DNA of 64,000 nt, from contig NZ_JAZHSB010000001.1 in assembly GCF_036924715.1 (NCBI RefSeq), positions 4,951,001 to 5,015,000 of the forward strand, in the 5' to 3' direction. Every line of letters begins with the position of its first letter. Positions within the stretch are counted from its first letter, which is position 1. This document shows, one piece after another, positions 1 to 64,000 of the stretch. This stretch comes from Bradyrhizobium sp. AZCC 1721 (GTDB lineage: Bacteria; Pseudomonadota; Alphaproteobacteria; Rhizobiales; Xanthobacteraceae). Below the pieces are notes generated by a model that was not told the origin of the DNA, ran no database searches, and saw only the letters and a list, made by a program, of their open reading frames with translations. The translations under genes and the position numbers were made by a program.

Positions 1-277
1 ACGGCCGCCGGCGCCCACACCCTCGACGTGCTGGCGATACCTGATTCCCGCAGTGCCGATGGTGGGCCTCATGCTGTCCCTTTTCACCGTCGAACTGGCC
101 GAAACGGTCGCATGCCGAGATTGTCGAACTTACGGTCTCCGCCGATCAGGAGTAAAATGACCCGACGTCCGCGGGCGCTCGTGCCCGGAGGCGGGCCGGC
201 TAGACATCGTGGCAACTCTCCGTCACGCCCGTTGGCAAAAAGCTGAGGTTTGCCCATCGATCCACACGGCGAATTCC

Positions 278-1380
278 ATGACCGATCCCGAGCGTTTGGA
301 AGGTATTCCTGGCCGCTACTGGCACCGGCTCGAAGACGGGCGCATCCAGTGCGATGTCTGCCCGCGCTACTGCAGGCTTAACGAAGGCCAGCGTGGCCTG
401 TGCTTCGTGCGTGGCCGGCAGGATAACCGGATCGTGCTCACGACCTACGGCCGCTCCTCCGGATTCTGTGTCGATCCAATAGAGAAGAAGCCACTGAACC
501 ACTATCTGCCCGGAACTCCTGTGCTGTCGTTCGGTACCGCTGGGTGCAACCTGACCTGCAAGTTCTGCCAGAACTGGGACATCTCCAAAGCGCGAGAGTT
601 CGACCGGCTCCAGGACACAGCCTCGCCGGAAGATATTGTCGAGGCCGCGATTGCCACGGGCTCGCGCTCCATCGCCTACACCTATAATGACCCCGTCATT
701 TTCCTCGAATATGCCGTGGACGTCGCAAGGGTGGCGCGCCGGCGCGGGATCAAGAACGTGGCGGTTACAGCGGGCTACATCGATGCGGCGGCACGGTAGG
801 AGCTTTACACCTTCATGGACGCCGCCAATGTCGACCTCAAGGCGTTCACCGAGGCGTTCTACAATCGGCTGTGCACACCGGGCGTCTCGGCGCCGTCCTC
901 GAAACGCTCGAGTATCTGAGACACAGGACGAAGGTCTGGCTCGAAATCACAACGCTGCTGATCCCGGGTCACAATGACAGCCCGGAGGAGGTGAAAAAAC
1001 TGAGCGAATGGGTGATGACAAGGCTAGGACCTGACGTGCCCTTGCATTTCACGGCCTTCCACCCTGATTACAAGATGCTGGATCTGCCCCGTACGCCGGC
1101 CCTCACCCTGACGACGGCTCGCGACATCGCGCGCAAGGTCGGGCTGCAGTTCGTCTACACCGGAAATGTCCATGACGAGCGGGGCCAAAGCACGTACTGT
1201 CCGGGCTGTGGTGAGCGGATCATCGGCCGAGATTGGTATGACATCACCACTTGGCGACTCACCGGCGACGGCCGTTGCGGCATTTGCTCCACTGCAATCC
1301 CCGGCTTGTTCGAGGCACGCCCGGGCAACTGGGGACAGCGGCGCGTCCCGATTCGGATCGGCAGACTGGAATGCTCTTGA
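278..1380 (+). pseudogene. amrS: AmmeMemoRadiSam-system radical SAM enzyme, disrupted
   Basis: Radical SAM protein of the AmmeMemoRadiSam group; the product's reaction is not established. The ATG at 278 opens a frame with a Cys-rich N-terminus (CDVCPRYC) and the radical SAM cluster motif CNLTCKFC. The frame meets TAG at 797-799, continues in the same frame (VDLKAF) to about 877, and then must shift frame to resume as GRLGAVLETLEYL, ending at the TGA at 1378-1380. The C-terminal part keeps a second Cys pair (YCPGCGE). Two independent lesions, a nonsense codon and a one-base loss near 878, point to a pseudogene, although sequencing error cannot be excluded. The neighbouring Mth938-like gene fits the usual context of this family. 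Confidence 0.8.
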
Positions 1381-1449
1381 GCGAGATGATGCCGGCGTCG
1401 GGGCCCTCACTACCGCGTGTTGAAGCGGGAGCCTGATTAGGAGGTCGCG

Positions 1450-1806
1450 ATGAAGATTGACAGCACGATATTTGGCGCGATTACGATTGACGGAAGGACG
1501 TATGAGCACGACGTGGTCGTTCGCCTTTCCGGCGAAGTTGTGAAGCGGAAAAAGAAGCTATCAAAGAAGCTGTATGGTACCTCGCACGTGCTTTCAAAAG
1601 ACGAGGCAAAGTTTCTCTTCGAGAAGGGGTGCGACCAGGTCGTGATTGGCTCGGGTCAGATGGGTAACGTGCACCTATCGCCGGAAGCTGAAGCTTATTT
1701 CGAAAGAAAGGGCTGCGAGGTCGTGTTGAAGCCGACACCCGAGGCAATACGGATGTTCAACCGGTCGCGCGCAAAGAGAATCGGCCTCTTTCACGTGACC
1801 TGTTGA
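1450..1806 (+). CDS. Mth938/AAMDC-like domain protein
   Basis: A 118-residue protein that matches the Mth938-like (AAMDC) fold from pattern recognition: an FGAITIDG opening, a basic KRKKKLSKK stretch, then DQVVIGSGQMGNVHLS and a C-terminal EVVLKPTPEAI segment. No catalytic function is firmly assigned to this family. The ATG at 1450 follows a strong AGGAGGT ribosome-binding site 7 bases upstream. It lies 70 bases after the broken radical SAM gene and is followed almost without a gap by the C13 peptidase, so the three probably formed one transcription unit. Unlike amrS, its frame is intact. Confidence 0.75.
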   Translation: MKIDSTIFGAITIDGRTYEHDVVVRLSGEVVKRKKKLSKKLYGTSHVLSKDEAKFLFEKGCDQVVIGSGQMGNVHLSPEAEAYFERKGCEVVLKPTPEAIRMFNRSRAKRIGLFHVTC

Positions 1807-2570
1807 AGAAATGCCCTGGTGAAACCGTGAATCCACGTTGGATCAGCCGGATCGGCGCCCCGCTCATCGCTCTTGTTTTGACCGTTGCGTCGTCGGTTTC
1901 GACCGTGCACGCCGTTGAGGATGCTCGCAAGGTGAGCGTGGTGTCCTTCGGCCTTTTCGGCGATCAAGGCGTGTTTAGAAGCGAGGCGACCGGCGCGGCA
2001 CGGGTCGTAGCGGGCCGTTTCGGGAACGCCCCGATCAACGTGCAATACAATTCGAAGAAAGGCGGAGGTGCAACGATCGAAGGCCTGGCCATGTCCTTGC
2101 AAGCGGCGGCCAACGGGATGGACGCCGACAACGACATTCTGTTTTTGATTCTCACCTCGCACGGTTCCCGCGCCGGCCTTGCAATCAAAGCGGGGCGGGT
2201 TACGCAAACGCTCACTCCGTCCAATCTCGCCTACATGCTGGCGCGGACTGGCATGCGATACAAGGTGCTGGTCATCTCGGCCTGCTATTCCGGGGTCTTT
2301 ATCCCTCGTCTCGCGAACCCTGATACGCTGGTAATCACCGCGGCCGATGCCGACCATCCATCGTTCGGCTGCCGGGACAAAGCCAAGTGGACCTATTTCG
2401 GCAACGCCTTTTTCAATATAGCACTCCGGCAGGCTAAGAGCCTGAAGGACGCCTTTGTTGTTGCGCGCTCGCTCGTCAAAAAGCGAGAAGTGCGCGAGCG
2501 TTTCGAGCCGTCGAATCCCCTAATGGCAGGCGGCGAAAACGTGCACCCGTTGCTCATTGCGCGTCCTTGA
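1803..2570 (+). CDS. C13 family (legumain/caspase-like) peptidase, secreted
   Basis: A protein of about 255 residues with an N-terminal signal peptide (hydrophobic PLIALVLTVASS, cleavage near VHA) and a caspase-like fold. The catalytic dyad is visible as LTSHGS (His) and VISACYSG (Cys), the arrangement of clan CD peptidases of family C13; a later ADADHPSFGC segment is typical of the bacterial members. It is probably exported to the periplasm or envelope. The TTG at 1803 overlaps the preceding stop codon. A GTG at 1827 (VNPRWISR), just before the signal peptide, is an equally plausible start. Substrate unknown. It follows the Mth938-like gene directly, suggesting co-transcription. Confidence 0.75.
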   Translation: MKKCPGETVNPRWISRIGAPLIALVLTVASSVSTVHAVEDARKVSVVSFGLFGDQGVFRSEATGAARVVAGRFGNAPINVQYNSKKGGGATIEGLAMSLQAAANGMDADNDILFLILTSHGSRAGLAIKAGRVTQTLTPSNLAYMLARTGMRYKVLVISACYSGVFIPRLANPDTLVITAADADHPSFGCRDKAKWTYFGNAFFNIALRQAKSLKDAFVVARSLVKKREVRERFEPSNPLMAGGENVHPLLIARP

Positions 2571-2743
2571 GCGCCGGTCGCCTTCGCGGCCGACGCCTGT
2601 CTGCCGAAGAACCTCGTCCGTATTGATCTACTGACCGAAATGCGCCGCATGTCTGGCACTGGCCCCGAGCCGAGATTCTCTCGATTAATGCCTGGTCCGG
2701 TGTCGGATGCGCCTTACGCCACTCCTTGAGAATACAGAAGAAC

Positions 2744-4339
2744 TCACGATGCCAGCGCGGTTAGAAGCATCCGCGCGAGATCGGCGCTGAGGTAAGGCTT
2801 CGGCAGCAGCAGCACGCCAGCATCGAGACGGCCGTGATGTACAAGGGCATTCTCCGCATAGCCAGAGGTATAAAGCACTTTGAGCCCTGGGCGTCTTTTG
2901 ACCCCCTCGGTCGCGAGCTGGCGGCCATTCATTCCACCGGGGAGCATTACGTCAGTGAACAGCAGGTCAATGCGTTCGGGTCCATCGATGATTGCCAGCG
3001 CCTCGGCAGCATTGCCGGCCGCGAGCGCGTGGAACCCGAAACGGGTGATCTGCGCCACGACGTATTCGCGAACCAGCGGGTCGTCCTCGACAATCAAGAT
3101 AGACTCATCGCTGTGTTCGCCCGCATACCCGCCAGTCTCGCCGGCGGGTGCCTCCGGGCCACCACCCGTGGCCTGCGGCAGGTACAGCTTCACGGTCGTG
3201 CCGTGGCCCTCTTCGCTGTAGATCTTGATGTGTCCATTCGACTGTTTAACGAAGCCATAGACCATGCTGAGGCCGAGCCCTGATCCCTTCCCGGCCTCCT
3301 TGGTGGTAAAGAATGGTTCAAACACCTTTTCGAGCAGGCTGCTGGGGATTCCGTCCCCCGTGTCACTTACTGCAATCATGACGTAGTTGCCCGGTCTAAC
3401 CTCGCTGTTCACGCGAGCGTAGTTCTCGTCGAGCACCACATTCTTGGTTTCTAACGTCAGCTTCCCGCCGTTAGACATGGCGTCACGCGCATTTAGGGCG
3501 AGATTCAGGATCGCGGTCGAGAGCTGACTGGGATCAATCAGAGCCGGCGCGGAATCGTGCGCCAGCATCGATTCAATTTCGATGTGTTCGCCGAGGGTCG
3601 GCCGTAGCAGACTCGCTGCATCGATCACCAACGCGTTGACGTCGGTATTGCGCGGCTGCAGCGGCTGTCTACGGGAGAAGGCCAACAGATGCTTCGTCAG
3701 CTCAGCTCCCCTAGCTGCGGCTCCGCTAATCAGATTGGTGATCTGAGCGAGATGTGGACGATCCTTGACCGCATCGCTGAGGATCTCGATGGTCCCGGTG
3801 ATCACAGTCAGAATGTTGTTGAAGTCGTGGGCGACGCCACCGGTGAGCTGGCCAATGGCTTCCATCCTCTGCGCTTGCCGGACCTTGGATTCGGTCGCCT
3901 CTTTCTCCTCAAAGCGCCTGACCATGGCCTCAGCTTCGCGGCGTTGCCTGACTTCCTCCTCAAGTGCCGCATAGGCACTCGCAAGCTGGATGCGCGTGGG
4001 CAGCACCAGGATCCGCGGCAGCAGCAGCAGTAGTGCTGCCGCGATCACGACGGAGATCAGCGCCAGCAAAGCTTTGGTCAGGGCCTCGATTTCATAAGCC
4101 GGCACCCACACAGTGTAGATCGACAGCAGGCGGGTCACTCCGCAGACCGCGACGAAGATCGCGAATGTCAAGAATACGCCCCGGAACATCAGCTCATGGT
4201 GGCGCCGCCACACGAAGAACGCGAGGACGAACGCCGTAGCAAAGAAGGCGCCGGCGAGTATCGCGTCGGAAATGACATTCAGCCAGATCAGTTCCGGCTT
4301 CCACAATAAGCACGCGCCGTGCGCGGTGAGCGTCGACAT
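2744..4339 (-). CDS. hybrid sensor histidine kinase with ethylene-receptor-like membrane domain
   Basis: 531 residues from the ATG at 4339, which has a GGAG site 8 bases upstream; a TTG nine codons earlier is less likely. Order: three membrane helices (about residues 18-110), a coiled linker, HisKA with the H-box GGVAHDFNN, a HATPase domain (N-box NARDAM, VSDTGDGIP, GKGSGLGLS), and a C-terminal receiver domain (ILIVEDD, phosphoacceptor Asp in LLFTDVMLPG, and the conserved Lys in PKPY). The membrane part follows the plant and cyanobacterial ethylene-receptor pattern: Asp in VISDAI, then Cys in AVCGVTR at the expected spacing. The His that helps bind copper in ethylene receptors is replaced by Arg. 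The ligand is therefore unclear. Confidence 0.85.
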   Translation of the reverse strand: MSTLTAHGACLLWKPELIWLNVISDAILAGAFFATAFVLAFFVWRRHHELMFRGVFLTFAIFVAVCGVTRLLSIYTVWVPAYEIEALTKALLALISVVIAAALLLLLPRILVLPTRIQLASAYAALEEEVRQRREAEAMVRRFEEKEATESKVRQAQRMEAIGQLTGGVAHDFNNILTVITGTIEILSDAVKDRPHLAQITNLISGAAARGAELTKHLLAFSRRQPLQPRNTDVNALVIDAASLLRPTLGEHIEIESMLAHDSAPALIDPSQLSTAILNLALNARDAMSNGGKLTLETKNVVLDENYARVNSEVRPGNYVMIAVSDTGDGIPSSLLEKVFEPFFTTKEAGKGSGLGLSMVYGFVKQSNGHIKIYSEEGHGTTVKLYLPQATGGGPEAPAGETGGYAGEHSDESILIVEDDPLVREYVVAQITRFGFHALAAGNAAEALAIIDGPERIDLLFTDVMLPGGMNGRQLATEGVKRRPGLKVLYTSGYAENALVHHGRLDAGVLLLPKPYLSADLARMLLTALAS

Positions 4340-4776
4340 GTGGATAGCTCCAACAAGCGGCTGCAAACATGCAACCGCAATCCTCCGATCCGTCCGTCGG
4401 AGCGACGGAAATTATTCAGGTTTTTCGCCACCCGCACAAGCGCAGCGCTGACCTCGGCGAATGTTGCTGCGCCCGCACGAGAGCCATCAAACCCGCATGT
4501 TGCATTCCCGGGAACAACCAGGCGGAGGTTTCGTCGAGGCTCAACAGATTGGCTTTCGGAACGGCCCTCCGCTGGGCGTGCCGGCCAAGCCTCGGATGTC
4601 AGTGGCCTTTAGCGGACATGTCTGCCAGACCAACTGATGCCGATTTCGTGGGCAAACCGACATGCGGCTGGACGCGCCGCATCCACATCGATGCGTCGAT
4701 GGGTAGCTGCCGCACTCCGGAACGTCTCCTCCCGCCCCTCGTTTTTCGTTCATCCATCTAGCCGGAGGAGAATCCC
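4340..4776. other. intergenic region without a convincing gene
   Basis: This 437-base divergent spacer lies between the sensor kinase and the PRC-barrel gene. An open frame at 4369-4761 (+) has a Cys- and Arg-rich product with no recognisable domain and no ribosome-binding site, so I treat it as non-coding. Promoters for both flanking genes should lie here, but I see no clear -35/-10 pair. Confidence 0.4.
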
Positions 4777-5136
4777 ATGGCACTGGAGGCAAACGAAACC
4801 GGCAACCTGATCGGCAGCGACAAGGTCGAGGGAACTGCCGTCTATGGCGCCGATCGCAACAAGATCGGCTCGATCGAGCGCGTCATGATTGACAAGAAGA
4901 GCGGCCGAGTGTCCTACGCCGTGCTCTCCTTCGGCGGCTTTCTCGGCATCGGCGACGACCACTATCCTCTACCCTGGCAATCGCTGAAATACGATACCTC
5001 GCTCGGCGGCTACGTCACCGGCGTGACGGAAGCGCAGCTCAAGAGCGCGCCGCATTACGGCAGCGACAACGCCTGGAACTGGAGCGATCCGACCCGGACC
5101 CGCGCCGTCAACGACTACTACGGGATCGCTATGTAA
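4777..5136 (+). CDS. PRC-barrel domain protein
   Basis: 119-residue soluble protein with a PRC-barrel core: the conserved VEGTAVYGADRNKIGSIE start followed by the MIDKKSGRVSYAVLSFGGF strand pair. Proteins of this type in rhizobia are small, often stress-linked, and have no defined catalytic role. The ATG at 4777 is preceded by GGAGGAG at a good distance. The gene stands alone and is closed by a strong hairpin terminator about 25 bases after the stop codon. Confidence 0.85.
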   Translation: MALEANETGNLIGSDKVEGTAVYGADRNKIGSIERVMIDKKSGRVSYAVLSFGGFLGIGDDHYPLPWQSLKYDTSLGGYVTGVTEAQLKSAPHYGSDNAWNWSDPTRTRAVNDYYGIAM

Positions 5137-5161
5137 TCGCGGTTACGCCCTAACCTCCGAA

Positions 5162-5190
5162 AGGCCCGCCTTGATGGCGGGCCTCTTTCG
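5162..5190 (+). terminator. rho-independent terminator of the PRC-barrel gene
   Basis: Perfect 9-bp stem AGGCCCGCC / GGCGGGCCT (5162-5170 and 5176-5184) with a 5-base loop, followed by a pyrimidine-rich tail. Confidence 0.8.
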
Positions 5191-5244
5191 CTTGGCAGGG
5201 GCGAACGCAAACGCAGAAGCCAGCGTTCGCCTGTCAGCGGAGAA

Positions 5245-5694
5245 CTATTCCTGCTGCCTTGCGTTGTGAACTGCGAAAGGCGGAGCAATGGGAAAATTCT
5301 TCTTGATCGTTATCGCTGTCAGCGTCGCCGTTTTGCTGGCGATGAGCGCGTACGTCATCAGCCTGTGACAACGATACGGTTGCCAAACAACTCGATCAAA
5401 CAGCGCCCGGCGTGGAATCGGCCACTGGTCAGCCAAAAAGCAGGCCCCGGCGCCTCTCGGGGGAAGATTGCGCCAGAGCCTGAAGGGTTGCCTCGTGTCC
5501 AAAAACACGATTGCATAATTTTCCCGACCAGAAATCGTTCCCCGCCCGAACGTTACTTCTTCATGGTTCCCGCGGGAGAAAGTAGCATCGCCCTTCTTGT
5601 CCACGGCGCCTGCGGTCTCCGCGCCCTGCGTACCGGCGTTCTTGGATGAGGGCCTGGAGTTGCTGGTCGTGGTGCCGATTGCGCCGTTCTTCAT
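5245..5694 (-). CDS. hypothetical protein
   Basis: From the ATG at 5694, with GGAG 7 bases upstream, the product starts MKNGAIGTTT and is rich in Ser, Gly, Thr and Asn for about 60 residues (including GAETAGAVDKKGDATF). That resembles small low-complexity proteins of Bradyrhizobium. The second half (after about residue 60) has a different, Arg/Trp-rich composition and may be a read-through of a lost stop codon. No domain is recognised. Only the N-terminal part looks like a genuine gene. Confidence 0.4.
   Translation of the reverse strand: MKNGAIGTTTSNSRPSSKNAGTQGAETAGAVDKKGDATFSRGNHEEVTFGRGTISGRENYAIVFLDTRQPFRLWRNLPPRGAGACFLADQWPIPRRALFDRVVWQPYRCHRLMTYALIASKTATLTAITIKKNFPIAPPFAVHNARQQE
5288..5368 (+). 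CDS. small single-pass membrane protein
   Basis: A 26-codon open frame beginning MGKFFLIVIAVSV and ending AYVISL, almost entirely one hydrophobic helix. The ATG is preceded by GGCGGAG 3 bases upstream. No family recognised. It overlaps, on the opposite strand, the C-terminal half of the hypothetical protein called at 5245-5694; at most one of the two is fully real over this stretch. Confidence 0.4.
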   Translation: MGKFFLIVIAVSVAVLLAMSAYVISL

Positions 5695-5813
5695 GGCGGC
5701 TCCGCCCGGTAGCAGCACCTCGGGGTGCGCAAGTTTGTCGCAGGGCGACATCAACGGAGCGAGCAACCGCGCGGACGAGCGGCGAAGGTTCTTCGAGCCC
5801 GGCAAAGTTTTGA

Positions 5814-5828
5814 TTAACCATTAATTAA
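5814..5828. promoter_or_regulatory. CtrA-type box TTAA-N7-TTAA
   Basis: TTAACCATTAATTAA contains TTAA-N7-TTAA and the TTAACCAT half of the alphaproteobacterial CtrA consensus. It sits about 120 bases upstream of the minus-strand hypothetical gene starting at 5694. Whether it is occupied is inference. Confidence 0.4.
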
Positions 5829-6122
5829 TTCGCCGGCGACGATGGCAATGGATCCATGGCCGGGGAGACGGCCGGGGAAAGCACGATATAAGCCGGCTAG
5901 ACTCATTGCGCAGGGCAGCGCCGGTGATCGGCACATCATTACCGTATGCTTACTACCAATACACACGGATGGCGGGTGCTGCGGGCATCTGGCGCTCCCG
6001 CTCCCTCTTTCTTTTTTGAGGGAACCCGTTAGCATGACCCGGCAAGCCGCGGGGACGCGAGCACACACCCAGTTGTCATTCGCCCGAGAAGCAGGCGATC
6101 GAGTATTCCAGAGACCGCAGTG
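5821..6122. other. intergenic region
   Basis: About 300 bases between the minus-strand hypothetical gene and the SspB-like gene. Apart from the CtrA-type box at its left edge I see no gene, repeat or clear promoter here. Open frames on both strands lack start signals and recognisable products. Confidence 0.4.
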
Positions 6123-6551
6123 ATGGAAACGACAGGTCGCGGCGTACTGGCTACCCCGCAAGTGCGGGGTGTGACCATTTCTTGTGGGGCCATGCTGCTT
6201 CTCTTCCTCGTGATCCTGATTCCGGCCTCGCCTGCATTCGCCGAGCCGTGCAGCAAGCCGACGGCGCGCTCCAAGATTGCCGAGACGCTCCGCCTCGCCT
6301 CGGAGCAGCGGCCGGTCAATCTCACGTTTCGCACCGGTGCCGACGGCGTGAAACTATCGATCGGCCTCAAGACGAAATATCCCGACGATATGACCATCAT
6401 CCTGCAGAATGACTTCGAGCAGTTGAACGTAAGGGATGACCGCTTCGATGTCCTGCTACGATTAAGGGGGGCTCGTGAACGGGTCACCGTCCCCTTCAAT
6501 GCAATCAAATCATTCTGGGATAAGTCCGAGCTGAAGTGCTCCGACGGCTGA
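6123..6551 (+). CDS. SspB-like domain protein with signal peptide
   Basis: 142 residues from the ATG at 6123 (a GTG immediately precedes it). Residues 24-41 form a signal peptide (MLLLFLVILIP, cleavage near AFA-EPC). The mature part follows the SspB fold pattern: VNLTFRTGADGVKLS, KYPDDMTIILQ, DRFDVLLRLRGARERVTVPF and a closing AIKSFWD. Known SspB proteins are cytoplasmic ClpXP adaptors that bind ssrA-tagged proteins. This one appears exported and lacks the acidic C-terminal tail that contacts ClpX. It may bind unfolded or tagged peptides in the periplasm, but this is inference. It is far shorter than alphaproteobacterial SspB (about 160-180 residues) once the leader is removed. Confidence 0.6.
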   Translation: METTGRGVLATPQVRGVTISCGAMLLLFLVILIPASPAFAEPCSKPTARSKIAETLRLASEQRPVNLTFRTGADGVKLSIGLKTKYPDDMTIILQNDFEQLNVRDDRFDVLLRLRGARERVTVPFNAIKSFWDKSELKCSDG

Positions 6552-6555
6552 TGCC

Positions 6556-7368
6556 TCACTCCGGCGTCGCGCGCCGGATCAGGGCGCAGAGCCCTGTCAT
6601 CCGTGCGATCGGGTGTTCGACGAACAGGCGGCAGGAAGCGATAGCGCCCTTCAGCGTGTCCGGCGGCCCCGGCGGCTTCAGTTGCTTTGCGAGAGTCGCA
6701 CCATGCGCGTGCCCGAGCGCGCGAGTCGAAAGCGTCAGCGCGTTCAGTCGCCCTTCCCGCTGCAGTGGCGCCAGCATCGTTCGCACCAGCGCTAGATAGG
6801 ACGGCCAGTACGCCAGATGCCTGTACATACTCGCAATCAGTTGCGGCTGGGTGTCCTCGCCGAACGTATTCAGTTCGGCGACCAGCGTCGCCACCTCGGG
6901 GTCCAGCGCCTCCATCGGCGGCAGTTCCGGAATTTTGGTGCCAGGCGCCGTTGGCGCTGTATCGACGGGGCTCACGACATTGGCCGGGCACGGCTCATAA
7001 TGCGCCAGCAACGCCGAGAGCACGACGAGCGCGAGCGCATTGGTATACTGATAGCTGTCGAGCACGTCACGAATCAGCGCGCGCTCGGTCTCGTCCACGC
7101 CTACGGCGAGCAAGGTGTCGATGGAGAAGCCGGGCCAATCCGGCAGCGCGATCGTTCGCCTGACAGCTTCGGCATGCAATGGCGCGTCGCCGAGATAGAG
7201 CGGTCGCATCGTCGCCCACGTCCATTCCAGCGCGCCCGGCATGGTCGCGAGGTTGCGCCAGATCAGGTTGACCACGCTGGTGCCGAGCACCTTGCGGATG
7301 TCGGCATAGATGTCTGCGATTTCGCCTCTCGCCTCGGATTCGAGAACCGACGGAACGCTCTCAGCCAT
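6556..7368 (-). CDS. DehI-family halocarboxylic acid dehalogenase-like protein
   Basis: 270 residues from the ATG at 7368, preceded by GGAGTGAGAG. The N-terminal pattern (EARGEIADIYADIRKVLG, VVNLIWRNLATMPGALEW) and the all-helical two-repeat layout match the DehI family, whose founding member dehalogenates both D- and L-2-haloacids. I assign the family from recognition and cannot confirm the catalytic Asp. It lies downstream of the hydratase gene on the same strand, separated by 131 bases containing a palindromic repeat. A role in catabolism of small acids is plausible. Confidence 0.6.
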   Translation of the reverse strand: MAESVPSVLESEARGEIADIYADIRKVLGTSVVNLIWRNLATMPGALEWTWATMRPLYLGDAPLHAEAVRRTIALPDWPGFSIDTLLAVGVDETERALIRDVLDSYQYTNALALVVLSALLAHYEPCPANVVSPVDTAPTAPGTKIPELPPMEALDPEVATLVAELNTFGEDTQPQLIASMYRHLAYWPSYLALVRTMLAPLQREGRLNALTLSTRALGHAHGATLAKQLKPPGPPDTLKGAIASCRLFVEHPIARMTGLCALIRRATPE

Positions 7369-7440
7369 CACTCTCACTCCGACCGCAGGGGGCAAAGCCA
7401 ACGGTCGCGCGAACGCGCGCCCGATGACAGGCTCCGCGTA

Positions 7441-7498
7441 CCCACCGACACAAAAAAGGTGGGCACGGCGCAAGCGCGCCTTTGCCCACGCTACGAGA
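7441..7498. repeat. palindromic intergenic repeat
   Basis: CCCACC, an A-run and GGTGGG, followed by GTGGGCA / TGCCCAC flanking an inner GGCGC / GCGCC stem (7459-7489). The two overlapping hairpins can exchange partners. Similar elements are scattered through Bradyrhizobium genomes between genes. It could also attenuate the hydratase to DehI-like transcript. Confidence 0.6.
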
Positions 7499-7499
7499 T

Positions 7500-8285
7500 C
7501 TACGCAAAAGTCGCGGTTACCGTCCCCAGCCCCTCCAACTCCATCTTCACGGCATCGCCCTGGTCGAGCCACACGGTTTTCAAAAGGCTGCCGGTGAGAA
7601 CGATCTGCCCGGCATGCAGCCCCGTGCCCTCTTCGGCGAGATGATTGGCAAGCCAGGCCAGCGCGTTGTGGGGATGGCCGAGCACGTCGGCGCCGGTGCC
7701 GCGGCCCACCTCCTTGCCGTTGACGAGGGCACGGCCCTTGGCCGTGAGCAGGTCCGGCGCCTTGGTGCGCGCCACCGCCTTGCCGAGCACGCAGCCTGCG
7801 GCGAAGAAATCGTCCGCGACCAGCGTCGGCGCGCCCATCGTCTCCCATTTGACGTACCGGTCGTCGACGATCTCGATTGCTGGGTGATACGCCTCGATTG
7901 CCTCCATCACCCACTCCGCGGTGAACGGGGCTTCTGACGGAGCGAGACTACGTGCCAGCCGCACCGCGATCTCGCATTCGACGCCGACGCGGACATAATC
8001 GCCGAAGCGCAGCTTGGCACCGGAGTCATGCACGCCCTTGGCGAACACGCCACCGCCGCAAGGATGGGGAATGTCGAGATATTCCTGCATCACCGGGCTG
8101 GTGCAGCCGATCTTGTAGCCGACCAGCGCGCCGGTCTGCGGCAGCAGCAGATCGTGGACGGCGCGTTGGATCTGATAGCCTTCGGCTTCATCTGCAGGCG
8201 CTAGCTCAGGCGGCAGCGCGGCCAGCGGCGCGCAATTGCGGCGGGCGGTAGCGATGTTCTGTGCGGCCGCGAGAATCTTGTCCAT
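7500..8285 (-). CDS. 2-keto-4-pentenoate hydratase-like protein
   Basis: 261 residues with the hydratase/decarboxylase branch of the fumarylacetoacetate hydrolase fold: AEGYQIQRAVHDLL, GYKIGCTSP, the metal-binding EcE motif (RVGVECEIAVRL) and the later Glu/Asp in AIEIVDDRY, then LVADDFFAAG and VLTGSLLKTVWLDQGD. These enzymes hydrate 2-hydroxypenta-2,4-dienoates in meta-cleavage of aromatic compounds with a divalent metal. No ring-cleavage genes are nearby, so the substrate is open. It is followed on the same strand by the DehI-like gene. Confidence 0.85.
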   Translation of the reverse strand: MDKILAAAQNIATARRNCAPLAALPPELAPADEAEGYQIQRAVHDLLLPQTGALVGYKIGCTSPVMQEYLDIPHPCGGGVFAKGVHDSGAKLRFGDYVRVGVECEIAVRLARSLAPSEAPFTAEWVMEAIEAYHPAIEIVDDRYVKWETMGAPTLVADDFFAAGCVLGKAVARTKAPDLLTAKGRALVNGKEVGRGTGADVLGHPHNALAWLANHLAEEGTGLHAGQIVLTGSLLKTVWLDQGDAVKMELEGLGTVTATFA

Positions 8286-8317
8286 CAGCGGCGGCTTTCA
8301 TGGTTGCAGCCTGTTGC

Positions 8318-8340
8318 GCTGACCGCCCCTCGCGGTCAGC
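8318..8340 (-). terminator. hairpin after dksA
   Basis: Perfect 9-bp stem GCTGACCGC / GCGGTCAGC between dksA and the hydratase gene. No T-run follows on the minus strand, so termination efficiency is uncertain. Confidence 0.4.
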
Positions 8341-8353
8341 CGCCAGGCCCTGC

Positions 8354-8719
8354 CTATTCGTCCCGATAAACCTTCTCGCGCTTCTCGTGACGTTCCTGCG
8401 CTTCCACCGACAGCGTTGCAATGGGGCGGGCCTCCAGCCGCTTGAGCGAGATCGGTTCGCCGGTCTCCTCGCAATAGCCGTAGGTGTTGTCCTCGATGCG
8501 TTGCAGCGCCGCGTCGATCTTGGAGATCAATTTGCGCTGGCGGTCGCGGGCGCGCAGTTCGATGGCGCGATCGGTTTCGGAAGAGGCGCGATCAGCGAGA
8601 TCCGGATGATTGACGTTCTCTTCCTGAAGTGTCTGCAGTGTGATCTTCGATTCCCTCAGGATCTCGTCCTTCCACGCCAGCAGCTTGGCGCGAAAATACT
8701 CGCGCTGGCGGTCGTTCAT
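8354..8719 (-). CDS. dksA: RNA polymerase-binding transcription factor DksA
   Basis: 121 residues from the ATG at 8719 (MNDRQREYFRAKLL). Coiled-coil DksA core with DLADRASSETDRAIELR, where the acidic tip residues of the coiled coil are kept, then the C-terminal globular part. The zinc-finger region reads YGYCEETGEPI with only one Cys, so the four-Cys finger is reduced, as in many alphaproteobacterial DksA proteins. Upstream codons (YRPSEKEPF) look like part of the family's conserved N-terminus, so translation may start at a TTG at 8755 or 8764. DksA binds RNA polymerase through the secondary channel and works with ppGpp. Confidence 0.85.
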   Translation of the reverse strand: MNDRQREYFRAKLLAWKDEILRESKITLQTLQEENVNHPDLADRASSETDRAIELRARDRQRKLISKIDAALQRIEDNTYGYCEETGEPISLKRLEARPIATLSVEAQERHEKREKVYRDE

Positions 8720-8860
8720 GAAAGGCTCTTTTTCGGAGGGTCGATAATTCTTCAACTTTTCCAAGGCCAGCCCATCTTCGCGTGCAAGGCGGGGCGGAAA
8801 ATTGTCCGTCCGCGCGGGCCTTATATAGCGGCGGGTTGTGACAGACAATATGAGCCGTCT

Positions 8861-8883
8861 CCTTGGGGGTACCTCCCCCAAGG
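8861..8883. terminator. hairpin between oxidoreductase gene and dksA
   Basis: Perfect 9-bp stem CCTTGGGGG / CCCCCAAGG with a 5-base loop. It lies downstream of the minus-strand oxidoreductase gene and upstream of dksA, so it most likely ends the former transcript. No T-run. Confidence 0.5.
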
Positions 8884-8918
8884 CCTTGCACAGGCAAAGT
8901 TATCGGGACCGCCTGGCG

Positions 8919-9530
8919 CTAGTAGCCGACTGTGAAGCGCTGGCGGATATGGGCGGGACGCTCGATCTCGTCGGCGAGTGCAACTGCGAAATCCTCGAAG
9001 GAAATCGAACTTTTGCCGTCGGCAGCGGTCAAAAGCTGGTCGGTCCCGAGGCGGAACTTGCCAGTTCGCTCGCCGGCGGTGAACAGGGCCGAGGGCGACA
9101 GGAAGGTCCAGTTGAGTTCCTTTTCGGCCCGGAGCAGATCGAGGAAGGCGGCGCCCTTTTCGGCTTCCGCCTTGTATGCCACGGGAAAACCCGGGGTAGT
9201 GACCAGCCGAACGCCCGGAGCCACTTCAAGACTGCCGGCGCCCCCGACCACGAGGTAGCGGCCAACCTTCGAATCCTTGGCAGCGCCGATCAGCTTGGCC
9301 GGGTCGCTGGCGAGAAAGTGGATCGAACTGATCGCGGCATCATGACCGGCAAGCAGCCGGGCCAGTCCCGCCTGGTCCATGGCATCGCCTGCGGTGGGCG
9401 TGACATTGGCCTGGGCGGCGATCTTTTCGGGATGGCGGGCGATGGCGGTCACGGTGTGGCCGCGGCGGGCGAGTTCGGCGGTGATGCGCGAACCGGCATT
9501 GCCGGACGCGCCGATGACGGCGATTTTCAT
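8919..9530 (-). CDS. NAD(P)-binding oxidoreductase of the NmrA/SDR-atypical type
   Basis: 203 residues from the ATG at 9530. The N-terminus MKIAVIGASGNAGS is a Rossmann dinucleotide-binding motif (GxxGxxG). Further matches are VTAIARHPEKI, AISSIHFL, YLVVGGAGSLEVAPG and WTFLSPSALFTAGERTG, all typical of small NAD(P)H-binding proteins near HxlR regulators. Substrate unknown; quinone or aldehyde handling is common in this context. It is transcribed divergently from the HxlR gene, which probably controls it. Confidence 0.8.
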   Translation of the reverse strand: MKIAVIGASGNAGSRITAELARRGHTVTAIARHPEKIAAQANVTPTAGDAMDQAGLARLLAGHDAAISSIHFLASDPAKLIGAAKDSKVGRYLVVGGAGSLEVAPGVRLVTTPGFPVAYKAEAEKGAAFLDLLRAEKELNWTFLSPSALFTAGERTGKFRLGTDQLLTAADGKSSISFEDFAVALADEIERPAHIRQRFTVGY

Positions 9531-9593
9531 GGAGGTCTCCCTTGCGATACGCAAACGTGGTATCCAATGGTGACTAGATAGCGAAATGACTGT

Positions 9594-9612
9594 AAGTGTT
9601 AAGAGAGCACTT
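9594..9612. promoter_or_regulatory. imperfect palindrome in the HxlR/oxidoreductase divergent promoter
   Basis: AAGTG-N9-CACTT lies midway in the 114-base divergent spacer. The position suits an operator for the HxlR-type winged-helix dimer. Function is inferred from location only. Confidence 0.3.
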
Positions 9613-9644
9613 TTGGGTCACCTGATTACGCCGGAGTAACCGCC

Positions 9645-10031
9645 GTGAAAGCCAGCGCCAAAACCCCGAACGCCTATTCGGCTCAATGCCCGACGCGGCA
9701 GATTCTCGATCGCGTCGGTGACAAATGGGCCGTACTCATCTTGCTTCTCATCAGGCATGAGCCGATGCGCTTCAATGCGTTACGCCGCACCATTGAAGGC
9801 ATCTCGCAGAAGATGCTGAGCCAGGTTCTCAAATCGCTCGAACGCGATGGATTAATCAAACGCCGCGCGATCGCGACCGTGCCGGTCACGGTGGAGTATT
9901 CGATCACACCGCTCGGCGCGACGCTCGCCGATGCGGTCGATCCGTTGCGGGACTGGGCCGAGAAGAACCTGAAGGACGTGCTGAACGCACAGCGCCGTTA
10001 TGACGTGGCGCGCAAGGATATGGCGGCGTGA
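9645..10031 (+). CDS. HxlR-family transcriptional regulator
   Basis: 128-residue winged-helix protein with the HxlR signature: the Cys in SAQCPTRQILDRVGDKWAV, then RFNALRRTIEGISQKMLSQVLKSLERDGLI and the wing VPVTVEYSITPLG. The single N-terminal Cys is the thiol sensed in several family members (redox or electrophile response). It starts at the GTG at 9645 after CGCCGGAGTAACC. It is divergent from the oxidoreductase gene, its probable target. The C-terminus ends in a basic tail. Confidence 0.85.
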   Translation: MKASAKTPNAYSAQCPTRQILDRVGDKWAVLILLLIRHEPMRFNALRRTIEGISQKMLSQVLKSLERDGLIKRRAIATVPVTVEYSITPLGATLADAVDPLRDWAEKNLKDVLNAQRRYDVARKDMAA

Positions 10032-10045
10032 ATCAATCCACCGCC

Positions 10046-10213
10046 GTCATGCCCCGCTTCAAGCAGGGCATCCAGTACGCCGCGGCATTTCGGTCGAGCA
10101 CGAACGCCTCTGGAATACTGGGTCGCCCGGTCCCGGCTACGCCAAGGCTTCGCCGAGGCTTTCATGTGTTGGCGCGCCGAAGCTTTAGCGGAGGCGGCAA
10201 GCCGGGCAATGAC
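10046..10213. repeat. Bradyrhizobium-type intergenic repeat, compound
   Basis: The stretch begins GTCATGCCCCGCTTCAAGC, ends in CCGGGCAATGAC, and contains an internal GCCTCTGGAATACTGGG segment. The ends are complementary (GTCAT...ATGAC), giving a long cruciform element. An internal GGCTTCGCC/GGAGGCGGC-rich part resembles a second short repeat inserted into the first. It separates the HxlR gene from fliX and holds no gene. Confidence 0.6.
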
Positions 10214-10221
10214 ATCAGGAG

Positions 10222-10635
10222 CTAGAACCGCCCGGCCTTTGCCAGTTCGACTTCGACGCGCAGCTCGATCTCGGCCAGCACCGCATCGAGGCCGGGATCG
10301 CCGGAGGACGACTTCAGATTGGCAGCGGCATCGCGCAGCCGGTTCACCGTGGAAGCATCGAGATTGCCGGAGAGCAGGCCGATCTTGAGTTCGTCGAGCA
10401 CGTCGAGCGCGCCCCTGCCCCGTGCCACCGAACGCTTGCGGCGCTCCGTCGGATCCTCGACGCCCTGCAGGGCGAGCAGCGCGTCGATGTTGCCGGCGGC
10501 TTTGGGCGCTACAGCCGCGCGCGGCTCCTCGGGCGTGGTCGGCGTCTCCGGCAACGAGAAGCCGGTCGAACTGGTTCGCCGCGTATGACTTGCGGGCGAT
10601 CCAAGCGTGGTGCCGTTCGGTCCGTAGATGCGCAT
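10222..10635 (-). CDS. fliX: flagellar assembly regulator FliX
   Basis: 137 residues from the ATG at 10635. The MRIYGPNG start, a Ser/Pro/Ala-rich linker, then ALLALQGVEDPTERRKRSVARGRGALDVLDELKIGLL are FliX hallmarks, ending with a helical LDAVLAEIELRVEVELAK tail. In Caulobacter FliX links assembly of the early flagellar structure to the sigma-54 activator FlbD. It is divergent from flgI, the same arrangement as in Caulobacter. A CtrA-type box lies 44-62 bases upstream, in the orientation expected for this gene. Confidence 0.85.
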   Translation of the reverse strand: MRIYGPNGTTLGSPASHTRRTSSTGFSLPETPTTPEEPRAAVAPKAAGNIDALLALQGVEDPTERRKRSVARGRGALDVLDELKIGLLSGNLDASTVNRLRDAAANLKSSSGDPGLDAVLAEIELRVEVELAKAGRF

Positions 10636-10678
10636 CGTGGTGATCTCGCCCTGAGAATGGGGCGACCTTCGCCTTCTT

Positions 10679-10697
10679 ATGGTTAATGAGGCGTAAA
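10679..10697 (-). promoter_or_regulatory. CtrA-type box upstream of fliX
   Basis: On the minus strand the sequence reads TTTA-N7-TTAACCAT, one mismatch from TTAA-N7-TTAACC. In Caulobacter fliX is a CtrA-activated class II gene, which fits. Occupancy is not shown. Confidence 0.5.
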
Positions 10698-10814
10698 CGG
10701 CCCGGCAAAATCTGCCGACATGCGGCAGTTTCGCCCATTGTGGTGAAGCCACCGCGACCTCGCGCCTTCAACGAAGACCCAGCAATATCAAGGCATTGCA
10801 TCGGAAACGCAGTG

Positions 10815-10830
10815 TGGCACAGCGCTCGCA
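10815..10830 (+). promoter_or_regulatory. sigma-54 promoter of flgI operon
   Basis: TGGCACAGCGCTCGCA has the -24 GG and -12 GC at the required 12-base offset and one mismatch in TTGC. It lies about 72 bases before the flgI start. Confidence 0.55.
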
Positions 10831-10901
10831 TAGTTAATGCCGGACCGTCGTCATGGGAGTGGCGCCTGCGGTCCGGTGGAAGACCTCGAGGGGAGCAAAG
10901 G

Positions 10902-12026
10902 ATGCCCGGCATCCGTTCGGCAAGAGTGATTTGGGTGGCCTGCGCCGCGCTGTTGGCGCTGGCGCTATCGCCCTCGTCCGCGGGCGCGACGTCGCGGATC
11001 AAGGATCTCGCCAATATCGAAGGCGTGCGACAGAACCAGTTAATCGGCTACGGCCTCGTCGTCGGCCTCAACGGCACCGGCGACACGCTGAACAACATTC
11101 CCTTCACCAAGCAGTCGCTGCAGGCGATGCTGGAGCGCATGGGCGTCAACATCCGCGGCGCCACCATCCGCACCGGCAACGTCGCCGCCGTCATGGTCAC
11201 CGGCAATCTGCCGGCCTTCGGCACCCAGGGCACGCGGATGGACGTCACGGTCTCCGCGCTCGGCGACGCCAAGAATCTGCAGGGCGGCACCCTGCTCGTC
11301 ACCCCCCTGCTCGGCGCCGACGGCAACGTCTATGCGGTAGCCCAGGGCTCGCTGGCGATCTCCGGTTTCCAGGCCGAAGGCGAAGCCGCCAAGATCGTGC
11401 GCGGCGTGCCCACCGTCGGCCGCATCGCCAACGGCGCCATCATCGAGCGCGAGATCGAATTCGCGCTCAATCGCCTGCCGAATGTGCGGCTCGCGCTGCG
11501 TAACGCCGACTTCACCACCGCCAAGCGCATCGCGGCGGCTGTCAACGACTTCCTCGGCGTCAAGACCGCCGAGCCGATCGACCCCTCCACGGTGCAGTTG
11601 GCGATCCCCGCCGAATTCAAGGGTAACGTCGTCGCCTTTCTTACCGAGATCGAGCAATTGCAGGTCGATCCCGATCTCGCCGCCAAGATCGTCATCGACG
11701 AACGTTCCGGCATCATCGTGATGGGGCGGGACGTTCGCGTCGCCACCGTGGCGGTGGCGCAAGGCAATCTTACCGTAACAATTTCCGAAAGCCCGCAGGT
11801 CAGCCAGCCCAATCCGCTGTCGCGCGGCCGAACTGTCGTCACGCCGCGCACCGGCGTCAGCGTCTCCGAGGACGGCAAGAAATTCGCGGTCGTGAAGGAC
11901 GGCGTCTCGCTGCAGCAACTCGTCGACGGCCTAAATGGTCTCGGCATCGGCCCACGCGACCTGATCGGCATCCTGCAGGCGATCAAGGCCGCCGGCGCGA
12001 TCCAGGCCGACATCGAGGTGATGTGA
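10902..12026 (+). CDS. flgI: flagellar P-ring protein FlgI
   Basis: 374 residues from the ATG at 10902 (GGGGAG site upstream). Signal peptide about residues 1-25 (VACAALLALALSPSSAGA), then the FlgI core RIKDLANIEGVRQNQLIGYGLVVGLNGTGD, SLQAMLERMGVN, and the C-terminal LVDGLNGLGIGPRDLIGILQAIKAAGAI. FlgI forms the periplasmic P ring around the flagellar rod. Upstream in-frame codons add about 70 unlikely residues and were excluded. Its stop overlaps the flgJ start (TGATG), so the two are translationally coupled. Confidence 0.95.
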   Translation: MPGIRSARVIWVACAALLALALSPSSAGATSRIKDLANIEGVRQNQLIGYGLVVGLNGTGDTLNNIPFTKQSLQAMLERMGVNIRGATIRTGNVAAVMVTGNLPAFGTQGTRMDVTVSALGDAKNLQGGTLLVTPLLGADGNVYAVAQGSLAISGFQAEGEAAKIVRGVPTVGRIANGAIIEREIEFALNRLPNVRLALRNADFTTAKRIAAAVNDFLGVKTAEPIDPSTVQLAIPAEFKGNVVAFLTEIEQLQVDPDLAAKIVIDERSGIIVMGRDVRVATVAVAQGNLTVTISESPQVSQPNPLSRGRTVVTPRTGVSVSEDGKKFAVVKDGVSLQQLVDGLNGLGIGPRDLIGILQAIKAAGAIQADIEVM

Positions 12027-12364
12027 TGAACGGCATCGCCAATTCCTACGACAAGACCTCGCTGATCAACGGCCGCAAGGACCCGCTGCTTGCCGACGCC
12101 CTGACCAAGATTTCGCCGGAAGCGCAGAAAAAGACGCGCGCCAAGGCCGAGGATTTCGAGGCGATGTTCCTCAACTCGATGTTTTCGCAGATGACCACCG
12201 GCGTCAAAGGCGAAGGACCGTACGGTGACACGACCGGCACCGGCGTCTGGCGCTCGATGCTGACGGACCAGTATTCGAAATCCTTCGCCAAGTCCGGCGG
12301 CATCGGCATCTCCAACGATGTCTTCCGCACCTTGATCCTCCAGCAAGCCAACCGCGTCGGCTGA
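12026..12364 (+). CDS. flgJ: FlgJ-like rod-binding protein
   Basis: 112 residues equal to the N-terminal rod-binding domain of FlgJ: AEDFEAMFLNSMFSQMTTG, then WRSMLTDQYSKSFAKSGGIGISN. The C-terminal peptidoglycan hydrolase domain of enteric FlgJ is absent, as is usual in alphaproteobacteria, where a separate enzyme must open the wall. It probably acts in the periplasm as a rod cap or scaffold. The ATG at 12026 overlaps the flgI stop codon. Confidence 0.85.
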   Translation: MNGIANSYDKTSLINGRKDPLLADALTKISPEAQKKTRAKAEDFEAMFLNSMFSQMTTGVKGEGPYGDTTGTGVWRSMLTDQYSKSFAKSGGIGISNDVFRTLILQQANRVG

Positions 12365-12383
12365 TCCAAAGGAACCCCCCGAC

Positions 12384-12881
12384 ATGAATCAGCATCCTCA
12401 GGCCAGGCCCGCACCGGCCCCCGCGCCAGCAAGAGCGATCTCCACACCAACCGAGGCGCGCAAGCTCGCGGAAGAACTGATGGACGTGATGAGTGGGCTG
12501 CTCGGCATCATCGAGCGCGAAACCGAACTGGTTCGCGCCGGCAACGTGCGCGAGGCGATACGGCTGGAAGAGCAAAAGGGCGAACTGTCACGCCGCTACA
12601 TGGTCGCGGTCGAGAATCTGAAGAACGCGCAAAAATATCTGGCGCAGGTATCGCCGGAATTGCTGACGACGTTGCGCCGCCATCACGACACCTTCCGCGC
12701 GATGCTGCAGATCAATCTCACCGTGCTTGCGACCGCGCACGCGGTGTCGGAGGGCATCGTGCGTGGCGTCAACGCCGAGATCCAGCGCAAGAACATTCCG
12801 AATACCTATACGGCTTCGGGACAACGGGCCGCGCCGGGACCGCGCAACATCACCCCGCTCTCGGTCAGCCGTTCGCTGTAA
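12384..12881 (+). CDS. FlgN-like flagellar export chaperone
   Basis: 165 residues. After a Pro/Ala-rich start, residues 20-130 are helical with LMDVMSGLLGIIERETELVRAG and EAIRLEEQKGELSRRYMVAVE, a pattern of FlgN-type chaperones for the hook-associated proteins FlgK and FlgL. Located 19 bases after flgJ with AAAGGAAC upstream. The assignment rests on pattern and context. The C-terminal 40 residues are disordered-looking. Confidence 0.65.
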   Translation: MNQHPQARPAPAPAPARAISTPTEARKLAEELMDVMSGLLGIIERETELVRAGNVREAIRLEEQKGELSRRYMVAVENLKNAQKYLAQVSPELLTTLRRHHDTFRAMLQINLTVLATAHAVSEGIVRGVNAEIQRKNIPNTYTASGQRAAPGPRNITPLSVSRSL

Positions 12882-13039
12882 GCGATCGCGATCTTCGGTC
12901 TGCTACAATTTTCACTAGATTTGCGCGCCCACATCAAAGCGGGATTCAGCGTATTCCCTAACACCGTGTTGAGAGGTGCCCGGCTATATTGCGATCGATG
13001 AGGGGTTGGATTTGACTCGCAGCAAGCCTGGAGGCTGCC

Positions 13040-13420
13040 ATGAGTACAGATTTCAACATCAAACCGGTGGGGGCACCGGTTGCCGCGCCGATCGTTCAGC
13101 ACGTGAGCGAGGCGGCACAACATGCGGTCGCAACCGAACTGCCGGCGAGCCAGAGCGTCTCGGCAGTCGACTCAAGCGCGCGCGCCAGCATCGATTCCGC
13201 CGCGGTCCGCGTCTCTATTTCAAATCCAGCGGTATCGAACCAGGTCGTGATCGACCGCGATGCGCGCGCCGTGGTCTATCAGGTAGTCGACGTCAAGACG
13301 AGCCAGGTCGTGAAGCAGTTTCCCGAGGAAGCCGTGCTGCGCCGGCGGGCCTATTTCCACACGCTCGACCTGACCAAGGACGCCCCGACGCGGCTTCTCG
13401 CAACCGACCGCAAGGCGTGA
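13040..13420 (+). CDS. FlaG-like protein
   Basis: 126 residues. The C-terminal half (NQVVIDRDARAVVYQVVD, KTSQVVKQFPEEAVLRRRAY) is the FlaG pattern, in which a VxxQxPxE motif follows two beta strands. FlaG affects filament length in other bacteria. The N-terminal half is Ala/Val/Ser-rich and low in complexity. A GGAGG site lies 6 bases before the ATG. It ends the rightward flagellar gene run, with 158 bases between it and the FlgN-like gene, so it may have its own promoter. Confidence 0.65.
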   Translation: MSTDFNIKPVGAPVAAPIVQHVSEAAQHAVATELPASQSVSAVDSSARASIDSAAVRVSISNPAVSNQVVIDRDARAVVYQVVDVKTSQVVKQFPEEAVLRRRAYFHTLDLTKDAPTRLLATDRKA

Positions 13421-13430
13421 GCCGACTTCT

Positions 13431-13796
13431 TCAGCTGGAGCGTGCGGCGTAGGCCTGGTCGAGATAGGTCTGGCCGCTCGCCGCATCGGTGACGACGTTC
13501 TTGATCTCCGCCTTGCCAAGCGCGGTCAGCGTAAACTTGGTGTCACCGATCCGGAACGAAAGGTCCTTGATCAGAACTTCCTGGAATTTATTGGTGCCGC
13601 CGCTCTGGTACTGCACCTTGGCGCGAAAGCCGGTGACGTTCGAGATCGTGAACTTGAACGTCTTGTTGTCAGGATACTTCCCGGTCCAGGTGCCTTCATA
13701 GAGCTTGGGATCGACCGCCACGTACGGAGTCTTGGACGGAACGGTCAGTCCCACCGTCTTGTAGTTGGCCGATATGATGCTCCAGAGGTCAGCCAT
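13431..13796 (-). CDS. hypothetical protein of the flagellar cluster
   Basis: 121 residues from the ATG at 13796 (MADLWSIISANYKTV). No signal peptide or membrane segment; beta-rich (YEGTWTGKYPDNKTFKF, FRAKVQYQSGG, SFRIGDTKFTLTALG). Not recognised as a named family. It lies 17 bases after flaF on the same strand, so it is probably co-transcribed and may have a filament-related role. That is inference from context. Confidence 0.6.
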   Translation of the reverse strand: MADLWSIISANYKTVGLTVPSKTPYVAVDPKLYEGTWTGKYPDNKTFKFTISNVTGFRAKVQYQSGGTNKFQEVLIKDLSFRIGDTKFTLTALGKAEIKNVVTDAASGQTYLDQAYAARSS

Positions 13797-13813
13797 CTTG
13801 GCATACTCGGCCG

Positions 13814-14179
13814 TTAGCTGCGGCCGGAGAGGCCGGCGGCGAGATTGCAATTGATGTCGATCAGCGACTTCAACTTGGCCGGATCCGGGTTCATTTGCAT
13901 GTCGACAGTCTGCTTCATCACGAAGACGCCGATGTTCGCGATGTTCTGCCGCACTTCGATCGGTTGAGGGTTCTCGTTCGCTTCCACGGCGCTCATGAAG
14001 ATCGACCAGAGCCGGCGGTTGAACAGCAACGCGTTGTGCATGGCCTTATCAGGGCCATTCCAGTTGGACTGGACTTCCTGGAGTTGTCGTGCGGCCTTCA
14101 GCAGTGCCTGCGCTTCAATTTCACGGGGGGACGTCGTCGTTTGCGATGTACGCGCGTAGGCTTGGGCTGCATTAGACAT
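13814..14179 (-). CDS. flaF: flagellar biosynthesis regulator FlaF
   Basis: 121 residues with the FlaF pattern: AAQAYARTSQTTTSPREIEAQALLKAARQL, DKAMHNALLFNRRLWSIFM, and the C-terminal NIANIGVFVMKQT. In Caulobacter FlaF is needed for flagellin production and secretion and counteracts FlbT. Upstream is a weak sigma-54-like site; beyond it is a flagellin remnant, suggesting that flaF once formed a unit with a flagellin gene. Confidence 0.9.
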   Translation of the reverse strand: MSNAAQAYARTSQTTTSPREIEAQALLKAARQLQEVQSNWNGPDKAMHNALLFNRRLWSIFMSAVEANENPQPIEVRQNIANIGVFVMKQTVDMQMNPDPAKLKSLIDINCNLAAGLSGRS

Positions 14180-14215
14180 TCACGAACCTCGATGGGAGCG
14201 GTTGACAGCGGGACT

Positions 14216-14230
14216 GCAGAAAAACTGCCC
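14216..14230 (-). promoter_or_regulatory. sigma-54-like site upstream of flaF
   Basis: The minus strand reads GGGCAGTTTTTCTGC, with GG and GC at the 12-base offset and a T-run between. It lies about 36 bases before flaF. It has three mismatches outside the core, so confidence is moderate. Confidence 0.4.
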
Positions 14231-14329
14231 AACTTTCATACAGGTTGCGCCTTTAAATATGGTTAGCAAGTGTTACCGATTGTGTCGGTAGCCCGGCAGA
14301 AATCCACATTTTCGTCAGCATGCCGGCCG

Positions 14330-14635
14330 TCAGGTTCTGATGGAATTAACATCGGAGCCCAAATTCTCACCTTCGGTGCTTTTCTTCATGCCGGGATTTT
14401 TCTTCTCGAGCGGAAAAGTTTCGTGACGGATCTGCACGATCGACAGGATCGCATCCAAGACTGACGCCTGCGTGCGAAGCAGCGTCGAAGCGCCGGCCGG
14501 GTTGGCAACGGCATTGTTAGTCGCCGTGTTGTCGATGAAGTTGGCGAGACCGACACCGGCCGCGTTGAAGCTGACGCCGGTGAAATCAATTCGCCGGGTT
14601 GGAATCTGCTCCGTATTCCTACTGGTCAGAGGCAA
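14330..14635 (-). pseudogene. flagellin C-terminal remnant
   Basis: The reading frame contains a run recognisable as the D1/D0 C-terminal part of an alphaproteobacterial flagellin: DFTGVSFNAAGVGLANF, then STLLRTQASVLDAILSIVQIR. The downstream terminal helix (DFT, LQTGADNLTLAD) is missing and replaced by a Lys-rich unrelated tail, and no N-terminal flagellin region precedes it. It lies between flaF and flbT, where flagellin genes are found in relatives. I read it as a decayed flagellin gene. Confidence 0.6.
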
Positions 14636-14667
14636 GAAAGCCCCGCCAAATGGGCACTATTTGCATG

Positions 14668-14686
14668 TTCACCATTGGTTAACCAT
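14668..14686 (+). promoter_or_regulatory. CtrA-type box upstream of flbT
   Basis: TTCA-N7-TTAACCAT, one mismatch from the CtrA consensus, 69 bases before the flbT ATG. Confidence 0.45.
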
Positions 14687-14754
14687 CATCGGGAAGGATG
14701 CGAATCTGCCGGCGGGCAATCGACAACGCGCGAAAGCGTCAACGGAGAACAGGC

Positions 14755-15184
14755 ATGGCCTTGAAAGTCGAGCTCAAACCGCACGAGCGAATCATCATCG
14801 GCGCATGCGTGATCACCAATACCGATCAGCGCGCCAGGCTGTTGATCGACGGCGACAGGATTCCGATCCTGCGCGAAGAAAGACATCCTCACACCAGAGA
14901 CCGCCGACACGCCGGCCAAGCTGGTCTATCTCGCGGTACAGCTCATGTACCTGTCACCGGATCCGATGGCGCACCATCCAACCTATTTCAGCCTGGTACG
15001 CGACATCCTCACGACAATGCCGAGCGCATGGCCCTTCATCGAGGGTATCAACAACTGCACTCTGAACGGCGATCTTTACCACGCGCTGAAGGAAGCGAAG
15101 AAATTGATCGGCCATGAAGAGCAGATACTGGAAAGTGCCCGGAAAATGCAATCGCTCAATGAGCCGGATCGCAAATCCGCGTAG
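14755..15184 (+). pseudogene. flbT: flagellin post-transcriptional regulator FlbT, frameshifted
   Basis: The ATG at 14755 (ACGGAGAACAGGC upstream) starts the FlbT N-terminus MALKVELKPHERIIIGACVI, which runs correctly to IPILREE. Near 14875-14881 one extra base in GAAGAAAGA shifts the frame. The continuation KDILTPETADTPAKLVYLA, LMYLSPDP and INNCTLNGDLYHALKEAKKLIG is read one frame over, to the stop at 15182-15184. FlbT destabilises or controls flagellin mRNA translation. As written the product would be truncated at about 42 native residues. It may be a true mutation or a sequencing error in the short A-run. Confidence 0.8.
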
Positions 15185-15206
15185 CCATCGCATCGCTCAA
15201 AAGTAC

Positions 15207-15231
15207 AAAGGCCTCCGCGAAGGAGGCCTTT
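15207..15231. terminator. bidirectional terminator between flbT and flgL
   Basis: Perfect 10-bp stem AAAGGCCTCC / GGAGGCCTTT with a 5-base loop. A/T tracts on both sides let it serve flbT (+) and flgL (-). Confidence 0.85.
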
Positions 15232-15256
15232 TGCTTTTGAAGCGAACAAGTTTTCT

Positions 15257-17134
15257 TCAGATCGGCAGGAACTTGGTCAGCGTGGTCTGGTACAGCATCG
15301 ATGTCGTTTGATACGAGGCCTGCAGACTAGTCTGCAGCGCCAGGATCTTGGTCGCCACTTCGTCCTGGTTGATGCCCTCGATCTGGTCGAGCATGGTCTG
15401 CGCCATCCCCTTGAGCTGGGTCTGGCGGTCGGTCGAAGCCTTGATGGCGTTCTGCGCGCCGGCGAACTCCGCCTGCATATCCTGAATCGACTGTTGGCCG
15501 GTCTGCGGCGCCAGGTTTGCCGAAATCCGCTGTTGCAGCGCGTTCACCTGCGCCTTCGAATTTGGGTTGGCGGCATTGGTCGTGACCGCTGCATACACCG
15601 CGATGTTCTGCAACTCGTAGCGCAGCGCCTGCTCGTTGGCGCGCGCGCCGTATTGCACCGTGAAGGACTGGTCGATGCGCGCGATCGCCGTGCCGCGCGG
15701 CGGATCGGTGCCGACTTCGCCGGTGTACCACGAGACCGTGTTGGCGGTTGTGCCGCCGATCAGATTGGTGGCGGTGGCAAACGGCGGACCGTTCACACGC
15801 AGCGGCGCCGGATTTGCGCTCGCCGTGGCGCTGAAGCCCAGCGCCGCGAAGGCGGCCGCGTTCGAACTGGAAATCGTCAGGCTCGCGCCGTCACCACCAT
15901 GCAGCGCAATCACGCCACCAGTGACGGTCGACGGGGTACCGGTGCCGGTGATCGAATCGATCTTGGCCAGCAAGGCCTGAACGCTGTCGGTGATGTTGAG
16001 CTGGTTGCCGGTCGCTCCCGATGCGACGAAGGTGATCGGCGTGCCGTTGACCGTGATGGTGTCGCCGGCCGCAAAGCTCGCAGCCAGCGAGTCCGTCCCC
16101 GCCAGGCCGGACAGCAGCGTGGCACCGGTGATCGGCGCCGGCACCGCGGCCTGGTTGTTGACCGCACTCCCGGTGACGGTTGCGGACGGATTGAAGAAAT
16201 TGTCCGACGCCGCGATGGCGGACGCGGCAACCAACGCCGTGTCGCCCAGTGTCTGGATCGAAGAAGTCAGCGCCGCCTGCATGTTCGCGGTGGTTGCAAC
16301 CGTATCGACGCCAATCAGAAACGAGCCGGCAGGCGGCGGATTGGTGGTCGTCGCGGTCAGCGCGATCGACTCCGTGGTGCCGTCGGGCAGGTTGAAGTTG
16401 AACGTGATCTTGTCGCCATTGTTCGGATTGACGGCGCCGAGATCGACGGTGGCGGCCGGCGGCGCGCCGGTCGGCTGGGTCACGGTCGCCCCGGTCAGTG
16501 ATGAGCTGATCGCACCGAGCTTCAACCCGAACGATGAACCGTCCTCGGCGAGGCTGGTCACGGTGGTCGTCAATGGCGGCGACGCGACCGTCAGATGCGC
16601 CATGTTGCCGACGCCCTGATCGGCCTGACGGCGCTCGTTGATCAGTTGCTTCAGACCGGCCTGCGTACCCACGCCGTCGAGCATGACGTCGGCCGGCACC
16701 GTCGCTGATGTGTCGGTGGTGCGGCCGGAAAACAGATAGCGGTCGCCCGACTGGCTGTTGAGCAGCGACACCGCATTCGAGAACGCGGCCTGCGCCGTGA
16801 TCTGGCCGGAAGTCTGACCGTTGTCGTTGAGCACGATGGTCGATGTGCTGGCAGCGCTCTTCACCGAAGTGCCGATGTCGACCAGGCCCTGCAGCGCCAG
16901 GTTAACGACGTTGAGCCTTGTATTGACGTTGGTTGCGGTGTCCTTGAACGCGTCGATGCTGCTGACCTGCGCGCGCAGGCTGAGCGCGAAGCCTCGATTG
17001 GCCCCCTGCCCGGCGTAGGTCGTCGAGACCCGGCCGCTGGCGAGCTGCTGCGTAAGATCATCGAGCTGCTTGCGGATGTTGAGGATCGAGGTCCCGATGT
17101 AGGATGTCCTGCCGTTAACGCCATCGATCGACAT
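15257..17134 (-). CDS. flgL: flagellar hook-associated protein FlgL (large form)
   Basis: 625 residues, almost twice the usual FlgL length. The N-terminus (NGRTSYIGTSILNIRKQLDDLTQQLASGR, STTYAG) and C-terminus (ALQTSLQASYQTTSMLYQTTLTKFLPI) are the conserved helical D0/D1 ends of FlgL. The central region carries large variable inserts, including an about 110-residue unit (GDTITVNGTPITFVASG to AAAFAALGF, about 336-445) shared with FlgE of this cluster and resembling the DUF1522-type flagellin insert. FlgL is the second hook-filament junction protein. It starts 7 bases after flgK with AGGGT as ribosome-binding site. Confidence 0.9.
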   Translation of the reverse strand: MSIDGVNGRTSYIGTSILNIRKQLDDLTQQLASGRVSTTYAGQGANRGFALSLRAQVSSIDAFKDTATNVNTRLNVVNLALQGLVDIGTSVKSAASTSTIVLNDNGQTSGQITAQAAFSNAVSLLNSQSGDRYLFSGRTTDTSATVPADVMLDGVGTQAGLKQLINERRQADQGVGNMAHLTVASPPLTTTVTSLAEDGSSFGLKLGAISSSLTGATVTQPTGAPPAATVDLGAVNPNNGDKITFNFNLPDGTTESIALTATTTNPPPAGSFLIGVDTVATTANMQAALTSSIQTLGDTALVAASAIAASDNFFNPSATVTGSAVNNQAAVPAPITGATLLSGLAGTDSLAASFAAGDTITVNGTPITFVASGATGNQLNITDSVQALLAKIDSITGTGTPSTVTGGVIALHGGDGASLTISSSNAAAFAALGFSATASANPAPLRVNGPPFATATNLIGGTTANTVSWYTGEVGTDPPRGTAIARIDQSFTVQYGARANEQALRYELQNIAVYAAVTTNAANPNSKAQVNALQQRISANLAPQTGQQSIQDMQAEFAGAQNAIKASTDRQTQLKGMAQTMLDQIEGINQDEVATKILALQTSLQASYQTTSMLYQTTLTKFLPI

Positions 17135-17141
17135 GATACCC

Positions 17142-19022
17142 TCACATGGCCTGGATCAGCGTGTCGTACATCTGCTTGATGGACGACATCACGCGCGCGT
17201 TGGCGGAATAGGCATTCTGCAGCGCAAGCAGATGCGCCATCTCGTCGTCGATATTGACGCCGGAGGCATCCGTCACCTTCTTCTGCAGGGTGTTCAGCAC
17301 CACAGACTGACCGTCGGCGAGTTGCTTGGCCGCGGTCGCGGCTTCGCCCTGCTGGCTGATGAACTGCTTGGCGAAATTTGTCAGCGTGCCGGTGAACGGA
17401 GCGCCGGTAGTTCCGATACCGGTCTGCGGGGAATAGCGATAATTCCCCGACTGCAGTTGCGTGAGAATGAAGTCGGATCGCGTGGTGTCGCCCGAAGGCG
17501 TCAGCGGGCTCGTGGAAAACACAATGGTACGCGAGGGATCGCCGAGCAGCCCGAGATTGACGCTGATGCGGCCGGCGAGACCCGTCTGCTGCGACCCGTT
17601 GGCGGTGATCGCCCCGGAGAAGAGGCCGCCATTATCCGTGAACAGCGGAAGCTGTGGGTTGCCGCTGGTGAGCGACGACATTGTCGTGGTGACCGATGCC
17701 GCCAGCACGTCCGAACGGTTTGGCGCGCCGTCGTCCAGCACGCGCAGGGTCGAGCCCGACGGGTTTGAGAACTGCAGATCGCTCGCCCCTAGCGCTGCGT
17801 TGAGCTGGGAGACGACCGACGCCATACCGCCGGAAAAATCGATGCCAAGCACCTCGTCGTTCGGATCGAGCGTTGTGGTATTGCTCAGCGGCAGCACGCT
17901 CGGATCGTCGACACGCACGATCGAGAGATTATGCGTGATGCCGGTGGTGTTGTCCTTGTAGGTGACGTGAACGACGTTGCCTGACTGCAATCCCGTGAGA
18001 TCGAGATCATAGCCGGCCTGCGGCAGGACGGACGCGGGAGCGGCAGTGCCTGCGGTCGTCTTGTCCGACAGCGCGCTCGACATCGCCGCCGCGAACTGGT
18101 CGATCTGCGCCTGCGCCTTCACCAGCGTGTTGTCGCGCAGCTCGAGATAGGCAGCGATCTTGCCCGAACGAATCGAGTTGGTCGACACCAGATCGTAGCT
18201 GCCGCCGTGCGGGAAGTTGATGGTGATGGTGCCGACGTTGTTCTTGGTCGGGTCGGGATTGTACAGCGTGTTGGGCGTCACCGTGCCCTGGGGATTGAAC
18301 GAAAGCTGCGCCGCCTCGGTGCCGACCAGTTGCACGCCGGAATTCGTGAACACCGTCACCTGGTTGAGGTCGTTGACGACCGTTCTGATGTCCATCAGGC
18401 TCGACAACTGGGTGATGTATTGATCGCGCTGATCCAGCAGCGATGCCGTCGCAGCGTCCGTCTTGCCGTTGTTCTGGAGCTGATTGTTGATGAACGCGAT
18501 CTGGGCCATCGCGTTGTTCGCCGTAATGATGGAATCGTTGATGCCCATCTCGGCGTTGGCGCGCAGAGCCTGGATCCCCTGCGTCGCCGCATTGAGCGTT
18601 TGCGCCATCGTCTGCGCGGCGCTGACGGCGCCGATCCGCGCCGACTGCGAGTCCGGGCTGGTGGACAGGCCCTGAAATGCGGTCAACAGCTTGTTGAACG
18701 CGTCCTCGATGGTGCCGGTTTCAGCCGGATTTCCGTAGACGTTCTGCAAATTTTGGAGGTAGGTCGAGCGGATATCGGCGTAGGCTGCACCGGAGGTTTC
18801 CGTGCGCAGTTGCGTCTGCAAGTACTGATCGAGCTGCCGGTCGACGCCGTGGAGCAGAACGCTCGAGCCGTAATCGCCGGTCACGCCGGCGGACTGGATG
18901 ATCGATTTCCTGACGTAACCGGGCGTTTCCGCGTTGGCGACGTTCGATCCGACCAGCGAGATCGCAGCTTGCGTCGCGCGCAGGCCGGACATTGCGGTGG
19001 AGAGAGCTTGACTCAAACCCAT
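17142..19022 (-). CDS. flgK: flagellar hook-associated protein FlgK
   Basis: 626 residues. The N-terminus GLSQALSTAMSGLRATQAAISLVGSNVANAETPGYVRK and the C-terminus SGVNIDDEMAHLLALQNAYSANARVMSSI are conserved FlgK ends that form the D0 coiled coil; the centre is the variable outer domain. FlgK is the first hook-filament junction protein and needs an FlgN-type chaperone, a candidate for which is encoded at 12384. It lies 44 bases downstream of flgE and is tightly coupled to flgL. Confidence 0.95.
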   Translation of the reverse strand: MGLSQALSTAMSGLRATQAAISLVGSNVANAETPGYVRKSIIQSAGVTGDYGSSVLLHGVDRQLDQYLQTQLRTETSGAAYADIRSTYLQNLQNVYGNPAETGTIEDAFNKLLTAFQGLSTSPDSQSARIGAVSAAQTMAQTLNAATQGIQALRANAEMGINDSIITANNAMAQIAFINNQLQNNGKTDAATASLLDQRDQYITQLSSLMDIRTVVNDLNQVTVFTNSGVQLVGTEAAQLSFNPQGTVTPNTLYNPDPTKNNVGTITINFPHGGSYDLVSTNSIRSGKIAAYLELRDNTLVKAQAQIDQFAAAMSSALSDKTTAGTAAPASVLPQAGYDLDLTGLQSGNVVHVTYKDNTTGITHNLSIVRVDDPSVLPLSNTTTLDPNDEVLGIDFSGGMASVVSQLNAALGASDLQFSNPSGSTLRVLDDGAPNRSDVLAASVTTTMSSLTSGNPQLPLFTDNGGLFSGAITANGSQQTGLAGRISVNLGLLGDPSRTIVFSTSPLTPSGDTTRSDFILTQLQSGNYRYSPQTGIGTTGAPFTGTLTNFAKQFISQQGEAATAAKQLADGQSVVLNTLQKKVTDASGVNIDDEMAHLLALQNAYSANARVMSSIKQMYDTLIQAM

Positions 19023-19066
19023 GACTAATTGCCCATCTCAAATCGCGTCGCGAATGGCGCGTCGAA

Positions 19067-20878
19067 CTATCGCAGCACGTTCAGGAGATCCTGCACCATC
19101 GTGTTGGAAGTCGTGATGACCTTGGTGTTGGCCGAGTACGCCTGCTGAGTGACGATCAGCTTGGTAAACTCGTCGGCGATGTCGGTGTTGGATCCTTCCA
19201 GCGACGAGCCGACGATGGTTCCGGCCTTGCCGAACAGCGCCTGTCCGGATGCGTCGGTGACTTCGAATGCGCCGCCGTTAACGCGCTTGAGGAAATTGGT
19301 GCCGTTGAACGTCGCGACCGAGATTTCGGCAAGGTCGAGGTTGCGGCCGTTGGAATAGTTGCCGACGATGCGGCCGTTGGTGCCGACGCCGACGGATTGC
19401 AACTGGCCGGCCGGGAAGCCGTCCTGCTGGATCTGGTTGACCTGCACGTTGCCGTTGGCGTCCGCGAACTGGGTGACACCGCCGGTGCCGAAGTTGATGA
19501 CGGGACTGCCCAGCGCGACGCCGTTGACGACGGCATTGGTGAGCTCGATCGAAGGGATCGCCGGCGTCATCTGGCCTGAGGCAGAGAAGGTGAAATTGGT
19601 GTTGACGTTTTGCCACGCGACCTGAGTGCCGGTTGCGTTGGGATTGACCTGGTAGAACAGGTTCCAGGTGTCGGTATGGCCCGCACCGAGCGAGGCGCTG
19701 TCGACCTTGGCCCAACGGAACTGCAGGTTCACCGGAGCGCCCGAGACGTCGTAGGTCGTAACCGCACCACCCGCGATCGACTCGGCGAGGAACGTCGAAT
19801 TGTCGTTGCCGACGACCTGACCGGTGCCGACGCCGCCGCCGCCGCCGCGCGTCGCCGTCACGGTGCCGGTAAAGCCGAGCGCGGCCCAAGCCGTGCTGTT
19901 TGAACTTGAGACCGAGAGATTGAAGGAGGTGCCGGAATGCAGCGTGATCGAGCCGCCGCTGATTGTGGATGCGACTGACGTTCCCTGGAGCACGTCGATC
20001 TTGCCCAGCAAGGTGCCGATGCTGTCGTCGACGTTGATCTGGTTGGGGCCGGCGGCGGTGCCCGACGCCATGAAGGTGAGGGTTTGGCCGTTGACCGTGA
20101 TGGTGTCGCCCGCGACGAAGTTGGTGGAGATCGAGTTGGTGCCGGCCGCGCCGCTGAGCAGGGTCGCGGCCGTGTTCGCAACCGACGGCGTCGCTTTGTT
20201 GTTCTGGGTGGTGCCACTCCTGGAGGCGTCGGTATAGGGCGCCATAGGCGTGCCGAGCGCCAGCGGATTATGTCCGGAACTGTATGATCCGGGCACGATC
20301 AATTCCGATCCGGGAACGGAGACGTCATGCTTGGTCGTCAGCGGATAGCTGGCGAGGTTGGCGCGATAGTCGATCCTGGTGGTTTGCTGCGCCGGCAAGA
20401 AGTCGTTCTGGAATCGGAGAACCTGCGGCGAACTGCCGGACGGGTTGCCGGTGGTCGGGTCGATTGGCACACCCTGCAGGTAATAGCCGGCGCCGTTGAC
20501 GAGATAGCCGCTTTTGTCGAGCTGGAAGTCGCCGCGGCGGGTATAGCGGTCGACGCCGTCGAACACCGGCGTGCCGTCGGTGAAGTTGCCAGGCTTTTGC
20601 ACCGCAAAAAAGCCGTTGCCGTTGATCGCCATGAAGGTCGCCACAGAGGCCGTCTGCACGTCGCCCTGCACCGAGTTGGTGGAGCGGGATTGCGTGGTCA
20701 CGCCGCCCGCGAGTTGCGCGGTCGCTGAGGTCTGTGGAATCAGATCGAGGAAGGAGGTGTCGACGCGTTTGAACGCCGTGGTCTGCGAGTTGGCGATGTT
20801 GCCCGAGACGTTTTCCAATGCGTAGGAGTTGGCGCGGAGGCCGCCGACCGCGGTGGTGAGAGCGCCGAAGATACCCAT
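19067..20878 (-). CDS. flgE: flagellar hook protein FlgE (large form)
   Basis: 603 residues from the ATG at 20878 with GGAGA upstream. The N-terminus MGIFGALTTAVGGLRANSYA, ENVSGNIANSQTTAFKR, and the C-terminus SNTDIADEFTKLIVTQQAYSANTKVITTSNTMVQDLL are FlgE hallmarks. It is longer than typical hook proteins (about 400-430) because of an about 110-residue insert at about residues 236-346 (GDTITVNGQTLTFMASG to AWAALGF) shared with FlgL, followed by a poly-Gly stretch. It is the first gene of flgE-flgK-flgL behind a consensus sigma-54 promoter. Confidence 0.93.
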   Translation of the reverse strand: MGIFGALTTAVGGLRANSYALENVSGNIANSQTTAFKRVDTSFLDLIPQTSATAQLAGGVTTQSRSTNSVQGDVQTASVATFMAINGNGFFAVQKPGNFTDGTPVFDGVDRYTRRGDFQLDKSGYLVNGAGYYLQGVPIDPTTGNPSGSSPQVLRFQNDFLPAQQTTRIDYRANLASYPLTTKHDVSVPGSELIVPGSYSSGHNPLALGTPMAPYTDASRSGTTQNNKATPSVANTAATLLSGAAGTNSISTNFVAGDTITVNGQTLTFMASGTAAGPNQINVDDSIGTLLGKIDVLQGTSVASTISGGSITLHSGTSFNLSVSSSNSTAWAALGFTGTVTATRGGGGGVGTGQVVGNDNSTFLAESIAGGAVTTYDVSGAPVNLQFRWAKVDSASLGAGHTDTWNLFYQVNPNATGTQVAWQNVNTNFTFSASGQMTPAIPSIELTNAVVNGVALGSPVINFGTGGVTQFADANGNVQVNQIQQDGFPAGQLQSVGVGTNGRIVGNYSNGRNLDLAEISVATFNGTNFLKRVNGGAFEVTDASGQALFGKAGTIVGSSLEGSNTDIADEFTKLIVTQQAYSANTKVITTSNTMVQDLLNVLR

Positions 20879-20950
20879 GACATTTTCTCCAAATTCGATC
20901 CGGGCGGCTCGCCGGTCCACGTAAACCCAGGCCGCGTCGGGAGAAGATGT

Positions 20951-20967
20951 CGCAAGCGTCGTGCCAA
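20951..20967 (-). promoter_or_regulatory. sigma-54 promoter of flgE-flgK-flgL
   Basis: The minus strand reads TTGGCACGACGCTTGCG, a full match to TGGCAC-N5-TTGC. It sits about 73 bases before the flgE start. Confidence 0.85.
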
Positions 20968-21005
20968 ACAACAAAACCAATATAAATCAACGCTTTAAGA
21001 AAAAA

Positions 21006-21027
21006 GCCCCGGTCCAAAGACCGGGGC
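21006..21027 (-). terminator. rho-independent terminator of msrB
   Basis: Perfect 9-bp stem GCCCCGGTC / GACCGGGGC, followed on the minus strand by TTTTTTCTT. It insulates the flgE promoter from msrB transcription. Confidence 0.85.
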
Positions 21028-21066
21028 ACATTTGCCGGGCGGGCAACAATTGCCGAGTGGTGGCCG

Positions 21067-21567
21067 TTACGAAGCCGACGGCCCCGCCGGGTGGAACACC
21101 AGAGCAAACCCGTCGATGCAATAGCGCAAGCCGGTCGGTTTTGGCCCGTCATCGAAGACGTGTCCGAGGTGGCCGCCGCAGCGGCGGCAATGCACCTCGG
21201 TGCGCAGAATGCCGTAGGTGCGGTCCTCGGTCTTGCCCAGGGCATTGTCGAGCGGCTGCCAGAAGCTCGGCCAGCCGGTGCCGCTGTCGTATTTGGTTTC
21301 CGAGGAGAACAGCGGCAGATCGCAACCGGCGCAGGCGAAGATGCCCTTGCGCTTTTCCTTCAGAAGCGGGCTCGAGCCCGGCCGCTCGGTGCCGTGCTTG
21401 CGCAGGATTTCATACTGCTGTGGCGTGAGCTGGGCACGCCATTCGGCGTCGGTCTTTTCCACCTCGAATTTCCCGGCGGCCTGCGCTGGCGTGGTGCGCA
21501 GCCAGCGGAAAGCGGCCAGGCCAAACAGGCCGGCTACGGATGCGAGCAGGAAACGGCGGTCGAACAT
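21067..21567 (-). CDS. msrB: peptide methionine-R-sulfoxide reductase MsrB, exported
   Basis: 166 residues. The N-terminal DRRFLLASVAGLFGLAAF is a signal segment with an RR-x-F motif suggesting Tat export, cleavage near AQA. The body is MsrB: two zinc-binding CxxC pairs (CAGC and CRRC), DSGTGWPSFWQP, HLGHVFDDGP, and the catalytic Cys in RYCID. The usual Asn after RYCI is Asp here, and the second half of the motif (GFALVF) is unusual. It reduces methionine-R-sulfoxide in proteins, here probably in the periplasm. Monocistronic, with its own terminator. Confidence 0.88.
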   Translation of the reverse strand: MFDRRFLLASVAGLFGLAAFRWLRTTPAQAAGKFEVEKTDAEWRAQLTPQQYEILRKHGTERPGSSPLLKEKRKGIFACAGCDLPLFSSETKYDSGTGWPSFWQPLDNALGKTEDRTYGILRTEVHCRRCGGHLGHVFDDGPKPTGLRYCIDGFALVFHPAGPSAS

Positions 21568-21630
21568 GGAATTCTCCGTGCGAGGCGGGCCTAACGGTTC
21601 GCCATCAAGTACGGCCCGGAAGCGCCGAAG

Positions 21631-23115
21631 TTACACCGATCCGTCCCGGATCTTCTCACTTTCCTGCGAGGGAACGACCGACATCCCGCCGTCCCGGGCC
21701 TCTGCCGGCCGTGGCGGCTGTGGACGCACGGAGCGCGGCGCGACCGGCGGACGGCGCGGCGGCCTGGTTCCGGCCTGCCGGTTGGCCTCCGCCAACCGCG
21801 CCTCGCGCACCCGTTCCCGGGCGCGGGCGCCTTCGCGGTAACGGGCCAGCGCGCCCGCCGCCGCGGAATGGCCCCGCCCCCACAGGCCGATCAAATGGCC
21901 GGCTACGCGGCCGGTGGCGCCGCCCGCCCAGACCAGTTCGAATGGCGAGAACAGTTTCCAGCGGTCCTCACCCCACAGGATGCTGCGCGCGATGACCTGG
22001 CCGGCCATCGCCGAAGTGTTCAGCCCGTGGCGTCCGAAGCCGCTGGCAACCCACAGCCCTTTGCGCAACTGGCCGATCTGCGGCATGCCGTGCACGGTCA
22101 CCCCGACCGCGCCGCCGAACACGTCTGATATCGGGACTTTGCCGAGCGCAGGGAAGATGGTGGCAATGCGGCGCTGAATGAGGGGGGCAAAGCGGCGCGG
22201 CCGCGCCTCCCAGGTGGTTTCCGGACTCGCCCACATCAGCCGGTCGCCGTCGATGATTCGGAAATGATCGATGCCGTCGCTGTCGGCCACCGAGCCCCTG
22301 AAGGCGATCACCTCGCCGAGCCGTTCGCCGAGCGGCTCTGTCACGGCGGCATAGCGCCAGACCGGCAGCAGCGTCTCAGACAGGCGTCGTAACGGGGCGC
22401 CGAGATGAACGTTGCCGGCCAGCACGATATGAGAGGCGCGCAGCCGCGCCGACGGCGTCACGATGCGCTTGCGAATGCCCGACGGATCGATGCTGACGAC
22501 CGGGGTATCTTCGAAAATGCGCGCGCCTGCCCGCCTTGCCTGCGCGGCAAGGCCATCGATGTATTTGCGGCCGTCGATCTGGAACGCGCGCGGATAATAG
22601 ATGCCGTGGAAATAGCGTGCCGTCCCGAGCTGATCGCGAACGCGATCGACCTGCCATCCCTCGACTTCAGTCTCGAAATCCTCGCTCAGCGTCTGCAGCC
22701 GGCTGATCAGCGTCTCGCCGGCATCGACGTTGGAAACCTCCAGCGCGCCTTCAGTGAGCGCAATTCCCGGCATCGCCTCTTCGGTTGCGGCGGCGCGAAC
22801 GTAATCGGCGCCCTCCTTCGACAGCGCCCACAATTCGCGCGCGTCTTCGATGCCCACGCGCTCGATCAGGTCGCCGATCGGAAGACTGTAGCCCGGCATG
22901 ACCGTACCGAGTTGATGGCCGGACGCGTTCCAGCCGACATGCCGGCCTTCGAGTACGGCCACGCTGGCGCCGCGTCGCGCGGCCTCCAGCGCTACCGTAA
23001 GACCGGCAAGTCCGGCTCCCACCACGCAAATGTCGACATCCAGGTCGAACGAAAGACGCGAGCGAAAAGGGCCGTCGTCGGGGCCGTTGGTCGCACTTGA
23101 GAAAGTCTCGGGCAT
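21631..23115 (-). CDS. FAD-dependent amine oxidase/dehydrogenase of the DadA/PuuB type
   Basis: 494 residues. The dinucleotide-binding motif DICVVGAGLAGLTVALEAARRG is at about residue 29. The remaining pattern (GWNASGHQLGTVMPGY, YYPRAFQIDGRKYIDGLA, GLWVASGFGRHGLNTSAMAGQVIA) matches the DAO-fold enzymes that include gamma-glutamylputrescine oxidase. The last 75 residues are a Pro/Arg-rich extension (TRPPRRPPVAPRSVRPQ) not seen in typical members. Substrate not determined. It stands alone and is divergent from the SixA-like phosphatase gene. Confidence 0.75.
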   Translation of the reverse strand: MPETFSSATNGPDDGPFRSRLSFDLDVDICVVGAGLAGLTVALEAARRGASVAVLEGRHVGWNASGHQLGTVMPGYSLPIGDLIERVGIEDARELWALSKEGADYVRAAATEEAMPGIALTEGALEVSNVDAGETLISRLQTLSEDFETEVEGWQVDRVRDQLGTARYFHGIYYPRAFQIDGRKYIDGLAAQARRAGARIFEDTPVVSIDPSGIRKRIVTPSARLRASHIVLAGNVHLGAPLRRLSETLLPVWRYAAVTEPLGERLGEVIAFRGSVADSDGIDHFRIIDGDRLMWASPETTWEARPRRFAPLIQRRIATIFPALGKVPISDVFGGAVGVTVHGMPQIGQLRKGLWVASGFGRHGLNTSAMAGQVIARSILWGEDRWKLFSPFELVWAGGATGRVAGHLIGLWGRGHSAAAGALARYREGARARERVREARLAEANRQAGTRPPRRPPVAPRSVRPQPPRPAEARDGGMSVVPSQESEKIRDGSV

Positions 23116-23209
23116 GGCGTTTCTTACGGCCGGCTGCAGCGCTTGTCACCTCGTCCCAGACATGAGCTTGTAGATTAGTCCAGACTAAGACCGAATCGAG
23201 ATCGCGCCA

Positions 23210-23764
23210 ATGCGCCGTTTGATACTGCTGCGTCACGCCAAGACCGAACACGATGCGCCTTCGGGCCATGACCACGACCGCCGACTCGACGAGCGCGGAC
23301 GGCGGGATGCCGTCGCTATCGGAACCTGGATCGGCCGGCATCCGCCTTTTCCCGACGCAGTTCTGGTTTCGACCGCGGTGCGGGCGCGGCAGACCTGGGA
23401 AATCGCACGCGACGCGATTAAGGATGCAGTGCGGGAACGGCCGCCGAAGCCGCAGGTCGAACTGCTCGATGAACTCTACGGCGCTGAGCCGACGCGGCTC
23501 CTGCGGATCATCCGCATGGCCGAGGTCACCGACCCCGCGCGCCTGATGCTGGTCGGCCACAATCCCGGCATGCATGAGCTGGCGCTGATGCTCGCCGGCA
23601 GCGGCGACGCGGCGGCGAAGAAGGCGCTTGAGGACAATCTGCCGACCGCGGGACTGGCGATCCTCGACTTTGCCACCGAGGACTGGAGCGAGGTGGCGTT
23701 CCGCCGCGGCAAGCTCGTGCGCTTCACCAGCCCGAAATTGCTGAAGCAGGCGCTGGACGATTGA
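23210..23764 (+). CDS. SixA-like histidine phosphatase
   Basis: 184-residue histidine phosphatase superfamily protein. LILLRHAKTEHD is the RHG-type catalytic motif; the second catalytic His lies in LMLVGHNPGMHEL. This size and pattern are close to SixA, which dephosphorylates Hpt domains. Interestingly, an orphan Hpt protein is encoded at 46981-47358, but no link is shown. ATG at 23210 with weak ribosome-binding site. Confidence 0.8.
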   Translation: MRRLILLRHAKTEHDAPSGHDHDRRLDERGRRDAVAIGTWIGRHPPFPDAVLVSTAVRARQTWEIARDAIKDAVRERPPKPQVELLDELYGAEPTRLLRIIRMAEVTDPARLMLVGHNPGMHELALMLAGSGDAAAKKALEDNLPTAGLAILDFATEDWSEVAFRRGKLVRFTSPKLLKQALDD

Positions 23765-23877
23765 GGTGCGCGGACATCCAGGCTCTCCCGTGCTAAACTC
23801 GCCACGATGCAGTTTTCGAGCGAGTTAAGAACAAGTTCGCGTAAAAGAAAGCGCGTCAAAACAAAGGGCTGGAGTCG

Positions 23878-23897
23878 GGTTCTGACAAATCAGAACC
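23878..23897 (+). promoter_or_regulatory. hairpin in the universal stress protein leader
   Basis: Perfect 8-bp stem GGTTCTGA / TCAGAACC with a CAAA loop, ending 25 bases before the start codon. It could regulate translation or act as a protein-binding site. Function unknown. Confidence 0.45.
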
Positions 23898-23922
23898 GGA
23901 CGGGTTGCAGCGGGAGGCTCAG

Positions 23923-24348
23923 ATGTTCAAGTCGATTCTCGTGCCGATCGATCTGGCTGATACCGATCTGGCCAAGCCCGCGATCGCGACCGCCGCAACG
24001 CTGTCGCAAACCTGGAGCGGCTCGGTACGATTGCTCAATGTGTTGCCGATGACGCCAGTGATGCTGGCGGAATACGTGCCGGCCGATTTTGACGTCCAGC
24101 AGCGCGCGACCTCGGAGGAAGCGCTCGCGATCGTGGCGCAGGAATCCGGCATCGAGGCGCCGCGCATTTCCACCGCAGTGCGGAAAGGCGGCATCTATCA
24201 CGAGATCCTTGAAGAAGCGGCGGCGGTCAAGGCCGACCTGATCGTGATGACCTCGCACCGGCCGGCGATGCGGACCTATTTTCTCGGCTCCAACGCCGGC
24301 CATGTGGTGCGCTATGCCAAGTGCTCGGTGCTGGTGGTCCGCCATTAG
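23923..24348 (+). CDS. universal stress protein (UspA family)
   Basis: 141 residues from the ATG at 23923, with GGGAGG upstream. Single Usp domain: FKSILVPIDLAD at the start, then LIVMTSHRPAMRTYFLGSNAGHVVRYAKCSVLVVRH, where the ATP-binding G-x2-G-x9-GS motif is modified. It probably works as a dimer in the cytoplasm during stress. The last 122 bases overlap the 3' end of the convergent MFS transporter gene. Confidence 0.85.
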   Translation: MFKSILVPIDLADTDLAKPAIATAATLSQTWSGSVRLLNVLPMTPVMLAEYVPADFDVQQRATSEEALAIVAQESGIEAPRISTAVRKGGIYHEILEEAAAVKADLIVMTSHRPAMRTYFLGSNAGHVVRYAKCSVLVVRH

Positions 24349-25585
24349 GCCACCTGAGTACCGCGCGATTCTGGTGACCCTTCCACCCGTGCAGGACCAG
24401 CGCGAGAAGGGACGTCAGCGCCAGCACGGTTCCAAGCCCGATGGCCGGGTCGCTGGAGAGGATCGCCGCGAGCGAGGCGCCACATGCCGCCCCAGCCATT
24501 TGGGAGAAGCCGAACAAGGCTGCCGCCAGGCCGGCCTTACTACCGAATGGCGACAGCGCGGCCGCACTCGACAGCGGGCTCGCGATCCCCACCCCGAACA
24601 GAAAGATGGAAGCGGCGACGAGAAACAGCAGCAGCGAGTTCCTCACGACCATAGCCGCGAGAAGCAGCGCGACACCTCCTATAACGACCGATACCAGGCC
24701 GACCAGCGTCGCATGATAGGAACCGAACCGTGCCGAAAGTCTCGGCGCCAGCATACCTGCTCCAAACACCAGGAAAACAACGGCTGCATACAGCAGACCC
24801 AGCATAACCGGGGACAAGCCGAAGCCTTCGAGAAATATGCGTGGCGCGCCTGAGACAACGGCGTACAGGCCGGCCATCAAGAGACCTGCAGTCCTGGCAG
24901 GCGCAACGAACCGGGCGTCTCGAAGCAGGCCGAGATAGGAACCGGCAATGTCGAGCGGATGCAGGGAACTGTCGGAGGCCATCTTGGTTTCGCCGACGAA
25001 TATCGTATACGCCGCCCCGGCGCAGATCGTGAAGATCGCGACAAAAGCAAACTCCGAGCGCCAGCCGAGAAGATGATCAAGCGCACTGCCCACGAGCGGT
25101 GAGAACCCCGGGGCAGCGGCCGTCGCGATCGTGATCGATGCCATCACCTTTGCCAGCGCCTGGCCATCAAACAGATCCCGGGCGATGGCGCGCGAGAGCA
25201 CGGCAGCCGTACATGCGCCGCAAGCTTGCAGCGATCGGCCAACCAGGAGGCCCAACAGATCGCCCGCAAACGCGCACCAGATCGTTCCGAGCACGAAAAT
25301 GCAGAGCCCGATCAGGATAGGCATTTGCCGTCCAAGTCGGTCCGACAACGGGCCCACAATCAACTGTCCGACGGCAAAAATCGCCAGAAAAACCGTAATG
25401 GTCGAAGTGACGGCCGCGCTGGAAACGCGCAGATCGGCCGCTATCACCGACAGCGAGGGCAGAAAGATATTCGTCGAAAGAATTCCCGTAGCTGCAAATG
25501 CACAAATCACTGCCCTGGACGCTATTGCTGGTCGCTGCCTGGGCGCGGTCGCAGGCAATTTGCTCAGAACGACTTCGATGCTCAT
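24227..25585 (-). CDS. Bcr/CflA-type MFS drug transporter
   Basis: About 452 residues from the ATG at 25585 (MSIEVVLSKLP). Twelve membrane helices with Bcr/CflA features: STNIFLPSLSVIAADL, GQLIVGPLSDRLGRQMPILIG (the MFS motif A), CGACTAAVLSRAIARDLF. The C-terminal 40 residues (after LHGWKGHQNR) are Pro/Ser/Arg-rich and arise from reading antisense into the usp gene, so that tail is atypical. It probably exports small hydrophobic compounds. Preceded on the same strand by a LuxR regulator that may control it. Confidence 0.85.
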   Translation of the reverse strand: MSIEVVLSKLPATAPRQRPAIASRAVICAFAATGILSTNIFLPSLSVIAADLRVSSAAVTSTITVFLAIFAVGQLIVGPLSDRLGRQMPILIGLCIFVLGTIWCAFAGDLLGLLVGRSLQACGACTAAVLSRAIARDLFDGQALAKVMASITIATAAAPGFSPLVGSALDHLLGWRSEFAFVAIFTICAGAAYTIFVGETKMASDSSLHPLDIAGSYLGLLRDARFVAPARTAGLLMAGLYAVVSGAPRIFLEGFGLSPVMLGLLYAAVVFLVFGAGMLAPRLSARFGSYHATLVGLVSVVIGGVALLLAAMVVRNSLLLFLVAASIFLFGVGIASPLSSAAALSPFGSKAGLAAALFGFSQMAGAACGASLAAILSSDPAIGLGTVLALTSLLALVLHGWKGHQNRAVLRWPNGGPPAPSTWHSAPHGRRWSRENRSASPAGARSSRSGRP

Positions 25586-25706
25586 GGCTTGCGTGCCTTC
25601 CGCCGATCGGGACGCTGGCCACCTTGAACAATTGATTGTTGGGTGTCGTCCTACGAATGCCGGAGAAACTCGCAAATCAACATCCGGGCCCGACCGAACG
25701 TCGCGC

Positions 25707-26939
25707 TCAGTCGGTCAGCGGCGTCGCATAGCCGGCGACGAGCTTGACGAGATCTGCCTGCCGCGCGGTGCCCGTCTTTTCGAACAGGCGGCTGACATGC
25801 GTCCTGATCGTCGTGTCGGCAACGCCAAATGCGATCGCGACTTCCGGGATACCGCCGACTTCGACGATCGCCAGCAACACGCGAAGTTCGGTCGGCGTCA
25901 GCTTGAACGCGCTGCCGATGGCTTGAGGCGCGGACGAGACCGCCAAGGCCGCCTTGCGAACGAACAAAGCCGCGGCAGCGGTATAGACAACACCGGCGCG
26001 GCGGCGTGCGCCCGAGGTCAGCGGCAGGGCATGGGCGACATAGCGCTCGCCATCGCTTCCGATCAGAGGAACGGCGATCCCCTTGTTGCCGAGCGCCGCA
26101 TCGCCCTGCCCTGCAGCCGCAAAGACGTCTCGCAAGGCGCGGTCGACCTGCGCATCATTGGCTGCCAGCCGCCCGCCCACCGAGCTCAGAATGTCGCTGG
26201 TGCCGAGAATGGCGTTGCCGGCGGCATTGGCGTGAATGAGGCGTCCTGCCGCATCGACGAGATACATGCCCGCACCAAGCCCGTCGAGCGCATCGACGAA
26301 TGTCGCCACCTCCGCCGCCTTGAACTCGAACAGCCGCCCGATCAACACGGCGCGCCTGATATGCGGGGCGATCAGCCTCATCTGTCGGCGCGCGTAGTCG
26401 TCGACCATGCCGTTTCGCTTGTGGCGGAACACTCCGAAGATGGCTGAGCTGATCACCGTCCTGTCGAGGACCGCGCTCAGGAAATCAACCAGGCCCTGAG
26501 GCTCGGCCCATTGTCGATAAAAGTCGGTCTGAGCATAGTCTGCGAAAGGCATCAGATCGGTGGTGGCAATCGGCACTTCGAGATCGCCGAGAAAGTGCCC
26601 CTCCGCAGCCGAATAGATCTGTCGAAAGAGGGCAACGGGCAACGGCCGCTCAAAGCCAACGCTGTGCGGTATCGCGGCGTGCGGCACTCCGACGTCCTTG
26701 CAGAAAAGTCCGGCGCCGGAGCCGCCGACAAAAAGGGCGACCCTTTCGAGGGTGCGCTGCCAAAGCGATGGATCAATGGCGGCATCATAAACGATGCCAA
26801 TCAGGTCACTGAGCTGTTGCTGATTATGGAAAGCGCCTTCGGAGACCGACCGCAGATGTGACACTGTGTTCATTCCGAAACGCTTCCCGGTGCAGGCGTC
26901 ATGATGCGCGCTTGCGTACTTGCGATGATCCGGGCTCAT
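25707..26939 (-). CDS. LuxR-type transcriptional regulator with PAS-like sensor part
   Basis: 410 residues. The C-terminus has the LuxR/FixJ helix-turn-helix: FKLTPTELRVLLAIVEVGGIPEVAIAFGVADTTIRTHVSRLFEKTG. The centre (VATFVDALDGLGAGMYLVDAAGRLIHANAAGNAIL) resembles a PAS fold. The first 200 residues (DLIGIVYDAAIDPSLWQRTLERVALFVGG) are typical of this LuxR subclass in rhizobia. Ligand unknown. It lies 121 bases upstream of the Bcr/CflA transporter gene on the same strand, the most likely target. The ATG at 26939 is used; an ATG at codon 23 is an alternative. Confidence 0.75.
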   Translation of the reverse strand: MSPDHRKYASAHHDACTGKRFGMNTVSHLRSVSEGAFHNQQQLSDLIGIVYDAAIDPSLWQRTLERVALFVGGSGAGLFCKDVGVPHAAIPHSVGFERPLPVALFRQIYSAAEGHFLGDLEVPIATTDLMPFADYAQTDFYRQWAEPQGLVDFLSAVLDRTVISSAIFGVFRHKRNGMVDDYARRQMRLIAPHIRRAVLIGRLFEFKAAEVATFVDALDGLGAGMYLVDAAGRLIHANAAGNAILGTSDILSSVGGRLAANDAQVDRALRDVFAAAGQGDAALGNKGIAVPLIGSDGERYVAHALPLTSGARRRAGVVYTAAAALFVRKAALAVSSAPQAIGSAFKLTPTELRVLLAIVEVGGIPEVAIAFGVADTTIRTHVSRLFEKTGTARQADLVKLVAGYATPLTD

Positions 26940-26976
26940 CGTCGCCTCAAATTATATTGATCCGGTCGCCGGGAAT

Positions 26977-27008
26977 AACAGCCATCCTCCGAATGGAGGA
27001 TGGCTGTT
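26977..27008 (-). terminator. terminator after autotransporter B
   Basis: Perfect 14-bp stem AACAGCCATCCTCC / GGAGGATGGCTGTT with a 4-base loop, between the end of autotransporter B and the LuxR gene. It is the strongest hairpin in the window. Confidence 0.75.
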
Positions 27009-27083
27009 GGGGCTCAGGCCAATCGCGGTGCCGCGGCGCATCATTACGATCGCGCCTTACCGGCGCGGGATGGCCTGCCCCCG

Positions 27084-30000
27084 TCAGAAGGCGACGCGTA
27101 TGCCACCCCTGGCAGTCCCGATGCGGCTCTGGTCGGACATCGCAACGCCTTCCACGGCGCCGAACAGAGCGACGTTCTTGGCGGTGTGGTAGTCGAAGCC
27201 GGCGCCGAACACCGCGCCCATCGTACTGCCCTTGCCCGGTGTCGCGAACGAAAGGTTTTGGCCGATCAGCACCGTGTTGACGGTAGTGTCGCCGACGCGT
27301 TGCTGCGCGATCACGCCGCCATGGACACTGGTCTTCAGGCTGTGATCGCCGCCGAAGAAGCTCGTCGTCTTCGACACTTCGAGTTGGCCGCGCTCCTCGA
27401 AATTCTGCAGGGTGCGGCTGCCCACCGTCAGCCCCTGCGCCGAACCCGTCTCGGAGTAGCCATCGAAGAAGCCGGCGACGTAGCGCACGCGCGCCGTCGG
27501 CGTCAGCACATAGCCGTTGCCGATCTGGTAGCGCATGCCATAGGCCAGTTCCGGACTGATGAACCAGCCGTCGTATCGCGCCTTCGCCGTCTCCGCAGCA
27601 CCGTTGTTCAACACCAGCCGGTCCGACTTGTTGGAGGAGCTGCCGCCCTGCACCGTGAAATCGAAGAACTGAGCGGCCCATTCGAAGCGGCTGTAGGCGC
27701 CGGCGAACAAATAATCGGTATCGACATGCTGCGAGCCGAGATCGACCGACAGCCGTCCCGAGCCGCCGCCGATGAAGGCGCCGACCAGCCAATCCGGCCG
27801 CACCCTGCGGTCGATGCCGATCGCGCTGCTCCAGGCGGTGTTGGTGGCGCGCAAGGTGGCGGCCGTCTCGTCCTGGGTGCGCTGACCGCCGAAACTATTG
27901 GCCCATACCGTGATCGGCGCAGCGTTGCTCCAGCCGGCAGCGCTGGGAGCCTTGACGAAGCGCCCGGCATCGGTGCTCTCCGGCGCGTATGCCATCGCCA
28001 TCATCGATCCGTTCGCCGACGGCGGCGCACCGTTCAGCCGGCCCTGCACCAGCGACGACACGCCGCCGGTGAAATCCATCAGCGCGCGATCGGCCAGCGC
28101 CAGCGCGGTCGGATCGAGGGTTGCGAGCGTCGTCCCGGCCGAGACCGCCGGATTGTTGTTGCCGGTGGAGAAGCTGGTGTTGAGGACACCGGTGAAATTT
28201 ATGAAAGTTGGAAGCGCCACTGACGTCAGTGACGACACCCGGGTTTTGGGCGCGCTGATCGCAACGTTAACGATGTCGTCGCCAAAACCCATGTCGACCA
28301 CGCCGACGATGCGCGAACCGGTCCGCAATGTCAGCGTGTCGGCGGCGGAGGTCAGCTTGATTGCGGTACCGCCAGTGCCGACGATGCTACCGGAATTGTC
28401 GATGGTGCTGCCGTTACCAAAGGAAAGGATGCCAACGTCGCCCGACACCGTGCCGGAATTGGCTATCGTGCCCCGGTCAACAAGGATGCCGCTAAGCGCT
28501 CCCGAAATGCTGCCGGAATTGGTGATGGTCGCAGCGTGTGCCGCCACACCGAACCTGCCTCCCGCAATCGAGCCGGAATTGATGCCCTTGACGTTGTCAC
28601 CGAAAACAGCCGATTCGCCGCCAGACATGGCGCCCGAGTTGACGAGATCGATATTGTTCGCGCTGATCGCTCTATTGCTGCCGGAGATATTGCCGGAATT
28701 AGTGAGGTTGACGACGCCGGCCGAGAGCGCGATGTCGCGCGAGATGATGCTACCGGAATTGGTGACGTCGATCCTGCCATTACCGCCGTTTCCGGCGGCG
28801 ATGCCGAATACGCCACCGGAGATGATGCCGCCGTTGTTCACGGTCGTGCGCGTGAAGGCAGTGATGCCGCTGTTCCCGCCCGAGATGGTGCCGGAATTCA
28901 CCACGTTGGCGACGTCGCCTCCCCGAATGCCGGTGCCGTCTACAGCCGTGGCCTCGATGGTGCCCGCGTTCTCTACACTGGCGACACGGGCGGAAATGCC
29001 GAACTGCCCACCCGAGATGGTGCCGCGGCCGGCATTGTTCACGCTAGCGGTATCACCCTCGATGGCGGCGCTGCTTGCTCCCGCGATCGTGCCGGAGTTG
29101 TTCACGTTCAGGGAACCGAGGGAGACAACGCCTCCACGAGCACCCGCAATGATGCCGGTGTTGCGCGTCACGTTGATGTTGCCGCCATCGCGACTGACAC
29201 TGACAATGCCAAAATTGTTGCCTGAGATGGTGCCGGCATTCGCTACGTTCGCGAGCGTCGTGACGTCGATGCCAGCGAATCCGCCCGAAATGGTGCCGGC
29301 GTTAGCCACATCCGCGAAGGTGAAAGTTCTGATGCCCGCCAGCCCACCCGAAATGGCGCCCGAGTTGTTCACAACGGCGGTGGCAGCCGCGATACCGTCC
29401 GCGTTGGCCGAGATTGTGCCCGTATTGACTACCTCGGCATTGGCAGCACCGATCCCGATGCCGACACCGTTTGTGCCCGGCGCCAAGATACTGCCGGCAT
29501 TGTTCACCCGGGCGGTTTCGGCATTGATCCCAATCGCCCCACCCGAAATCGTGCCGGTAACCCTATTAATGGTATCGGCGAAGGTGGCGCTAATGCCGAT
29601 ACCGCTGACGCCGGTCGCCGTTATCGCGCCAGCATTGTCCACCTTGGCGGTGACAGCGCGGATGCCCTGCACCTCACCCGAGATGGTGCCGGTCGACCTG
29701 TTGATCACGTCGCCGAAGGTATTCGCAAGGATGCCGGCGCCGTCTGTGCGCGTCGCCAATATCGAGCCGGCATTATCTACTTTGGCAGTACCGGCGGCGA
29801 TGCCCGCTTCCTCGGCCAATATGGTACCGGAGTTCGTCACGGTGGCGGGGCCCACGGCAATGATACCGGCTGTAGCGGCAATAGTGCCGAAATTATTAAC
29901 CGTGCCGTCGTTAAATACCAAGCCAATGTCGGTTCCGGCCACCAGGCCACCAGACAGGACGTTGATGGTGTTGCCGCTATCGGTAAAGCTGCCGTAACCG

Positions 30001-30173
30001 TCAAAGCCATTTGCATTGGTCGTCGTCCCGGTACAGGTGACGGTGACATTGCTGGCCGGCGATGCCGGATCGCACGCGGCCTCGGCGCGGTCCACCGGTG
30101 CGGCCAGGGCAATCAACGGCGCCAGCCCGATTGCGTGTCGCAGCATAGAATGGGGTTGAGCCAACAATTTCAT
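27084..30173 (-). CDS. autotransporter B (type V secretion, beta-barrel)
   Basis: About 1030 residues; the ATG at 30173 (codon 3 of a longer frame) has GGAG 6 bases upstream. Signal peptide to about AEA-ACDP. The passenger is a run of about 20-residue NSGTISGG-type repeats that should fold as a beta-helix. Residues from about 740 form the outer-membrane autotransporter barrel, ending [11 protein letters not shown] with the C-terminal aromatic residue needed for BAM insertion. The barrel and 100 residues before it are nearly identical to autotransporter A (30588-33665); the passengers differ. The passenger's activity is unknown. It may mediate adhesion. Confidence 0.9.
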
Positions 30174-30351
30174 TTCCATCTCCAGATTCGTTCGATTTCG
30201 CGCTGATCGTTGGGGTACCGATCGCGCACGAAGTCCGCGTCCTACGAACCTGGGAGATGACGACCCGCTTCCTTTCTATTCGGGGTAATGAGCTATTTTA
30301 GCCACGCTGCGTGATCGCGCGTTGCGCGGTACGCGATCCGACAAACAATTT

Positions 30352-30375
30352 CGGCCCGGTCGATCGACCGGGCCG
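30352..30375. terminator. palindromic terminator after the truncated DUF1127 gene
   Basis: A fully palindromic 24-mer (CGGCCCGGTCGA / TCGACCGGGCCG) downstream of the minus-strand DUF1127 copy and upstream of autotransporter B. The equivalent element at 33866-33889 has one mismatch. Confidence 0.65.
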
Positions 30376-30406
30376 TTTGATGTGTAGAGCGATTAATCCG
30401 GGCACT

Positions 30407-30556
30407 TCACGTGATGCGCCCGAAATCCGGATCGACGCTGCCGCGCACGGCCGATTCAATCCGGCTGTGTTCGATCCCGATGTCGCGGAGCGCACGGTCG
30501 TCCAGTTCGCTCAGGGTTTGGATGGCGTAGCGGCGCGGGAAATTAATAATGATCAC
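30407..30556 (-). pseudogene. DUF1127 protein, N-terminally truncated copy
   Basis: The frame encodes INFPRRYAIQTLSELDDRALRDIGIEHSR, the conserved DUF1127 core, and ends VDPDFGRIT. The complete sister copy at 33923-34159 has about 30 more N-terminal residues. The first usable start here is a GTG at 30556 without a ribosome-binding site, immediately beside the tail of autotransporter A. The 5' part was evidently lost at the duplication junction. The core could still be made from the GTG, so it may be functional. Confidence 0.6.
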
Positions 30557-30587
30557 ACATGGCCGGCGCGGGATGGCCTGCCCCCCG

Positions 30588-33500
30588 TCAGAAGGCCACA
30601 CGAATTCCTCCCCTGGCAGTCCCGATGCGGCTCTGGTCGGACATCGCAACGCCTTCCACGGCGCCGAACAGAGCGACGTTCTTGGCGGTGTGGTAGTCGA
30701 AGCCGGCGCCGAACACCGCGCCCATCGTACTGCCCTTGCCCGGTGTCGCGAACGAAAGCCCCTGCCCGATCAGCACCGTGTTGACGGTGGTGTCGCCGAC
30801 GCGTTGCTGCGCAATCACGCCGCCATGGACGCTGGTTTTCAGCATGTGATCGCCGCCGAAGAAGCTCGTCGTCTTCGACACTTCGAGCTGGCCGCGCTCC
30901 TCGAAATTCTGCAGGGTGCGGCTGCCCACCGTCAGCCCCTGGGCCGAACCCGTCTCGGAGTAGCCATCGAAGAAGCCGGCGACGTAGCGCACGCGCGCCG
31001 TCGGCGTCAGCACATAGCCGTTGCCGATCTGGTAGCGCATGCCGTAGGCCAGTTCCGGACTGATGAACCAGCCGTCGTATCGCGCCTTCGCCGTCTCCGC
31101 AGCACCGTTGTTCAACACCAGCCGATCCGACTTGTTGGTCGAGCTGCCGCCCTGCACGGTGAAATCGAAGAACTGCGACGCCCATTCGAAGCGGCTGTAG
31201 GCGCCGCCGAACAGGTAGTCGGTGTCGACACGCTGCGAGCCGAGATCGACTGCGAGCCGTCCCGAGCCGCCGCCGATGAAGGCGCCGACCAGCCAGTCCG
31301 GCCGCACCCTGCGGTCGATGCCCAAGGCGCTGCTCCAGGCGGTGTTGGTGGCGCGCAAGGTGGCGCTGGTCTCGTCCTGGGTGCGCTGACCGCCGAAACT
31401 ATTGGCCCATACCGTGATCGGCGCAGCGTTGCTCCAGCCGGCAGCGCTGGGAGCCTTGACGAAGCGCCCGGCATCGGTGCTCTCCGGCGCGTATGCCATC
31501 GCCATCATCGATCCGTTCGCCGACGGCGGCGCACCGTTCAGCCGGCCCTGCACCAGCGACGACACGCCGCCGGTGAAATCCATCACCGCGCGATCGGCCA
31601 GCGCCAGCGCGGTCGGATCGAGGGTTGCGAGCGTCGTCCCGGCCGAGACCGCCGGATTGTTGTTGCCGGTGGAGAAGCTGGTGTTGAGGACACCGGTGAA
31701 ATTTATGAAAGTTGGAAGCGCCACTGACGTCAGTGACGACACCCGGGTTTTGGGCGCGCTGATCGCAACGTTAACGATGTCGTCGCCAAAACCCATGTCG
31801 ACCACGCCGACGATGCGCGAACCGGTCCGCAATGTCAGCGTGTCGGCGGCGGAGGTCAGCTTGATTGCGGTACCGCCAGTGCCGACGATGCTACCGGAAT
31901 TGTCGATGGTGCTTCCTTTGGTGAAGGTTGTCCGGACGCCGATATCGCCCGAGATGGTACCGGAATTGGTAATGGCAGCACTAGCCGCAAAGATGCCGGT
32001 CTCCGCTCCCGATATGCTGCCGGAGTTGGCGACAATCGAATCTCCCGCGTCCATCCCGAATCTACCTCCGGCGATCCTACCCAAATTCACGACGTTGACG
32101 TTACCACCCAGAATGGCGGATTCGCCGCCCGACATGACACCCGAATTGACGAGATCGATATTGTTCGCGCTGATCGCTCTGTTGCTGCCGGAGATATTGC
32201 CGGAATTGTTGACGTTGATGGTGCCGGACGCGAGAGCGATGTCGCGCGAGGTGACGCTGCCGGAATTGGTGAGGTCGATCGTGCCATTACCGCCGTTTCC
32301 GGCCGCGATGCCGAACACACCGCCGGAGATCATACCGCCGTTTCGCACAGTCGCGCGCGTGAAGGCGGTGATGCCGGCGTTCCCTCCCGAGATGGAGCCG
32401 GAATTGATGACATCCGCGGTGGCTTGAGCGCGGATACCTTTGCCGCTCACATTCTCGCCCGATATGTTGCCTGCATTATTTACCCTAGTGGCGCCGGCGC
32501 TGACGCCGGCGTCATTTCCTAAAATGATGCCAGAATTGTTCACCGTGGCATCTGCGGCGCTAATCGCGATTCCGCCCGCAATCGTCGCGCGGATCAGGCC
32601 GGTGCTTGAATTGGTTACATCGACCGCGCTCCCGCTGCTGATCGCTTGTGTGATACCGAAGAGGTTGCCCGAATTAATCACCTTGTCCGGGCTACCGCCG
32701 ATGGCCTCCACGCCCGTAATCGTGCCTGTGTTGTTGATGGCACCACCGGAAAATCGCACGGTCTGGCCAAACGATGAGATCAGGCCGTCGTTATTGATAG
32801 TGCCGTCGACAACAGCAATCGCAGATGTTCCTCCGAATATCCTGCCTGTCGCGAAGTTGTTGATAGTAGCACTAGTGATGGCATTGATGCCGATACCGGC
32901 CGCATCGGTCGCTGCAATGCGGCCCGCATTGTCGATCCTGACGGTGGCGGCTTCGATGCCAGCGTGAAAACCAGAGATGTTGCCGCTAACCCCGTTGGCC
33001 ACATTGACCTCGGCATCAGACCGAATGCCAAACGCTGCAAGCCCAACAATGTCGCCTGTATTGGCAACGTTAAGAGATTTGAGGCTTGATATACCGTCGA
33101 TATCGCCCCTGATGGTGCCGGTGTTGGAGATTTCGCCGATTCCGCCGTCCCTAAGAAAACTGACACCGGCACCTCCGCCCGAGATAGTGCCCGCATTAGA
33201 CACCTTGGCTTGATCGACAATCAGAACACCATCACTACCGGTGATGGTGCCGCTTTGCGCGTTCGTCACCTCGCCGCTTTGCAGTTCAACGCCGACTCGC
33301 AGTCCGGAGATAATCCCAGAGTTGTTTACAGCCCCTAACAATGCCCAAAAAATTCCGCTGGAGCCTCCCGCAATGGATCCGGAATTGTTGACGGTTCCGC
33401 GGCTAAACGTCAGGCCATGGCGCGTTCCTGTCACCGAGGCGCCGGAAGCGACGTTGATGGTGTTGCCGGTATCGGTATCCGTGCCATAACCGTCGGTACC

Positions 33501-33665
33501 GTTGGCGTTAGTCGTGGTACCCGCGCAGGTGATGGTGGAATTGTTGACCGGCGACGTCGGATCACATGCCGCCTGAGCGCGATCGAACGCCGCGATTGGC
33601 GCGACCAGCGGCGCCAGCGCGATGGCGTGCCGCAACATAAGGTGGCTTGCGCGTAACAAGGTCAT
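30588..33665 (-). CDS. autotransporter A (type V secretion, beta-barrel)
   Basis: About 1025 residues; the ATG at 33665 has GGAG 6 bases upstream. Signal peptide ending near AQA-ACDP, then a passenger made of Asn/Ser/Gly-rich repeats ([15 protein letters not shown] variants), then the barrel ending GIRVAF. The C-terminal half differs from autotransporter B at only about a dozen residues, and its DNA is almost unchanged, whereas the repeat part is strongly divergent. It is preceded by a complete DUF1127 gene and terminator, the same order as the second module. Its role in host or surface attachment is inference. Confidence 0.9.
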
Positions 33666-33865
33666 TTCCATCTCCAGATTCGCTCGGTTCCGTTGCGTTG
33701 ATCGTTCACGTACCGATCGCGCACGAAGTCGGCGTCCTACGAACCTAGGAGACGGCCACGGGTCTTCATTCTATTCTGGGTAGTGGGATATTTTAGCCAC
33801 GCATGCGCCATTGAACGCCGCCCGGGAGGCTCGCTCGGTTCAACGGAGCGGCGCACGACGCAAGT

Positions 33866-33889
33866 CGGCCCGATCGATTGACCGGGCCG
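33866..33889. terminator. hairpin terminator after DUF1127 gene
   Basis: CGGCCCGATCGA / TTGACCGGGCCG stem with one mismatch, downstream of the DUF1127 gene on the minus strand. The counterpart is the perfect palindrome at 30352-30375. Confidence 0.6.
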
Positions 33890-33922
33890 TTGGCATTGCA
33901 GATCGATGAAGCCGAACGCGTC

Positions 33923-34159
33923 TCACATCATTCGCCCGTACATCGGATCGATGACGCCGCGCACGGCCGATTCGATTTGGCTGCGCTCGACACCGATGTC
34001 GCGAAGCGCGCGATCGTCCAGCTCACTCAACGTTTTGATGGCCTCGCGGTGCGCAAAATGAGTAACGATGCCGTTCACCCAGCGTCCGAGCAGGCCGAAA
34101 AATCCGACCGGGCCCTTCCGGGAAGCAGGCTGACCCGCCGTCTGGGATATCGTCGTCAT
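33923..34159 (-). CDS. DUF1127 domain protein
   Basis: 78 residues with GPVGFFGLLGRWVNGIVTHFA then the DUF1127 core REAIKTLSELDDRALRDIGVERSQIESAVRG. Small DUF1127 proteins are basic, often nutrient-regulated, and some bind RNA. AAGGAG lies 8 bases before the ATG. It heads the autotransporter A module. Divergent from the MocR-type regulator. Confidence 0.8.
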   Translation of the reverse strand: MTTISQTAGQPASRKGPVGFFGLLGRWVNGIVTHFAHREAIKTLSELDDRALRDIGVERSQIESAVRGVIDPMYGRMM

Positions 34160-34254
34160 CGTTCTTCTCCTTGCTTGCGAACGGCAAAGCGCTGCCGCCG
34201 GCGCAAACGCCGTCTAAGCGCCTGCACCTATTGAGTTCTGATTGCTTGCACCCC

Positions 34255-34337
34255 TCTCAGTGCAATCATGGGCTTGATGGGTCCAAAATGATCCGATACA
34301 TTTCTCGGTGCAAGGAAAACATTGCTCTCGGTGCAAT
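34255..34337 (+). promoter_or_regulatory. three direct repeats upstream of the MocR-type regulator
   Basis: TCTC(A/G)GTGCAA occurs at 34255-34265, 34303-34313 and 34326-34336, the last ending just before the start codon. Start-to-start distances are 48 and 23 bases. MocR/GntR regulators commonly bind paired direct repeats, so autoregulation is likely. Confidence 0.6.
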
Positions 34338-34338
34338 A

Positions 34339-35679
34339 ATGTCGAAGTTCGAGTACTTAAAGCTTGCCGATACCGTCGCCGCCGAGATCGCCAACGGCGC
34401 GCTCAAGCCCGGCGATCGCCTGCCGCCGCAGCGCAGCTTCGCCTATCAGCGCAAGATCGCGGTCTCGACCGCGAGCCGCGTCTATACCGAGTTGTTGCGC
34501 CGTGGCCTGGTGGTCGGCGAAGTCGGACGCGGCACGTTCGTGTCTGGCGAGACGCGCCGCGGCATCGCCATGCCGGCCGAGCCGCGCGGCGCGCGTATCG
34601 ATCTGGAAGTGAACTACCCGATACTGCCGACGCAATCGGCGATGATCGCAAGAAGCCTTGCAGGGCTGGAACGCCCCGAGGTGCTCGATCTCGCGTTGCG
34701 GCACTCGACCACGGCAGGCACTCTTGCCGCGCGGACCATTTCCGCCGAGTTTCTCTCCCGCGAGGACTGGTCGCCGGCCCCCGATCAACTCGTCTTCACG
34801 GCGAACGGGCGGCAATGCATCGCCGCCGCTCTTGCGGCGGTGGTGCCGAGCGGCGGCCGCTGCGGCGTCGAGGCGCTGACCTATCCGTTCATCAAGGACA
34901 TCGCCGTCAGGCTTGGCGTGACGCTGGTGCCGCTTGCGATGGATGAGAACGGCGTTCGCCCGGACGCCGTGCAGAAGGCTCACCGCGAAGCGCATTTGTC
35001 GGCGCTGTACGTTCAGCCGACGATACAAAACCCGCTCGGCATGACCATGCCAGCGGCGCGCCGCGCCCATTTGCTGCGCGTGGTCGAGAAGCTCGGCCTC
35101 ACCGTCATTGAGGATACGGTCTACGGCTTTCTTGACGAAGAAACCCCGATGGCCGCGCTCGCGCCGGATAACTGCATCACGCTCGACAGCCTGTCGAAGA
35201 AGGTGGCGCCGGGCCTTGCCCTCGGCTTCATCGTGTCGCCGCCGCGGCTGCGCGAACGCGTCATGTCCGCGGTTCGATCGGGCGGATGGACGGCTTCGGG
35301 ATTTGCGTTTGCCGCCGGACAGCGCTTGATGGCGGATGGCACTGTTGCCGAGCTGTCACGCCTGAAACGCATCGATGCGGCACGGCGCCAGCAGATGGCG
35401 GCCAAATACCTCGCCGGATTCGATGTTCAGGCCAACGTCAAATCCTACCATCTCTGGCTGACCTTGCCCCAGCACTGGCGCTCGCAGACATTCGTCGCGG
35501 CCGCGGCCCGGCGCGACATCGCGTTGACCCCTTCGACTACCTTCGCGGTAAGTCCGGGACACGCCCCCAACGCGGTCCGCCTGGCGCTCGGCGCCCCCAG
35601 CACCGAACAGCTCGAACTGGCGCTGCGAACGTTGTCGGGAATGCTGACGGCGAAGGAAGACGTCGATACGACCGAGTAG
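34339..35679 (+). CDS. MocR/PdxR-type GntR regulator with aminotransferase domain
   Basis: 446 residues from the ATG at 34339, which follows the third operator repeat. N-terminal GntR winged helix: ADTVAAEIANGALKPGDRLPPQRSFAYQRKIAVSTASRVYTELLRRG, then a fold-type I aminotransferase-like domain. The PLP lysine is in CITLDSLSKKVAPGLALGF, with IQNPLG and VIEDTVYGFL before it. These proteins sense PLP or amino-acid-related ligands and usually regulate a neighbouring gene. Neighbours are DUF1127 (divergent) and YdcF (convergent). No transporter or pyridoxal gene is adjacent, so the target is unknown. Confidence 0.9.
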   Translation: MSKFEYLKLADTVAAEIANGALKPGDRLPPQRSFAYQRKIAVSTASRVYTELLRRGLVVGEVGRGTFVSGETRRGIAMPAEPRGARIDLEVNYPILPTQSAMIARSLAGLERPEVLDLALRHSTTAGTLAARTISAEFLSREDWSPAPDQLVFTANGRQCIAAALAAVVPSGGRCGVEALTYPFIKDIAVRLGVTLVPLAMDENGVRPDAVQKAHREAHLSALYVQPTIQNPLGMTMPAARRAHLLRVVEKLGLTVIEDTVYGFLDEETPMAALAPDNCITLDSLSKKVAPGLALGFIVSPPRLRERVMSAVRSGGWTASGFAFAAGQRLMADGTVAELSRLKRIDAARRQQMAAKYLAGFDVQANVKSYHLWLTLPQHWRSQTFVAAAARRDIALTPSTTFAVSPGHAPNAVRLALGAPSTEQLELALRTLSGMLTAKEDVDTTE

Positions 35680-35681
35680 AA

Positions 35682-36290
35682 TTATCGGTCGCCCGCCGGG
35701 CTTGCCGGCCACTCGGCGATAAAGCCCCTCGCCTTGTACGGCTCGATCTTGTCCCATTCGTGGAGCATGCGGCGGCTGAATTCGGCGTCGGTGTGCCAGA
35801 GCGCCCGCGGCGTCTTGAAACTGTCGACCATGACCAGCATCTTTTCCACTTCCGGCCAGTGTCGGTGCAGCGTCATCGGATAGCGGCGCGCGGTCCAGGT
35901 ATTGCCGAGACAGATCACGCTTCGGATGTTGGCAAGGCCGAGCGCAGCGTCGATGATCGGCAGCGAAAGAATCACGTTTTCGCCGGTGTTCATCGCGCGG
36001 TCCTCTCTCAGGATGATATCGGCCGGAACGCCCCGCGCGATCATGGCATCCGCAATGACCTCGCATTCCGACAGATCCAATCCCGGCGTCACACCGCCGC
36101 TCACGATCGCCCAGCGAAAATATCCGTCGCGCCACAGCCTGCAGGCTTCATCGACGCGCTCCTCGACATCCTCGCGCGTTCCGAATACGAACAGCAGATC
36201 GGCCGGCCGTAACGGCGTCTCGATCAGATGCCGCGTGTTGATCGCGGCAATCTCAGCCTCGGTTGGCGATCGCCTGTTTCGATCCGTCAC
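35682..36290 (-). CDS. YdcF/DUF218-type protein
   Basis: 202 residues from the GTG at 36290. Soluble member of the YdcF (DUF218) family: DLLFVFGTREDVEERVDEACRLWRDGY, AIVSGGVTPG, and EDRAMNTGENVILS, where the conserved acidic and Asn residues follow family order. The proteins are thought to bind nucleotides or S-adenosylmethionine, and some are involved in envelope biology. Its stop codon is 2 bases from the convergent MocR stop. Confidence 0.75.
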   Translation of the reverse strand: MTDRNRRSPTEAEIAAINTRHLIETPLRPADLLFVFGTREDVEERVDEACRLWRDGYFRWAIVSGGVTPGLDLSECEVIADAMIARGVPADIILREDRAMNTGENVILSLPIIDAALGLANIRSVICLGNTWTARRYPMTLHRHWPEVEKMLVMVDSFKTPRALWHTDAEFSRRMLHEWDKIEPYKARGFIAEWPASPAGDR

Positions 36291-36360
36291 GGCAGTTCGT
36301 TTGATAGCGAAAACGGTCCGATCATGATGCCGCGCGTCACGCGTCCGGCGAAGTCACATT

Positions 36361-36993
36361 TCATTTCGCCGGATTGCGAGGCGGCGGCGGGAGCAATGTC
36401 TCGGGCAGCTCATCGAACGTGTAGAGCCGCGGCTTGTTGCGCCAGATGAAGCCGCCCATCTGCCATCCGAACAGGGCGGCGAACCCGACCAGAAACAAGG
36501 CGCCCGCGAATTCACCCGTAGCGACTGCGCGCGCGAGCAATCCTGCGATCGCGATCGCGACCAACGCTAATAGCAGACAGCCGCCGGCATAGGTCATCGG
36601 CCCGATGCCGCCGACCAACGCGACCGTGCCGCGCGCGGCCTTCAGGCGCGCATGCAATTGCTCGATAAAGGCGCGGTAATCGCGGTCCTGCGGCGTCATC
36701 AGCACGACCGTGTGCCAGCTTGTCGAAAAAGCGGTGATGCGCTGGCCGCTCTTGTGTTCGATGTCGGCGCGAAACCGGCGTGACTGCATCGACATTGGCC
36801 GGTAGGAGAGACGCACAGCCACGATATCGACGTACGGCCAGATCCCGGCCTTTCCCCTCGCCTGCCACGACAGCCCTTCATCCCTGAGTTCGAATTCATG
36901 CGCCGATCCGACCAGCGATGCCTTGTAAACATAGCGGGTTCCGGGCGTGCCCTCCCCTGCTGTCGTGGCCTGTTCCGTTAATGAAGGGGGCAA
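36361..36993 (-). CDS. membrane protein of unknown function
   Basis: About 210 residues from a TTG at 36993; no better start exists before the frame runs into the antisense of the neighbouring gene. The N-terminal part is a soluble beta domain (YVYKASLVGSAHEFELRDEGLSW, YVDIVAVRLSYRPMS) and resembles a PH-like domain. A helical segment (DYRAFIEQLHARLKAA) precedes two or three hydrophobic helices (about 150-195), then a Pro-rich end. No named family. Start uncertain. Confidence 0.6.
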   Translation of the reverse strand: MPPSLTEQATTAGEGTPGTRYVYKASLVGSAHEFELRDEGLSWQARGKAGIWPYVDIVAVRLSYRPMSMQSRRFRADIEHKSGQRITAFSTSWHTVVLMTPQDRDYRAFIEQLHARLKAARGTVALVGGIGPMTYAGGCLLLALVAIAIAGLLARAVATGEFAGALFLVGFAALFGWQMGGFIWRNKPRLYTFDELPETLLPPPPRNPAK

Positions 36994-37064
36994 TTCAAAA
37001 ATCCCGTTGTCGGTTGAGTGCGGCCTGCTTGCGCGGCGAGCTGGCTTTACCTTACAAGCGGGCC

Positions 37065-37499
37065 ATGGCCGATACGACTTATTTTCCGCGTCGCCTGATC
37101 CTGGCCGGCGCGATTGTTTCCGGAGTGCTGCTGGCGCTGGCCGTGCACATGTTGGGCGCGCGTTACGGGCTCGATCTCGGCGGCCTGTGGCGAACCGACA
37201 CAAGCGAATTCATGCCCGCGGGCGCGGCAATCGCGTGGTGGCTGATCGCGACCGTGGGCTTTTCCGGCGGCTATTTTACCGCCAACCTGATGCACAGCGC
37301 GGCCTCGGGCCAAATTCCGCAGCGGATGCGACAGTTCCTGATCGCAGTCGGCGTACTGATCCTTGCCGGCGCCGGACAAGCCGCCTCGGCGCCGAGCCCG
37401 GTCCCGACCGTGTCGGGCGTGCTCGCCGGCCTTGCGGCCTTATGCCTCGGCGCGGTGATGGCATTCTGCGGCGCGCATTTCGCGCTGCGCAAGGCTTAG
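37065..37499 (+). CDS. small multi-pass membrane protein
   Basis: 144 residues from the ATG at 37065 (CAAGCGGGCC before it, weak ribosome-binding site). Four hydrophobic segments: LILAGAIVSGVLLALAV, AAIAWWLIATVGFSGGYF, FLIAVGVLILAGAG and VLAGLAALCLGAVMAFCG. No domain recognised. It lies divergently from the preceding membrane protein gene, about 70 bases apart, and the two may work together. Confidence 0.6.
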   Translation: MADTTYFPRRLILAGAIVSGVLLALAVHMLGARYGLDLGGLWRTDTSEFMPAGAAIAWWLIATVGFSGGYFTANLMHSAASGQIPQRMRQFLIAVGVLILAGAGQAASAPSPVPTVSGVLAGLAALCLGAVMAFCGAHFALRKA

Positions 37500-37518
37500 A
37501 GAAGCAAGACTTGAGAAA

Positions 37519-39921
37519 CTAAGCGACGACCCGCGCCCGTGGCTTCGATAGCATCGTTTCCACCTCGGCAGCGGGGCGCGGCGGGCTGAACAGATAGCCT
37601 TGCGCCTGCGTGCAGCCCTCCTGGCGCAAGAGGTCGAACTGCGCGTCGGTCTCGACGCCTTCAGCCGTGGTGATGATACCCAGGCTCTTGCCGAGGCCGG
37701 TCACGGCGCGGACGATCGCCATCGAATCATCGCGCGTCGCCAGTTCGGTGATGAACGAGCGATCGATCTTGATCTTGTCGAACGGAAAGCTGCGCAGGTA
37801 ACTGAGGGACGAATATCCGGTTCCGAAGTCGTCGAGCGAAATCCGGACGCCGAAGGCGCGAAGCTCGTGCAGAACCGAGAGCGTGGCCTCGCTGCTCTGC
37901 AGCAGCACCGATTCCGTGATCTCGAGCTCGAGCCGGTGCGCCGGAAGACCCGAGGCTTTCAGCGCCTCCGTCACCGTCGATACCAGATTGGGATTCTTGA
38001 ACTGCACCGGCGACAGATTGACGGCGACGCCGACATCCTGCGACCACTGGGCCGCGTCGAGGCAGGCTCGGCGCAACACCCAGTCGCCGATCGGCACGAT
38101 CAGGCCGGTTTCCTCTGCCAGCGGAATGAAGTTGGCCGGAGAGATCATGCCGCGGAGCGAATGATTCCACCGCACTAGCGCTTCGAAACCGACGACGACA
38201 TCTTTGGCGACGTCGCGGATCGGCTGGTAATAGACTTCGAATTCTCCGCGCTGCAGCGCGGCGCGCAAGTCGAGCTCCAGGAGCCGCCGGGCCTGCGCAC
38301 GCGCGTCCATCCCGGTCTCGAAGAAGCGGTAGGTGCCGCGGCCGTCCTCCTTGGCGCGGTAGAGCGCGAGGTCGGCCTTCTTGAGGAGCTCGTCGGGGTT
38401 CTTGCCGTCCTCCGGCGCCAGCGAAATACCGATGCTGACCCCGATGACGAGTTGATGGCCGGCAATCTCGTAAGGCGCGGAAACCTTCTCCACCACGTGG
38501 CTGGCGAGCAAGGAAACGGCGGACGGGTCGCAATCGTTGCAGAACTGCACGATCGCGAATTCGTCCCCACCCAGCCTCGCCACCGTGTCGTTCTCGGTGA
38601 TGCATTCGCTGAGGCGGCGGGCGACTTCTTTCAAGAGCGCATCGCCGACCGGATGGCCGAGCGAATCGTTGATGTCCTTGAAGTGGTCGAGATCGAGACA
38701 GAGCACCGCAAGCTGATCGCTGCGTTTGGCGAGCCGCAACGCCTTTTCGAGCTGCTCGCGGAACAACGTCCGATTCGGCAGATTGGTCAGCGCGTCATGG
38801 CGCGCCATGTGGGAAATCTGTTCCTGGGCAGCCTGCCATTCGGTGATGTCCTCGAAGGTCGCGACCCATCCGCCGCCCTTCATCGGCTGGTCGACGACGC
38901 GGAGCGAACGTCCGTTGCGGCCGATCGACTTGGTCACGGTGTTGCCGGCCTTGGCATCCGCTACCACCGCAGCGAAGAATTCATCGGGATCGCCGTCCCA
39001 TTCGCCGACCGATTTCAGTTCGCGCAGAACGTCGATCAGCAACCGGCCTTGCAGTGGCATGCCGGACCGGTCCATCAACTCGACGTAGCGTTGGTTGAAC
39101 AGCAGGATGCGGCCGTCCGCATCGAACATGCAAAGTCCCTGCGACATGTTGTCGAGCGCGGTGTCGAGCAGGACTTTCTGTTGATGCAGCTCGCCCTTGG
39201 CGCGGCGATCGATCATGGCCGCCAGCAGCGACAGCCCGAGGATGGCGAACGCCGCCACCGCTGTCAGGAAGGAAAGCGCGGTCGGTGAAATCGACAGCCC
39301 GTCGGTCCCGAGCGTCGGGTCGGGAATCAGTGTGACGGCGCCCATCGCCGTGAAATGATGCGAAACGATGGCAATCGTGAGCAGCCCGGTGGCGCCCATG
39401 GTATAGACGGGATCATCGCGACGCACGGCAACAAGAAGCGCCATGGCGGCAAACACGCTGCCAAAAACGATCGAGGCCACAACGATGCCAGGCGACCACA
39501 CAATGAACGCCGGAAGCTCGAGTGCGGCCATGCCGGTATAATGCATCGCGGCGACGCCCGCGCCAATCACGGCACCACCAAACGCAACCACCGGCCACCG
39601 TGCGCTCGACAGCGCAATGCACAGACCGACAGCGACGATGCCTATCGCGAAGACCAGCGACAACAGCGTAATGGGAATGCTGTATCCGGCTCCGGCGCCG
39701 GGATCGTAGGCCAGCATCGCGACGAAATGGGTGGCCCAGATTCCGCAGCCGCCGACCGCTGCGTCGAGGCCGATCCAGATCGCGCGCGTACGGCCGCGCG
39801 AGGCCCTGGCACGATGAAACAGACTGATGGCGACTGCGCTGGCGAGCCAGCAAATGGCACCGGCGAGCACGACCAGACGCCAGTCATGCTCGGCAGTGAG
39901 GCAAGTTAGGACGCGGTACAT
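37519..39921 (-). CDS. MHYT-PAS-GGDEF-EAL cyclic-di-GMP protein
   Basis: 800 residues from the ATG at 39921. N-terminal MHYT sensor with seven helices and the repeated His/Met motifs WATHFVAML, AAMHYTGMAAL and VSHHFTAMGAV, thought to bind copper or diatomic gases. Then a coil and PAS domain (DGRILLFNQRYVELM), a GGDEF domain with intact RLGGDEFAIV, and an EAL domain with intact FEALVRW and SLDDFGTGYSSLSYLR. Both catalytic motifs look functional, so it may make and degrade c-di-GMP. A role in motility or biofilm switching is expected for the family. Confidence 0.92.
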   Translation of the reverse strand: MYRVLTCLTAEHDWRLVVLAGAICWLASAVAISLFHRARASRGRTRAIWIGLDAAVGGCGIWATHFVAMLAYDPGAGAGYSIPITLLSLVFAIGIVAVGLCIALSSARWPVVAFGGAVIGAGVAAMHYTGMAALELPAFIVWSPGIVVASIVFGSVFAAMALLVAVRRDDPVYTMGATGLLTIAIVSHHFTAMGAVTLIPDPTLGTDGLSISPTALSFLTAVAAFAILGLSLLAAMIDRRAKGELHQQKVLLDTALDNMSQGLCMFDADGRILLFNQRYVELMDRSGMPLQGRLLIDVLRELKSVGEWDGDPDEFFAAVVADAKAGNTVTKSIGRNGRSLRVVDQPMKGGGWVATFEDITEWQAAQEQISHMARHDALTNLPNRTLFREQLEKALRLAKRSDQLAVLCLDLDHFKDINDSLGHPVGDALLKEVARRLSECITENDTVARLGGDEFAIVQFCNDCDPSAVSLLASHVVEKVSAPYEIAGHQLVIGVSIGISLAPEDGKNPDELLKKADLALYRAKEDGRGTYRFFETGMDARAQARRLLELDLRAALQRGEFEVYYQPIRDVAKDVVVGFEALVRWNHSLRGMISPANFIPLAEETGLIVPIGDWVLRRACLDAAQWSQDVGVAVNLSPVQFKNPNLVSTVTEALKASGLPAHRLELEITESVLLQSSEATLSVLHELRAFGVRISLDDFGTGYSSLSYLRSFPFDKIKIDRSFITELATRDDSMAIVRAVTGLGKSLGIITTAEGVETDAQFDLLRQEGCTQAQGYLFSPPRPAAEVETMLSKPRARVVA

Positions 39922-40039
39922 ACAGACCCCCGAAGGCCTGTAACAGCACCCTATTGGTATATTTGGCGTAACCGCCGCGACGCAGTTGCGCGGATGGTGA
40001 ACAAACGCTTTTTGGCATGCCAGGCATGCCGGCACGGAG

Positions 40040-40070
40040 ACGCCGCGCGAGCCACTTGCCCGCGCGGCGT
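40040..40070 (+). terminator. hairpin between the c-di-GMP gene and the DUF892 gene
   Basis: 10-bp stem ACGCCGCGCG / CGCGCGGCGT followed on the plus strand by TTTTGCC. No plus-strand gene precedes it, so it may act as a barrier or as the transcript end of the minus-strand DUF892 gene. Confidence 0.4.
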
Positions 40071-40092
40071 TTTGCCTCAATGGCGCGATGAA

Positions 40093-40599
40093 TCAGCTTG
40101 CGGCTCGCAGGTTAACCTTGCCTTCCGCCAGCGAGGTCAGCTTCTTGTCGACCGTCTTTTCCTCATCGAGCGTCTTCTGCAGGATGCTGGCGCAATCGTT
40201 GCGGCCGAGCTGCCGTGCCCACGCGACCAGGCTGCCGTAACGGGTGATTTCGTAGTGCTCGGCAGCCTGCGCGGCGTTGATCAGGGCCGCGTCCAACACG
40301 GCCTTATCAGCGATCTCGCCCGCGACATCATCGGCTTCCTCGATGATGCCGTCGATCGCCGGGCAATCGACCGCCTTCACCTCGGCGCCGTGCATACGGA
40401 ATATCTCTTCGAGGCGCTGCACATGCGTCTTGGTTTCGTCGAGATGGCTCAGGAATCCTTGCTTGAGCTGCTTGTCGGTGGCCTTTTCGGCCATTTTTGG
40501 CAGCGCTTTCACGAGCTGCTTCTCGGCATAGTAGATATCCTGCAATTGATGGACGAACAGGTCGTTCATGGTCTTGATGTCTTTGGTGAACAGTCCCAT
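40093..40599 (-). CDS. DUF892 (YciE/YciF) ferritin-like protein
   Basis: 168 residues; four-helix bundle pattern MNDLFVHQLQDIYYAEKQLVKALPKMAEKA, LDETKTHVQRLEEIF, AAEHYEITRYGSLVAWARQLG, and LDEEKTVDKKLTSLAE. Glu and His residues at the positions that coordinate a di-iron site in the YciF family are visible. Members are induced by osmotic or general stress. AAGGAGAACCGC precedes the ATG. Confidence 0.85.
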   Translation of the reverse strand: MGLFTKDIKTMNDLFVHQLQDIYYAEKQLVKALPKMAEKATDKQLKQGFLSHLDETKTHVQRLEEIFRMHGAEVKAVDCPAIDGIIEEADDVAGEIADKAVLDAALINAAQAAEHYEITRYGSLVAWARQLGRNDCASILQKTLDEEKTVDKKLTSLAEGKVNLRAAS

Positions 40600-40985
40600 T
40601 GCGGTTCTCCTTCATTTGGGAACACGCAGGGCGCAGGCCTCGTGCTGGCCGGGCGCGCGCTTCATGTTCGGTGCTGTTAGAGGCTAACTTGCTTGCGAAA
40701 AGGACGTTCCTGAAAGCCGCGAAAACGCCGCGATGGAACGGACGGAACGGCGCGGCAAAAAGTGCCCGCGGAACCGACCTCGTTGCGACTCAAATTCGTT
40801 AACGCCGCGACATATGTATGGCGTATGACAAAGGCGGCGAACGACGCCAAAAGGCATGCTTGTCAAGGGCTGCACAACGGCCCGGTTTTGGCTTATGGGT
40901 TTCGCGCACGGTGCCTCTGACCGTCGACTGTCACCCGTCGTGACAGGCCCCATCTTTACGTACTGCCGCCCCGCCGGGAGGATGA
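40600..40985. other. intergenic region
   Basis: Divergent 386-base spacer between the DUF892 gene and the flippase-like gene. Open frames on both strands have Arg-rich, unrecognised products and no start signals. An ACATATGT palindrome lies near 40809. No clear promoter identified. Confidence 0.4.
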
Positions 40986-42041
40986 ATGCATCGGCTGCTG
41001 ACCGCGCTCAGGCGTGGCTTCAAGGAGAAGGTCGGCTGGAAACGGCTGGGAATTGTCGCGAGTCTTCTCATCATAGCTCTTGCGATCACCCATCTGGTGC
41101 GCACCCTCAAGGGCGTCGACACCGGGGTCATTCTGACTGCGCTGACCGAAATCGCACCGCATCGCATCGCGCTGGCTGCGCTGTGCGTGGTGGGAGCGTT
41201 TTGCACGCTGACTTTCTATGATTTCTTTGCCTTGCGAACCATTGGCAAGACGCACGTGCCCTATCGCATCGCCGCGCTGTCGAGCTTCACGAGCTACACC
41301 ATCGGCCACAATATCGGCGCCACCGTGTTTACCGGCGGCGCGATCAGGTTCCGGATCTATTCGGACTACGGTCTGACGGCGATCGATGTCGCAAAAATCT
41401 GCTTCCTCTCGGGCCTCACCTTCTGGCTCGGCAATCTGTTCGTGCTCGGCCTGGGCATGGCTTGGCATCCCGAGGCGGCGTCGGCGATGGACCTGTTGCC
41501 GCCGGCCATGAACCGCTTGATCGCGATCGGCTGCCTTGCCGGCATCGCCGCCTATTTCGTCTGGCTATTGATGGGCGAGGGCCGCCGCGAACTCGGCCAG
41601 AACGGCTGGAAGGTCGTGTTGCCCTCCGCCCGGCTGACGCTGCTGCAGATCCTCATCGGCGTCGTCGATCTCGGCTTCTGCGCGCTGGCGATGTATCTGT
41701 TGATGCCGATGGCGCCGCACATCGATTTCGTTTCGCTGGCGGTGGTATTCATCCTGGCGACGCTGCTCGGTTTTGCCAGCCATGCGCCCGGCAGCATCGG
41801 CGTGTTCGACGCGGCGATGCTGGTGGCGCTGCCACAGTTCGGCAGGGAAGAATTGCTGGCGACGCTGGTGGTGTTCCGGATCCTCTACTTCCTGATCCCC
41901 TTCGGCATCTCGATTTCGATCATGGGGACGCGCGAAGTCTGGCTCAGCGTGGTGCAGCCCTGGCAGGAACGGCGCCGGCTCAGCGAAGCCTGTACGGCCA
42001 AGGCCAGGGTGCGGCAACCGATCAAGGGCCGGCAACCCTGA
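40986..42041 (+). CDS. UPF0104 / lysylphosphatidylglycerol synthase membrane-domain protein
   Basis: 351 residues, about eight membrane helices. The pattern SSFTSYTIGHNIGATVFTGG, AIRFRIYSDYGLTAIDVAKICFLSGLTFWLG and GFASHAPGSIGVFDAAML is the flippase-like membrane half of MprF and its relatives. The cytosolic aminoacyltransferase domain of MprF is absent, so it probably flips or handles a lipid rather than synthesising it. GGGAGG lies 5 bases before the ATG. Confidence 0.85.
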   Translation: MHRLLTALRRGFKEKVGWKRLGIVASLLIIALAITHLVRTLKGVDTGVILTALTEIAPHRIALAALCVVGAFCTLTFYDFFALRTIGKTHVPYRIAALSSFTSYTIGHNIGATVFTGGAIRFRIYSDYGLTAIDVAKICFLSGLTFWLGNLFVLGLGMAWHPEAASAMDLLPPAMNRLIAIGCLAGIAAYFVWLLMGEGRRELGQNGWKVVLPSARLTLLQILIGVVDLGFCALAMYLLMPMAPHIDFVSLAVVFILATLLGFASHAPGSIGVFDAAMLVALPQFGREELLATLVVFRILYFLIPFGISISIMGTREVWLSVVQPWQERRRLSEACTAKARVRQPIKGRQP

Positions 42042-42138
42042 AGCTGGTAACGGCGTCGTTATCTGCGCCGTCTGGTGTTTTGGGCCGGAGCTGCCTCATT
42101 CTCTTATTTCTGCCTTACCACTAACGTCAAACGACGCC

Positions 42139-44127
42139 ATGGCTGGAATTCTCCTACGTTCGATGATGTCGGCCGCGCTGCTTGCCGGCGTGCTGACTGG
42201 AATAGTCACGTCCGCGGCGGAAGCCCAGACCGCCGGCGGCTACGGGCCGCTGCAGATTTCCTGGGAGGTGCGTAACCGCTTCCGCCTGTTCCGCGAGGAG
42301 CGGGATTTCCTGCTGCATGCCGAAACCGGACGCGGCCGCAGCGTGCTGGCTTCGGAGCAGGTGCTGGCGATCCAGAGCGACGGCCGCGGCTGGGCGCGCA
42401 ACACCGTGAACCGGCTCTGTATCGATCTTGCAGGCCGCGTCAGCGAGCCCTGCACGCGCGACAACACCAAAGAAAGCTATCTGACGCCGATCGATCATCC
42501 GGTCGTGATCCGTCTGACGGGCCCGGTGCCGGTCGGCGCGACCTGCGCCTGGACGGTCGACGACGGCGACGGCCCGCAAACTTCCACTTTCGACTGCGCC
42601 GAACCGGTCAATCTCCGCGTCCGCTATGGCCGCACCACAGTCGTGACCGCCGACATATCCAGCTCCGAGGGCAGTCAGCGCGCTTTCACCGAGATCGCGG
42701 TACGCGACATCTTCATCGCGGGTCTCGGCGACAGCATCGCGTCCGGCGAGGGAAATCCGGACCGTCCCATTGCGCTCGCTGATGAAGGTTTTTGCTTCCG
42801 CTCCTATCTCGGAACAGCGGCCTCGCAATATTACCGGCCGAGCCGCGCGGGGTATAAAGGCGGACGGGCCTGCGAGGCGCCCGATTCCCTCGCCGTATTG
42901 CAGCGGCAGAGCGCGCTCTGGTTCAACCCTGCCTGCCACCGTTCGCTGTACAGCTATCAGACCCGGACCGCACTGGCCCTTGCCATACGATATCCGCACA
43001 TCGCGGTGACCTATCTGCCGCTGGCCTGCACGGGCGCCACGATTGCCGATGGGCTGTTCGGCTCGCAGCGCGCCCGCGACTGCTTGCCGTCGAAATCGGG
43101 CGGTGCGTGCCAGGGCACCGTCAACGGGCAACTAGCCGAACTGCGTGAAGCCGTGACCGCCGCGAAGCGCCGCCAGCCGGACCGCCAGCTCGACCTGGTG
43201 CTGCTGTCGATCGGCGCCAACGACATCTATTTTTCCGGCCTTGTCGCTGACGTCATCGTGGACACGACGACCGAACGCGCGCTGTTTCGGCGCAGCGGCG
43301 TGATGGCCTCGGTGGACGACGCACGCAGTGCGATGACGCGGGACCTGCCGCAGGGCTTTGCCAAGCTGCGCGAGGCGCTGAAGCCGCTTCTCGGCGGCGA
43401 CCTGTCGCGGGTGGTCTACACCGCCTACGCCAATCCGACGCTGTCGAATGGCGGCGCGCCCTGCCCCGGCGGACGCGCCGGCTTCGACATTCATCCCTCG
43501 TTCAATGCCCAGCCGCAGCGGCTGGCGGCCGTGTCGAACTTCGTCGAAAGCGAATTCCTGCCGCAGTTGCGAGCGCTGGCGCTCTGTGAGGGCGGCATCC
43601 TGTGCCGCAATCCGCGCGCCGACCGCATGACCTTCGTCGACAGCCATCAAGCCAGTTTTGCCAATCACGGCTTCTGCGCACGCGCCGAAAACGACCCCGA
43701 ATTCGACCGGCAATGTTTCTCGGCGACCGGCGACAGCTTCGATCCCGATCTCGTCACGGCCGCCAACCAGCCGATGCTGTGCGGCCGCAGCGCCGGCGAG
43801 TACCGCGCCTATCTACCGCGGGCGCGCTGGATCCGCGACGCAAACGACAGCTACTTCGCGGCGATGACCTACCCGCAGGGCCTGCCGGCGTCGCAGCAGC
43901 CATCCGATATTCATGATGCGACCTGGGGCGTCTTGTCCGCGGTCTATGGCGGCGCGGTGCATCCGAGCGCCGAGGGCCACGCCGCGATGGCCGATGCCGC
44001 CGTGCCGGCGGCCGCGGCCGTGCTGCAGCTCGATGCGGCGGTGCCTGAAGTCACCTCGCAACCAATGCAGCCGATACCGGTTTTGCCGGGCGTGCCACGT
44101 CCGCCAGGCAGAACCGGATTGAACTAG
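42139..44127 (+). CDS. secreted SGNH-type hydrolase
   Basis: 662 residues. Signal peptide ([22 protein letters not shown]). Catalytic blocks: [16 protein letters not shown] (block I, Ser), [15 protein letters not shown] (block III, Asn) and [16 protein letters not shown] (block V, Asp and His). An N-terminal beta domain of about 170 residues precedes it. These enzymes act as lipases, esterases or carbohydrate esterases; the long insert between blocks I and III and the size suggest a specialised substrate. Its stop codon overlaps the convergent DUF2147 stop. Confidence 0.85.
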
Positions 44128-44738
44128 CGCGCAGGTGCAGTAACTGGCGCCGGCGCCATTGTCTTCTTGGGCACTGCCGGGGCCTTTGCCGAACCTGCGG
44201 GTTGCTTCGTGACCGCGGCATGCGCCGGCAGATATTTTGCGATGACAGCAGGATCGACCTGCGCCAGCGCCGTATCAGGCAGCCGGGTCCATACTTCATC
44301 CTTGCCGAACAGCGAAATGCCGAGATAGCCGCGCATCGTCAGCGTCTGCCCATCGGGACTGAGCGTCATCTTCGCCTTGTAGATCTTGCCATCGCGCGGA
44401 TCGAGCACGTTGCCATTCTCGTACTTCAATCCCTCGCGCTTCATGTCGCGGATGAAGGAGAGCCCGAGCCACGGCGCATCCTTTCGATCGTCAGTGCATT
44501 TCGAGCAGGTCGGATTGGGAGCATCGCCGGGTTCGGAAAAGAGCTTGGCGAACGCGCCTTCGAAGGTGCCGTTGCGATCGACGACGAGAAACCATCCGAC
44601 CGGCTTGCCCTTCTCGACCTTCTCCCACAGCCCGGCGGCAGAAGGTTCCGCCGGCTGCGCGGCGAGTTCACCGGCGAACGCGAGCCCGATCAGAAGCGGG
44701 AGTATCAGTTGAAATCCGGCCAGCTTGCGCATCGTCAT
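44124..44738 (-). CDS. DUF2147 domain protein, secreted
   Basis: 204 residues from an ATG at 44738; an ATG two codons downstream is equally good. Signal peptide [18 protein letters not shown]. The DUF2147 core appears as [22 protein letters not shown], then [40 protein letters not shown], a compact beta-barrel typical of exported rhizobial proteins. Two Cys (CSKC) lie in an insert. The C-terminal 40 residues are Ala/Pro-rich. Role unknown. Confidence 0.75.
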
Positions 44739-44857
44739 CACCTGATCAATTCGCTAGAGGAATGGCCGCAGACTAAGGCCATTTCGCGGACGGTTCCAGC
44801 GACGATCGCCGCGCGCCCCGACAAAGCTCCGCGAGCCCAACTGTCATTTTTTGGGAA

Positions 44858-45994
<1,137 letters not shown>

Positions 45995-46043
45995 TCACTC
46001 GACAAGTGGGCTGTAAGGAAACGAGACTTTCGGAGATGGCCCC

Positions 46044-46499
46044 GTGAATGCCCACTTGCGTCCCGACGCGCCCCCGCGTCTGGAGGATTTTCCGTACCGA
46101 TTGTCGGACAACGTAAGATTTGCCGACCTCGACCCCAACCAGCACGTCAACAACGCAGTCTACGCGACCTATTTCGAAACCGGCCGCGTCACGCTGATGA
46201 AGGACCGCAGCTACGGGCTGATGCCGGACGGCGTCACCTGGATCATGGTCCGGCTCGACATGCATTTCCGCGCTGAATTGCGCTGGCCTGGCACGATCGA
46301 AATGGGACTGGGCGTCGTCAAGTTCGGCCGAACTTCGGTCACCTTCGATCAGGTGGTTTTCTCCGAAGGCAAATGCGTTGCATCGGCGCAATCGGTTTCG
46401 GTGCTGCTTGACGAAGCTACGCGCAAGCCAACGCCATTGACGCCGGAGATCCTGGCCAATTTTGAGCGCTGGATTCGCCGCGGAGCAAGACCGGCATGA
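46044..46499 (+). CDS. acyl-CoA thioesterase (4HBT hotdog family)
   Basis: 151 residues from the GTG at 46044 with GGAG upstream. Hotdog-fold signature RFADLDPNQHVNNAVYATYFETGRV, the YbgC/4-hydroxybenzoyl-CoA thioesterase pattern with the catalytic Asp in DPNQHVNN, then VRLDMHFRAELRWPGTIEMGLGV. Acyl chain specificity not predictable. Monocistronic. Confidence 0.85.
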   Translation: MNAHLRPDAPPRLEDFPYRLSDNVRFADLDPNQHVNNAVYATYFETGRVTLMKDRSYGLMPDGVTWIMVRLDMHFRAELRWPGTIEMGLGVVKFGRTSVTFDQVVFSEGKCVASAQSVSVLLDEATRKPTPLTPEILANFERWIRRGARPA

Positions 46500-46524
46500 T
46501 GCGCGCGGTGACGTCTTCCAGAGT

Positions 46525-46845
46525 TCAGGCCTGCCGTTCCGGCGTCGACACCACGAGGCCGTCGAGGTCGTCGCTCACCTTGATCTGACACGACAGGCGC
46601 GAGTTCGGCCGCACGTCGAAGCCGAAATCCAGCATGTCTTCTTCCATCGGAGTCGGCGCGCCGACCTTCTCGCGCCAGGCCTCGTCGACATAGACGTGAC
46701 AAGTTGCGCAGGCGCAGGCTCCGCCGCATTCGGCTTCAATGCCTGGAATGGCGTTGCGGATCGCGGCTTCCATCACGGTCGCGCCGTTCTCGACTTCAAT
46801 GGTTCGTTTTTCGCCCGTGTGGTCGATAAAGTGGATTTTGGCCAT
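46525..46845 (-). CDS. 2Fe-2S ferredoxin (adrenodoxin type)
   Basis: 106 residues. Cluster ligands are the Cys in [16 protein letters not shown] and the later Cys in [15 protein letters not shown], the four-Cys pattern of vertebrate-like [2Fe-2S] ferredoxins. These serve iron-sulfur cluster assembly and some P450 systems. No isc genes adjoin. The ferredoxin reductase at 44858-45886 is a likely electron partner. Confidence 0.92.
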
Positions 46846-46980
46846 GATCGCTCGTGCTGCCGGATAGGTAAGGAGTCCCGGCAGTCCTATAACGGGTCGA
46901 TCCGCGCAGCGCCAGCGGTCGGGAAGAAAACCTGAGGCAGCATTTTACCGGGATTTTGGCCGATCCGGACCGCTTTCCGA

Positions 46981-47358
46981 TCAGGAACGATGCAGAACCG
47001 CTTCGATCGCTGCCCGCGCCTGCGCAACGGCCTCGTCCAGTTCGGCGAGCGGCGCTGATGCATTGGAGCCACCAGCGATTGCCGCCTCCAGCCGGGCTGC
47101 AGCGTCGGCGACCGCAAAAGCGCCGATCGCACGGGCCGAGCCCTTGAGCGTGTGCGCCAGCGTCCCGGCATCCGCAGGCATGGCGGCGAGCCTGTGCACC
47201 AGTCTTGCCGATTGGGCCGAGAACATCGTCAATACCTCCCGCTCGAGGCCAGCATCGCTGAGCGTCATGCGGTCGAGATGTTCGAAATCAATCGGCCCGT
47301 CGCCGGGAACCAGCGGTGGCGATGGCATCCATTCTACCCGTTCGAGATGAAGCGGCAT
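46981..47358 (-). CDS. Hpt domain phosphotransfer protein
   Basis: 125 residues, all helical, with the phosphorylatable His in TLAHTLKGSARAIGAF. The sequence before it (DRMTLSDAGLEREVLTMFSAQSARLV) is the typical first half of an Hpt bundle. It lacks a fused kinase, so it acts as a free phosphotransfer intermediate. Candidate partners are hybrid kinases such as the one at 2744-4339. The start is the ATG at 47358; an ATG at codon 11 is possible. Confidence 0.8.
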   Translation of the reverse strand: MPLHLERVEWMPSPPLVPGDGPIDFEHLDRMTLSDAGLEREVLTMFSAQSARLVHRLAAMPADAGTLAHTLKGSARAIGAFAVADAAARLEAAIAGGSNASAPLAELDEAVAQARAAIEAVLHRS

Positions 47359-47743
47359 GGCAAGGTCCGGATCGCCCTGCCGCGTGATTCCCGGAGGGCA
47401 TTTTGGTCAGCCAATCACGACAGCAGTTAACGGAACGTTCTCGGAATGCGCCGCAACTTTGCCTTGCTTTTGTCGACAATCCGCCTTGATTCCAGATTCG
47501 GTTCCAAAAAATTGTGTATCCTTAGGGCCTTAAGGAACAAAGCTGTTAACGATGATTAAGAATGTCTTAATCACGGCCATTTCATTCGTATCGCTCAACC
47601 AATAGGATGTTCGCGGATGAGCGGACAAGCTGCCGGCGGGCATGCTTGCGGTCCGCGGGGGATTATGAATCCGGCTTCGAGCTTGCGGGGGCATTTTTGC
47701 CAGAGCGGCCGGATGCGTAAGTTTAAGAGGGCTCGGACTGCAC
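47359..47743. other. intergenic region upstream of the giant gene
   Basis: A 385-base divergent spacer, AT-rich from about 47500 to 47580. It contains the CtrA-type palindrome at 47554-47572, a second TTAA pair (47546-47559, N6) and GATTC motifs near 47487 and 47497. No gene is supported; a minus-strand frame here has no signals. Confidence 0.5.
47554..47572. promoter_or_regulatory. CtrA-type palindrome upstream of the giant gene
   Basis: GATTAAGA-ATG-TCTTAATC is a perfect 8-bp inverted repeat that also reads TTAA-N7-TTAA in the middle, matching the CtrA consensus spacing. It lies about 170 bases before the ATG at 47744. Regulation by CtrA is inference. Confidence 0.6.
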
Positions 47744-50700
47744 ATGGCGAACAATCCCAAGAAGGTCAAAGATCCCACTGAAGTCGCGCTCTCCGCCATT
47801 CAGGAAGCGCTCAACATCAGCGATACGACCGTCGACCCCAGCCGAAATTCGATCGGCGGCGAACTCACGCAGCCGATCATGCCCACCGCCGCGCCGCCCT
47901 ATTCAGAAACGCAGTTCGACACGCGTGCAGGCGCCGAGCGGCCGGCGTTTGATTCGATCGAAGAGCCGCGCGGCCCCCGCCGCGCCGCCAACGACGATCG
48001 CGAAACCATCGGACAGATTCTGCAGGCGATCCAGAAGAACCATCCTGCCCGCAGCGTCTACACGCTTGCCACCGTGTTTGGCGGCGTCTGGGTGCTCGGT
48101 TGCGCCCTGCTAACCGCCAGCTTCCTGCCCTCGCTGCAGGCGGCGATCGGACAGAGCGGCGGCGTGCTGGTGCTCGCCGGGCTTGCGGCGTTGTTCTTTG
48201 CGCCGGTGCTCTTGTTCTACTTCCTCGCCAGCCTTGCCTGGCGCGGCCAGGAAATGCGGATGATCGCGCAGTCGATGGCGCAGGTCGCGATCCGCTTCTC
48301 CGAGCCCGAGGGGGCCGCCGCCGATTCGATGGTGACTGTCGGTCAGGCAATCCGCCGTGAAGTCGCAGCGATGGGCGACGGCGTCGAGCGCGCGATCGCG
48401 CGCGCCGGCGAGCTGGAAACGCTGGTCGCCAATGAAGTCGCAGCGCTGGAGCGCGCCTATAGCGACAACGAAGTTCGCATTCGCGCGCTACTGCAGGACA
48501 TCGCCCATCAGCGCGACAATCTGGTCGGCCAGGCCGAGCAGGTTCGCAGCGCCATCTCCGGCGTCCAGATCGACTTGCGCCACGACATCGCGCTGATCTC
48601 GGACGCGATCGCCTCACGCGTCGACGAGGTCGCAAAAAGCATCACCGGCGCACTGGAAGAGCGCGGCCAGCACATCACGAGCGCCTTGAGCCATGCCGGC
48701 GACAACATGATCCTCGCGCTCGGGGAGCGCGGCGGCGACCTGCTTGATCGTCTGGAAGAAGCCAGCGCCGAGACCACGCGTGCCGTGCTTGACGCTTCCG
48801 AGCGGCTGACCACCAGCCTCAACTTCAAGACCGGGCACGTCCATGACGAGTTCGTCGATCTGGCCGATCGCGTCCATGAGATGCTGAACGAGCGCCTCGA
48901 TCGCATCACCAGCGAATTCGAGCAGCGCTCCTCGACCATCGTCGACGGCATCTCGGACCGCACCGAGCAGGTCCACGACTCCCTGAAGAATTCGTCCGAC
49001 TCGCTCTTGCTCGAACTCGAGTTGCGCTCAGGTGATCTCGTCAGCAAGATCGACGACGCCGGCAACCGCCTCGCGAGCCGCATTCTCACCTCCGGCGACA
49101 AGGCCAGTGACGCGCTGGACGTGACCGTGAACACGCTGGTTGCCAAGGTGATCAGCCAGACCGAGAACGCGCACGACAGCCTCGCCCTGCAGATGAACGC
49201 TTTCGACGAGCTGGTGAAGAACCAGGGCTCGGAACTTTCGGAAAAGTTCGCCCGCGACAGCGGCACGCTGGGCGCGCTGATTACGCGGCACATCTCCGAA
49301 TTCGACCGCACCGTCAAAACCTTTGGCGGCGAGATCGTTGAGCGTATGGGCCAGCGGACCCAGGAGATATCAGACAACCTGAAGAATTACGTCGACACTT
49401 TCGACACCCGCCTGGTCTCGAACAGCGGCGAGATCACCGCTTCGCTCGATCAGCGGCTGCTGCAGTTCGAAACCCAGCTCGGCACCCGGGTCAACAGTCT
49501 CGACGCTTCGCTCGACAACAAGATCAAGTCGTTCGACGAGACCATCGACGGTCGCCTGAAATCGCTGGAAACCACTTTCGACACCCGCGCCAAATCCGTC
49601 ACCGAAACCATCGACGGCCGCCTCGGCACGCTGGCAACCTCGTTGACCGATGGCGCGGCGCAGGCGATCCAATCGATCGACCAGCGGCTCACCCTGCTCA
49701 CCTCCTCGCTGACCGAGGGCACTGCACAGGCGATTGCCGCGGTCGACCATCGCATTGCCAACGTCACCGAGACCATCGACTGTCGCAGCGCCCATTTGAC
49801 CGACATCATCCAGGCGCGATTCCAGGAAATTCATCAGGGCATCGAAACCCGCGTCGGCGACATTGCCAACGGCGTCGAGACCAGGGTCGGCGGCATCGCC
49901 AGCGACATCGACACCCGCGTGGCGCAATTTGAGGATCTGCTCGGTTCGCGCATCGAGGCTGTGGCCGGCCGGATCGAAAGCAGCGGCCGCCAGGCCAGCG
50001 AAGATCTGATGTCGCGCGCCGAAATGCTTTCCTCCGGCATCAAGTCGCATGTCGAGGACGCCGAACGTTCTCTGACCAACCTCGTGGTCAATACCTCCGA
50101 GACCATCCAGACCGGTGCACGCAGTGCGCAGCAGGCGCTGCTGACGGTTTCCTCCGATGTCGGCGCGCAGCTCAAGCTGACCTCGGCCGAGGTCGAGGCC
50201 GCCCTCACCGCGGTCGGCACCGGCGCGGCCACTTCGATCCTGGCCAGCGCCAAAGATGCCCAGACCACGCTGGTGTCCGCGTCCTCCGAGGCTGCCGCCC
50301 AGATCAAATCTCTTGCCGCCGACGTCGAACGCACCCTCTCGGCCGCAGGCGACGCCACCGCCGCATCGGTTCTCGCGCGGCGCGCGCGAGGCGCAGACCA
50401 CGCTGGTGACCGCGTCCGCCGACGCCGCAAGCCACGTCAAGTCGCTCGCCATCGACGTCGAGCGCTCGCTGTCGGTCGCCGGGACGGCAACCGCCGAAGC
50501 CGTTACCGCAGGTGCCCGTGAAGCACAGAGCACGTTGGTCGCCGCCTCTACCGAGGCCGCCAATCAGGTCAAGTCGCTTGCAGCCGACGTCGAGCGTTCG
50601 CTGTCGGTCGCCGGCACGGCAACCGCCGAGGCCGTCACCGCGGGAGCCCGCGAGGCGCAGAGCACGCTCGTTGCCGCCTCCAACGAGGCCGCCAATCAGG

Positions 50701-53144
50701 TCAAGTCGCTTGCGGCCGACGTACAGCGTTCGCTCTCGATCGCCGGGACGGCGACCGCCGAGGCGATCACGGCAGGCGCCCGCGCGGCTCAGAATACCCT
50801 GATGAACGCGTCCGCCGACGCATCGACCCAGGTCAAGGCGCTCGCCGCCGACATGGAGCGTTCGCTCTCGATGGCCGGCAATGCCACCGCTGAATCGATC
50901 ACGTCGGGCGCACGCGAAGCCCAGAACGCGTTGATCACGGCATCGACGGAAGCCGCCAACCACGTCAAGTCGCTGGCGATCGACGTCGAACGCACGCTGA
51001 CTTCCGTCGGCACCGACACTGCGGCCTCCATCCTCGGCACCGCGCGCGAGGCCCAGAACTCGTTCTCTGCGACCTCTGCCGAGGCAGCTAACCAGATCAA
51101 GGCGATCGCCGCCGACATGGAGCGTTCGCTCGGCGTCGTCACCGCCAGCACGACCGATACCATCCAGACCACCGCGCAGAACGCGCAGAGCGTGCTGGTT
51201 GCCGCAACGAACGAGGTCAGCTCCAAGGTCAAATCGACCTCGGCCGATATCGAACGTTCGGTACTCGCCGCGAGCAGCAATTTCGGCTCGACGATGACCG
51301 GCAAGACCGACGAAATCGTCACCTACGTCCAGCAGCAGACCGACCGTCTGGCGCAGATCGTCGACAGCCGCCGCGGTTCGTTGGTCGAGGCGCTCAGCGC
51401 CAGGACCACGCAACTGACGACAGACATCGACCGTGTCACCGGCGACGCCCTGAAATCGATCGAAACACGCGGTCAAGCGTTCTCGCAATCGATGTCGACC
51501 CACGGTTCGGAAGTCGCGCGCACGATTACCACCGCAGGCGATCTCGCCACCGGCGCGGTAGCCAAGTCGCTGAAGGACCTCGAACAGGCGTCGCGCTCGG
51601 CCATCGACCAGTCGCGCCAAGTATCGATCGCCGCCGTCACCGAAATGCAGGAGACCAGCAAGATCCTGCGTACCGACACGGTGGCGCTGTTCGAGCGGCT
51701 GCGTGAAGGCAACATCCTGCTGCAGGAAGTGCTCACCGGCGCCCACGACAATCTCAACTCGCTGGAACGCGCGCTGGTGACCCGCGTGGCCGACTTCGTA
51801 TCCGCGATGAACGATGTCACCGCGCGCAACGGCGTCGCGACCCAAACGCTGGAAGACCAGTTGACCGTGTTCAACTCCAAGACGACGAAGGCGCTGGAGG
51901 ATCTCGGCGCGCTGTCGAGCGAGTTCGAGAAACACGGCAAGGAACTGGTCGAAGCAGCCGGCGTGGTCGAACAGGCCAACCGCTCCACCTCGACGTCGGT
52001 CGCTGACCGCAAGTCGCAGCTCGAATCGCTGGTGACCACCATCGACCTGCGGACAACCGACCTCGACCAGCGGCTGTCGCGCTTCACCGGCCTGCTCGAC
52101 GAATCGCTTGCGGCGGCGGAAGAACGCGCGCGCGATATCGCGCGTGTCGTGGCGGAAACCGCCGGCGCAGGATCGGCCGCGATTAGCCGCCAGTTCGAAG
52201 CCGTGCGCGCTGCGGCCGAAAACGAGCGGCAGCAGACCCTCGACGCCATGAATGATCTGTACCAGCAGAGCACGCACGAAACCGATGCGATGTTCAAGCA
52301 GTCGACCGAGAAGTTCGCTGCGATGGTACAGTCCATGAAGCAGATGGCCGCCGAAATGCATCAGGAGCTCGAGGCGACGCGCAACGAGCTGCGCCGCGGC
52401 GTGCTCGAGATGCCGCAGGAAGCGGCCGACAACACCGCGCAGATGCGCAAGGTGATCGTCGACCAGATCGAGGCGCTTGCGGAGCTCAACCGTATTGTCG
52501 CGCATCATGGCCGCGGTCTCGACGTCGTGACTTCCGGCCGCGCCAGCGTGCAACGCCAGGAAGAGCCCGTGATGGCAGCGGCCGCCGGCGGCCGCAACGA
52601 AGTGCGGATGCGCGACGCCGGCAGCGCATCGACGCTACCGCCGCCGGATCTCGGCATGCCCGCCCCGCGCCGCGCCGAAGCCCCGCCGGTCAGTCCGGTG
52701 AGCCAGGATGCCGGACGCGGCGATGGATGGCTGTCCGACCTGCTCCACCGCACCGACGCAGGTACAGGACGTGAGGCTCCCCGTGGCCGCCCGCCGCAAA
52801 CCCCGGTCAATCCGCTGGAGTCGCTGTCGCTCGACATCGGCCGGCTGATGGATCGCAACCTCGCCGCCGAAATGTGGGATCGCTACCAGCGCGGCGAGAG
52901 CAAGGCGTTCAGCAAGCGCCTCTACACGCCGGCCGGCCAGAAGGCGTTCGATGAAGTCGCCCGCAAATATCGCGCCGACCGCAGCTTCAAGCAGACGGTC
53001 GATCGCTATATCGCCGAGTTCGAACGGCTCTTGGACGAAGTTGCACGCGAGGATCGCGGGCCGCAGGCGCTGCGCGGCCACCTCACCTCGGAGACCGGGC
53101 TGGTCTACACCCTGCTCGCTCACGCAGCGGGACGGCTGGGGTAA
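47744..53144 (+). pseudogene. giant helical membrane-anchored protein (growth pole ring-like), frameshifted
   Basis: About 1799 residues when read across one frameshift. Residues 1-95 are disordered; two membrane helices follow (YTLATVFGGVWVLGCALL and VLVLAGLAALFFAPVLLFYFL). The rest is almost entirely helical, of apolipoprotein-like type (EETIDGRLKSLETTFDTRAK-like segments), with nine or so 44-residue repeats (about 800-1200) such as GAREAQSTLVAASTEAANQV. The C-terminus is a folded domain (NLAAEMWDRYQRGESKAFSKRLYTPAGQKAFDEVARKY). Size, layout and polar-growing relatives suggest the growth pole ring protein of Agrobacterium. In this sequence an extra base near 50376-50383, within repeat 3, splits it into 47744-50521 and 50256-53144. 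Confidence 0.7.
50085..51270 (+). repeat. 44-residue tandem repeats within the giant gene
   Basis: Units of 132 bases. Aligned copies of the GTATAEAVTAG segment start near 50478, 50610 and 50742, about 132 apart, with very similar DNA. Less conserved copies extend both ways to about nine in total. The last copies drift in sequence (ASTTDTIQTT). Confidence 0.7.
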
Positions 53145-53167
53145 GGCTCAGACCATTCTAGAACGCG

Positions 53168-53199
53168 AAACGGAGGCAGTGATGCCTCCGTTTTTCTTT
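53168..53199 (+). terminator. rho-independent terminator of the giant gene
   Basis: Perfect 11-bp stem AAACGGAGGCA / TGCCTCCGTTT with a 4-base loop, then TTCTTTTC. Confidence 0.9.
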
Positions 53200-53338
53200 T
53201 CAGCACGGATGAAGGGTACGACCGACGGCCTCGCAAGCTTGCAGTGCGACCGACCGATCGACACCCTCGCTACTCCCCACCTTGCAGCACGTCTCGGCTC
53301 TGGATATATATCTGGAAATATCTAAATGGAGTGCCGCT

Positions 53339-53641
53339 TTGGCCAATACCGCACAGAAGAGAGCCATACGGAACTATCGGACCCGGCTGGTCAAGCGCGG
53401 CATGGCGCGATTTGAGGTTCTCGGCCTCGACGCCGACCGCGACCTGATCAGATCCCTGGCCAGACGCCTGGCGGAGAACGATTCCGACGCCGCACGGATT
53501 CGGGCGGCTGTAACCCAGACCGTGGCAGGCGAACCTCCAAGGAAAGGTGGCATCCTCGCCGCATTGCGCCGCTCGCCGCTGGTCGGGGCCGACCTCAATC
53601 TCGCCCGTACGCGCGAAACCGGCCGCAAGGTCGTCTTGTGA
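53339..53641 (+). CDS. antitoxin partner of the PIN-domain toxin
   Basis: 100 residues from a TTG at 53339 with GGAG 9 bases upstream; an ATG at 53282 in the same frame is less well placed. Basic N-terminus KRAIRNYRTRLVKRGMARFEVLGLDADRDLIRSLARRLAEND, suited to DNA binding, then a C-terminal tail ending ETGRKVVL that should thread into the toxin. No close named antitoxin family recognised. Its stop overlaps the toxin start (GTGA), as in type II pairs. Confidence 0.7.
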   Translation: MANTAQKRAIRNYRTRLVKRGMARFEVLGLDADRDLIRSLARRLAENDSDAARIRAAVTQTVAGEPPRKGGILAALRRSPLVGADLNLARTRETGRKVVL

Positions 53642-54075
53642 CGCGCTATTTGCTCGACACCAACATCATCAGCAATGTCACGCGACCAAATCCGTCCGCA
53701 TCGCTTCTCACATGGATGTCGGAGCAGGTTGACACCGATCTATTCACCTCCGCGCTCACCGTTGCAGAAATCCGACGTGGGCTGCTGCAAAAGCCCTCCG
53801 GAAAGAAGCGCGCCCTGCTGGAAGCCTGGTTCGCGGGCCCTGAAGGTCCGCTAGCGTTGTTTGCCGGCCGCGTGCTCGCCTTCGATGAGAAAGCAGGCCT
53901 GATCTGGGCGCGGCTTATGGCCGATGGCACGGCCAAAGGGCGGCCACGCAGCGCGCTTGACATGATCGTAGCCGCGATAGCTGAGGCCAACGGCTGCGTC
54001 GTCGTGACCGACAATGAAAAGGATTTTGCCGGATTGAAGTTCATCAATCCGCTTCGGGCCCTGAGAACACGATAA
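53638..54075 (+). CDS. PIN-domain toxin (VapC-like ribonuclease)
   Basis: 145 residues from the GTG at 53638. PIN active-site acids are visible: Asp in YLLDTNIISNV, Glu in TVAEIRRGLLQ, Asp in SALDMIVAAIAEANGCVVVTDNEKDF. VapC-type toxins cut tRNA or rRNA when freed from their antitoxin. GTGA overlap with the upstream antitoxin gene indicates translational coupling. Confidence 0.88.
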   Translation: MTRYLLDTNIISNVTRPNPSASLLTWMSEQVDTDLFTSALTVAEIRRGLLQKPSGKKRALLEAWFAGPEGPLALFAGRVLAFDEKAGLIWARLMADGTAKGRPRSALDMIVAAIAEANGCVVVTDNEKDFAGLKFINPLRALRTR

Positions 54076-54128
54076 ACAGCGCGGTCGCACCCGATCGCTG
54101 CTTGAGCCTCGATAAGCAGACTAGTGGC

Positions 54129-55016
54129 CTACTGCCGCTTCTGCCCGCTCGGTGGCCTCGCCGGTGGCGCCGGTGTCGGCGGCGGCGCCGCCGCCTGGCT
54201 GTTGCTGCTGCTCCCGCCGCCGAAGATCACTCGGGTCGGATTGCGGTCGAAATTGTTCACGGCGCGGCTGATGTCGGAGAGGGTGCGGCGGCCATCGGCC
54301 ATCAGCGCTCCCGACCGCTTGTCGAAATCCTCGGCCAATTCGCGGATCGACTTGACCATGAGATTCAGTTCGCCGCCGGCAGCGCCGCCTGCGATGGTGT
54401 TGAGCCCGAGCATGAGACTGTCGGCTTTGCCTATGACGCCATCGACCTTAAGCATGACGTTGTCGATCTTCTCGGAGTTGCGCGCGAGCGCTGCCGTAAA
54501 GGTCTCGAGGTTTCGCAGCGAGTTCTTCACCGATTCCTGATTATCGGCGACAAGCCGGTTGACGTTCTGCAGCGTGGCGCGGATCGACTCCGTGACATCC
54601 TGCAGCGCGCTTGGGTCGGCGGTCAGCATCGGCACTCCATCCTCATCGAGCGGCACAGCAGGAGCGGTCTCCTCGCCGCCCTTCAGCGAGATCGCCGCGA
54701 CGCCGGTTAGCCCCTGGAATTCGAGACCGACGAGCGTGTCTTTCCGAATCGGCGCGTTGTTCTCGACCATCGCCAGTGCGACTACGCGCCGCGGATTGTC
54801 GAGTTTGACCGAGACAACCTCCCCTATCCTAATACCGTTAAAGTTGACGCTGCCGCCGTTGCGCAACCCGGACGCCGGGCCTTCGAACACGATGCGGATC
54901 GGGCTGCGCTGCTTGGTGGTGTGCAGGCTCTGAAACCACAGCACGAAGCCGAATGCGGCGGCGATCACCGCCAGCGTGAAGGCCCCGATCAGGACGTAAT
55001 TCGCCCGCGTTTCCAT
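54129..55016 (-). CDS. MlaD-like MCE domain protein
   Basis: 295 residues. One N-terminal membrane helix (YVLIGAFTLAVIAAAFGFVLW), a single MCE domain (RIVFEGPASGLRNGGSVNFNGIRIGEVVSV to GVAAISLKGG), a coiled region, then a Pro-rich C-terminus (PPPTPAPPARPPSG). MlaD proteins form periplasmic hexameric rings that carry lipids between membranes with MlaE and MlaF. It is the last gene of mlaE-mlaF-mlaD, 110 bases after mlaF. Confidence 0.88.
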   Translation of the reverse strand: METRANYVLIGAFTLAVIAAAFGFVLWFQSLHTTKQRSPIRIVFEGPASGLRNGGSVNFNGIRIGEVVSVKLDNPRRVVALAMVENNAPIRKDTLVGLEFQGLTGVAAISLKGGEETAPAVPLDEDGVPMLTADPSALQDVTESIRATLQNVNRLVADNQESVKNSLRNLETFTAALARNSEKIDNVMLKVDGVIGKADSLMLGLNTIAGGAAGGELNLMVKSIRELAEDFDKRSGALMADGRRTLSDISRAVNNFDRNPTRVIFGGGSSSNSQAAAPPPTPAPPARPPSGQKRQ

Positions 55017-55125
55017 AATTCAAGGTACTCCGAATCAGATCTATCCAGCGTCGGCGATAGACCCGTCATTTATCTCATGTTTGAGCACGATCTGATCCGA
55101 AAAACCGATCACACTTTTGGGGCCC

Positions 55126-55902
55126 CTAGCCCATCACAGCGCGGGCGCGCTTGCCGTGAAAATATTGCCTCAGCCAGGGATGCTGCGAGGCCTGCATGTC
55201 GGCAATCGATCCTGCAGCAATGATCTTACCGTTCCCTAAAACCGCGATGCGGTCGCAGGCCGTATAAAGGCTGTCGAGATCGTGAGTTACCATGAAAACC
55301 GTCAGGCCCAAAGTACGCTGCAGGGTGCGCACCAGCTCGTCAAAATCCCCGGCGCCGATCGGATCGAGCCCTGAGGTCGGCTCGTCCAGGAACACCAGCT
55401 CGGGGTCGAGCGCCAGCGCGCGCGCCAGCGCCACGCGCTTGATCATGCCGCCCGACAGTTCCGACGGATAGCGATCGGCGACTTCGGGCCGCAGGCCCAC
55501 CATGCCAAGCTTGGCCACCATGATCTCGTCGAGCAGCCGCTGCGAGACGTTGAGATATTCGCGCACCGGAAACTGGATGTTCTGCCGCACGGTAAGAGAA
55601 GAAAACAGCGCGCCTTGCTGAAACAGGATGCCCCAGCGGCGCTCGACGCCGCGGCGTTCGGAGGCGCTCGCCGCATCGAGATCGACGCCGAACACCTCGA
55701 TGCGTCCACTGAGCTTGGGCACGAGGCCGATGATGGTGCGCGTCAGCACCGATTTTCCGGCGCCCGACGGGCCGACAAATCCCAAGATCTCGCCGCGCTT
55801 GACGTCGAGGTTGAGTCCGTCGAGCACCCGCGTCTTGCCGAACTGCACGGTGATGTCGCGGACCCGGATGATGGCGTCGGAGATTTCGTCCGCCATGGTC
55901 AC
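55126..55902 (-). CDS. MlaF-like ABC ATPase
   Basis: 258 residues. Walker A is GPSGAGKS, the signature is LSGGMIKRVALARALALDPELVFLDEPTSGLDPIG with Walker B inside, and the switch His is in FMVTHDLDS. MlaF supplies ATP hydrolysis for the lipid transport complex. Start at 55902 (or ATG 55896); it overlaps the mlaE stop codon at 55899. Followed by mlaD. Confidence 0.9.
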   Translation of the reverse strand: MTMADEISDAIIRVRDITVQFGKTRVLDGLNLDVKRGEILGFVGPSGAGKSVLTRTIIGLVPKLSGRIEVFGVDLDAASASERRGVERRWGILFQQGALFSSLTVRQNIQFPVREYLNVSQRLLDEIMVAKLGMVGLRPEVADRYPSELSGGMIKRVALARALALDPELVFLDEPTSGLDPIGAGDFDELVRTLQRTLGLTVFMVTHDLDSLYTACDRIAVLGNGKIIAAGSIADMQASQHPWLRQYFHGKRARAVMG

Positions 55903-57209
55903 ATTCCGATCGACGCGAAGAAGATGGCGAACACGCCGTCCATCACGATCACGAAGAAGATTCCCTTCACCACCGAGGACGTCGTGTGCTGCCCGAGCGA
56001 TTCAGCGCTGCCCTGCACGGCCAGTCCCTCGACGCAGGCGACGATGCCGATGACAGCCGCCATCACCGGCGCCTTGATGAGACCAACGACGAAATGGTCG
56101 ATCGAGATGGCATCGCGCAGCCGCAGCAGGAAAGCCTCGGGCTCGACCCCGCCATAGAGCCACGCCACCAGCCCGCCGCCGTAAAGCGCCGCCATCGCGC
56201 CGAGGAACGCCAATATCGGCAATGCCAGCACCAGCGCCAGCATCCGCGGCAGGATCAAAACCTCAATCGGATCGAACCCCATGGTGCGCAGCGCGTCGAT
56301 CTCTTCCCGCATCTTCATCGAGCCGAGCTCGGCGGTGTAGGCCGAGCCCGAGCGGCCGGCTACCATGATCGCCACCAGGAGCACGCCGATCTCGCGCAGC
56401 ACCAGCACGCCCAGCATGTCCACCACGAAGATGTCGGCGCCGAATTTGCGGAAATGGAAAATGCCCTGTTGCGAAATGATACAACCAATCAGGAACGTGA
56501 TCAGCACCACGATCGGCACCGCGCGCCAGCACACCTGCTCCAGGTGATGGATGGTCGAGGTCAAGCGGAAGTGGCGGGGACGAATCAGGACACGGGCGGC
56601 CGCGGCGAGCACCGCGCCGAGCATATCGATCAACCCGATCAAAGTGCCGCCGATGCCGGCGACCGCGCGGCCGATCTGCTCCAGCATGCCTGATATCGTC
56701 AGTCGGTCGGTCTCGACGATTGGCTCGGCCTTCACCCGCCGCACCTCGTCGACAAGGCTGGAATAATTGGCCGAAAGCCCGGCGATCTGGGCCTCGACGT
56801 CGCCATGGGTCAGGCTGCGGCGCAGCCGCTCGATCAGCCAGGCGCCAAACGTGTCGAGCTTCGACACCTGCGAGACGTCGATGGAGATGTTGGGCCGGGT
56901 GCCGCTGAGCTTCTCGGCGTCGGCGACCATTCGTTCCAGCACCGGCGCAAAGCGCGCCGTCCAGGAGCCGGCTGCACACAGCGCCAGCCCGTTGCCCCTG
57001 GCTATCCGCTCCAATGTCGGGTCGCCGCTCACCAATGCCCACCCCTCGGCCGATACCGATGCGAATCCCTTGGGTTCCGCACGCCGTATTGCCTTGTCGA
57101 ATCTGTCCCTAACCAGCCATAGTTGGTAGCGGCGGGCAAGCTTGCGGTTCAGAAAATTGCCAGATTTTAAAATGACTTCCGGCCTATCTCGAAAGCTTGC
57201 CGTCAGCAT
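55899..57209 (-). CDS. MlaE-like permease with N-terminal STAS-like domain
   Basis: About 436 residues from the ATG at 57209, which overlaps the divergent dgcA-like start by 38 bases; the true start may lie further in. The N-terminal 150 residues form a STAS-like domain (ISIDVSQVSKLDTFGAWLIERLRRSL). The permease (EQVCWRAVPIVVLITFLIGCIISQQG to VVKGIFFVIVMDGVFAIFFASIGM) has five to six membrane helices and the EFxxLR-like AYTAELGSMKMREEIDAL loop. This fusion is known in alphaproteobacterial Mla permeases. First gene of mlaE-mlaF-mlaD. Confidence 0.85.
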   Translation of the reverse strand: MLTASFRDRPEVILKSGNFLNRKLARRYQLWLVRDRFDKAIRRAEPKGFASVSAEGWALVSGDPTLERIARGNGLALCAAGSWTARFAPVLERMVADAEKLSGTRPNISIDVSQVSKLDTFGAWLIERLRRSLTHGDVEAQIAGLSANYSSLVDEVRRVKAEPIVETDRLTISGMLEQIGRAVAGIGGTLIGLIDMLGAVLAAAARVLIRPRHFRLTSTIHHLEQVCWRAVPIVVLITFLIGCIISQQGIFHFRKFGADIFVVDMLGVLVLREIGVLLVAIMVAGRSGSAYTAELGSMKMREEIDALRTMGFDPIEVLILPRMLALVLALPILAFLGAMAALYGGGLVAWLYGGVEPEAFLLRLRDAISIDHFVVGLIKAPVMAAVIGIVACVEGLAVQGSAESLGQHTTSSVVKGIFFVIVMDGVFAIFFASIGM

Positions 57210-58167
57210 CGAACGCTGGCCCATCGCAGGCGCGTTCACGATCAGCCGCGGCGCCAAAACCGAAGCGGTCACCGTCGTCGCTGCCGTGAGCCACGGGGAC
57301 TGTGCCGGGCGCGGCGAATGCGTGCCCTACCCGCGTTACGGCGAGACGGCGGAAGCGACGCTTGAAGCCCTTAATGCGATGCAGGAACCGCTTGCCAAGG
57401 GACTGGACCGAGCGGCGCTGCAGGCGGCGATGCCGGCCGGCGCCGCCCGTAACGCGCTGGATTGCGCGCTATTAGACTTCGAAGCCAAGAGCTCCGGCCA
57501 ACGAGTCTGGACCCTGCTCGGACGGCCGGCGCCGCGCCCTTGCACCACCGCCTTCACGATTTCGCTGGGCACGCCGGAGGCGATGGCGTCGGCAACGGCC
57601 AGGGCCGCGCATCGGCCGCTCCTAAAGATCAAGCTCGGCGGCGATGGCGATGACGCGCGGATATCAGCGGTTCGCAAGGCGGCTCCCGATTCCGAATTGA
57701 TCGTCGATGCCAACGAAGCCTGGACGGCGGACAATCTCGAATACCACCTCGCCGCCTGCGCCAACGCCGGGGTCACGCTGGTCGAGCAGCCGCTGCCGGC
57801 CGGGCGCGACGAGGCGTTGGCCCGCATCAAGCGCCCGGTCGCGGTCTGCGCCGACGAAAGCGTGCATGACCGCGCCTCGCTCGAAGGCCTGCGCGCGCGC
57901 TATGATGCTGTCAACATCAAGCTCGACAAGACCGGCGGGCTGACGGAGGCGCTCGCGATGGCGGATGCCGCCCAGGCACTCGGCTTCGAGATCATGATCG
58001 GCTGCATGGTCGCGACCTCGCTGGCGATGGCGCCGGCCATGCTGCTCGCGCAGCAGGCGAGATTCGTCGATCTCGATGGCCCCCTGTTGCTGGCGCGCGA
58101 CCGCGACGGCGGCCTGCGCTACGACGGCAGCCTGGTCTATCCGCCGGAAGCCGCCTTGTGGGGCTGA
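57172..58167 (+). CDS. dgcA: dipeptide epimerase / N-acetylglutamate racemase-like (DgcA)
   Basis: 331 residues from the ATG at 57172. Enolase superfamily, muconate lactonizing subgroup: catalytic Lys pair in LLKIKLGGDG, metal ligands in LIVDANEAW, VTLVEQPL and AVCADESV, and VNIKLDKTGG. Short, with the DgcA/dipeptide epimerase pattern GECVPYPRYGET. It may epimerise L-Ala-D/L-Glu from peptidoglycan or racemise N-acetylglutamate. Its DUF1611 partner DgcN is not adjacent. It overlaps the convergent MFS gene by 31 bases and the mlaE start divergently. Confidence 0.8.
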   Translation: MTSGLSRKLAVSIERWPIAGAFTISRGAKTEAVTVVAAVSHGDCAGRGECVPYPRYGETAEATLEALNAMQEPLAKGLDRAALQAAMPAGAARNALDCALLDFEAKSSGQRVWTLLGRPAPRPCTTAFTISLGTPEAMASATARAAHRPLLKIKLGGDGDDARISAVRKAAPDSELIVDANEAWTADNLEYHLAACANAGVTLVEQPLPAGRDEALARIKRPVAVCADESVHDRASLEGLRARYDAVNIKLDKTGGLTEALAMADAAQALGFEIMIGCMVATSLAMAPAMLLAQQARFVDLDGPLLLARDRDGGLRYDGSLVYPPEAALWG

Positions 58168-59336
58168 TGCGCGAGCCGGTCCCGCGCGAGCCAGACCACC
58201 AGCCCGCCGAGAGCGGCCATCGCCGCCATCACGTAATAGATGCCTTGTCCCCAGGTCTCGTAGATCGTGCCTGACGCGACCGAGGCGAGGCCGGCGACGA
58301 TGCCGCCGCAGGCGGCCAGATAGCCCTGTGCGCGCGCCATCACGTGGCCGGGCACGTGATGCAGCATCAATCCCATGATGCCGACCTGCGTCAGCCCGAA
58401 ACTCAGCGCATGCGCGAGCTGGACGATCGCAAGGACAGCGAGCGGTAGGTCCTGCGCCGTCAACACCCAGCGCGCGGCCGCGCTCAGCGCCGCGATCACC
58501 ACCAGCATCGACGGCTGCAGGGTGAACCGCGGCGACAGCGCGAACAGCACGATCTCGGCGATCACGCCGAGCACCCACAGAACCGCAATTGTCAGCCCGT
58601 CGAACCCCGCTTGATGCCAGGCAATCGACGCGAAAATGTAATAGGCGGCATGGCTGCCTTGGATCAGCGCCGACGCCACGATGATCGCGAGAAAGCCGCC
58701 GTCGCGCAGCAATGCGCTCGCGCCCCCGGTGACCGGGCGGGCGCTCTTGACGTCGTCCAGTGGCTGCAACGCGAGGCTGGCGAGCGCCCCGAGCGCCGCC
58801 GAGCCGGCGATGATCCAGATCACGTTTCGGGCGGCGATGAGGTCGAGCAACATTCCGCAGACCAGCGCGCCCAAGACGAAGGCGGCGGAGCCCCACAGCC
58901 GCAACGGCCCATAGTTGAGGCCGTAGCGCTTCACTCCCCGTAACGCATAGGCATCCGTGAGCGGCACCATAGGTGTCCACAGGCAGCAGGTCAGCGCGTA
59001 GATCAAGAACACCAGCACCGGCAAATGCTGGGTGCCCAGCACGAAAAAGCCCAAAGCGGTGGCGAAGGCGGTCAAGATGATGCCGCCGCGCAAGGCCTGC
59101 CACCGTTCCGCAAGGCCCGTCACCACCGGAAGGGCGGTAAATCGGCTCACCGGCGGCACGGCCGTGATCAGCCCTATCCAAAACGCATCGATCCCGACTG
59201 CCTTCAACCATACCGTGAAAAACGGCAGATGGGTGCCGGTCATGCCGAACAGCGTGCCGTAAAACAGCGCCACCCGGGTCGCGAATCGCTTCGATGCACC
59301 TTGAGAAGCGATGGGGATTTGTGATTCGCTTGGCAT
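58137..59336 (-). CDS. MFS transporter of the phenylpropionate permease group
   Basis: 399 residues from the ATG at 59336. Twelve helices with MFS_1-like (HcaT-type) features: FYGTLFGMTGTHLPFFTVWLKAVGID, TDAYALRGVKRYGLNYGPLRLWGSAAFVLG. Substrate may be an aromatic acid or peptide-derived compound. It ends convergently with dgcA, overlapping by 31 bases. Confidence 0.8.
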   Translation of the reverse strand: MPSESQIPIASQGASKRFATRVALFYGTLFGMTGTHLPFFTVWLKAVGIDAFWIGLITAVPPVSRFTALPVVTGLAERWQALRGGIILTAFATALGFFVLGTQHLPVLVFLIYALTCCLWTPMVPLTDAYALRGVKRYGLNYGPLRLWGSAAFVLGALVCGMLLDLIAARNVIWIIAGSAALGALASLALQPLDDVKSARPVTGGASALLRDGGFLAIIVASALIQGSHAAYYIFASIAWHQAGFDGLTIAVLWVLGVIAEIVLFALSPRFTLQPSMLVVIAALSAAARWVLTAQDLPLAVLAIVQLAHALSFGLTQVGIMGLMLHHVPGHVMARAQGYLAACGGIVAGLASVASGTIYETWGQGIYYVMAAMAALGGLVVWLARDRLAHQPHKAASGG

Positions 59337-59412
59337 CAATTCAATTGCGATTCGGTCAATATCGTGTTGTTTCGTTATCGCAATGCGCGCCGATTTGCGC
59401 GAAGAGTTTGAC

Positions 59413-60720
59413 ATGGCCGACGAAGCATTCGCCCTCTCGCCGATCTCAGCACGCGCCGCGCTGCCGAGCGAGGAGGACTATGCTGCAATCGCCGAAGCCT
59501 TCATGGAGACTTCGCGAGGCCGCTGGTTCCTGACCGAATACGCCAAGCGCAACCGCAATGCCGACACCCGCATGGTGCTGGACGCGGTGGCGCGGATCGA
59601 GCAAAGCCTCACCGCCCAGCGCGAAGAGACCCTTCAGCGGGAAGCAAACCTCCAGCGGGAGGAAGGCCTTTCGGCGCAGCAGGCGGCCGAGGCCGTCGCA
59701 GCGGCTGCCGCGGCGCAAGAGCGCCTGACCGAGGCGCTAGCCGCCATCCGCGGCGCCGTCGAGGCGGCCGAGGAATCCGCGGTCGAGGCGCTCGACAGCC
59801 TCGCGCTGGAGCAGCGACTGGCCCCGGTCCGCAAGGGCGCGCGGGTGCTGCGCGAAATCGCCTGGCGGTTACGGGAAATCGGCAATGACGGGCGAATTTG
59901 CGACCTGATCGATTCGCAGGTCACCGTCATCGAAAAGGGCACCGAACAGTTCTCATCCGAGGAGGCGCGAGCAGCGCTGCGTGCGGCCTTCGCCGCCCTC
60001 CAGGGCCGGCTTGTGGAATTCGGGGACGACGACCAGTCGCCAGCGCCGGCTGCCGAGTCCGAGGCGGCGGCGCCTTCCCCGACCGCGCAGGAAATGCCGC
60101 CGGCGGCGGAGACAGCCTTCGCGCAGGAAGCACCGGAAACTGCCGAGACGCCGTTCGCTTCGATGGCCGCATCCGCAGAAGCCGTGCTAACGCAAGCGGA
60201 AACGGCGCTGGCTGCCGAAAGCGCCACGGCTCAAGAGGCCTCGGTCCAAGATACCTCTGTGCAAGACACGACCGTCCAGCACGCGGCCGCCCAAGATGCT
60301 GCTGCCCAAGACGCAGCTGCCCAAGACAACTCCGTCCAGAACGCCGACGCCCAAGACGCTGATGCGCAAGACGAGGCGCTCCTCGACATGATCGCGATGG
60401 AGATGGGCGCACCGGATCCGATCAGCGACGAGGAGATCGCCGAAGCGATAGCCGAGCAGGTCCGCTTGGCGGAGCCTCCCAAGATCGTCGCCGAAGCGCG
60501 CGAACCGGTCGCCACACCGTCGCCGCCGCCGGTCCAACAGACGATTCAGCCGCCTCCGCCGCCCGCTGCCGCACCGGCACCCGTCGCGGCAGTAGAAGTG
60601 TCGCTCGGCTCGACCCTCATCGCGAGCGGCATACTGCGAAAGCCGGTCACGGCGCCCAACGACCCGCTGGCGCCGATCCGGCGCATGAGCCAGGCCGAGA
60701 AGATCGCGTTCTTTTCGTAA
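59413..60720 (+). CDS. unknown protein with coiled coil and AQD pentapeptide repeats
   Basis: 435 residues from the ATG at 59413. N-terminal helical region (SRGRWFLTEYAKRNRNADTR), a long heptad-like stretch (about 65-150), then an acidic Ala/Glu/Pro-rich linker with nine AQD/VQD units (about 273-320). The C-terminus is GSTLIASGILRKP and PIRRMSQAEKIAFFS. I do not recognise a family. It lacks a signal peptide, so it is probably cytoplasmic. Adjacent to the MFS gene, divergent. Confidence 0.65.
   Translation: MADEAFALSPISARAALPSEEDYAAIAEAFMETSRGRWFLTEYAKRNRNADTRMVLDAVARIEQSLTAQREETLQREANLQREEGLSAQQAAEAVAAAAAAQERLTEALAAIRGAVEAAEESAVEALDSLALEQRLAPVRKGARVLREIAWRLREIGNDGRICDLIDSQVTVIEKGTEQFSSEEARAALRAAFAALQGRLVEFGDDDQSPAPAAESEAAAPSPTAQEMPPAAETAFAQEAPETAETPFASMAASAEAVLTQAETALAAESATAQEASVQDTSVQDTTVQHAAAQDAAAQDAAAQDNSVQNADAQDADAQDEALLDMIAMEMGAPDPISDEEIAEAIAEQVRLAEPPKIVAEAREPVATPSPPPVQQTIQPPPPPAAAPAPVAAVEVSLGSTLIASGILRKPVTAPNDPLAPIRRMSQAEKIAFFS
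60225..60375 (+). repeat. pentapeptide (AQDxx) coding repeat
   Basis: Tandem 15-base units such as GCCCAAGACGCAGCT encode AQDAA, AQDNS and VQDTS variants, about nine in a row. Length polymorphism is likely. Confidence 0.6.
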
Positions 60721-60871
60721 GAGCTCTGCGCCGCCGCCTGGAAACCGCGCCGGCTTCCATGACGCGTCCGCAGCAAAGTGGGGCACCAGATCGCCCGGAC
60801 GTCCCTAACAGAAAAAGGAGCGAGATGACGATTCGAAGAAAAGCCATCTCGCTCTAGTAGGCAGGGAGGAG

Positions 60872-61435
60872 CTACGCGCTTCGGGTGGTAGGCTGCCACG
60901 CATAAGCCAACCACCCGATGCCATGGGAAATCAGATCGACGCCGAGCAGCAATCCGAGGACCCACAGGCCGGTCATCGGAAATCCAGTCAGAATGATGAG
61001 GCCAGCCACTATGCCGAACGCGCCGGATAGCAGCATGATCCAGCCCGCCTCTCGCCAATGGCTGATGCTGATCAGGATGCGGACGAAACCGGAAATCACC
61101 AACACCAGGCCCAGGACGTAGGTGAGAATCAAGGCGCTCGCGACCGGCTGACCAACCAGCACGACGCCAAAGGCGATGTACAGGATGCCGAGAAGCATCT
61201 GCCATACGAAACCTCCCCATCCCTTGGTCCAGAATGCATGGACGATCTCGAAGGCGCCGGCGACGATCGAAACCCAGCCGATGAAGATGGTGCTGATCAC
61301 GGTGACGAGCATGACGTCGCCAAGAATCAGGAAGCCGGCCAGGATCAAGGCGAGTCCAAGCAGAACACAGATCCAGAACGGCGGCGCAGGCAGGTTGGTG
61401 ACGCCCATCGGCGAGCTGTTGTCAATTGTGGTCAT
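60872..61435 (-). CDS. HdeD-like membrane protein (DUF308)
   Basis: 187 residues with six hydrophobic helices, paired as in HdeD: PPFWICVLLGLALILAGFLILG, STIFIGWVSIVAGAFEIVHAF, GWGGFVWQMLLGILYIAFGVVL, ALILTYVLGLVLVISGFVRI, WIMLLSGAFGIVAGLIIL and GLWVLGLLLGVDLISHG. HdeD proteins protect against acid at high cell density in enterics; the role here is unknown. Rightmost gene of a convergent pair with the unknown gene. Confidence 0.85.
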   Translation of the reverse strand: MTTIDNSSPMGVTNLPAPPFWICVLLGLALILAGFLILGDVMLVTVISTIFIGWVSIVAGAFEIVHAFWTKGWGGFVWQMLLGILYIAFGVVLVGQPVASALILTYVLGLVLVISGFVRILISISHWREAGWIMLLSGAFGIVAGLIILTGFPMTGLWVLGLLLGVDLISHGIGWLAYAWQPTTRSA

Positions 61436-61484
61436 GGCAGTCTCCTCACTTCACGTCTCATCGCACCCTCGAGCAGCGTGGCCA

Positions 61485-61820
61485 TCACCGCCATCGCCAG
61501 CCGCAGACGCGACGGCCGCGGTGCCACCAACAGACCCAACGGCGGCGCCGACGACGATGCCAGTGATGAGGGCGACGCGACGGCCGCGTGGGCGGCCGTC
61601 CAGGCGGTCGTCGCGGTGGCCGTCCAGCCGGTGATCCAGGCGGCCGCGTGCCAGGGCCTTGAGTCTCGAGCTTGAAATCTCCGGCGTCCTTTCCAGGATC
61701 CTTCTGCACCGCGAACGGCGCCGCCTCGGCCATGCCTGGTGGCAGGCTTGTGGCCAGGCCGATGGTCACGGTACCGCACACCAGAGTCCGCAGCGCAGTG
61801 CGACGGTCGATTGCATCCAT
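61485..61820 (-). CDS. small secreted Arg/Pro-rich protein, Tat signal
   Basis: 111 residues. The N-terminus (IDRRTALRTLVCGTVTIGLA) has a Tat-like double Arg before a hydrophobic stretch, cleavage near AEA. The mature protein is Pro/Arg-rich (GRPPRRPPGRPPTRP), then His/Arg/Trp-rich, ending WVCWWHRGRRVCGWRWR with two Cys. AAGGAG lies 8 bases before the ATG. This type of protein is common in Bradyrhizobium but has no known role. It lies 49 bases before the HdeD-like gene. Confidence 0.7.
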   Translation of the reverse strand: MDAIDRRTALRTLVCGTVTIGLATSLPPGMAEAAPFAVQKDPGKDAGDFKLETQGPGTRPPGSPAGRPPRRPPGRPPTRPSRRPHHWHRRRRRRWVCWWHRGRRVCGWRWR

Positions 61821-61868
61821 TGTTGTTCTCCTTCTTGGGACGCCCCTTTCCTCGCATGCTCGTGCTGA

Positions 61869-63518
61869 TCAGCCGGACCTCAATCGGTTACCGGGCGCAT
61901 CACTTGGTATCTCGCCCGGCAGGTAATTTGGAAGCCGGCCCGCCGGGATGATCGCCAACAGCGCAAGACCGGCCATGATCAGCAGTCCGATCTTCAGGGC
62001 ACGCAGCCGCGCTTCGGTATTCACGCGCACCGCTTCCTCGACCTGCTGCGGCGTCGCGGTCGTTCCTTCCATCACGCTCCGCAGCCGGTCGTTGCTGACG
62101 AAGGTGATGTTGTCGAGATCGACTTGGCTCTGGATCTCCTTCGGCAGCTCGGGGCTGGCCGCGATGCTGCTGAGCGCGATCGCACTCAACAGACCGACCA
62201 GAAGTGCACCCGCCACCGCCGTTCCAACCGCAGCGGCAAGATTTTGCGTGGTGCCGCGCAGCGACCCGACGTCGCCTGCGAGTTCCTTGGGCGAGGCGGT
62301 GACCAGCACGTTGAACAACAGCGTCACCAGCGAACCCTGCCCGATCCCGAACAGAACCAGGCCGATCAGCACAGGAACCTCGCTCCAGTCGTTGCGCACG
62401 ACAATGGCCAACCACACCAGACCAACCGTACACAGCAGGAAGCCGGAGCGGCCGATCTGCCGCGGCGTAAGCCGGTCGTAGACATTGACGATAAGCATCG
62501 CCGTGAAGAACACCGTCAGATTGAACGGCATCATCGCAATCGCAGTCGCAAGCGGCGAGCGGCCCTGCACGATCTGAATGTACAACGGCACTGAGAAATT
62601 GAGCGCCGCCTCCAGCGCGACCACGGCAAACAGCGCATAGACCGCACAGCGCTCTTCCGGCGAGTCGATCACCTCGAGCGCCAATAGCGGGGTCTTCCCG
62701 GCGGCCTGACGCCGATGCGTCCACATCAGGAATGCCTGCCCGAGCACCACGCCGAGAACGATCATGATCGGCGCCGGCGAAAGGCCAAGCAGGTCGAACG
62801 GCGCATTGGCGGTGGCCAGCGCCAGCCCCCATCCGTTTAGATTGTTGAAGCCGAAACTGATGAGCACGATCGCCGATGCCGCCAGAACCACACCGAAGAA
62901 ATCGATATGCACATCCGGGCGGCCATAGTCTCGCTTGAGACGGAAACTCAGGAGGAACACAATCGCGGAAACCGCGATTAGGATACCGAATGCCGGGCGC
63001 CAGCCGATATAGGTGCCGAGCACGCCGCCGATGACGAACGCCAGCACGCCGGCCGCCGCGCGCGCGGAGCCGAGCGCACCCACCGCCGTCGCCTGCTGCC
63101 TTCCCGTGTAATTCTCGGCAATCAGCGCCACCAGCGACGGCACGATCACGGCGCCGGCCGCACCGCAGAGCGCTTGCGCTGTGATCATCAACGTCGCCGT
63201 GGGGCTGAATGTCATCAGTATCTGCGACGCGCAGAACAGGATGACGGCGAAGCGGAACACCTGCAACGCGCCGAACCGCTGCGCGAGCTTTGCGCCGAGC
63301 ATCACGAAACCGGCCACCAGCATGGAATAGGCCACGATGCCGGTCGCAACAGTCGTCGGCGGGACGCCAAAACTCTTCACCATCCCGCCGAGCGCTACTG
63401 GTAGCGAGGCGACGTTGTAGGACATGATCATCTGGCCGAGCGCGATGGCGATCATCGGTACCCATGACTCCCGCGCACCTTCCCGGATTGCTCCGATCGA
63501 CATCGAGTGCGTCGCCAT
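61869..63518 (-). CDS. DHA2-type MFS transporter (14 helices)
   Basis: About 549 residues from the ATG at 63518 with GGGAGG upstream. Drug:H+ antiporter-2 pattern: IAIALGQMIMSYNVASLPVAL, LVAGFVMLGAKLAQRFGALQVFRFAV, AQALCGAAGAVIVPSLVALIAENYTGRQQATAVGALGSARAAAGVLAFVIGGVLG. Fourteen hydrophobic stretches; a loop near the C-terminus (VDLDNITFVSNDRLRSVMEG) is characteristic. It may export toxic compounds. Downstream of the glutaminase gene on the same strand. Confidence 0.85.
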   Translation of the reverse strand: MATHSMSIGAIREGARESWVPMIAIALGQMIMSYNVASLPVALGGMVKSFGVPPTTVATGIVAYSMLVAGFVMLGAKLAQRFGALQVFRFAVILFCASQILMTFSPTATLMITAQALCGAAGAVIVPSLVALIAENYTGRQQATAVGALGSARAAAGVLAFVIGGVLGTYIGWRPAFGILIAVSAIVFLLSFRLKRDYGRPDVHIDFFGVVLAASAIVLISFGFNNLNGWGLALATANAPFDLLGLSPAPIMIVLGVVLGQAFLMWTHRRQAAGKTPLLALEVIDSPEERCAVYALFAVVALEAALNFSVPLYIQIVQGRSPLATAIAMMPFNLTVFFTAMLIVNVYDRLTPRQIGRSGFLLCTVGLVWLAIVVRNDWSEVPVLIGLVLFGIGQGSLVTLLFNVLVTASPKELAGDVGSLRGTTQNLAAAVGTAVAGALLVGLLSAIALSSIAASPELPKEIQSQVDLDNITFVSNDRLRSVMEGTTATPQQVEEAVRVNTEARLRALKIGLLIMAGLALLAIIPAGRLPNYLPGEIPSDAPGNRLRSG

Positions 63519-63591
63519 GGTGTCCTCCCGAGCGGCTCGGTTCCGGATCGATCGAGCTATCGGCTCGATCAATCCACTCTTTGCATCTGCT

Positions 63592-64000
63592 TCAGTTTTC
63601 CGGTTGCGATACGAACAGATCCATTCCCAGCCGCTGCGACAGGAATTTTGCCGCGAACTGCCCCTTCACGCTGTTGCCGGCCGCGTCGAGCGGCGGCGCG
63701 AAGGTACCGAAGCCGCCCTTGCCGGGAGAGACCGCGACGATGCCGCCGCCGATCCCGCTCTTGCCCGGCAGGCCGATGTCGTAGAGCCAGTCGCCCGACG
63801 TCTCGTATAGGCCAGCAGTGATCATCACGGTGAGCACGTAGTGGCAGACCGCAGCATCCACTACGCGCTGCCGGGTGACCGGATTGACGCCGCCGTCCGC
63901 CAGCGTCGCGCCCATGACCGCCAGATCGCGCGCACTCACATTCAGCGAGCATTGTTTGGTATAGAGATCGGTTGCCTGCTTGGCGTCGCAATAGATGCGG
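63592..64000 (-). CDS. glsA: glutaminase, C-terminal part (gene continues beyond the window)
   Basis: The frame is open to the window end: IYCDAKQATDLYTKQCSLNVSARDLAVMGATLADGGVNP, then CHYVLTVMITAGLYETSGDWLYDIGLPGKSGIGGGIVAVSPGKGG, the serine-dependent glutaminase (GlsA) pattern with the GKSGIGG loop. It hydrolyses glutamine to glutamate and ammonia, and in enterics contributes to acid resistance. The N-terminal catalytic Ser-Lys motif lies outside the window. Stop codon 73 bases upstream of the DHA2 transporter gene; the two may be co-transcribed. Confidence 0.9.
   Translation of the reverse strand, partial: RIYCDAKQATDLYTKQCSLNVSARDLAVMGATLADGGVNPVTRQRVVDAAVCHYVLTVMITAGLYETSGDWLYDIGLPGKSGIGGGIVAVSPGKGGFGTFAPPLDAAGNSVKGQFAAKFLSQRLGMDLFVSQPEN

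Follow-up and report, generated by a model that had tools for sequence, protein, structure and literature searches.

Organization of the locus

The window analyzed here is a stretch of 64,000 nucleotides from Bradyrhizobium sp. AZCC 1721, positions 4951001 to 5015000 of one 7.15-Mb contig, and the relatives in our comparison collection are likewise Bradyrhizobium. On the minus strand we found, in this order, a DUF1127 gene, a stem-loop, a leader, an autotransporter gene (U), a DUF1127 fragment, a stem-loop, a leader, a second autotransporter gene (D), a LuxR-family gene, and an MFS gene. These features and their neighbors are listed below by position in the window; A and B are our own labels for two clades of relatives.

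34327-35679, plus strand: MocR-like regulator gene, divergent from the intact DUF1127 gene
33923-34159, minus strand: intact DUF1127 gene, 78 aa, native clade A allele according to same-locus orthologues and tree (Pfam PF06568, 36.4 bits)
33866-33889, minus strand: GC-rich, terminator-like stem-loop after the intact DUF1127 gene, seen in the sequence, with a weak T tail
33672-33865, minus strand: leader/promoter region of autotransporter U, clade A type (sister to G051 in the tree)
30588-33671, minus strand: autotransporter U, 1027 aa, with signal region, beta-helix passenger, and beta barrel (PF03797, 113.5 bits)
30588-31913, minus strand: linker and beta-domain segment of U, near-identical to 28409-27084 in D by identity profiles
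30529-30562, minus strand: junction between the shared 24 to 25 nt past the stop and the DUF1127 fragment, from comparison of U, D, and relatives
30407-30553, minus strand: truncated DUF1127 gene, codons ~31 to 78, clade B allele, open frame kept (PF06568, 26.6 bits)
30352-30375, minus strand: terminator-like stem-loop after the DUF1127 fragment, clade B form, seen in the sequence
30180-30351, minus strand: leader/promoter region of autotransporter D, clade B-like (88% to G101)
27084-30179, minus strand: autotransporter D, 1031 aa (PF03797, 117.7 bits; mosaic map)
25707-26939, minus strand: LuxR-family regulator gene with PAS-like and GerE domains, both below the Pfam cut-off; native allele, 94 to 99% nucleotide identity to G088
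24227-25675, minus strand: Bcr/CflA-type MFS efflux gene, last of the accessory cassette (TIGR00710, 208.7 bits)
23905-24348, plus strand: Usp gene, so identified by reading of the sequence, convergent with the MFS gene

As originally predicted, two modules of about 3.5 kb lie head to tail, at an offset of ~3504 nt. Each consists of DUF1127, a stem-loop, a leader, and an autotransporter of ~1030 aa, with the predicted terminator-like stem-loop between DUF1127 and leader present in both; the DUF1127 copy is intact in module U and, again as predicted, truncated in module D. The intact gene and the fragment both exceed the Pfam cut-off for PF06568 (23.3 bits), and the C-terminal beta domains of both autotransporters exceed that for PF03797 (26 bits). 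The order autotransporter-LuxR-MFS is the same in G088, G101, G102, and G191. At its predicted end, the MFS gene runs ~120 nt into the convergent Usp gene; consequently, most of the MFS "remnants" that protein searches detect near Usp in other genomes are antisense Usp. We dropped such remnants in cassette-less genomes as candidates: most matches to MFS 444-482 are antisense to Usp, and only that in G051 (366-482) looks real. An RNA element in the leader was also considered and dropped, since an Rfam scan of the window returned no match above the gathering score (one chance-level match lay near the region). A scan for sigma-70 promoters was uninformative, with 4 sites against 2.4 expected and none inside a leader.

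The autotransporter N-terminus is hydrophobic and, judged by eye, ends in an A-x-A-like site. An AlphaFold2 model of U shows a long beta-helix of repeated short strands, with pLDDT of 85 to 97 over most of residues 200 to 630; the barrel was poorly modeled from a shallow alignment of 17 sequences (pLDDT ~25), and its assignment rests on Pfam. Across 266 genomes of the genus, the best match to the U passenger outside its own genome reached 48% identity. The passengers matched no Pfam or NCBIfam model and no PDB sequence, and a PDB fold search with the U model returned only matches with E values of at least 0.43, led by Fap2, HxuA, a self-associating protein, and pertactin. In their C-terminal PF03797 barrel and predicted beta-helix passenger, U and D resemble type Va autotransporters of the AIDA-I/Ag43/pertactin type; they differ from these in having passengers without model or sequence matches and with nonsignificant fold matches. 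Adhesion is the usual role of beta-helix autotransporters. U and D most likely represent two type Va autotransporters that would present different beta-helix passengers through near-identical barrels, each with its own leader and both probably under control of the downstream LuxR.

Likeness of the two modules and lineage of their parts

Identity between U and D is uneven, at ~78% over the 3′ half of DUF1127, 77% over ~220 nt of leader, ~70% in the signal region, and ~40 to 55% in the passengers, which are effectively unalignable. From 31913 in U and 28409 in D to a point ~24 nt beyond the stops, identity is ~97%, with tracts at 100%. The leaders, which had been described as near-identical, are thus less alike than claimed and lie no nearer one another than they do to leaders from other species. 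The beta-domain segments differ at 42 to 43 positions in ~1305 nt, with 30 of 43 differences in third codon positions, and their longest identical runs are 309 and 217 nt (P = 0.0005 by permutation with random placement of differences). Here U and D are each other's closest relatives, although the 42 changes between them indicate that the segment is not one fresh copy.

The ~24 to 25 nt that follow both stop codons are common to U and D (30587-30563 and 27083-27060), confirming the bases reported to be shared with the copy at 27060; this sequence in its U/D form was not found in G088, G101, G102, G200, or G191. The junction falls between about 30562 and 30529, in agreement with the position near 30563 first proposed, and the join after the U stop lacks clear homology; a possible GCGCCGC microhomology is too short to weigh. 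Beyond it, the DUF1127 fragment retains an open reading frame, for which a GTG may serve as start codon, and its pN/pS against clade B is 0.27, compared with 0.15 among clade B genes, both from few sites. We read the fragment as a probable scar under weak or no constraint.

In 20 relatives, the DUF1127 genes occupying this locus proved to be mainly of two types. A clade A type (VERSQI...IDPMYGRMM) is carried by G088, G039, G051, G040, G058, G169, G199, G053, G127, and, roughly, G024, and a clade B type (IERSRIESAVRG.VDPDFGRI) by G101, G102, G019, G228, G032, and G200, with G153 and G250 near it. The intact DUF1127 gene is of type A and the fragment of type B: the latter matches G200 and G032 at 130 of 147 positions (88%) and the adjacent intact gene at 114 of 147 (78%). 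Sisterhood of intact gene and fragment was rejected by 38 log-likelihood units (AU P = 2.4e-6), and sisterhood of U and D over DUF1127, stem-loop, and leader by 84 units (AU P ~1e-55), in DUF1127 and leader alignments that are short (132 to 373 columns). In the tree, the leaders of U and G051 are sisters with support of 100/99, or 100/100 when DUF1127 is included. The leaders of G040 and G058 lie near D though their DUF1127 genes belong to clade A, so that some leaders depart from the clade split.

According to the neighboring MocR gene, the host belongs to clade A, close to G039 and G088, and a mosaic map gives 95 to 98% identity to these genomes, and ~90% to clade B, for the window backbone outside the cassette. 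The MFS gene is at a similar distance from every relative compared. The 5′ end of D is nearest to G101 (88 to 90%), and the stretch from 28900 to 28000 is 96 to 98% identical to clade B genome G102 versus 85 to 92% to G088. These mosaic identities indicate that the D allele bears clade B-derived tracts within a clade A chromosome. A blastn hint that G088 might itself be a U/D hybrid was dropped when a windowed comparison put its 5′ leader about equidistant from U and D.

Origin of the tandem pair

The locus combines a mixture of alleles, a junction, a shared 3′ end, and identical tracts. We consider it probable that the pair unites two xenologous alleles of a single accessory locus, rather than having arisen as an in-place copy of a functional DUF1127-autotransporter unit. 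A clade A resident, with the order DUF1127, autotransporter, LuxR, and MFS, would have received behind its autotransporter a clade B fragment running from inside the donor's DUF1127 gene through leader and autotransporter. One end of this fragment may have paired with the conserved beta domain or linker, the side on which we infer homology, while the other would have joined without homology just past the resident stop; the DUF1127 fragment would be the scar of this event. Such a mechanism would resemble homology-facilitated illegitimate recombination. Gene conversion, which we would place after the joining, may then have swapped tracts of the beta domain while the passengers stayed unlike. A donor with the exact D module was not found among the genomes compared.

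The order of these events is not fixed, and most of the same data would fit an in-place duplication in a clade B-type ancestor, after which a clade A allele replaced the upstream DUF1127 gene, leader, and passenger. A true duplication would yield both the post-stop sequence common to U and D and their near-identical beta domains, and recombination is frequent at this locus. However, this course requires the same import plus a duplication and, because the backbone and the downstream LuxR gene are of clade A, must assume and then undo an earlier clade B-type locus; we regard it as unlikely. Far less credible is a simple in-place tandem duplication with passengers that diverged later; this would explain the head-to-tail order, the constant ~3.5-kb offset, and the single junction but conflicts with the AU tests on DUF1127 and leader and with a fragment more similar to the other clade than to its neighbor. 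The original prediction of a duplicated module therefore stands insofar as the tandem modules are homologous and their beta domains are closest relatives, and fails for their 5′ part.

The proposed joining of two alleles has a counterpart in the type VI secretion effector-immunity arrays of Vibrio cholerae, in which an incoming allele is added at a homologous locus while all or some of the earlier gene stays behind, a process likened by its authors to homology-facilitated illegitimate recombination (PMC5361080). Both cases would involve addition of an allele beside a resident gene; here, unlike in V. cholerae, the gene encodes a surface autotransporter, the resident appears to be whole, and what marks the site as a scar is a piece of a foreign DUF1127 gene. 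The homogenized 3′ part with its identical tracts and the divergent 5′ part likewise recall concerted evolution of tandem paralogues by gene conversion, except that U and D appear to have started as alleles of different clades and not as copies. A literature search on reassortment of antigen 43 found nothing. The processes invoked are known ones, of which this locus would be a well-resolved instance; a recurring pattern in the genus is only hinted at.

Gene neighbors and tandem arrays of the autotransporter family

DNA resembling DUF1127 with its stem-loop is widespread across the 266 genus genomes, many of the weaker matches being other DUF1127 paralogues. Between MocR and Usp, DUF1127 is found without the autotransporter in G039, G169, G199, G053, G127, G024, G250, G128, and G032; scraps of the cassette are kept in G051, G019, G228, G040, G058, and G200; and the cassette is present in G088, G101, and G102. 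In G101, a further LuxR gene separates DUF1127 from the autotransporter. Of the 266 Bradyrhizobium genomes, 44 contain the autotransporter family, and G191 has the autotransporter with its leader but without DUF1127. A LuxR-family gene lies directly downstream of the autotransporter in 30 of the 32 loci readable past the stop (exceptions, G018 and G252).

The coupling of DUF1127 to the autotransporter envisaged by the original prediction did not survive this survey. That the two form a functional regulatory module kept together could be argued from their adjacency in G000, G088, and G102, their shared locus in G101, and their decayed forms in G019, G228, G040, and G058. Yet among the matches listed, down to E ~8e-6, DUF1127 stands beside the autotransporter family in only 4 of the 44 genomes (G000, G088, G101, and G102), it persists where the autotransporter is absent, and its own stem-loop is conserved in relatives that include cassette-less genomes (e.g., G039 and G169). 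Tandem autotransporters at another locus, moreover, have LuxR and not DUF1127 neighbors. We therefore hold a functional module to be highly improbable. Given its distribution, DUF1127 is likely an independent conserved gene, a bystander that takes no part with the autotransporter, and the recurrent neighbor of the family, as judged by gene order, is the downstream LuxR-type regulator. DUF1127 small proteins (Agrobacterium SDPs, YjiS) reportedly affect PhoR and the uptake of phosphate (PMC12501420), which provides no link to the autotransporter; the protein in the window shares their Pfam domain but, at 78 aa, differs from the many studied members of <50 aa. In the parts of the literature available to us, no link between DUF1127 and an autotransporter was found.

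Two loci show altered forms of the cassette. In Bradyrhizobium algeriense (L086, 4678-13424), DUF1127 is followed by an autotransporter start, a second LuxR gene (60% identical), and an intact autotransporter-LuxR-MFS series, which looks like a former tandem pair minus its first autotransporter. In G051 (L109, reverse complement 2909-3439), the start of an autotransporter leader runs into the 3′ end of an MFS gene beside Usp, apparently a deletion scar of the cassette.

Tandem pairs or longer arrays without DUF1127 occur in an uncultured Bradyrhizobium (L090), B. manausense SZCCT0344 (L095), B. canariense SZCCT0289 (L092), and G191 (L133), and contig-end fragments of such arrays in B. neotropicale (L093) and G047. 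The L090 pair has 54% identity in the signal region, an unalignable passenger, and a 96% identical beta domain in which 539 nt in a row are identical (P < 5e-5); the L133 pair resembles it, and the L095 pair is without homogenization (85%). In G191 the L133 pair (2974000-2988000), of the same family, lies ~190 kb from the cassette. At a second genomic locus of the family (L047-L059, L087-L107), one LuxR gene often lies upstream and two downstream, about 37 to 41% identical to that of the window. Several contigs of B. neotropicale (L093, L103, and L105) and G047 (L062-L064) end inside an autotransporter, with the order barrel-signal-passenger on tiny contigs, and are likely unresolved arrays of at least two copies. 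Errors arise readily in repeats with tracts at 100%, and the draft genomes G097 and G047 have contig ends inside such arrays, but the pair described here lies on a single 7.15-Mb contig and its copies differ too strongly outside the beta domain for a spurious repeat, so an assembly artifact is very unlikely.

It is conceivable, and we suggest it tentatively, that the conserved barrel end of this LuxR-linked family may serve as a standing recombination anchor at which entire foreign passengers are added next to the resident gene or swapped into it, building small arrays of interchangeable surface proteins in Bradyrhizobium by a cassette-like diversification of surface display. For the locus studied here, a tempting reading as a tandem duplication with DUF1127 coupling has been corrected: what looks like a duplication can instead be a foreign allele added beside the resident one, betrayed by a fragment of a foreign gene. 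The LuxR-linked autotransporter family in Bradyrhizobium, in which tandem arrays recur, passengers differ, and barrels are partly homogenized, offers a tractable case for the study of surface-protein diversification in a plant-associated genus.
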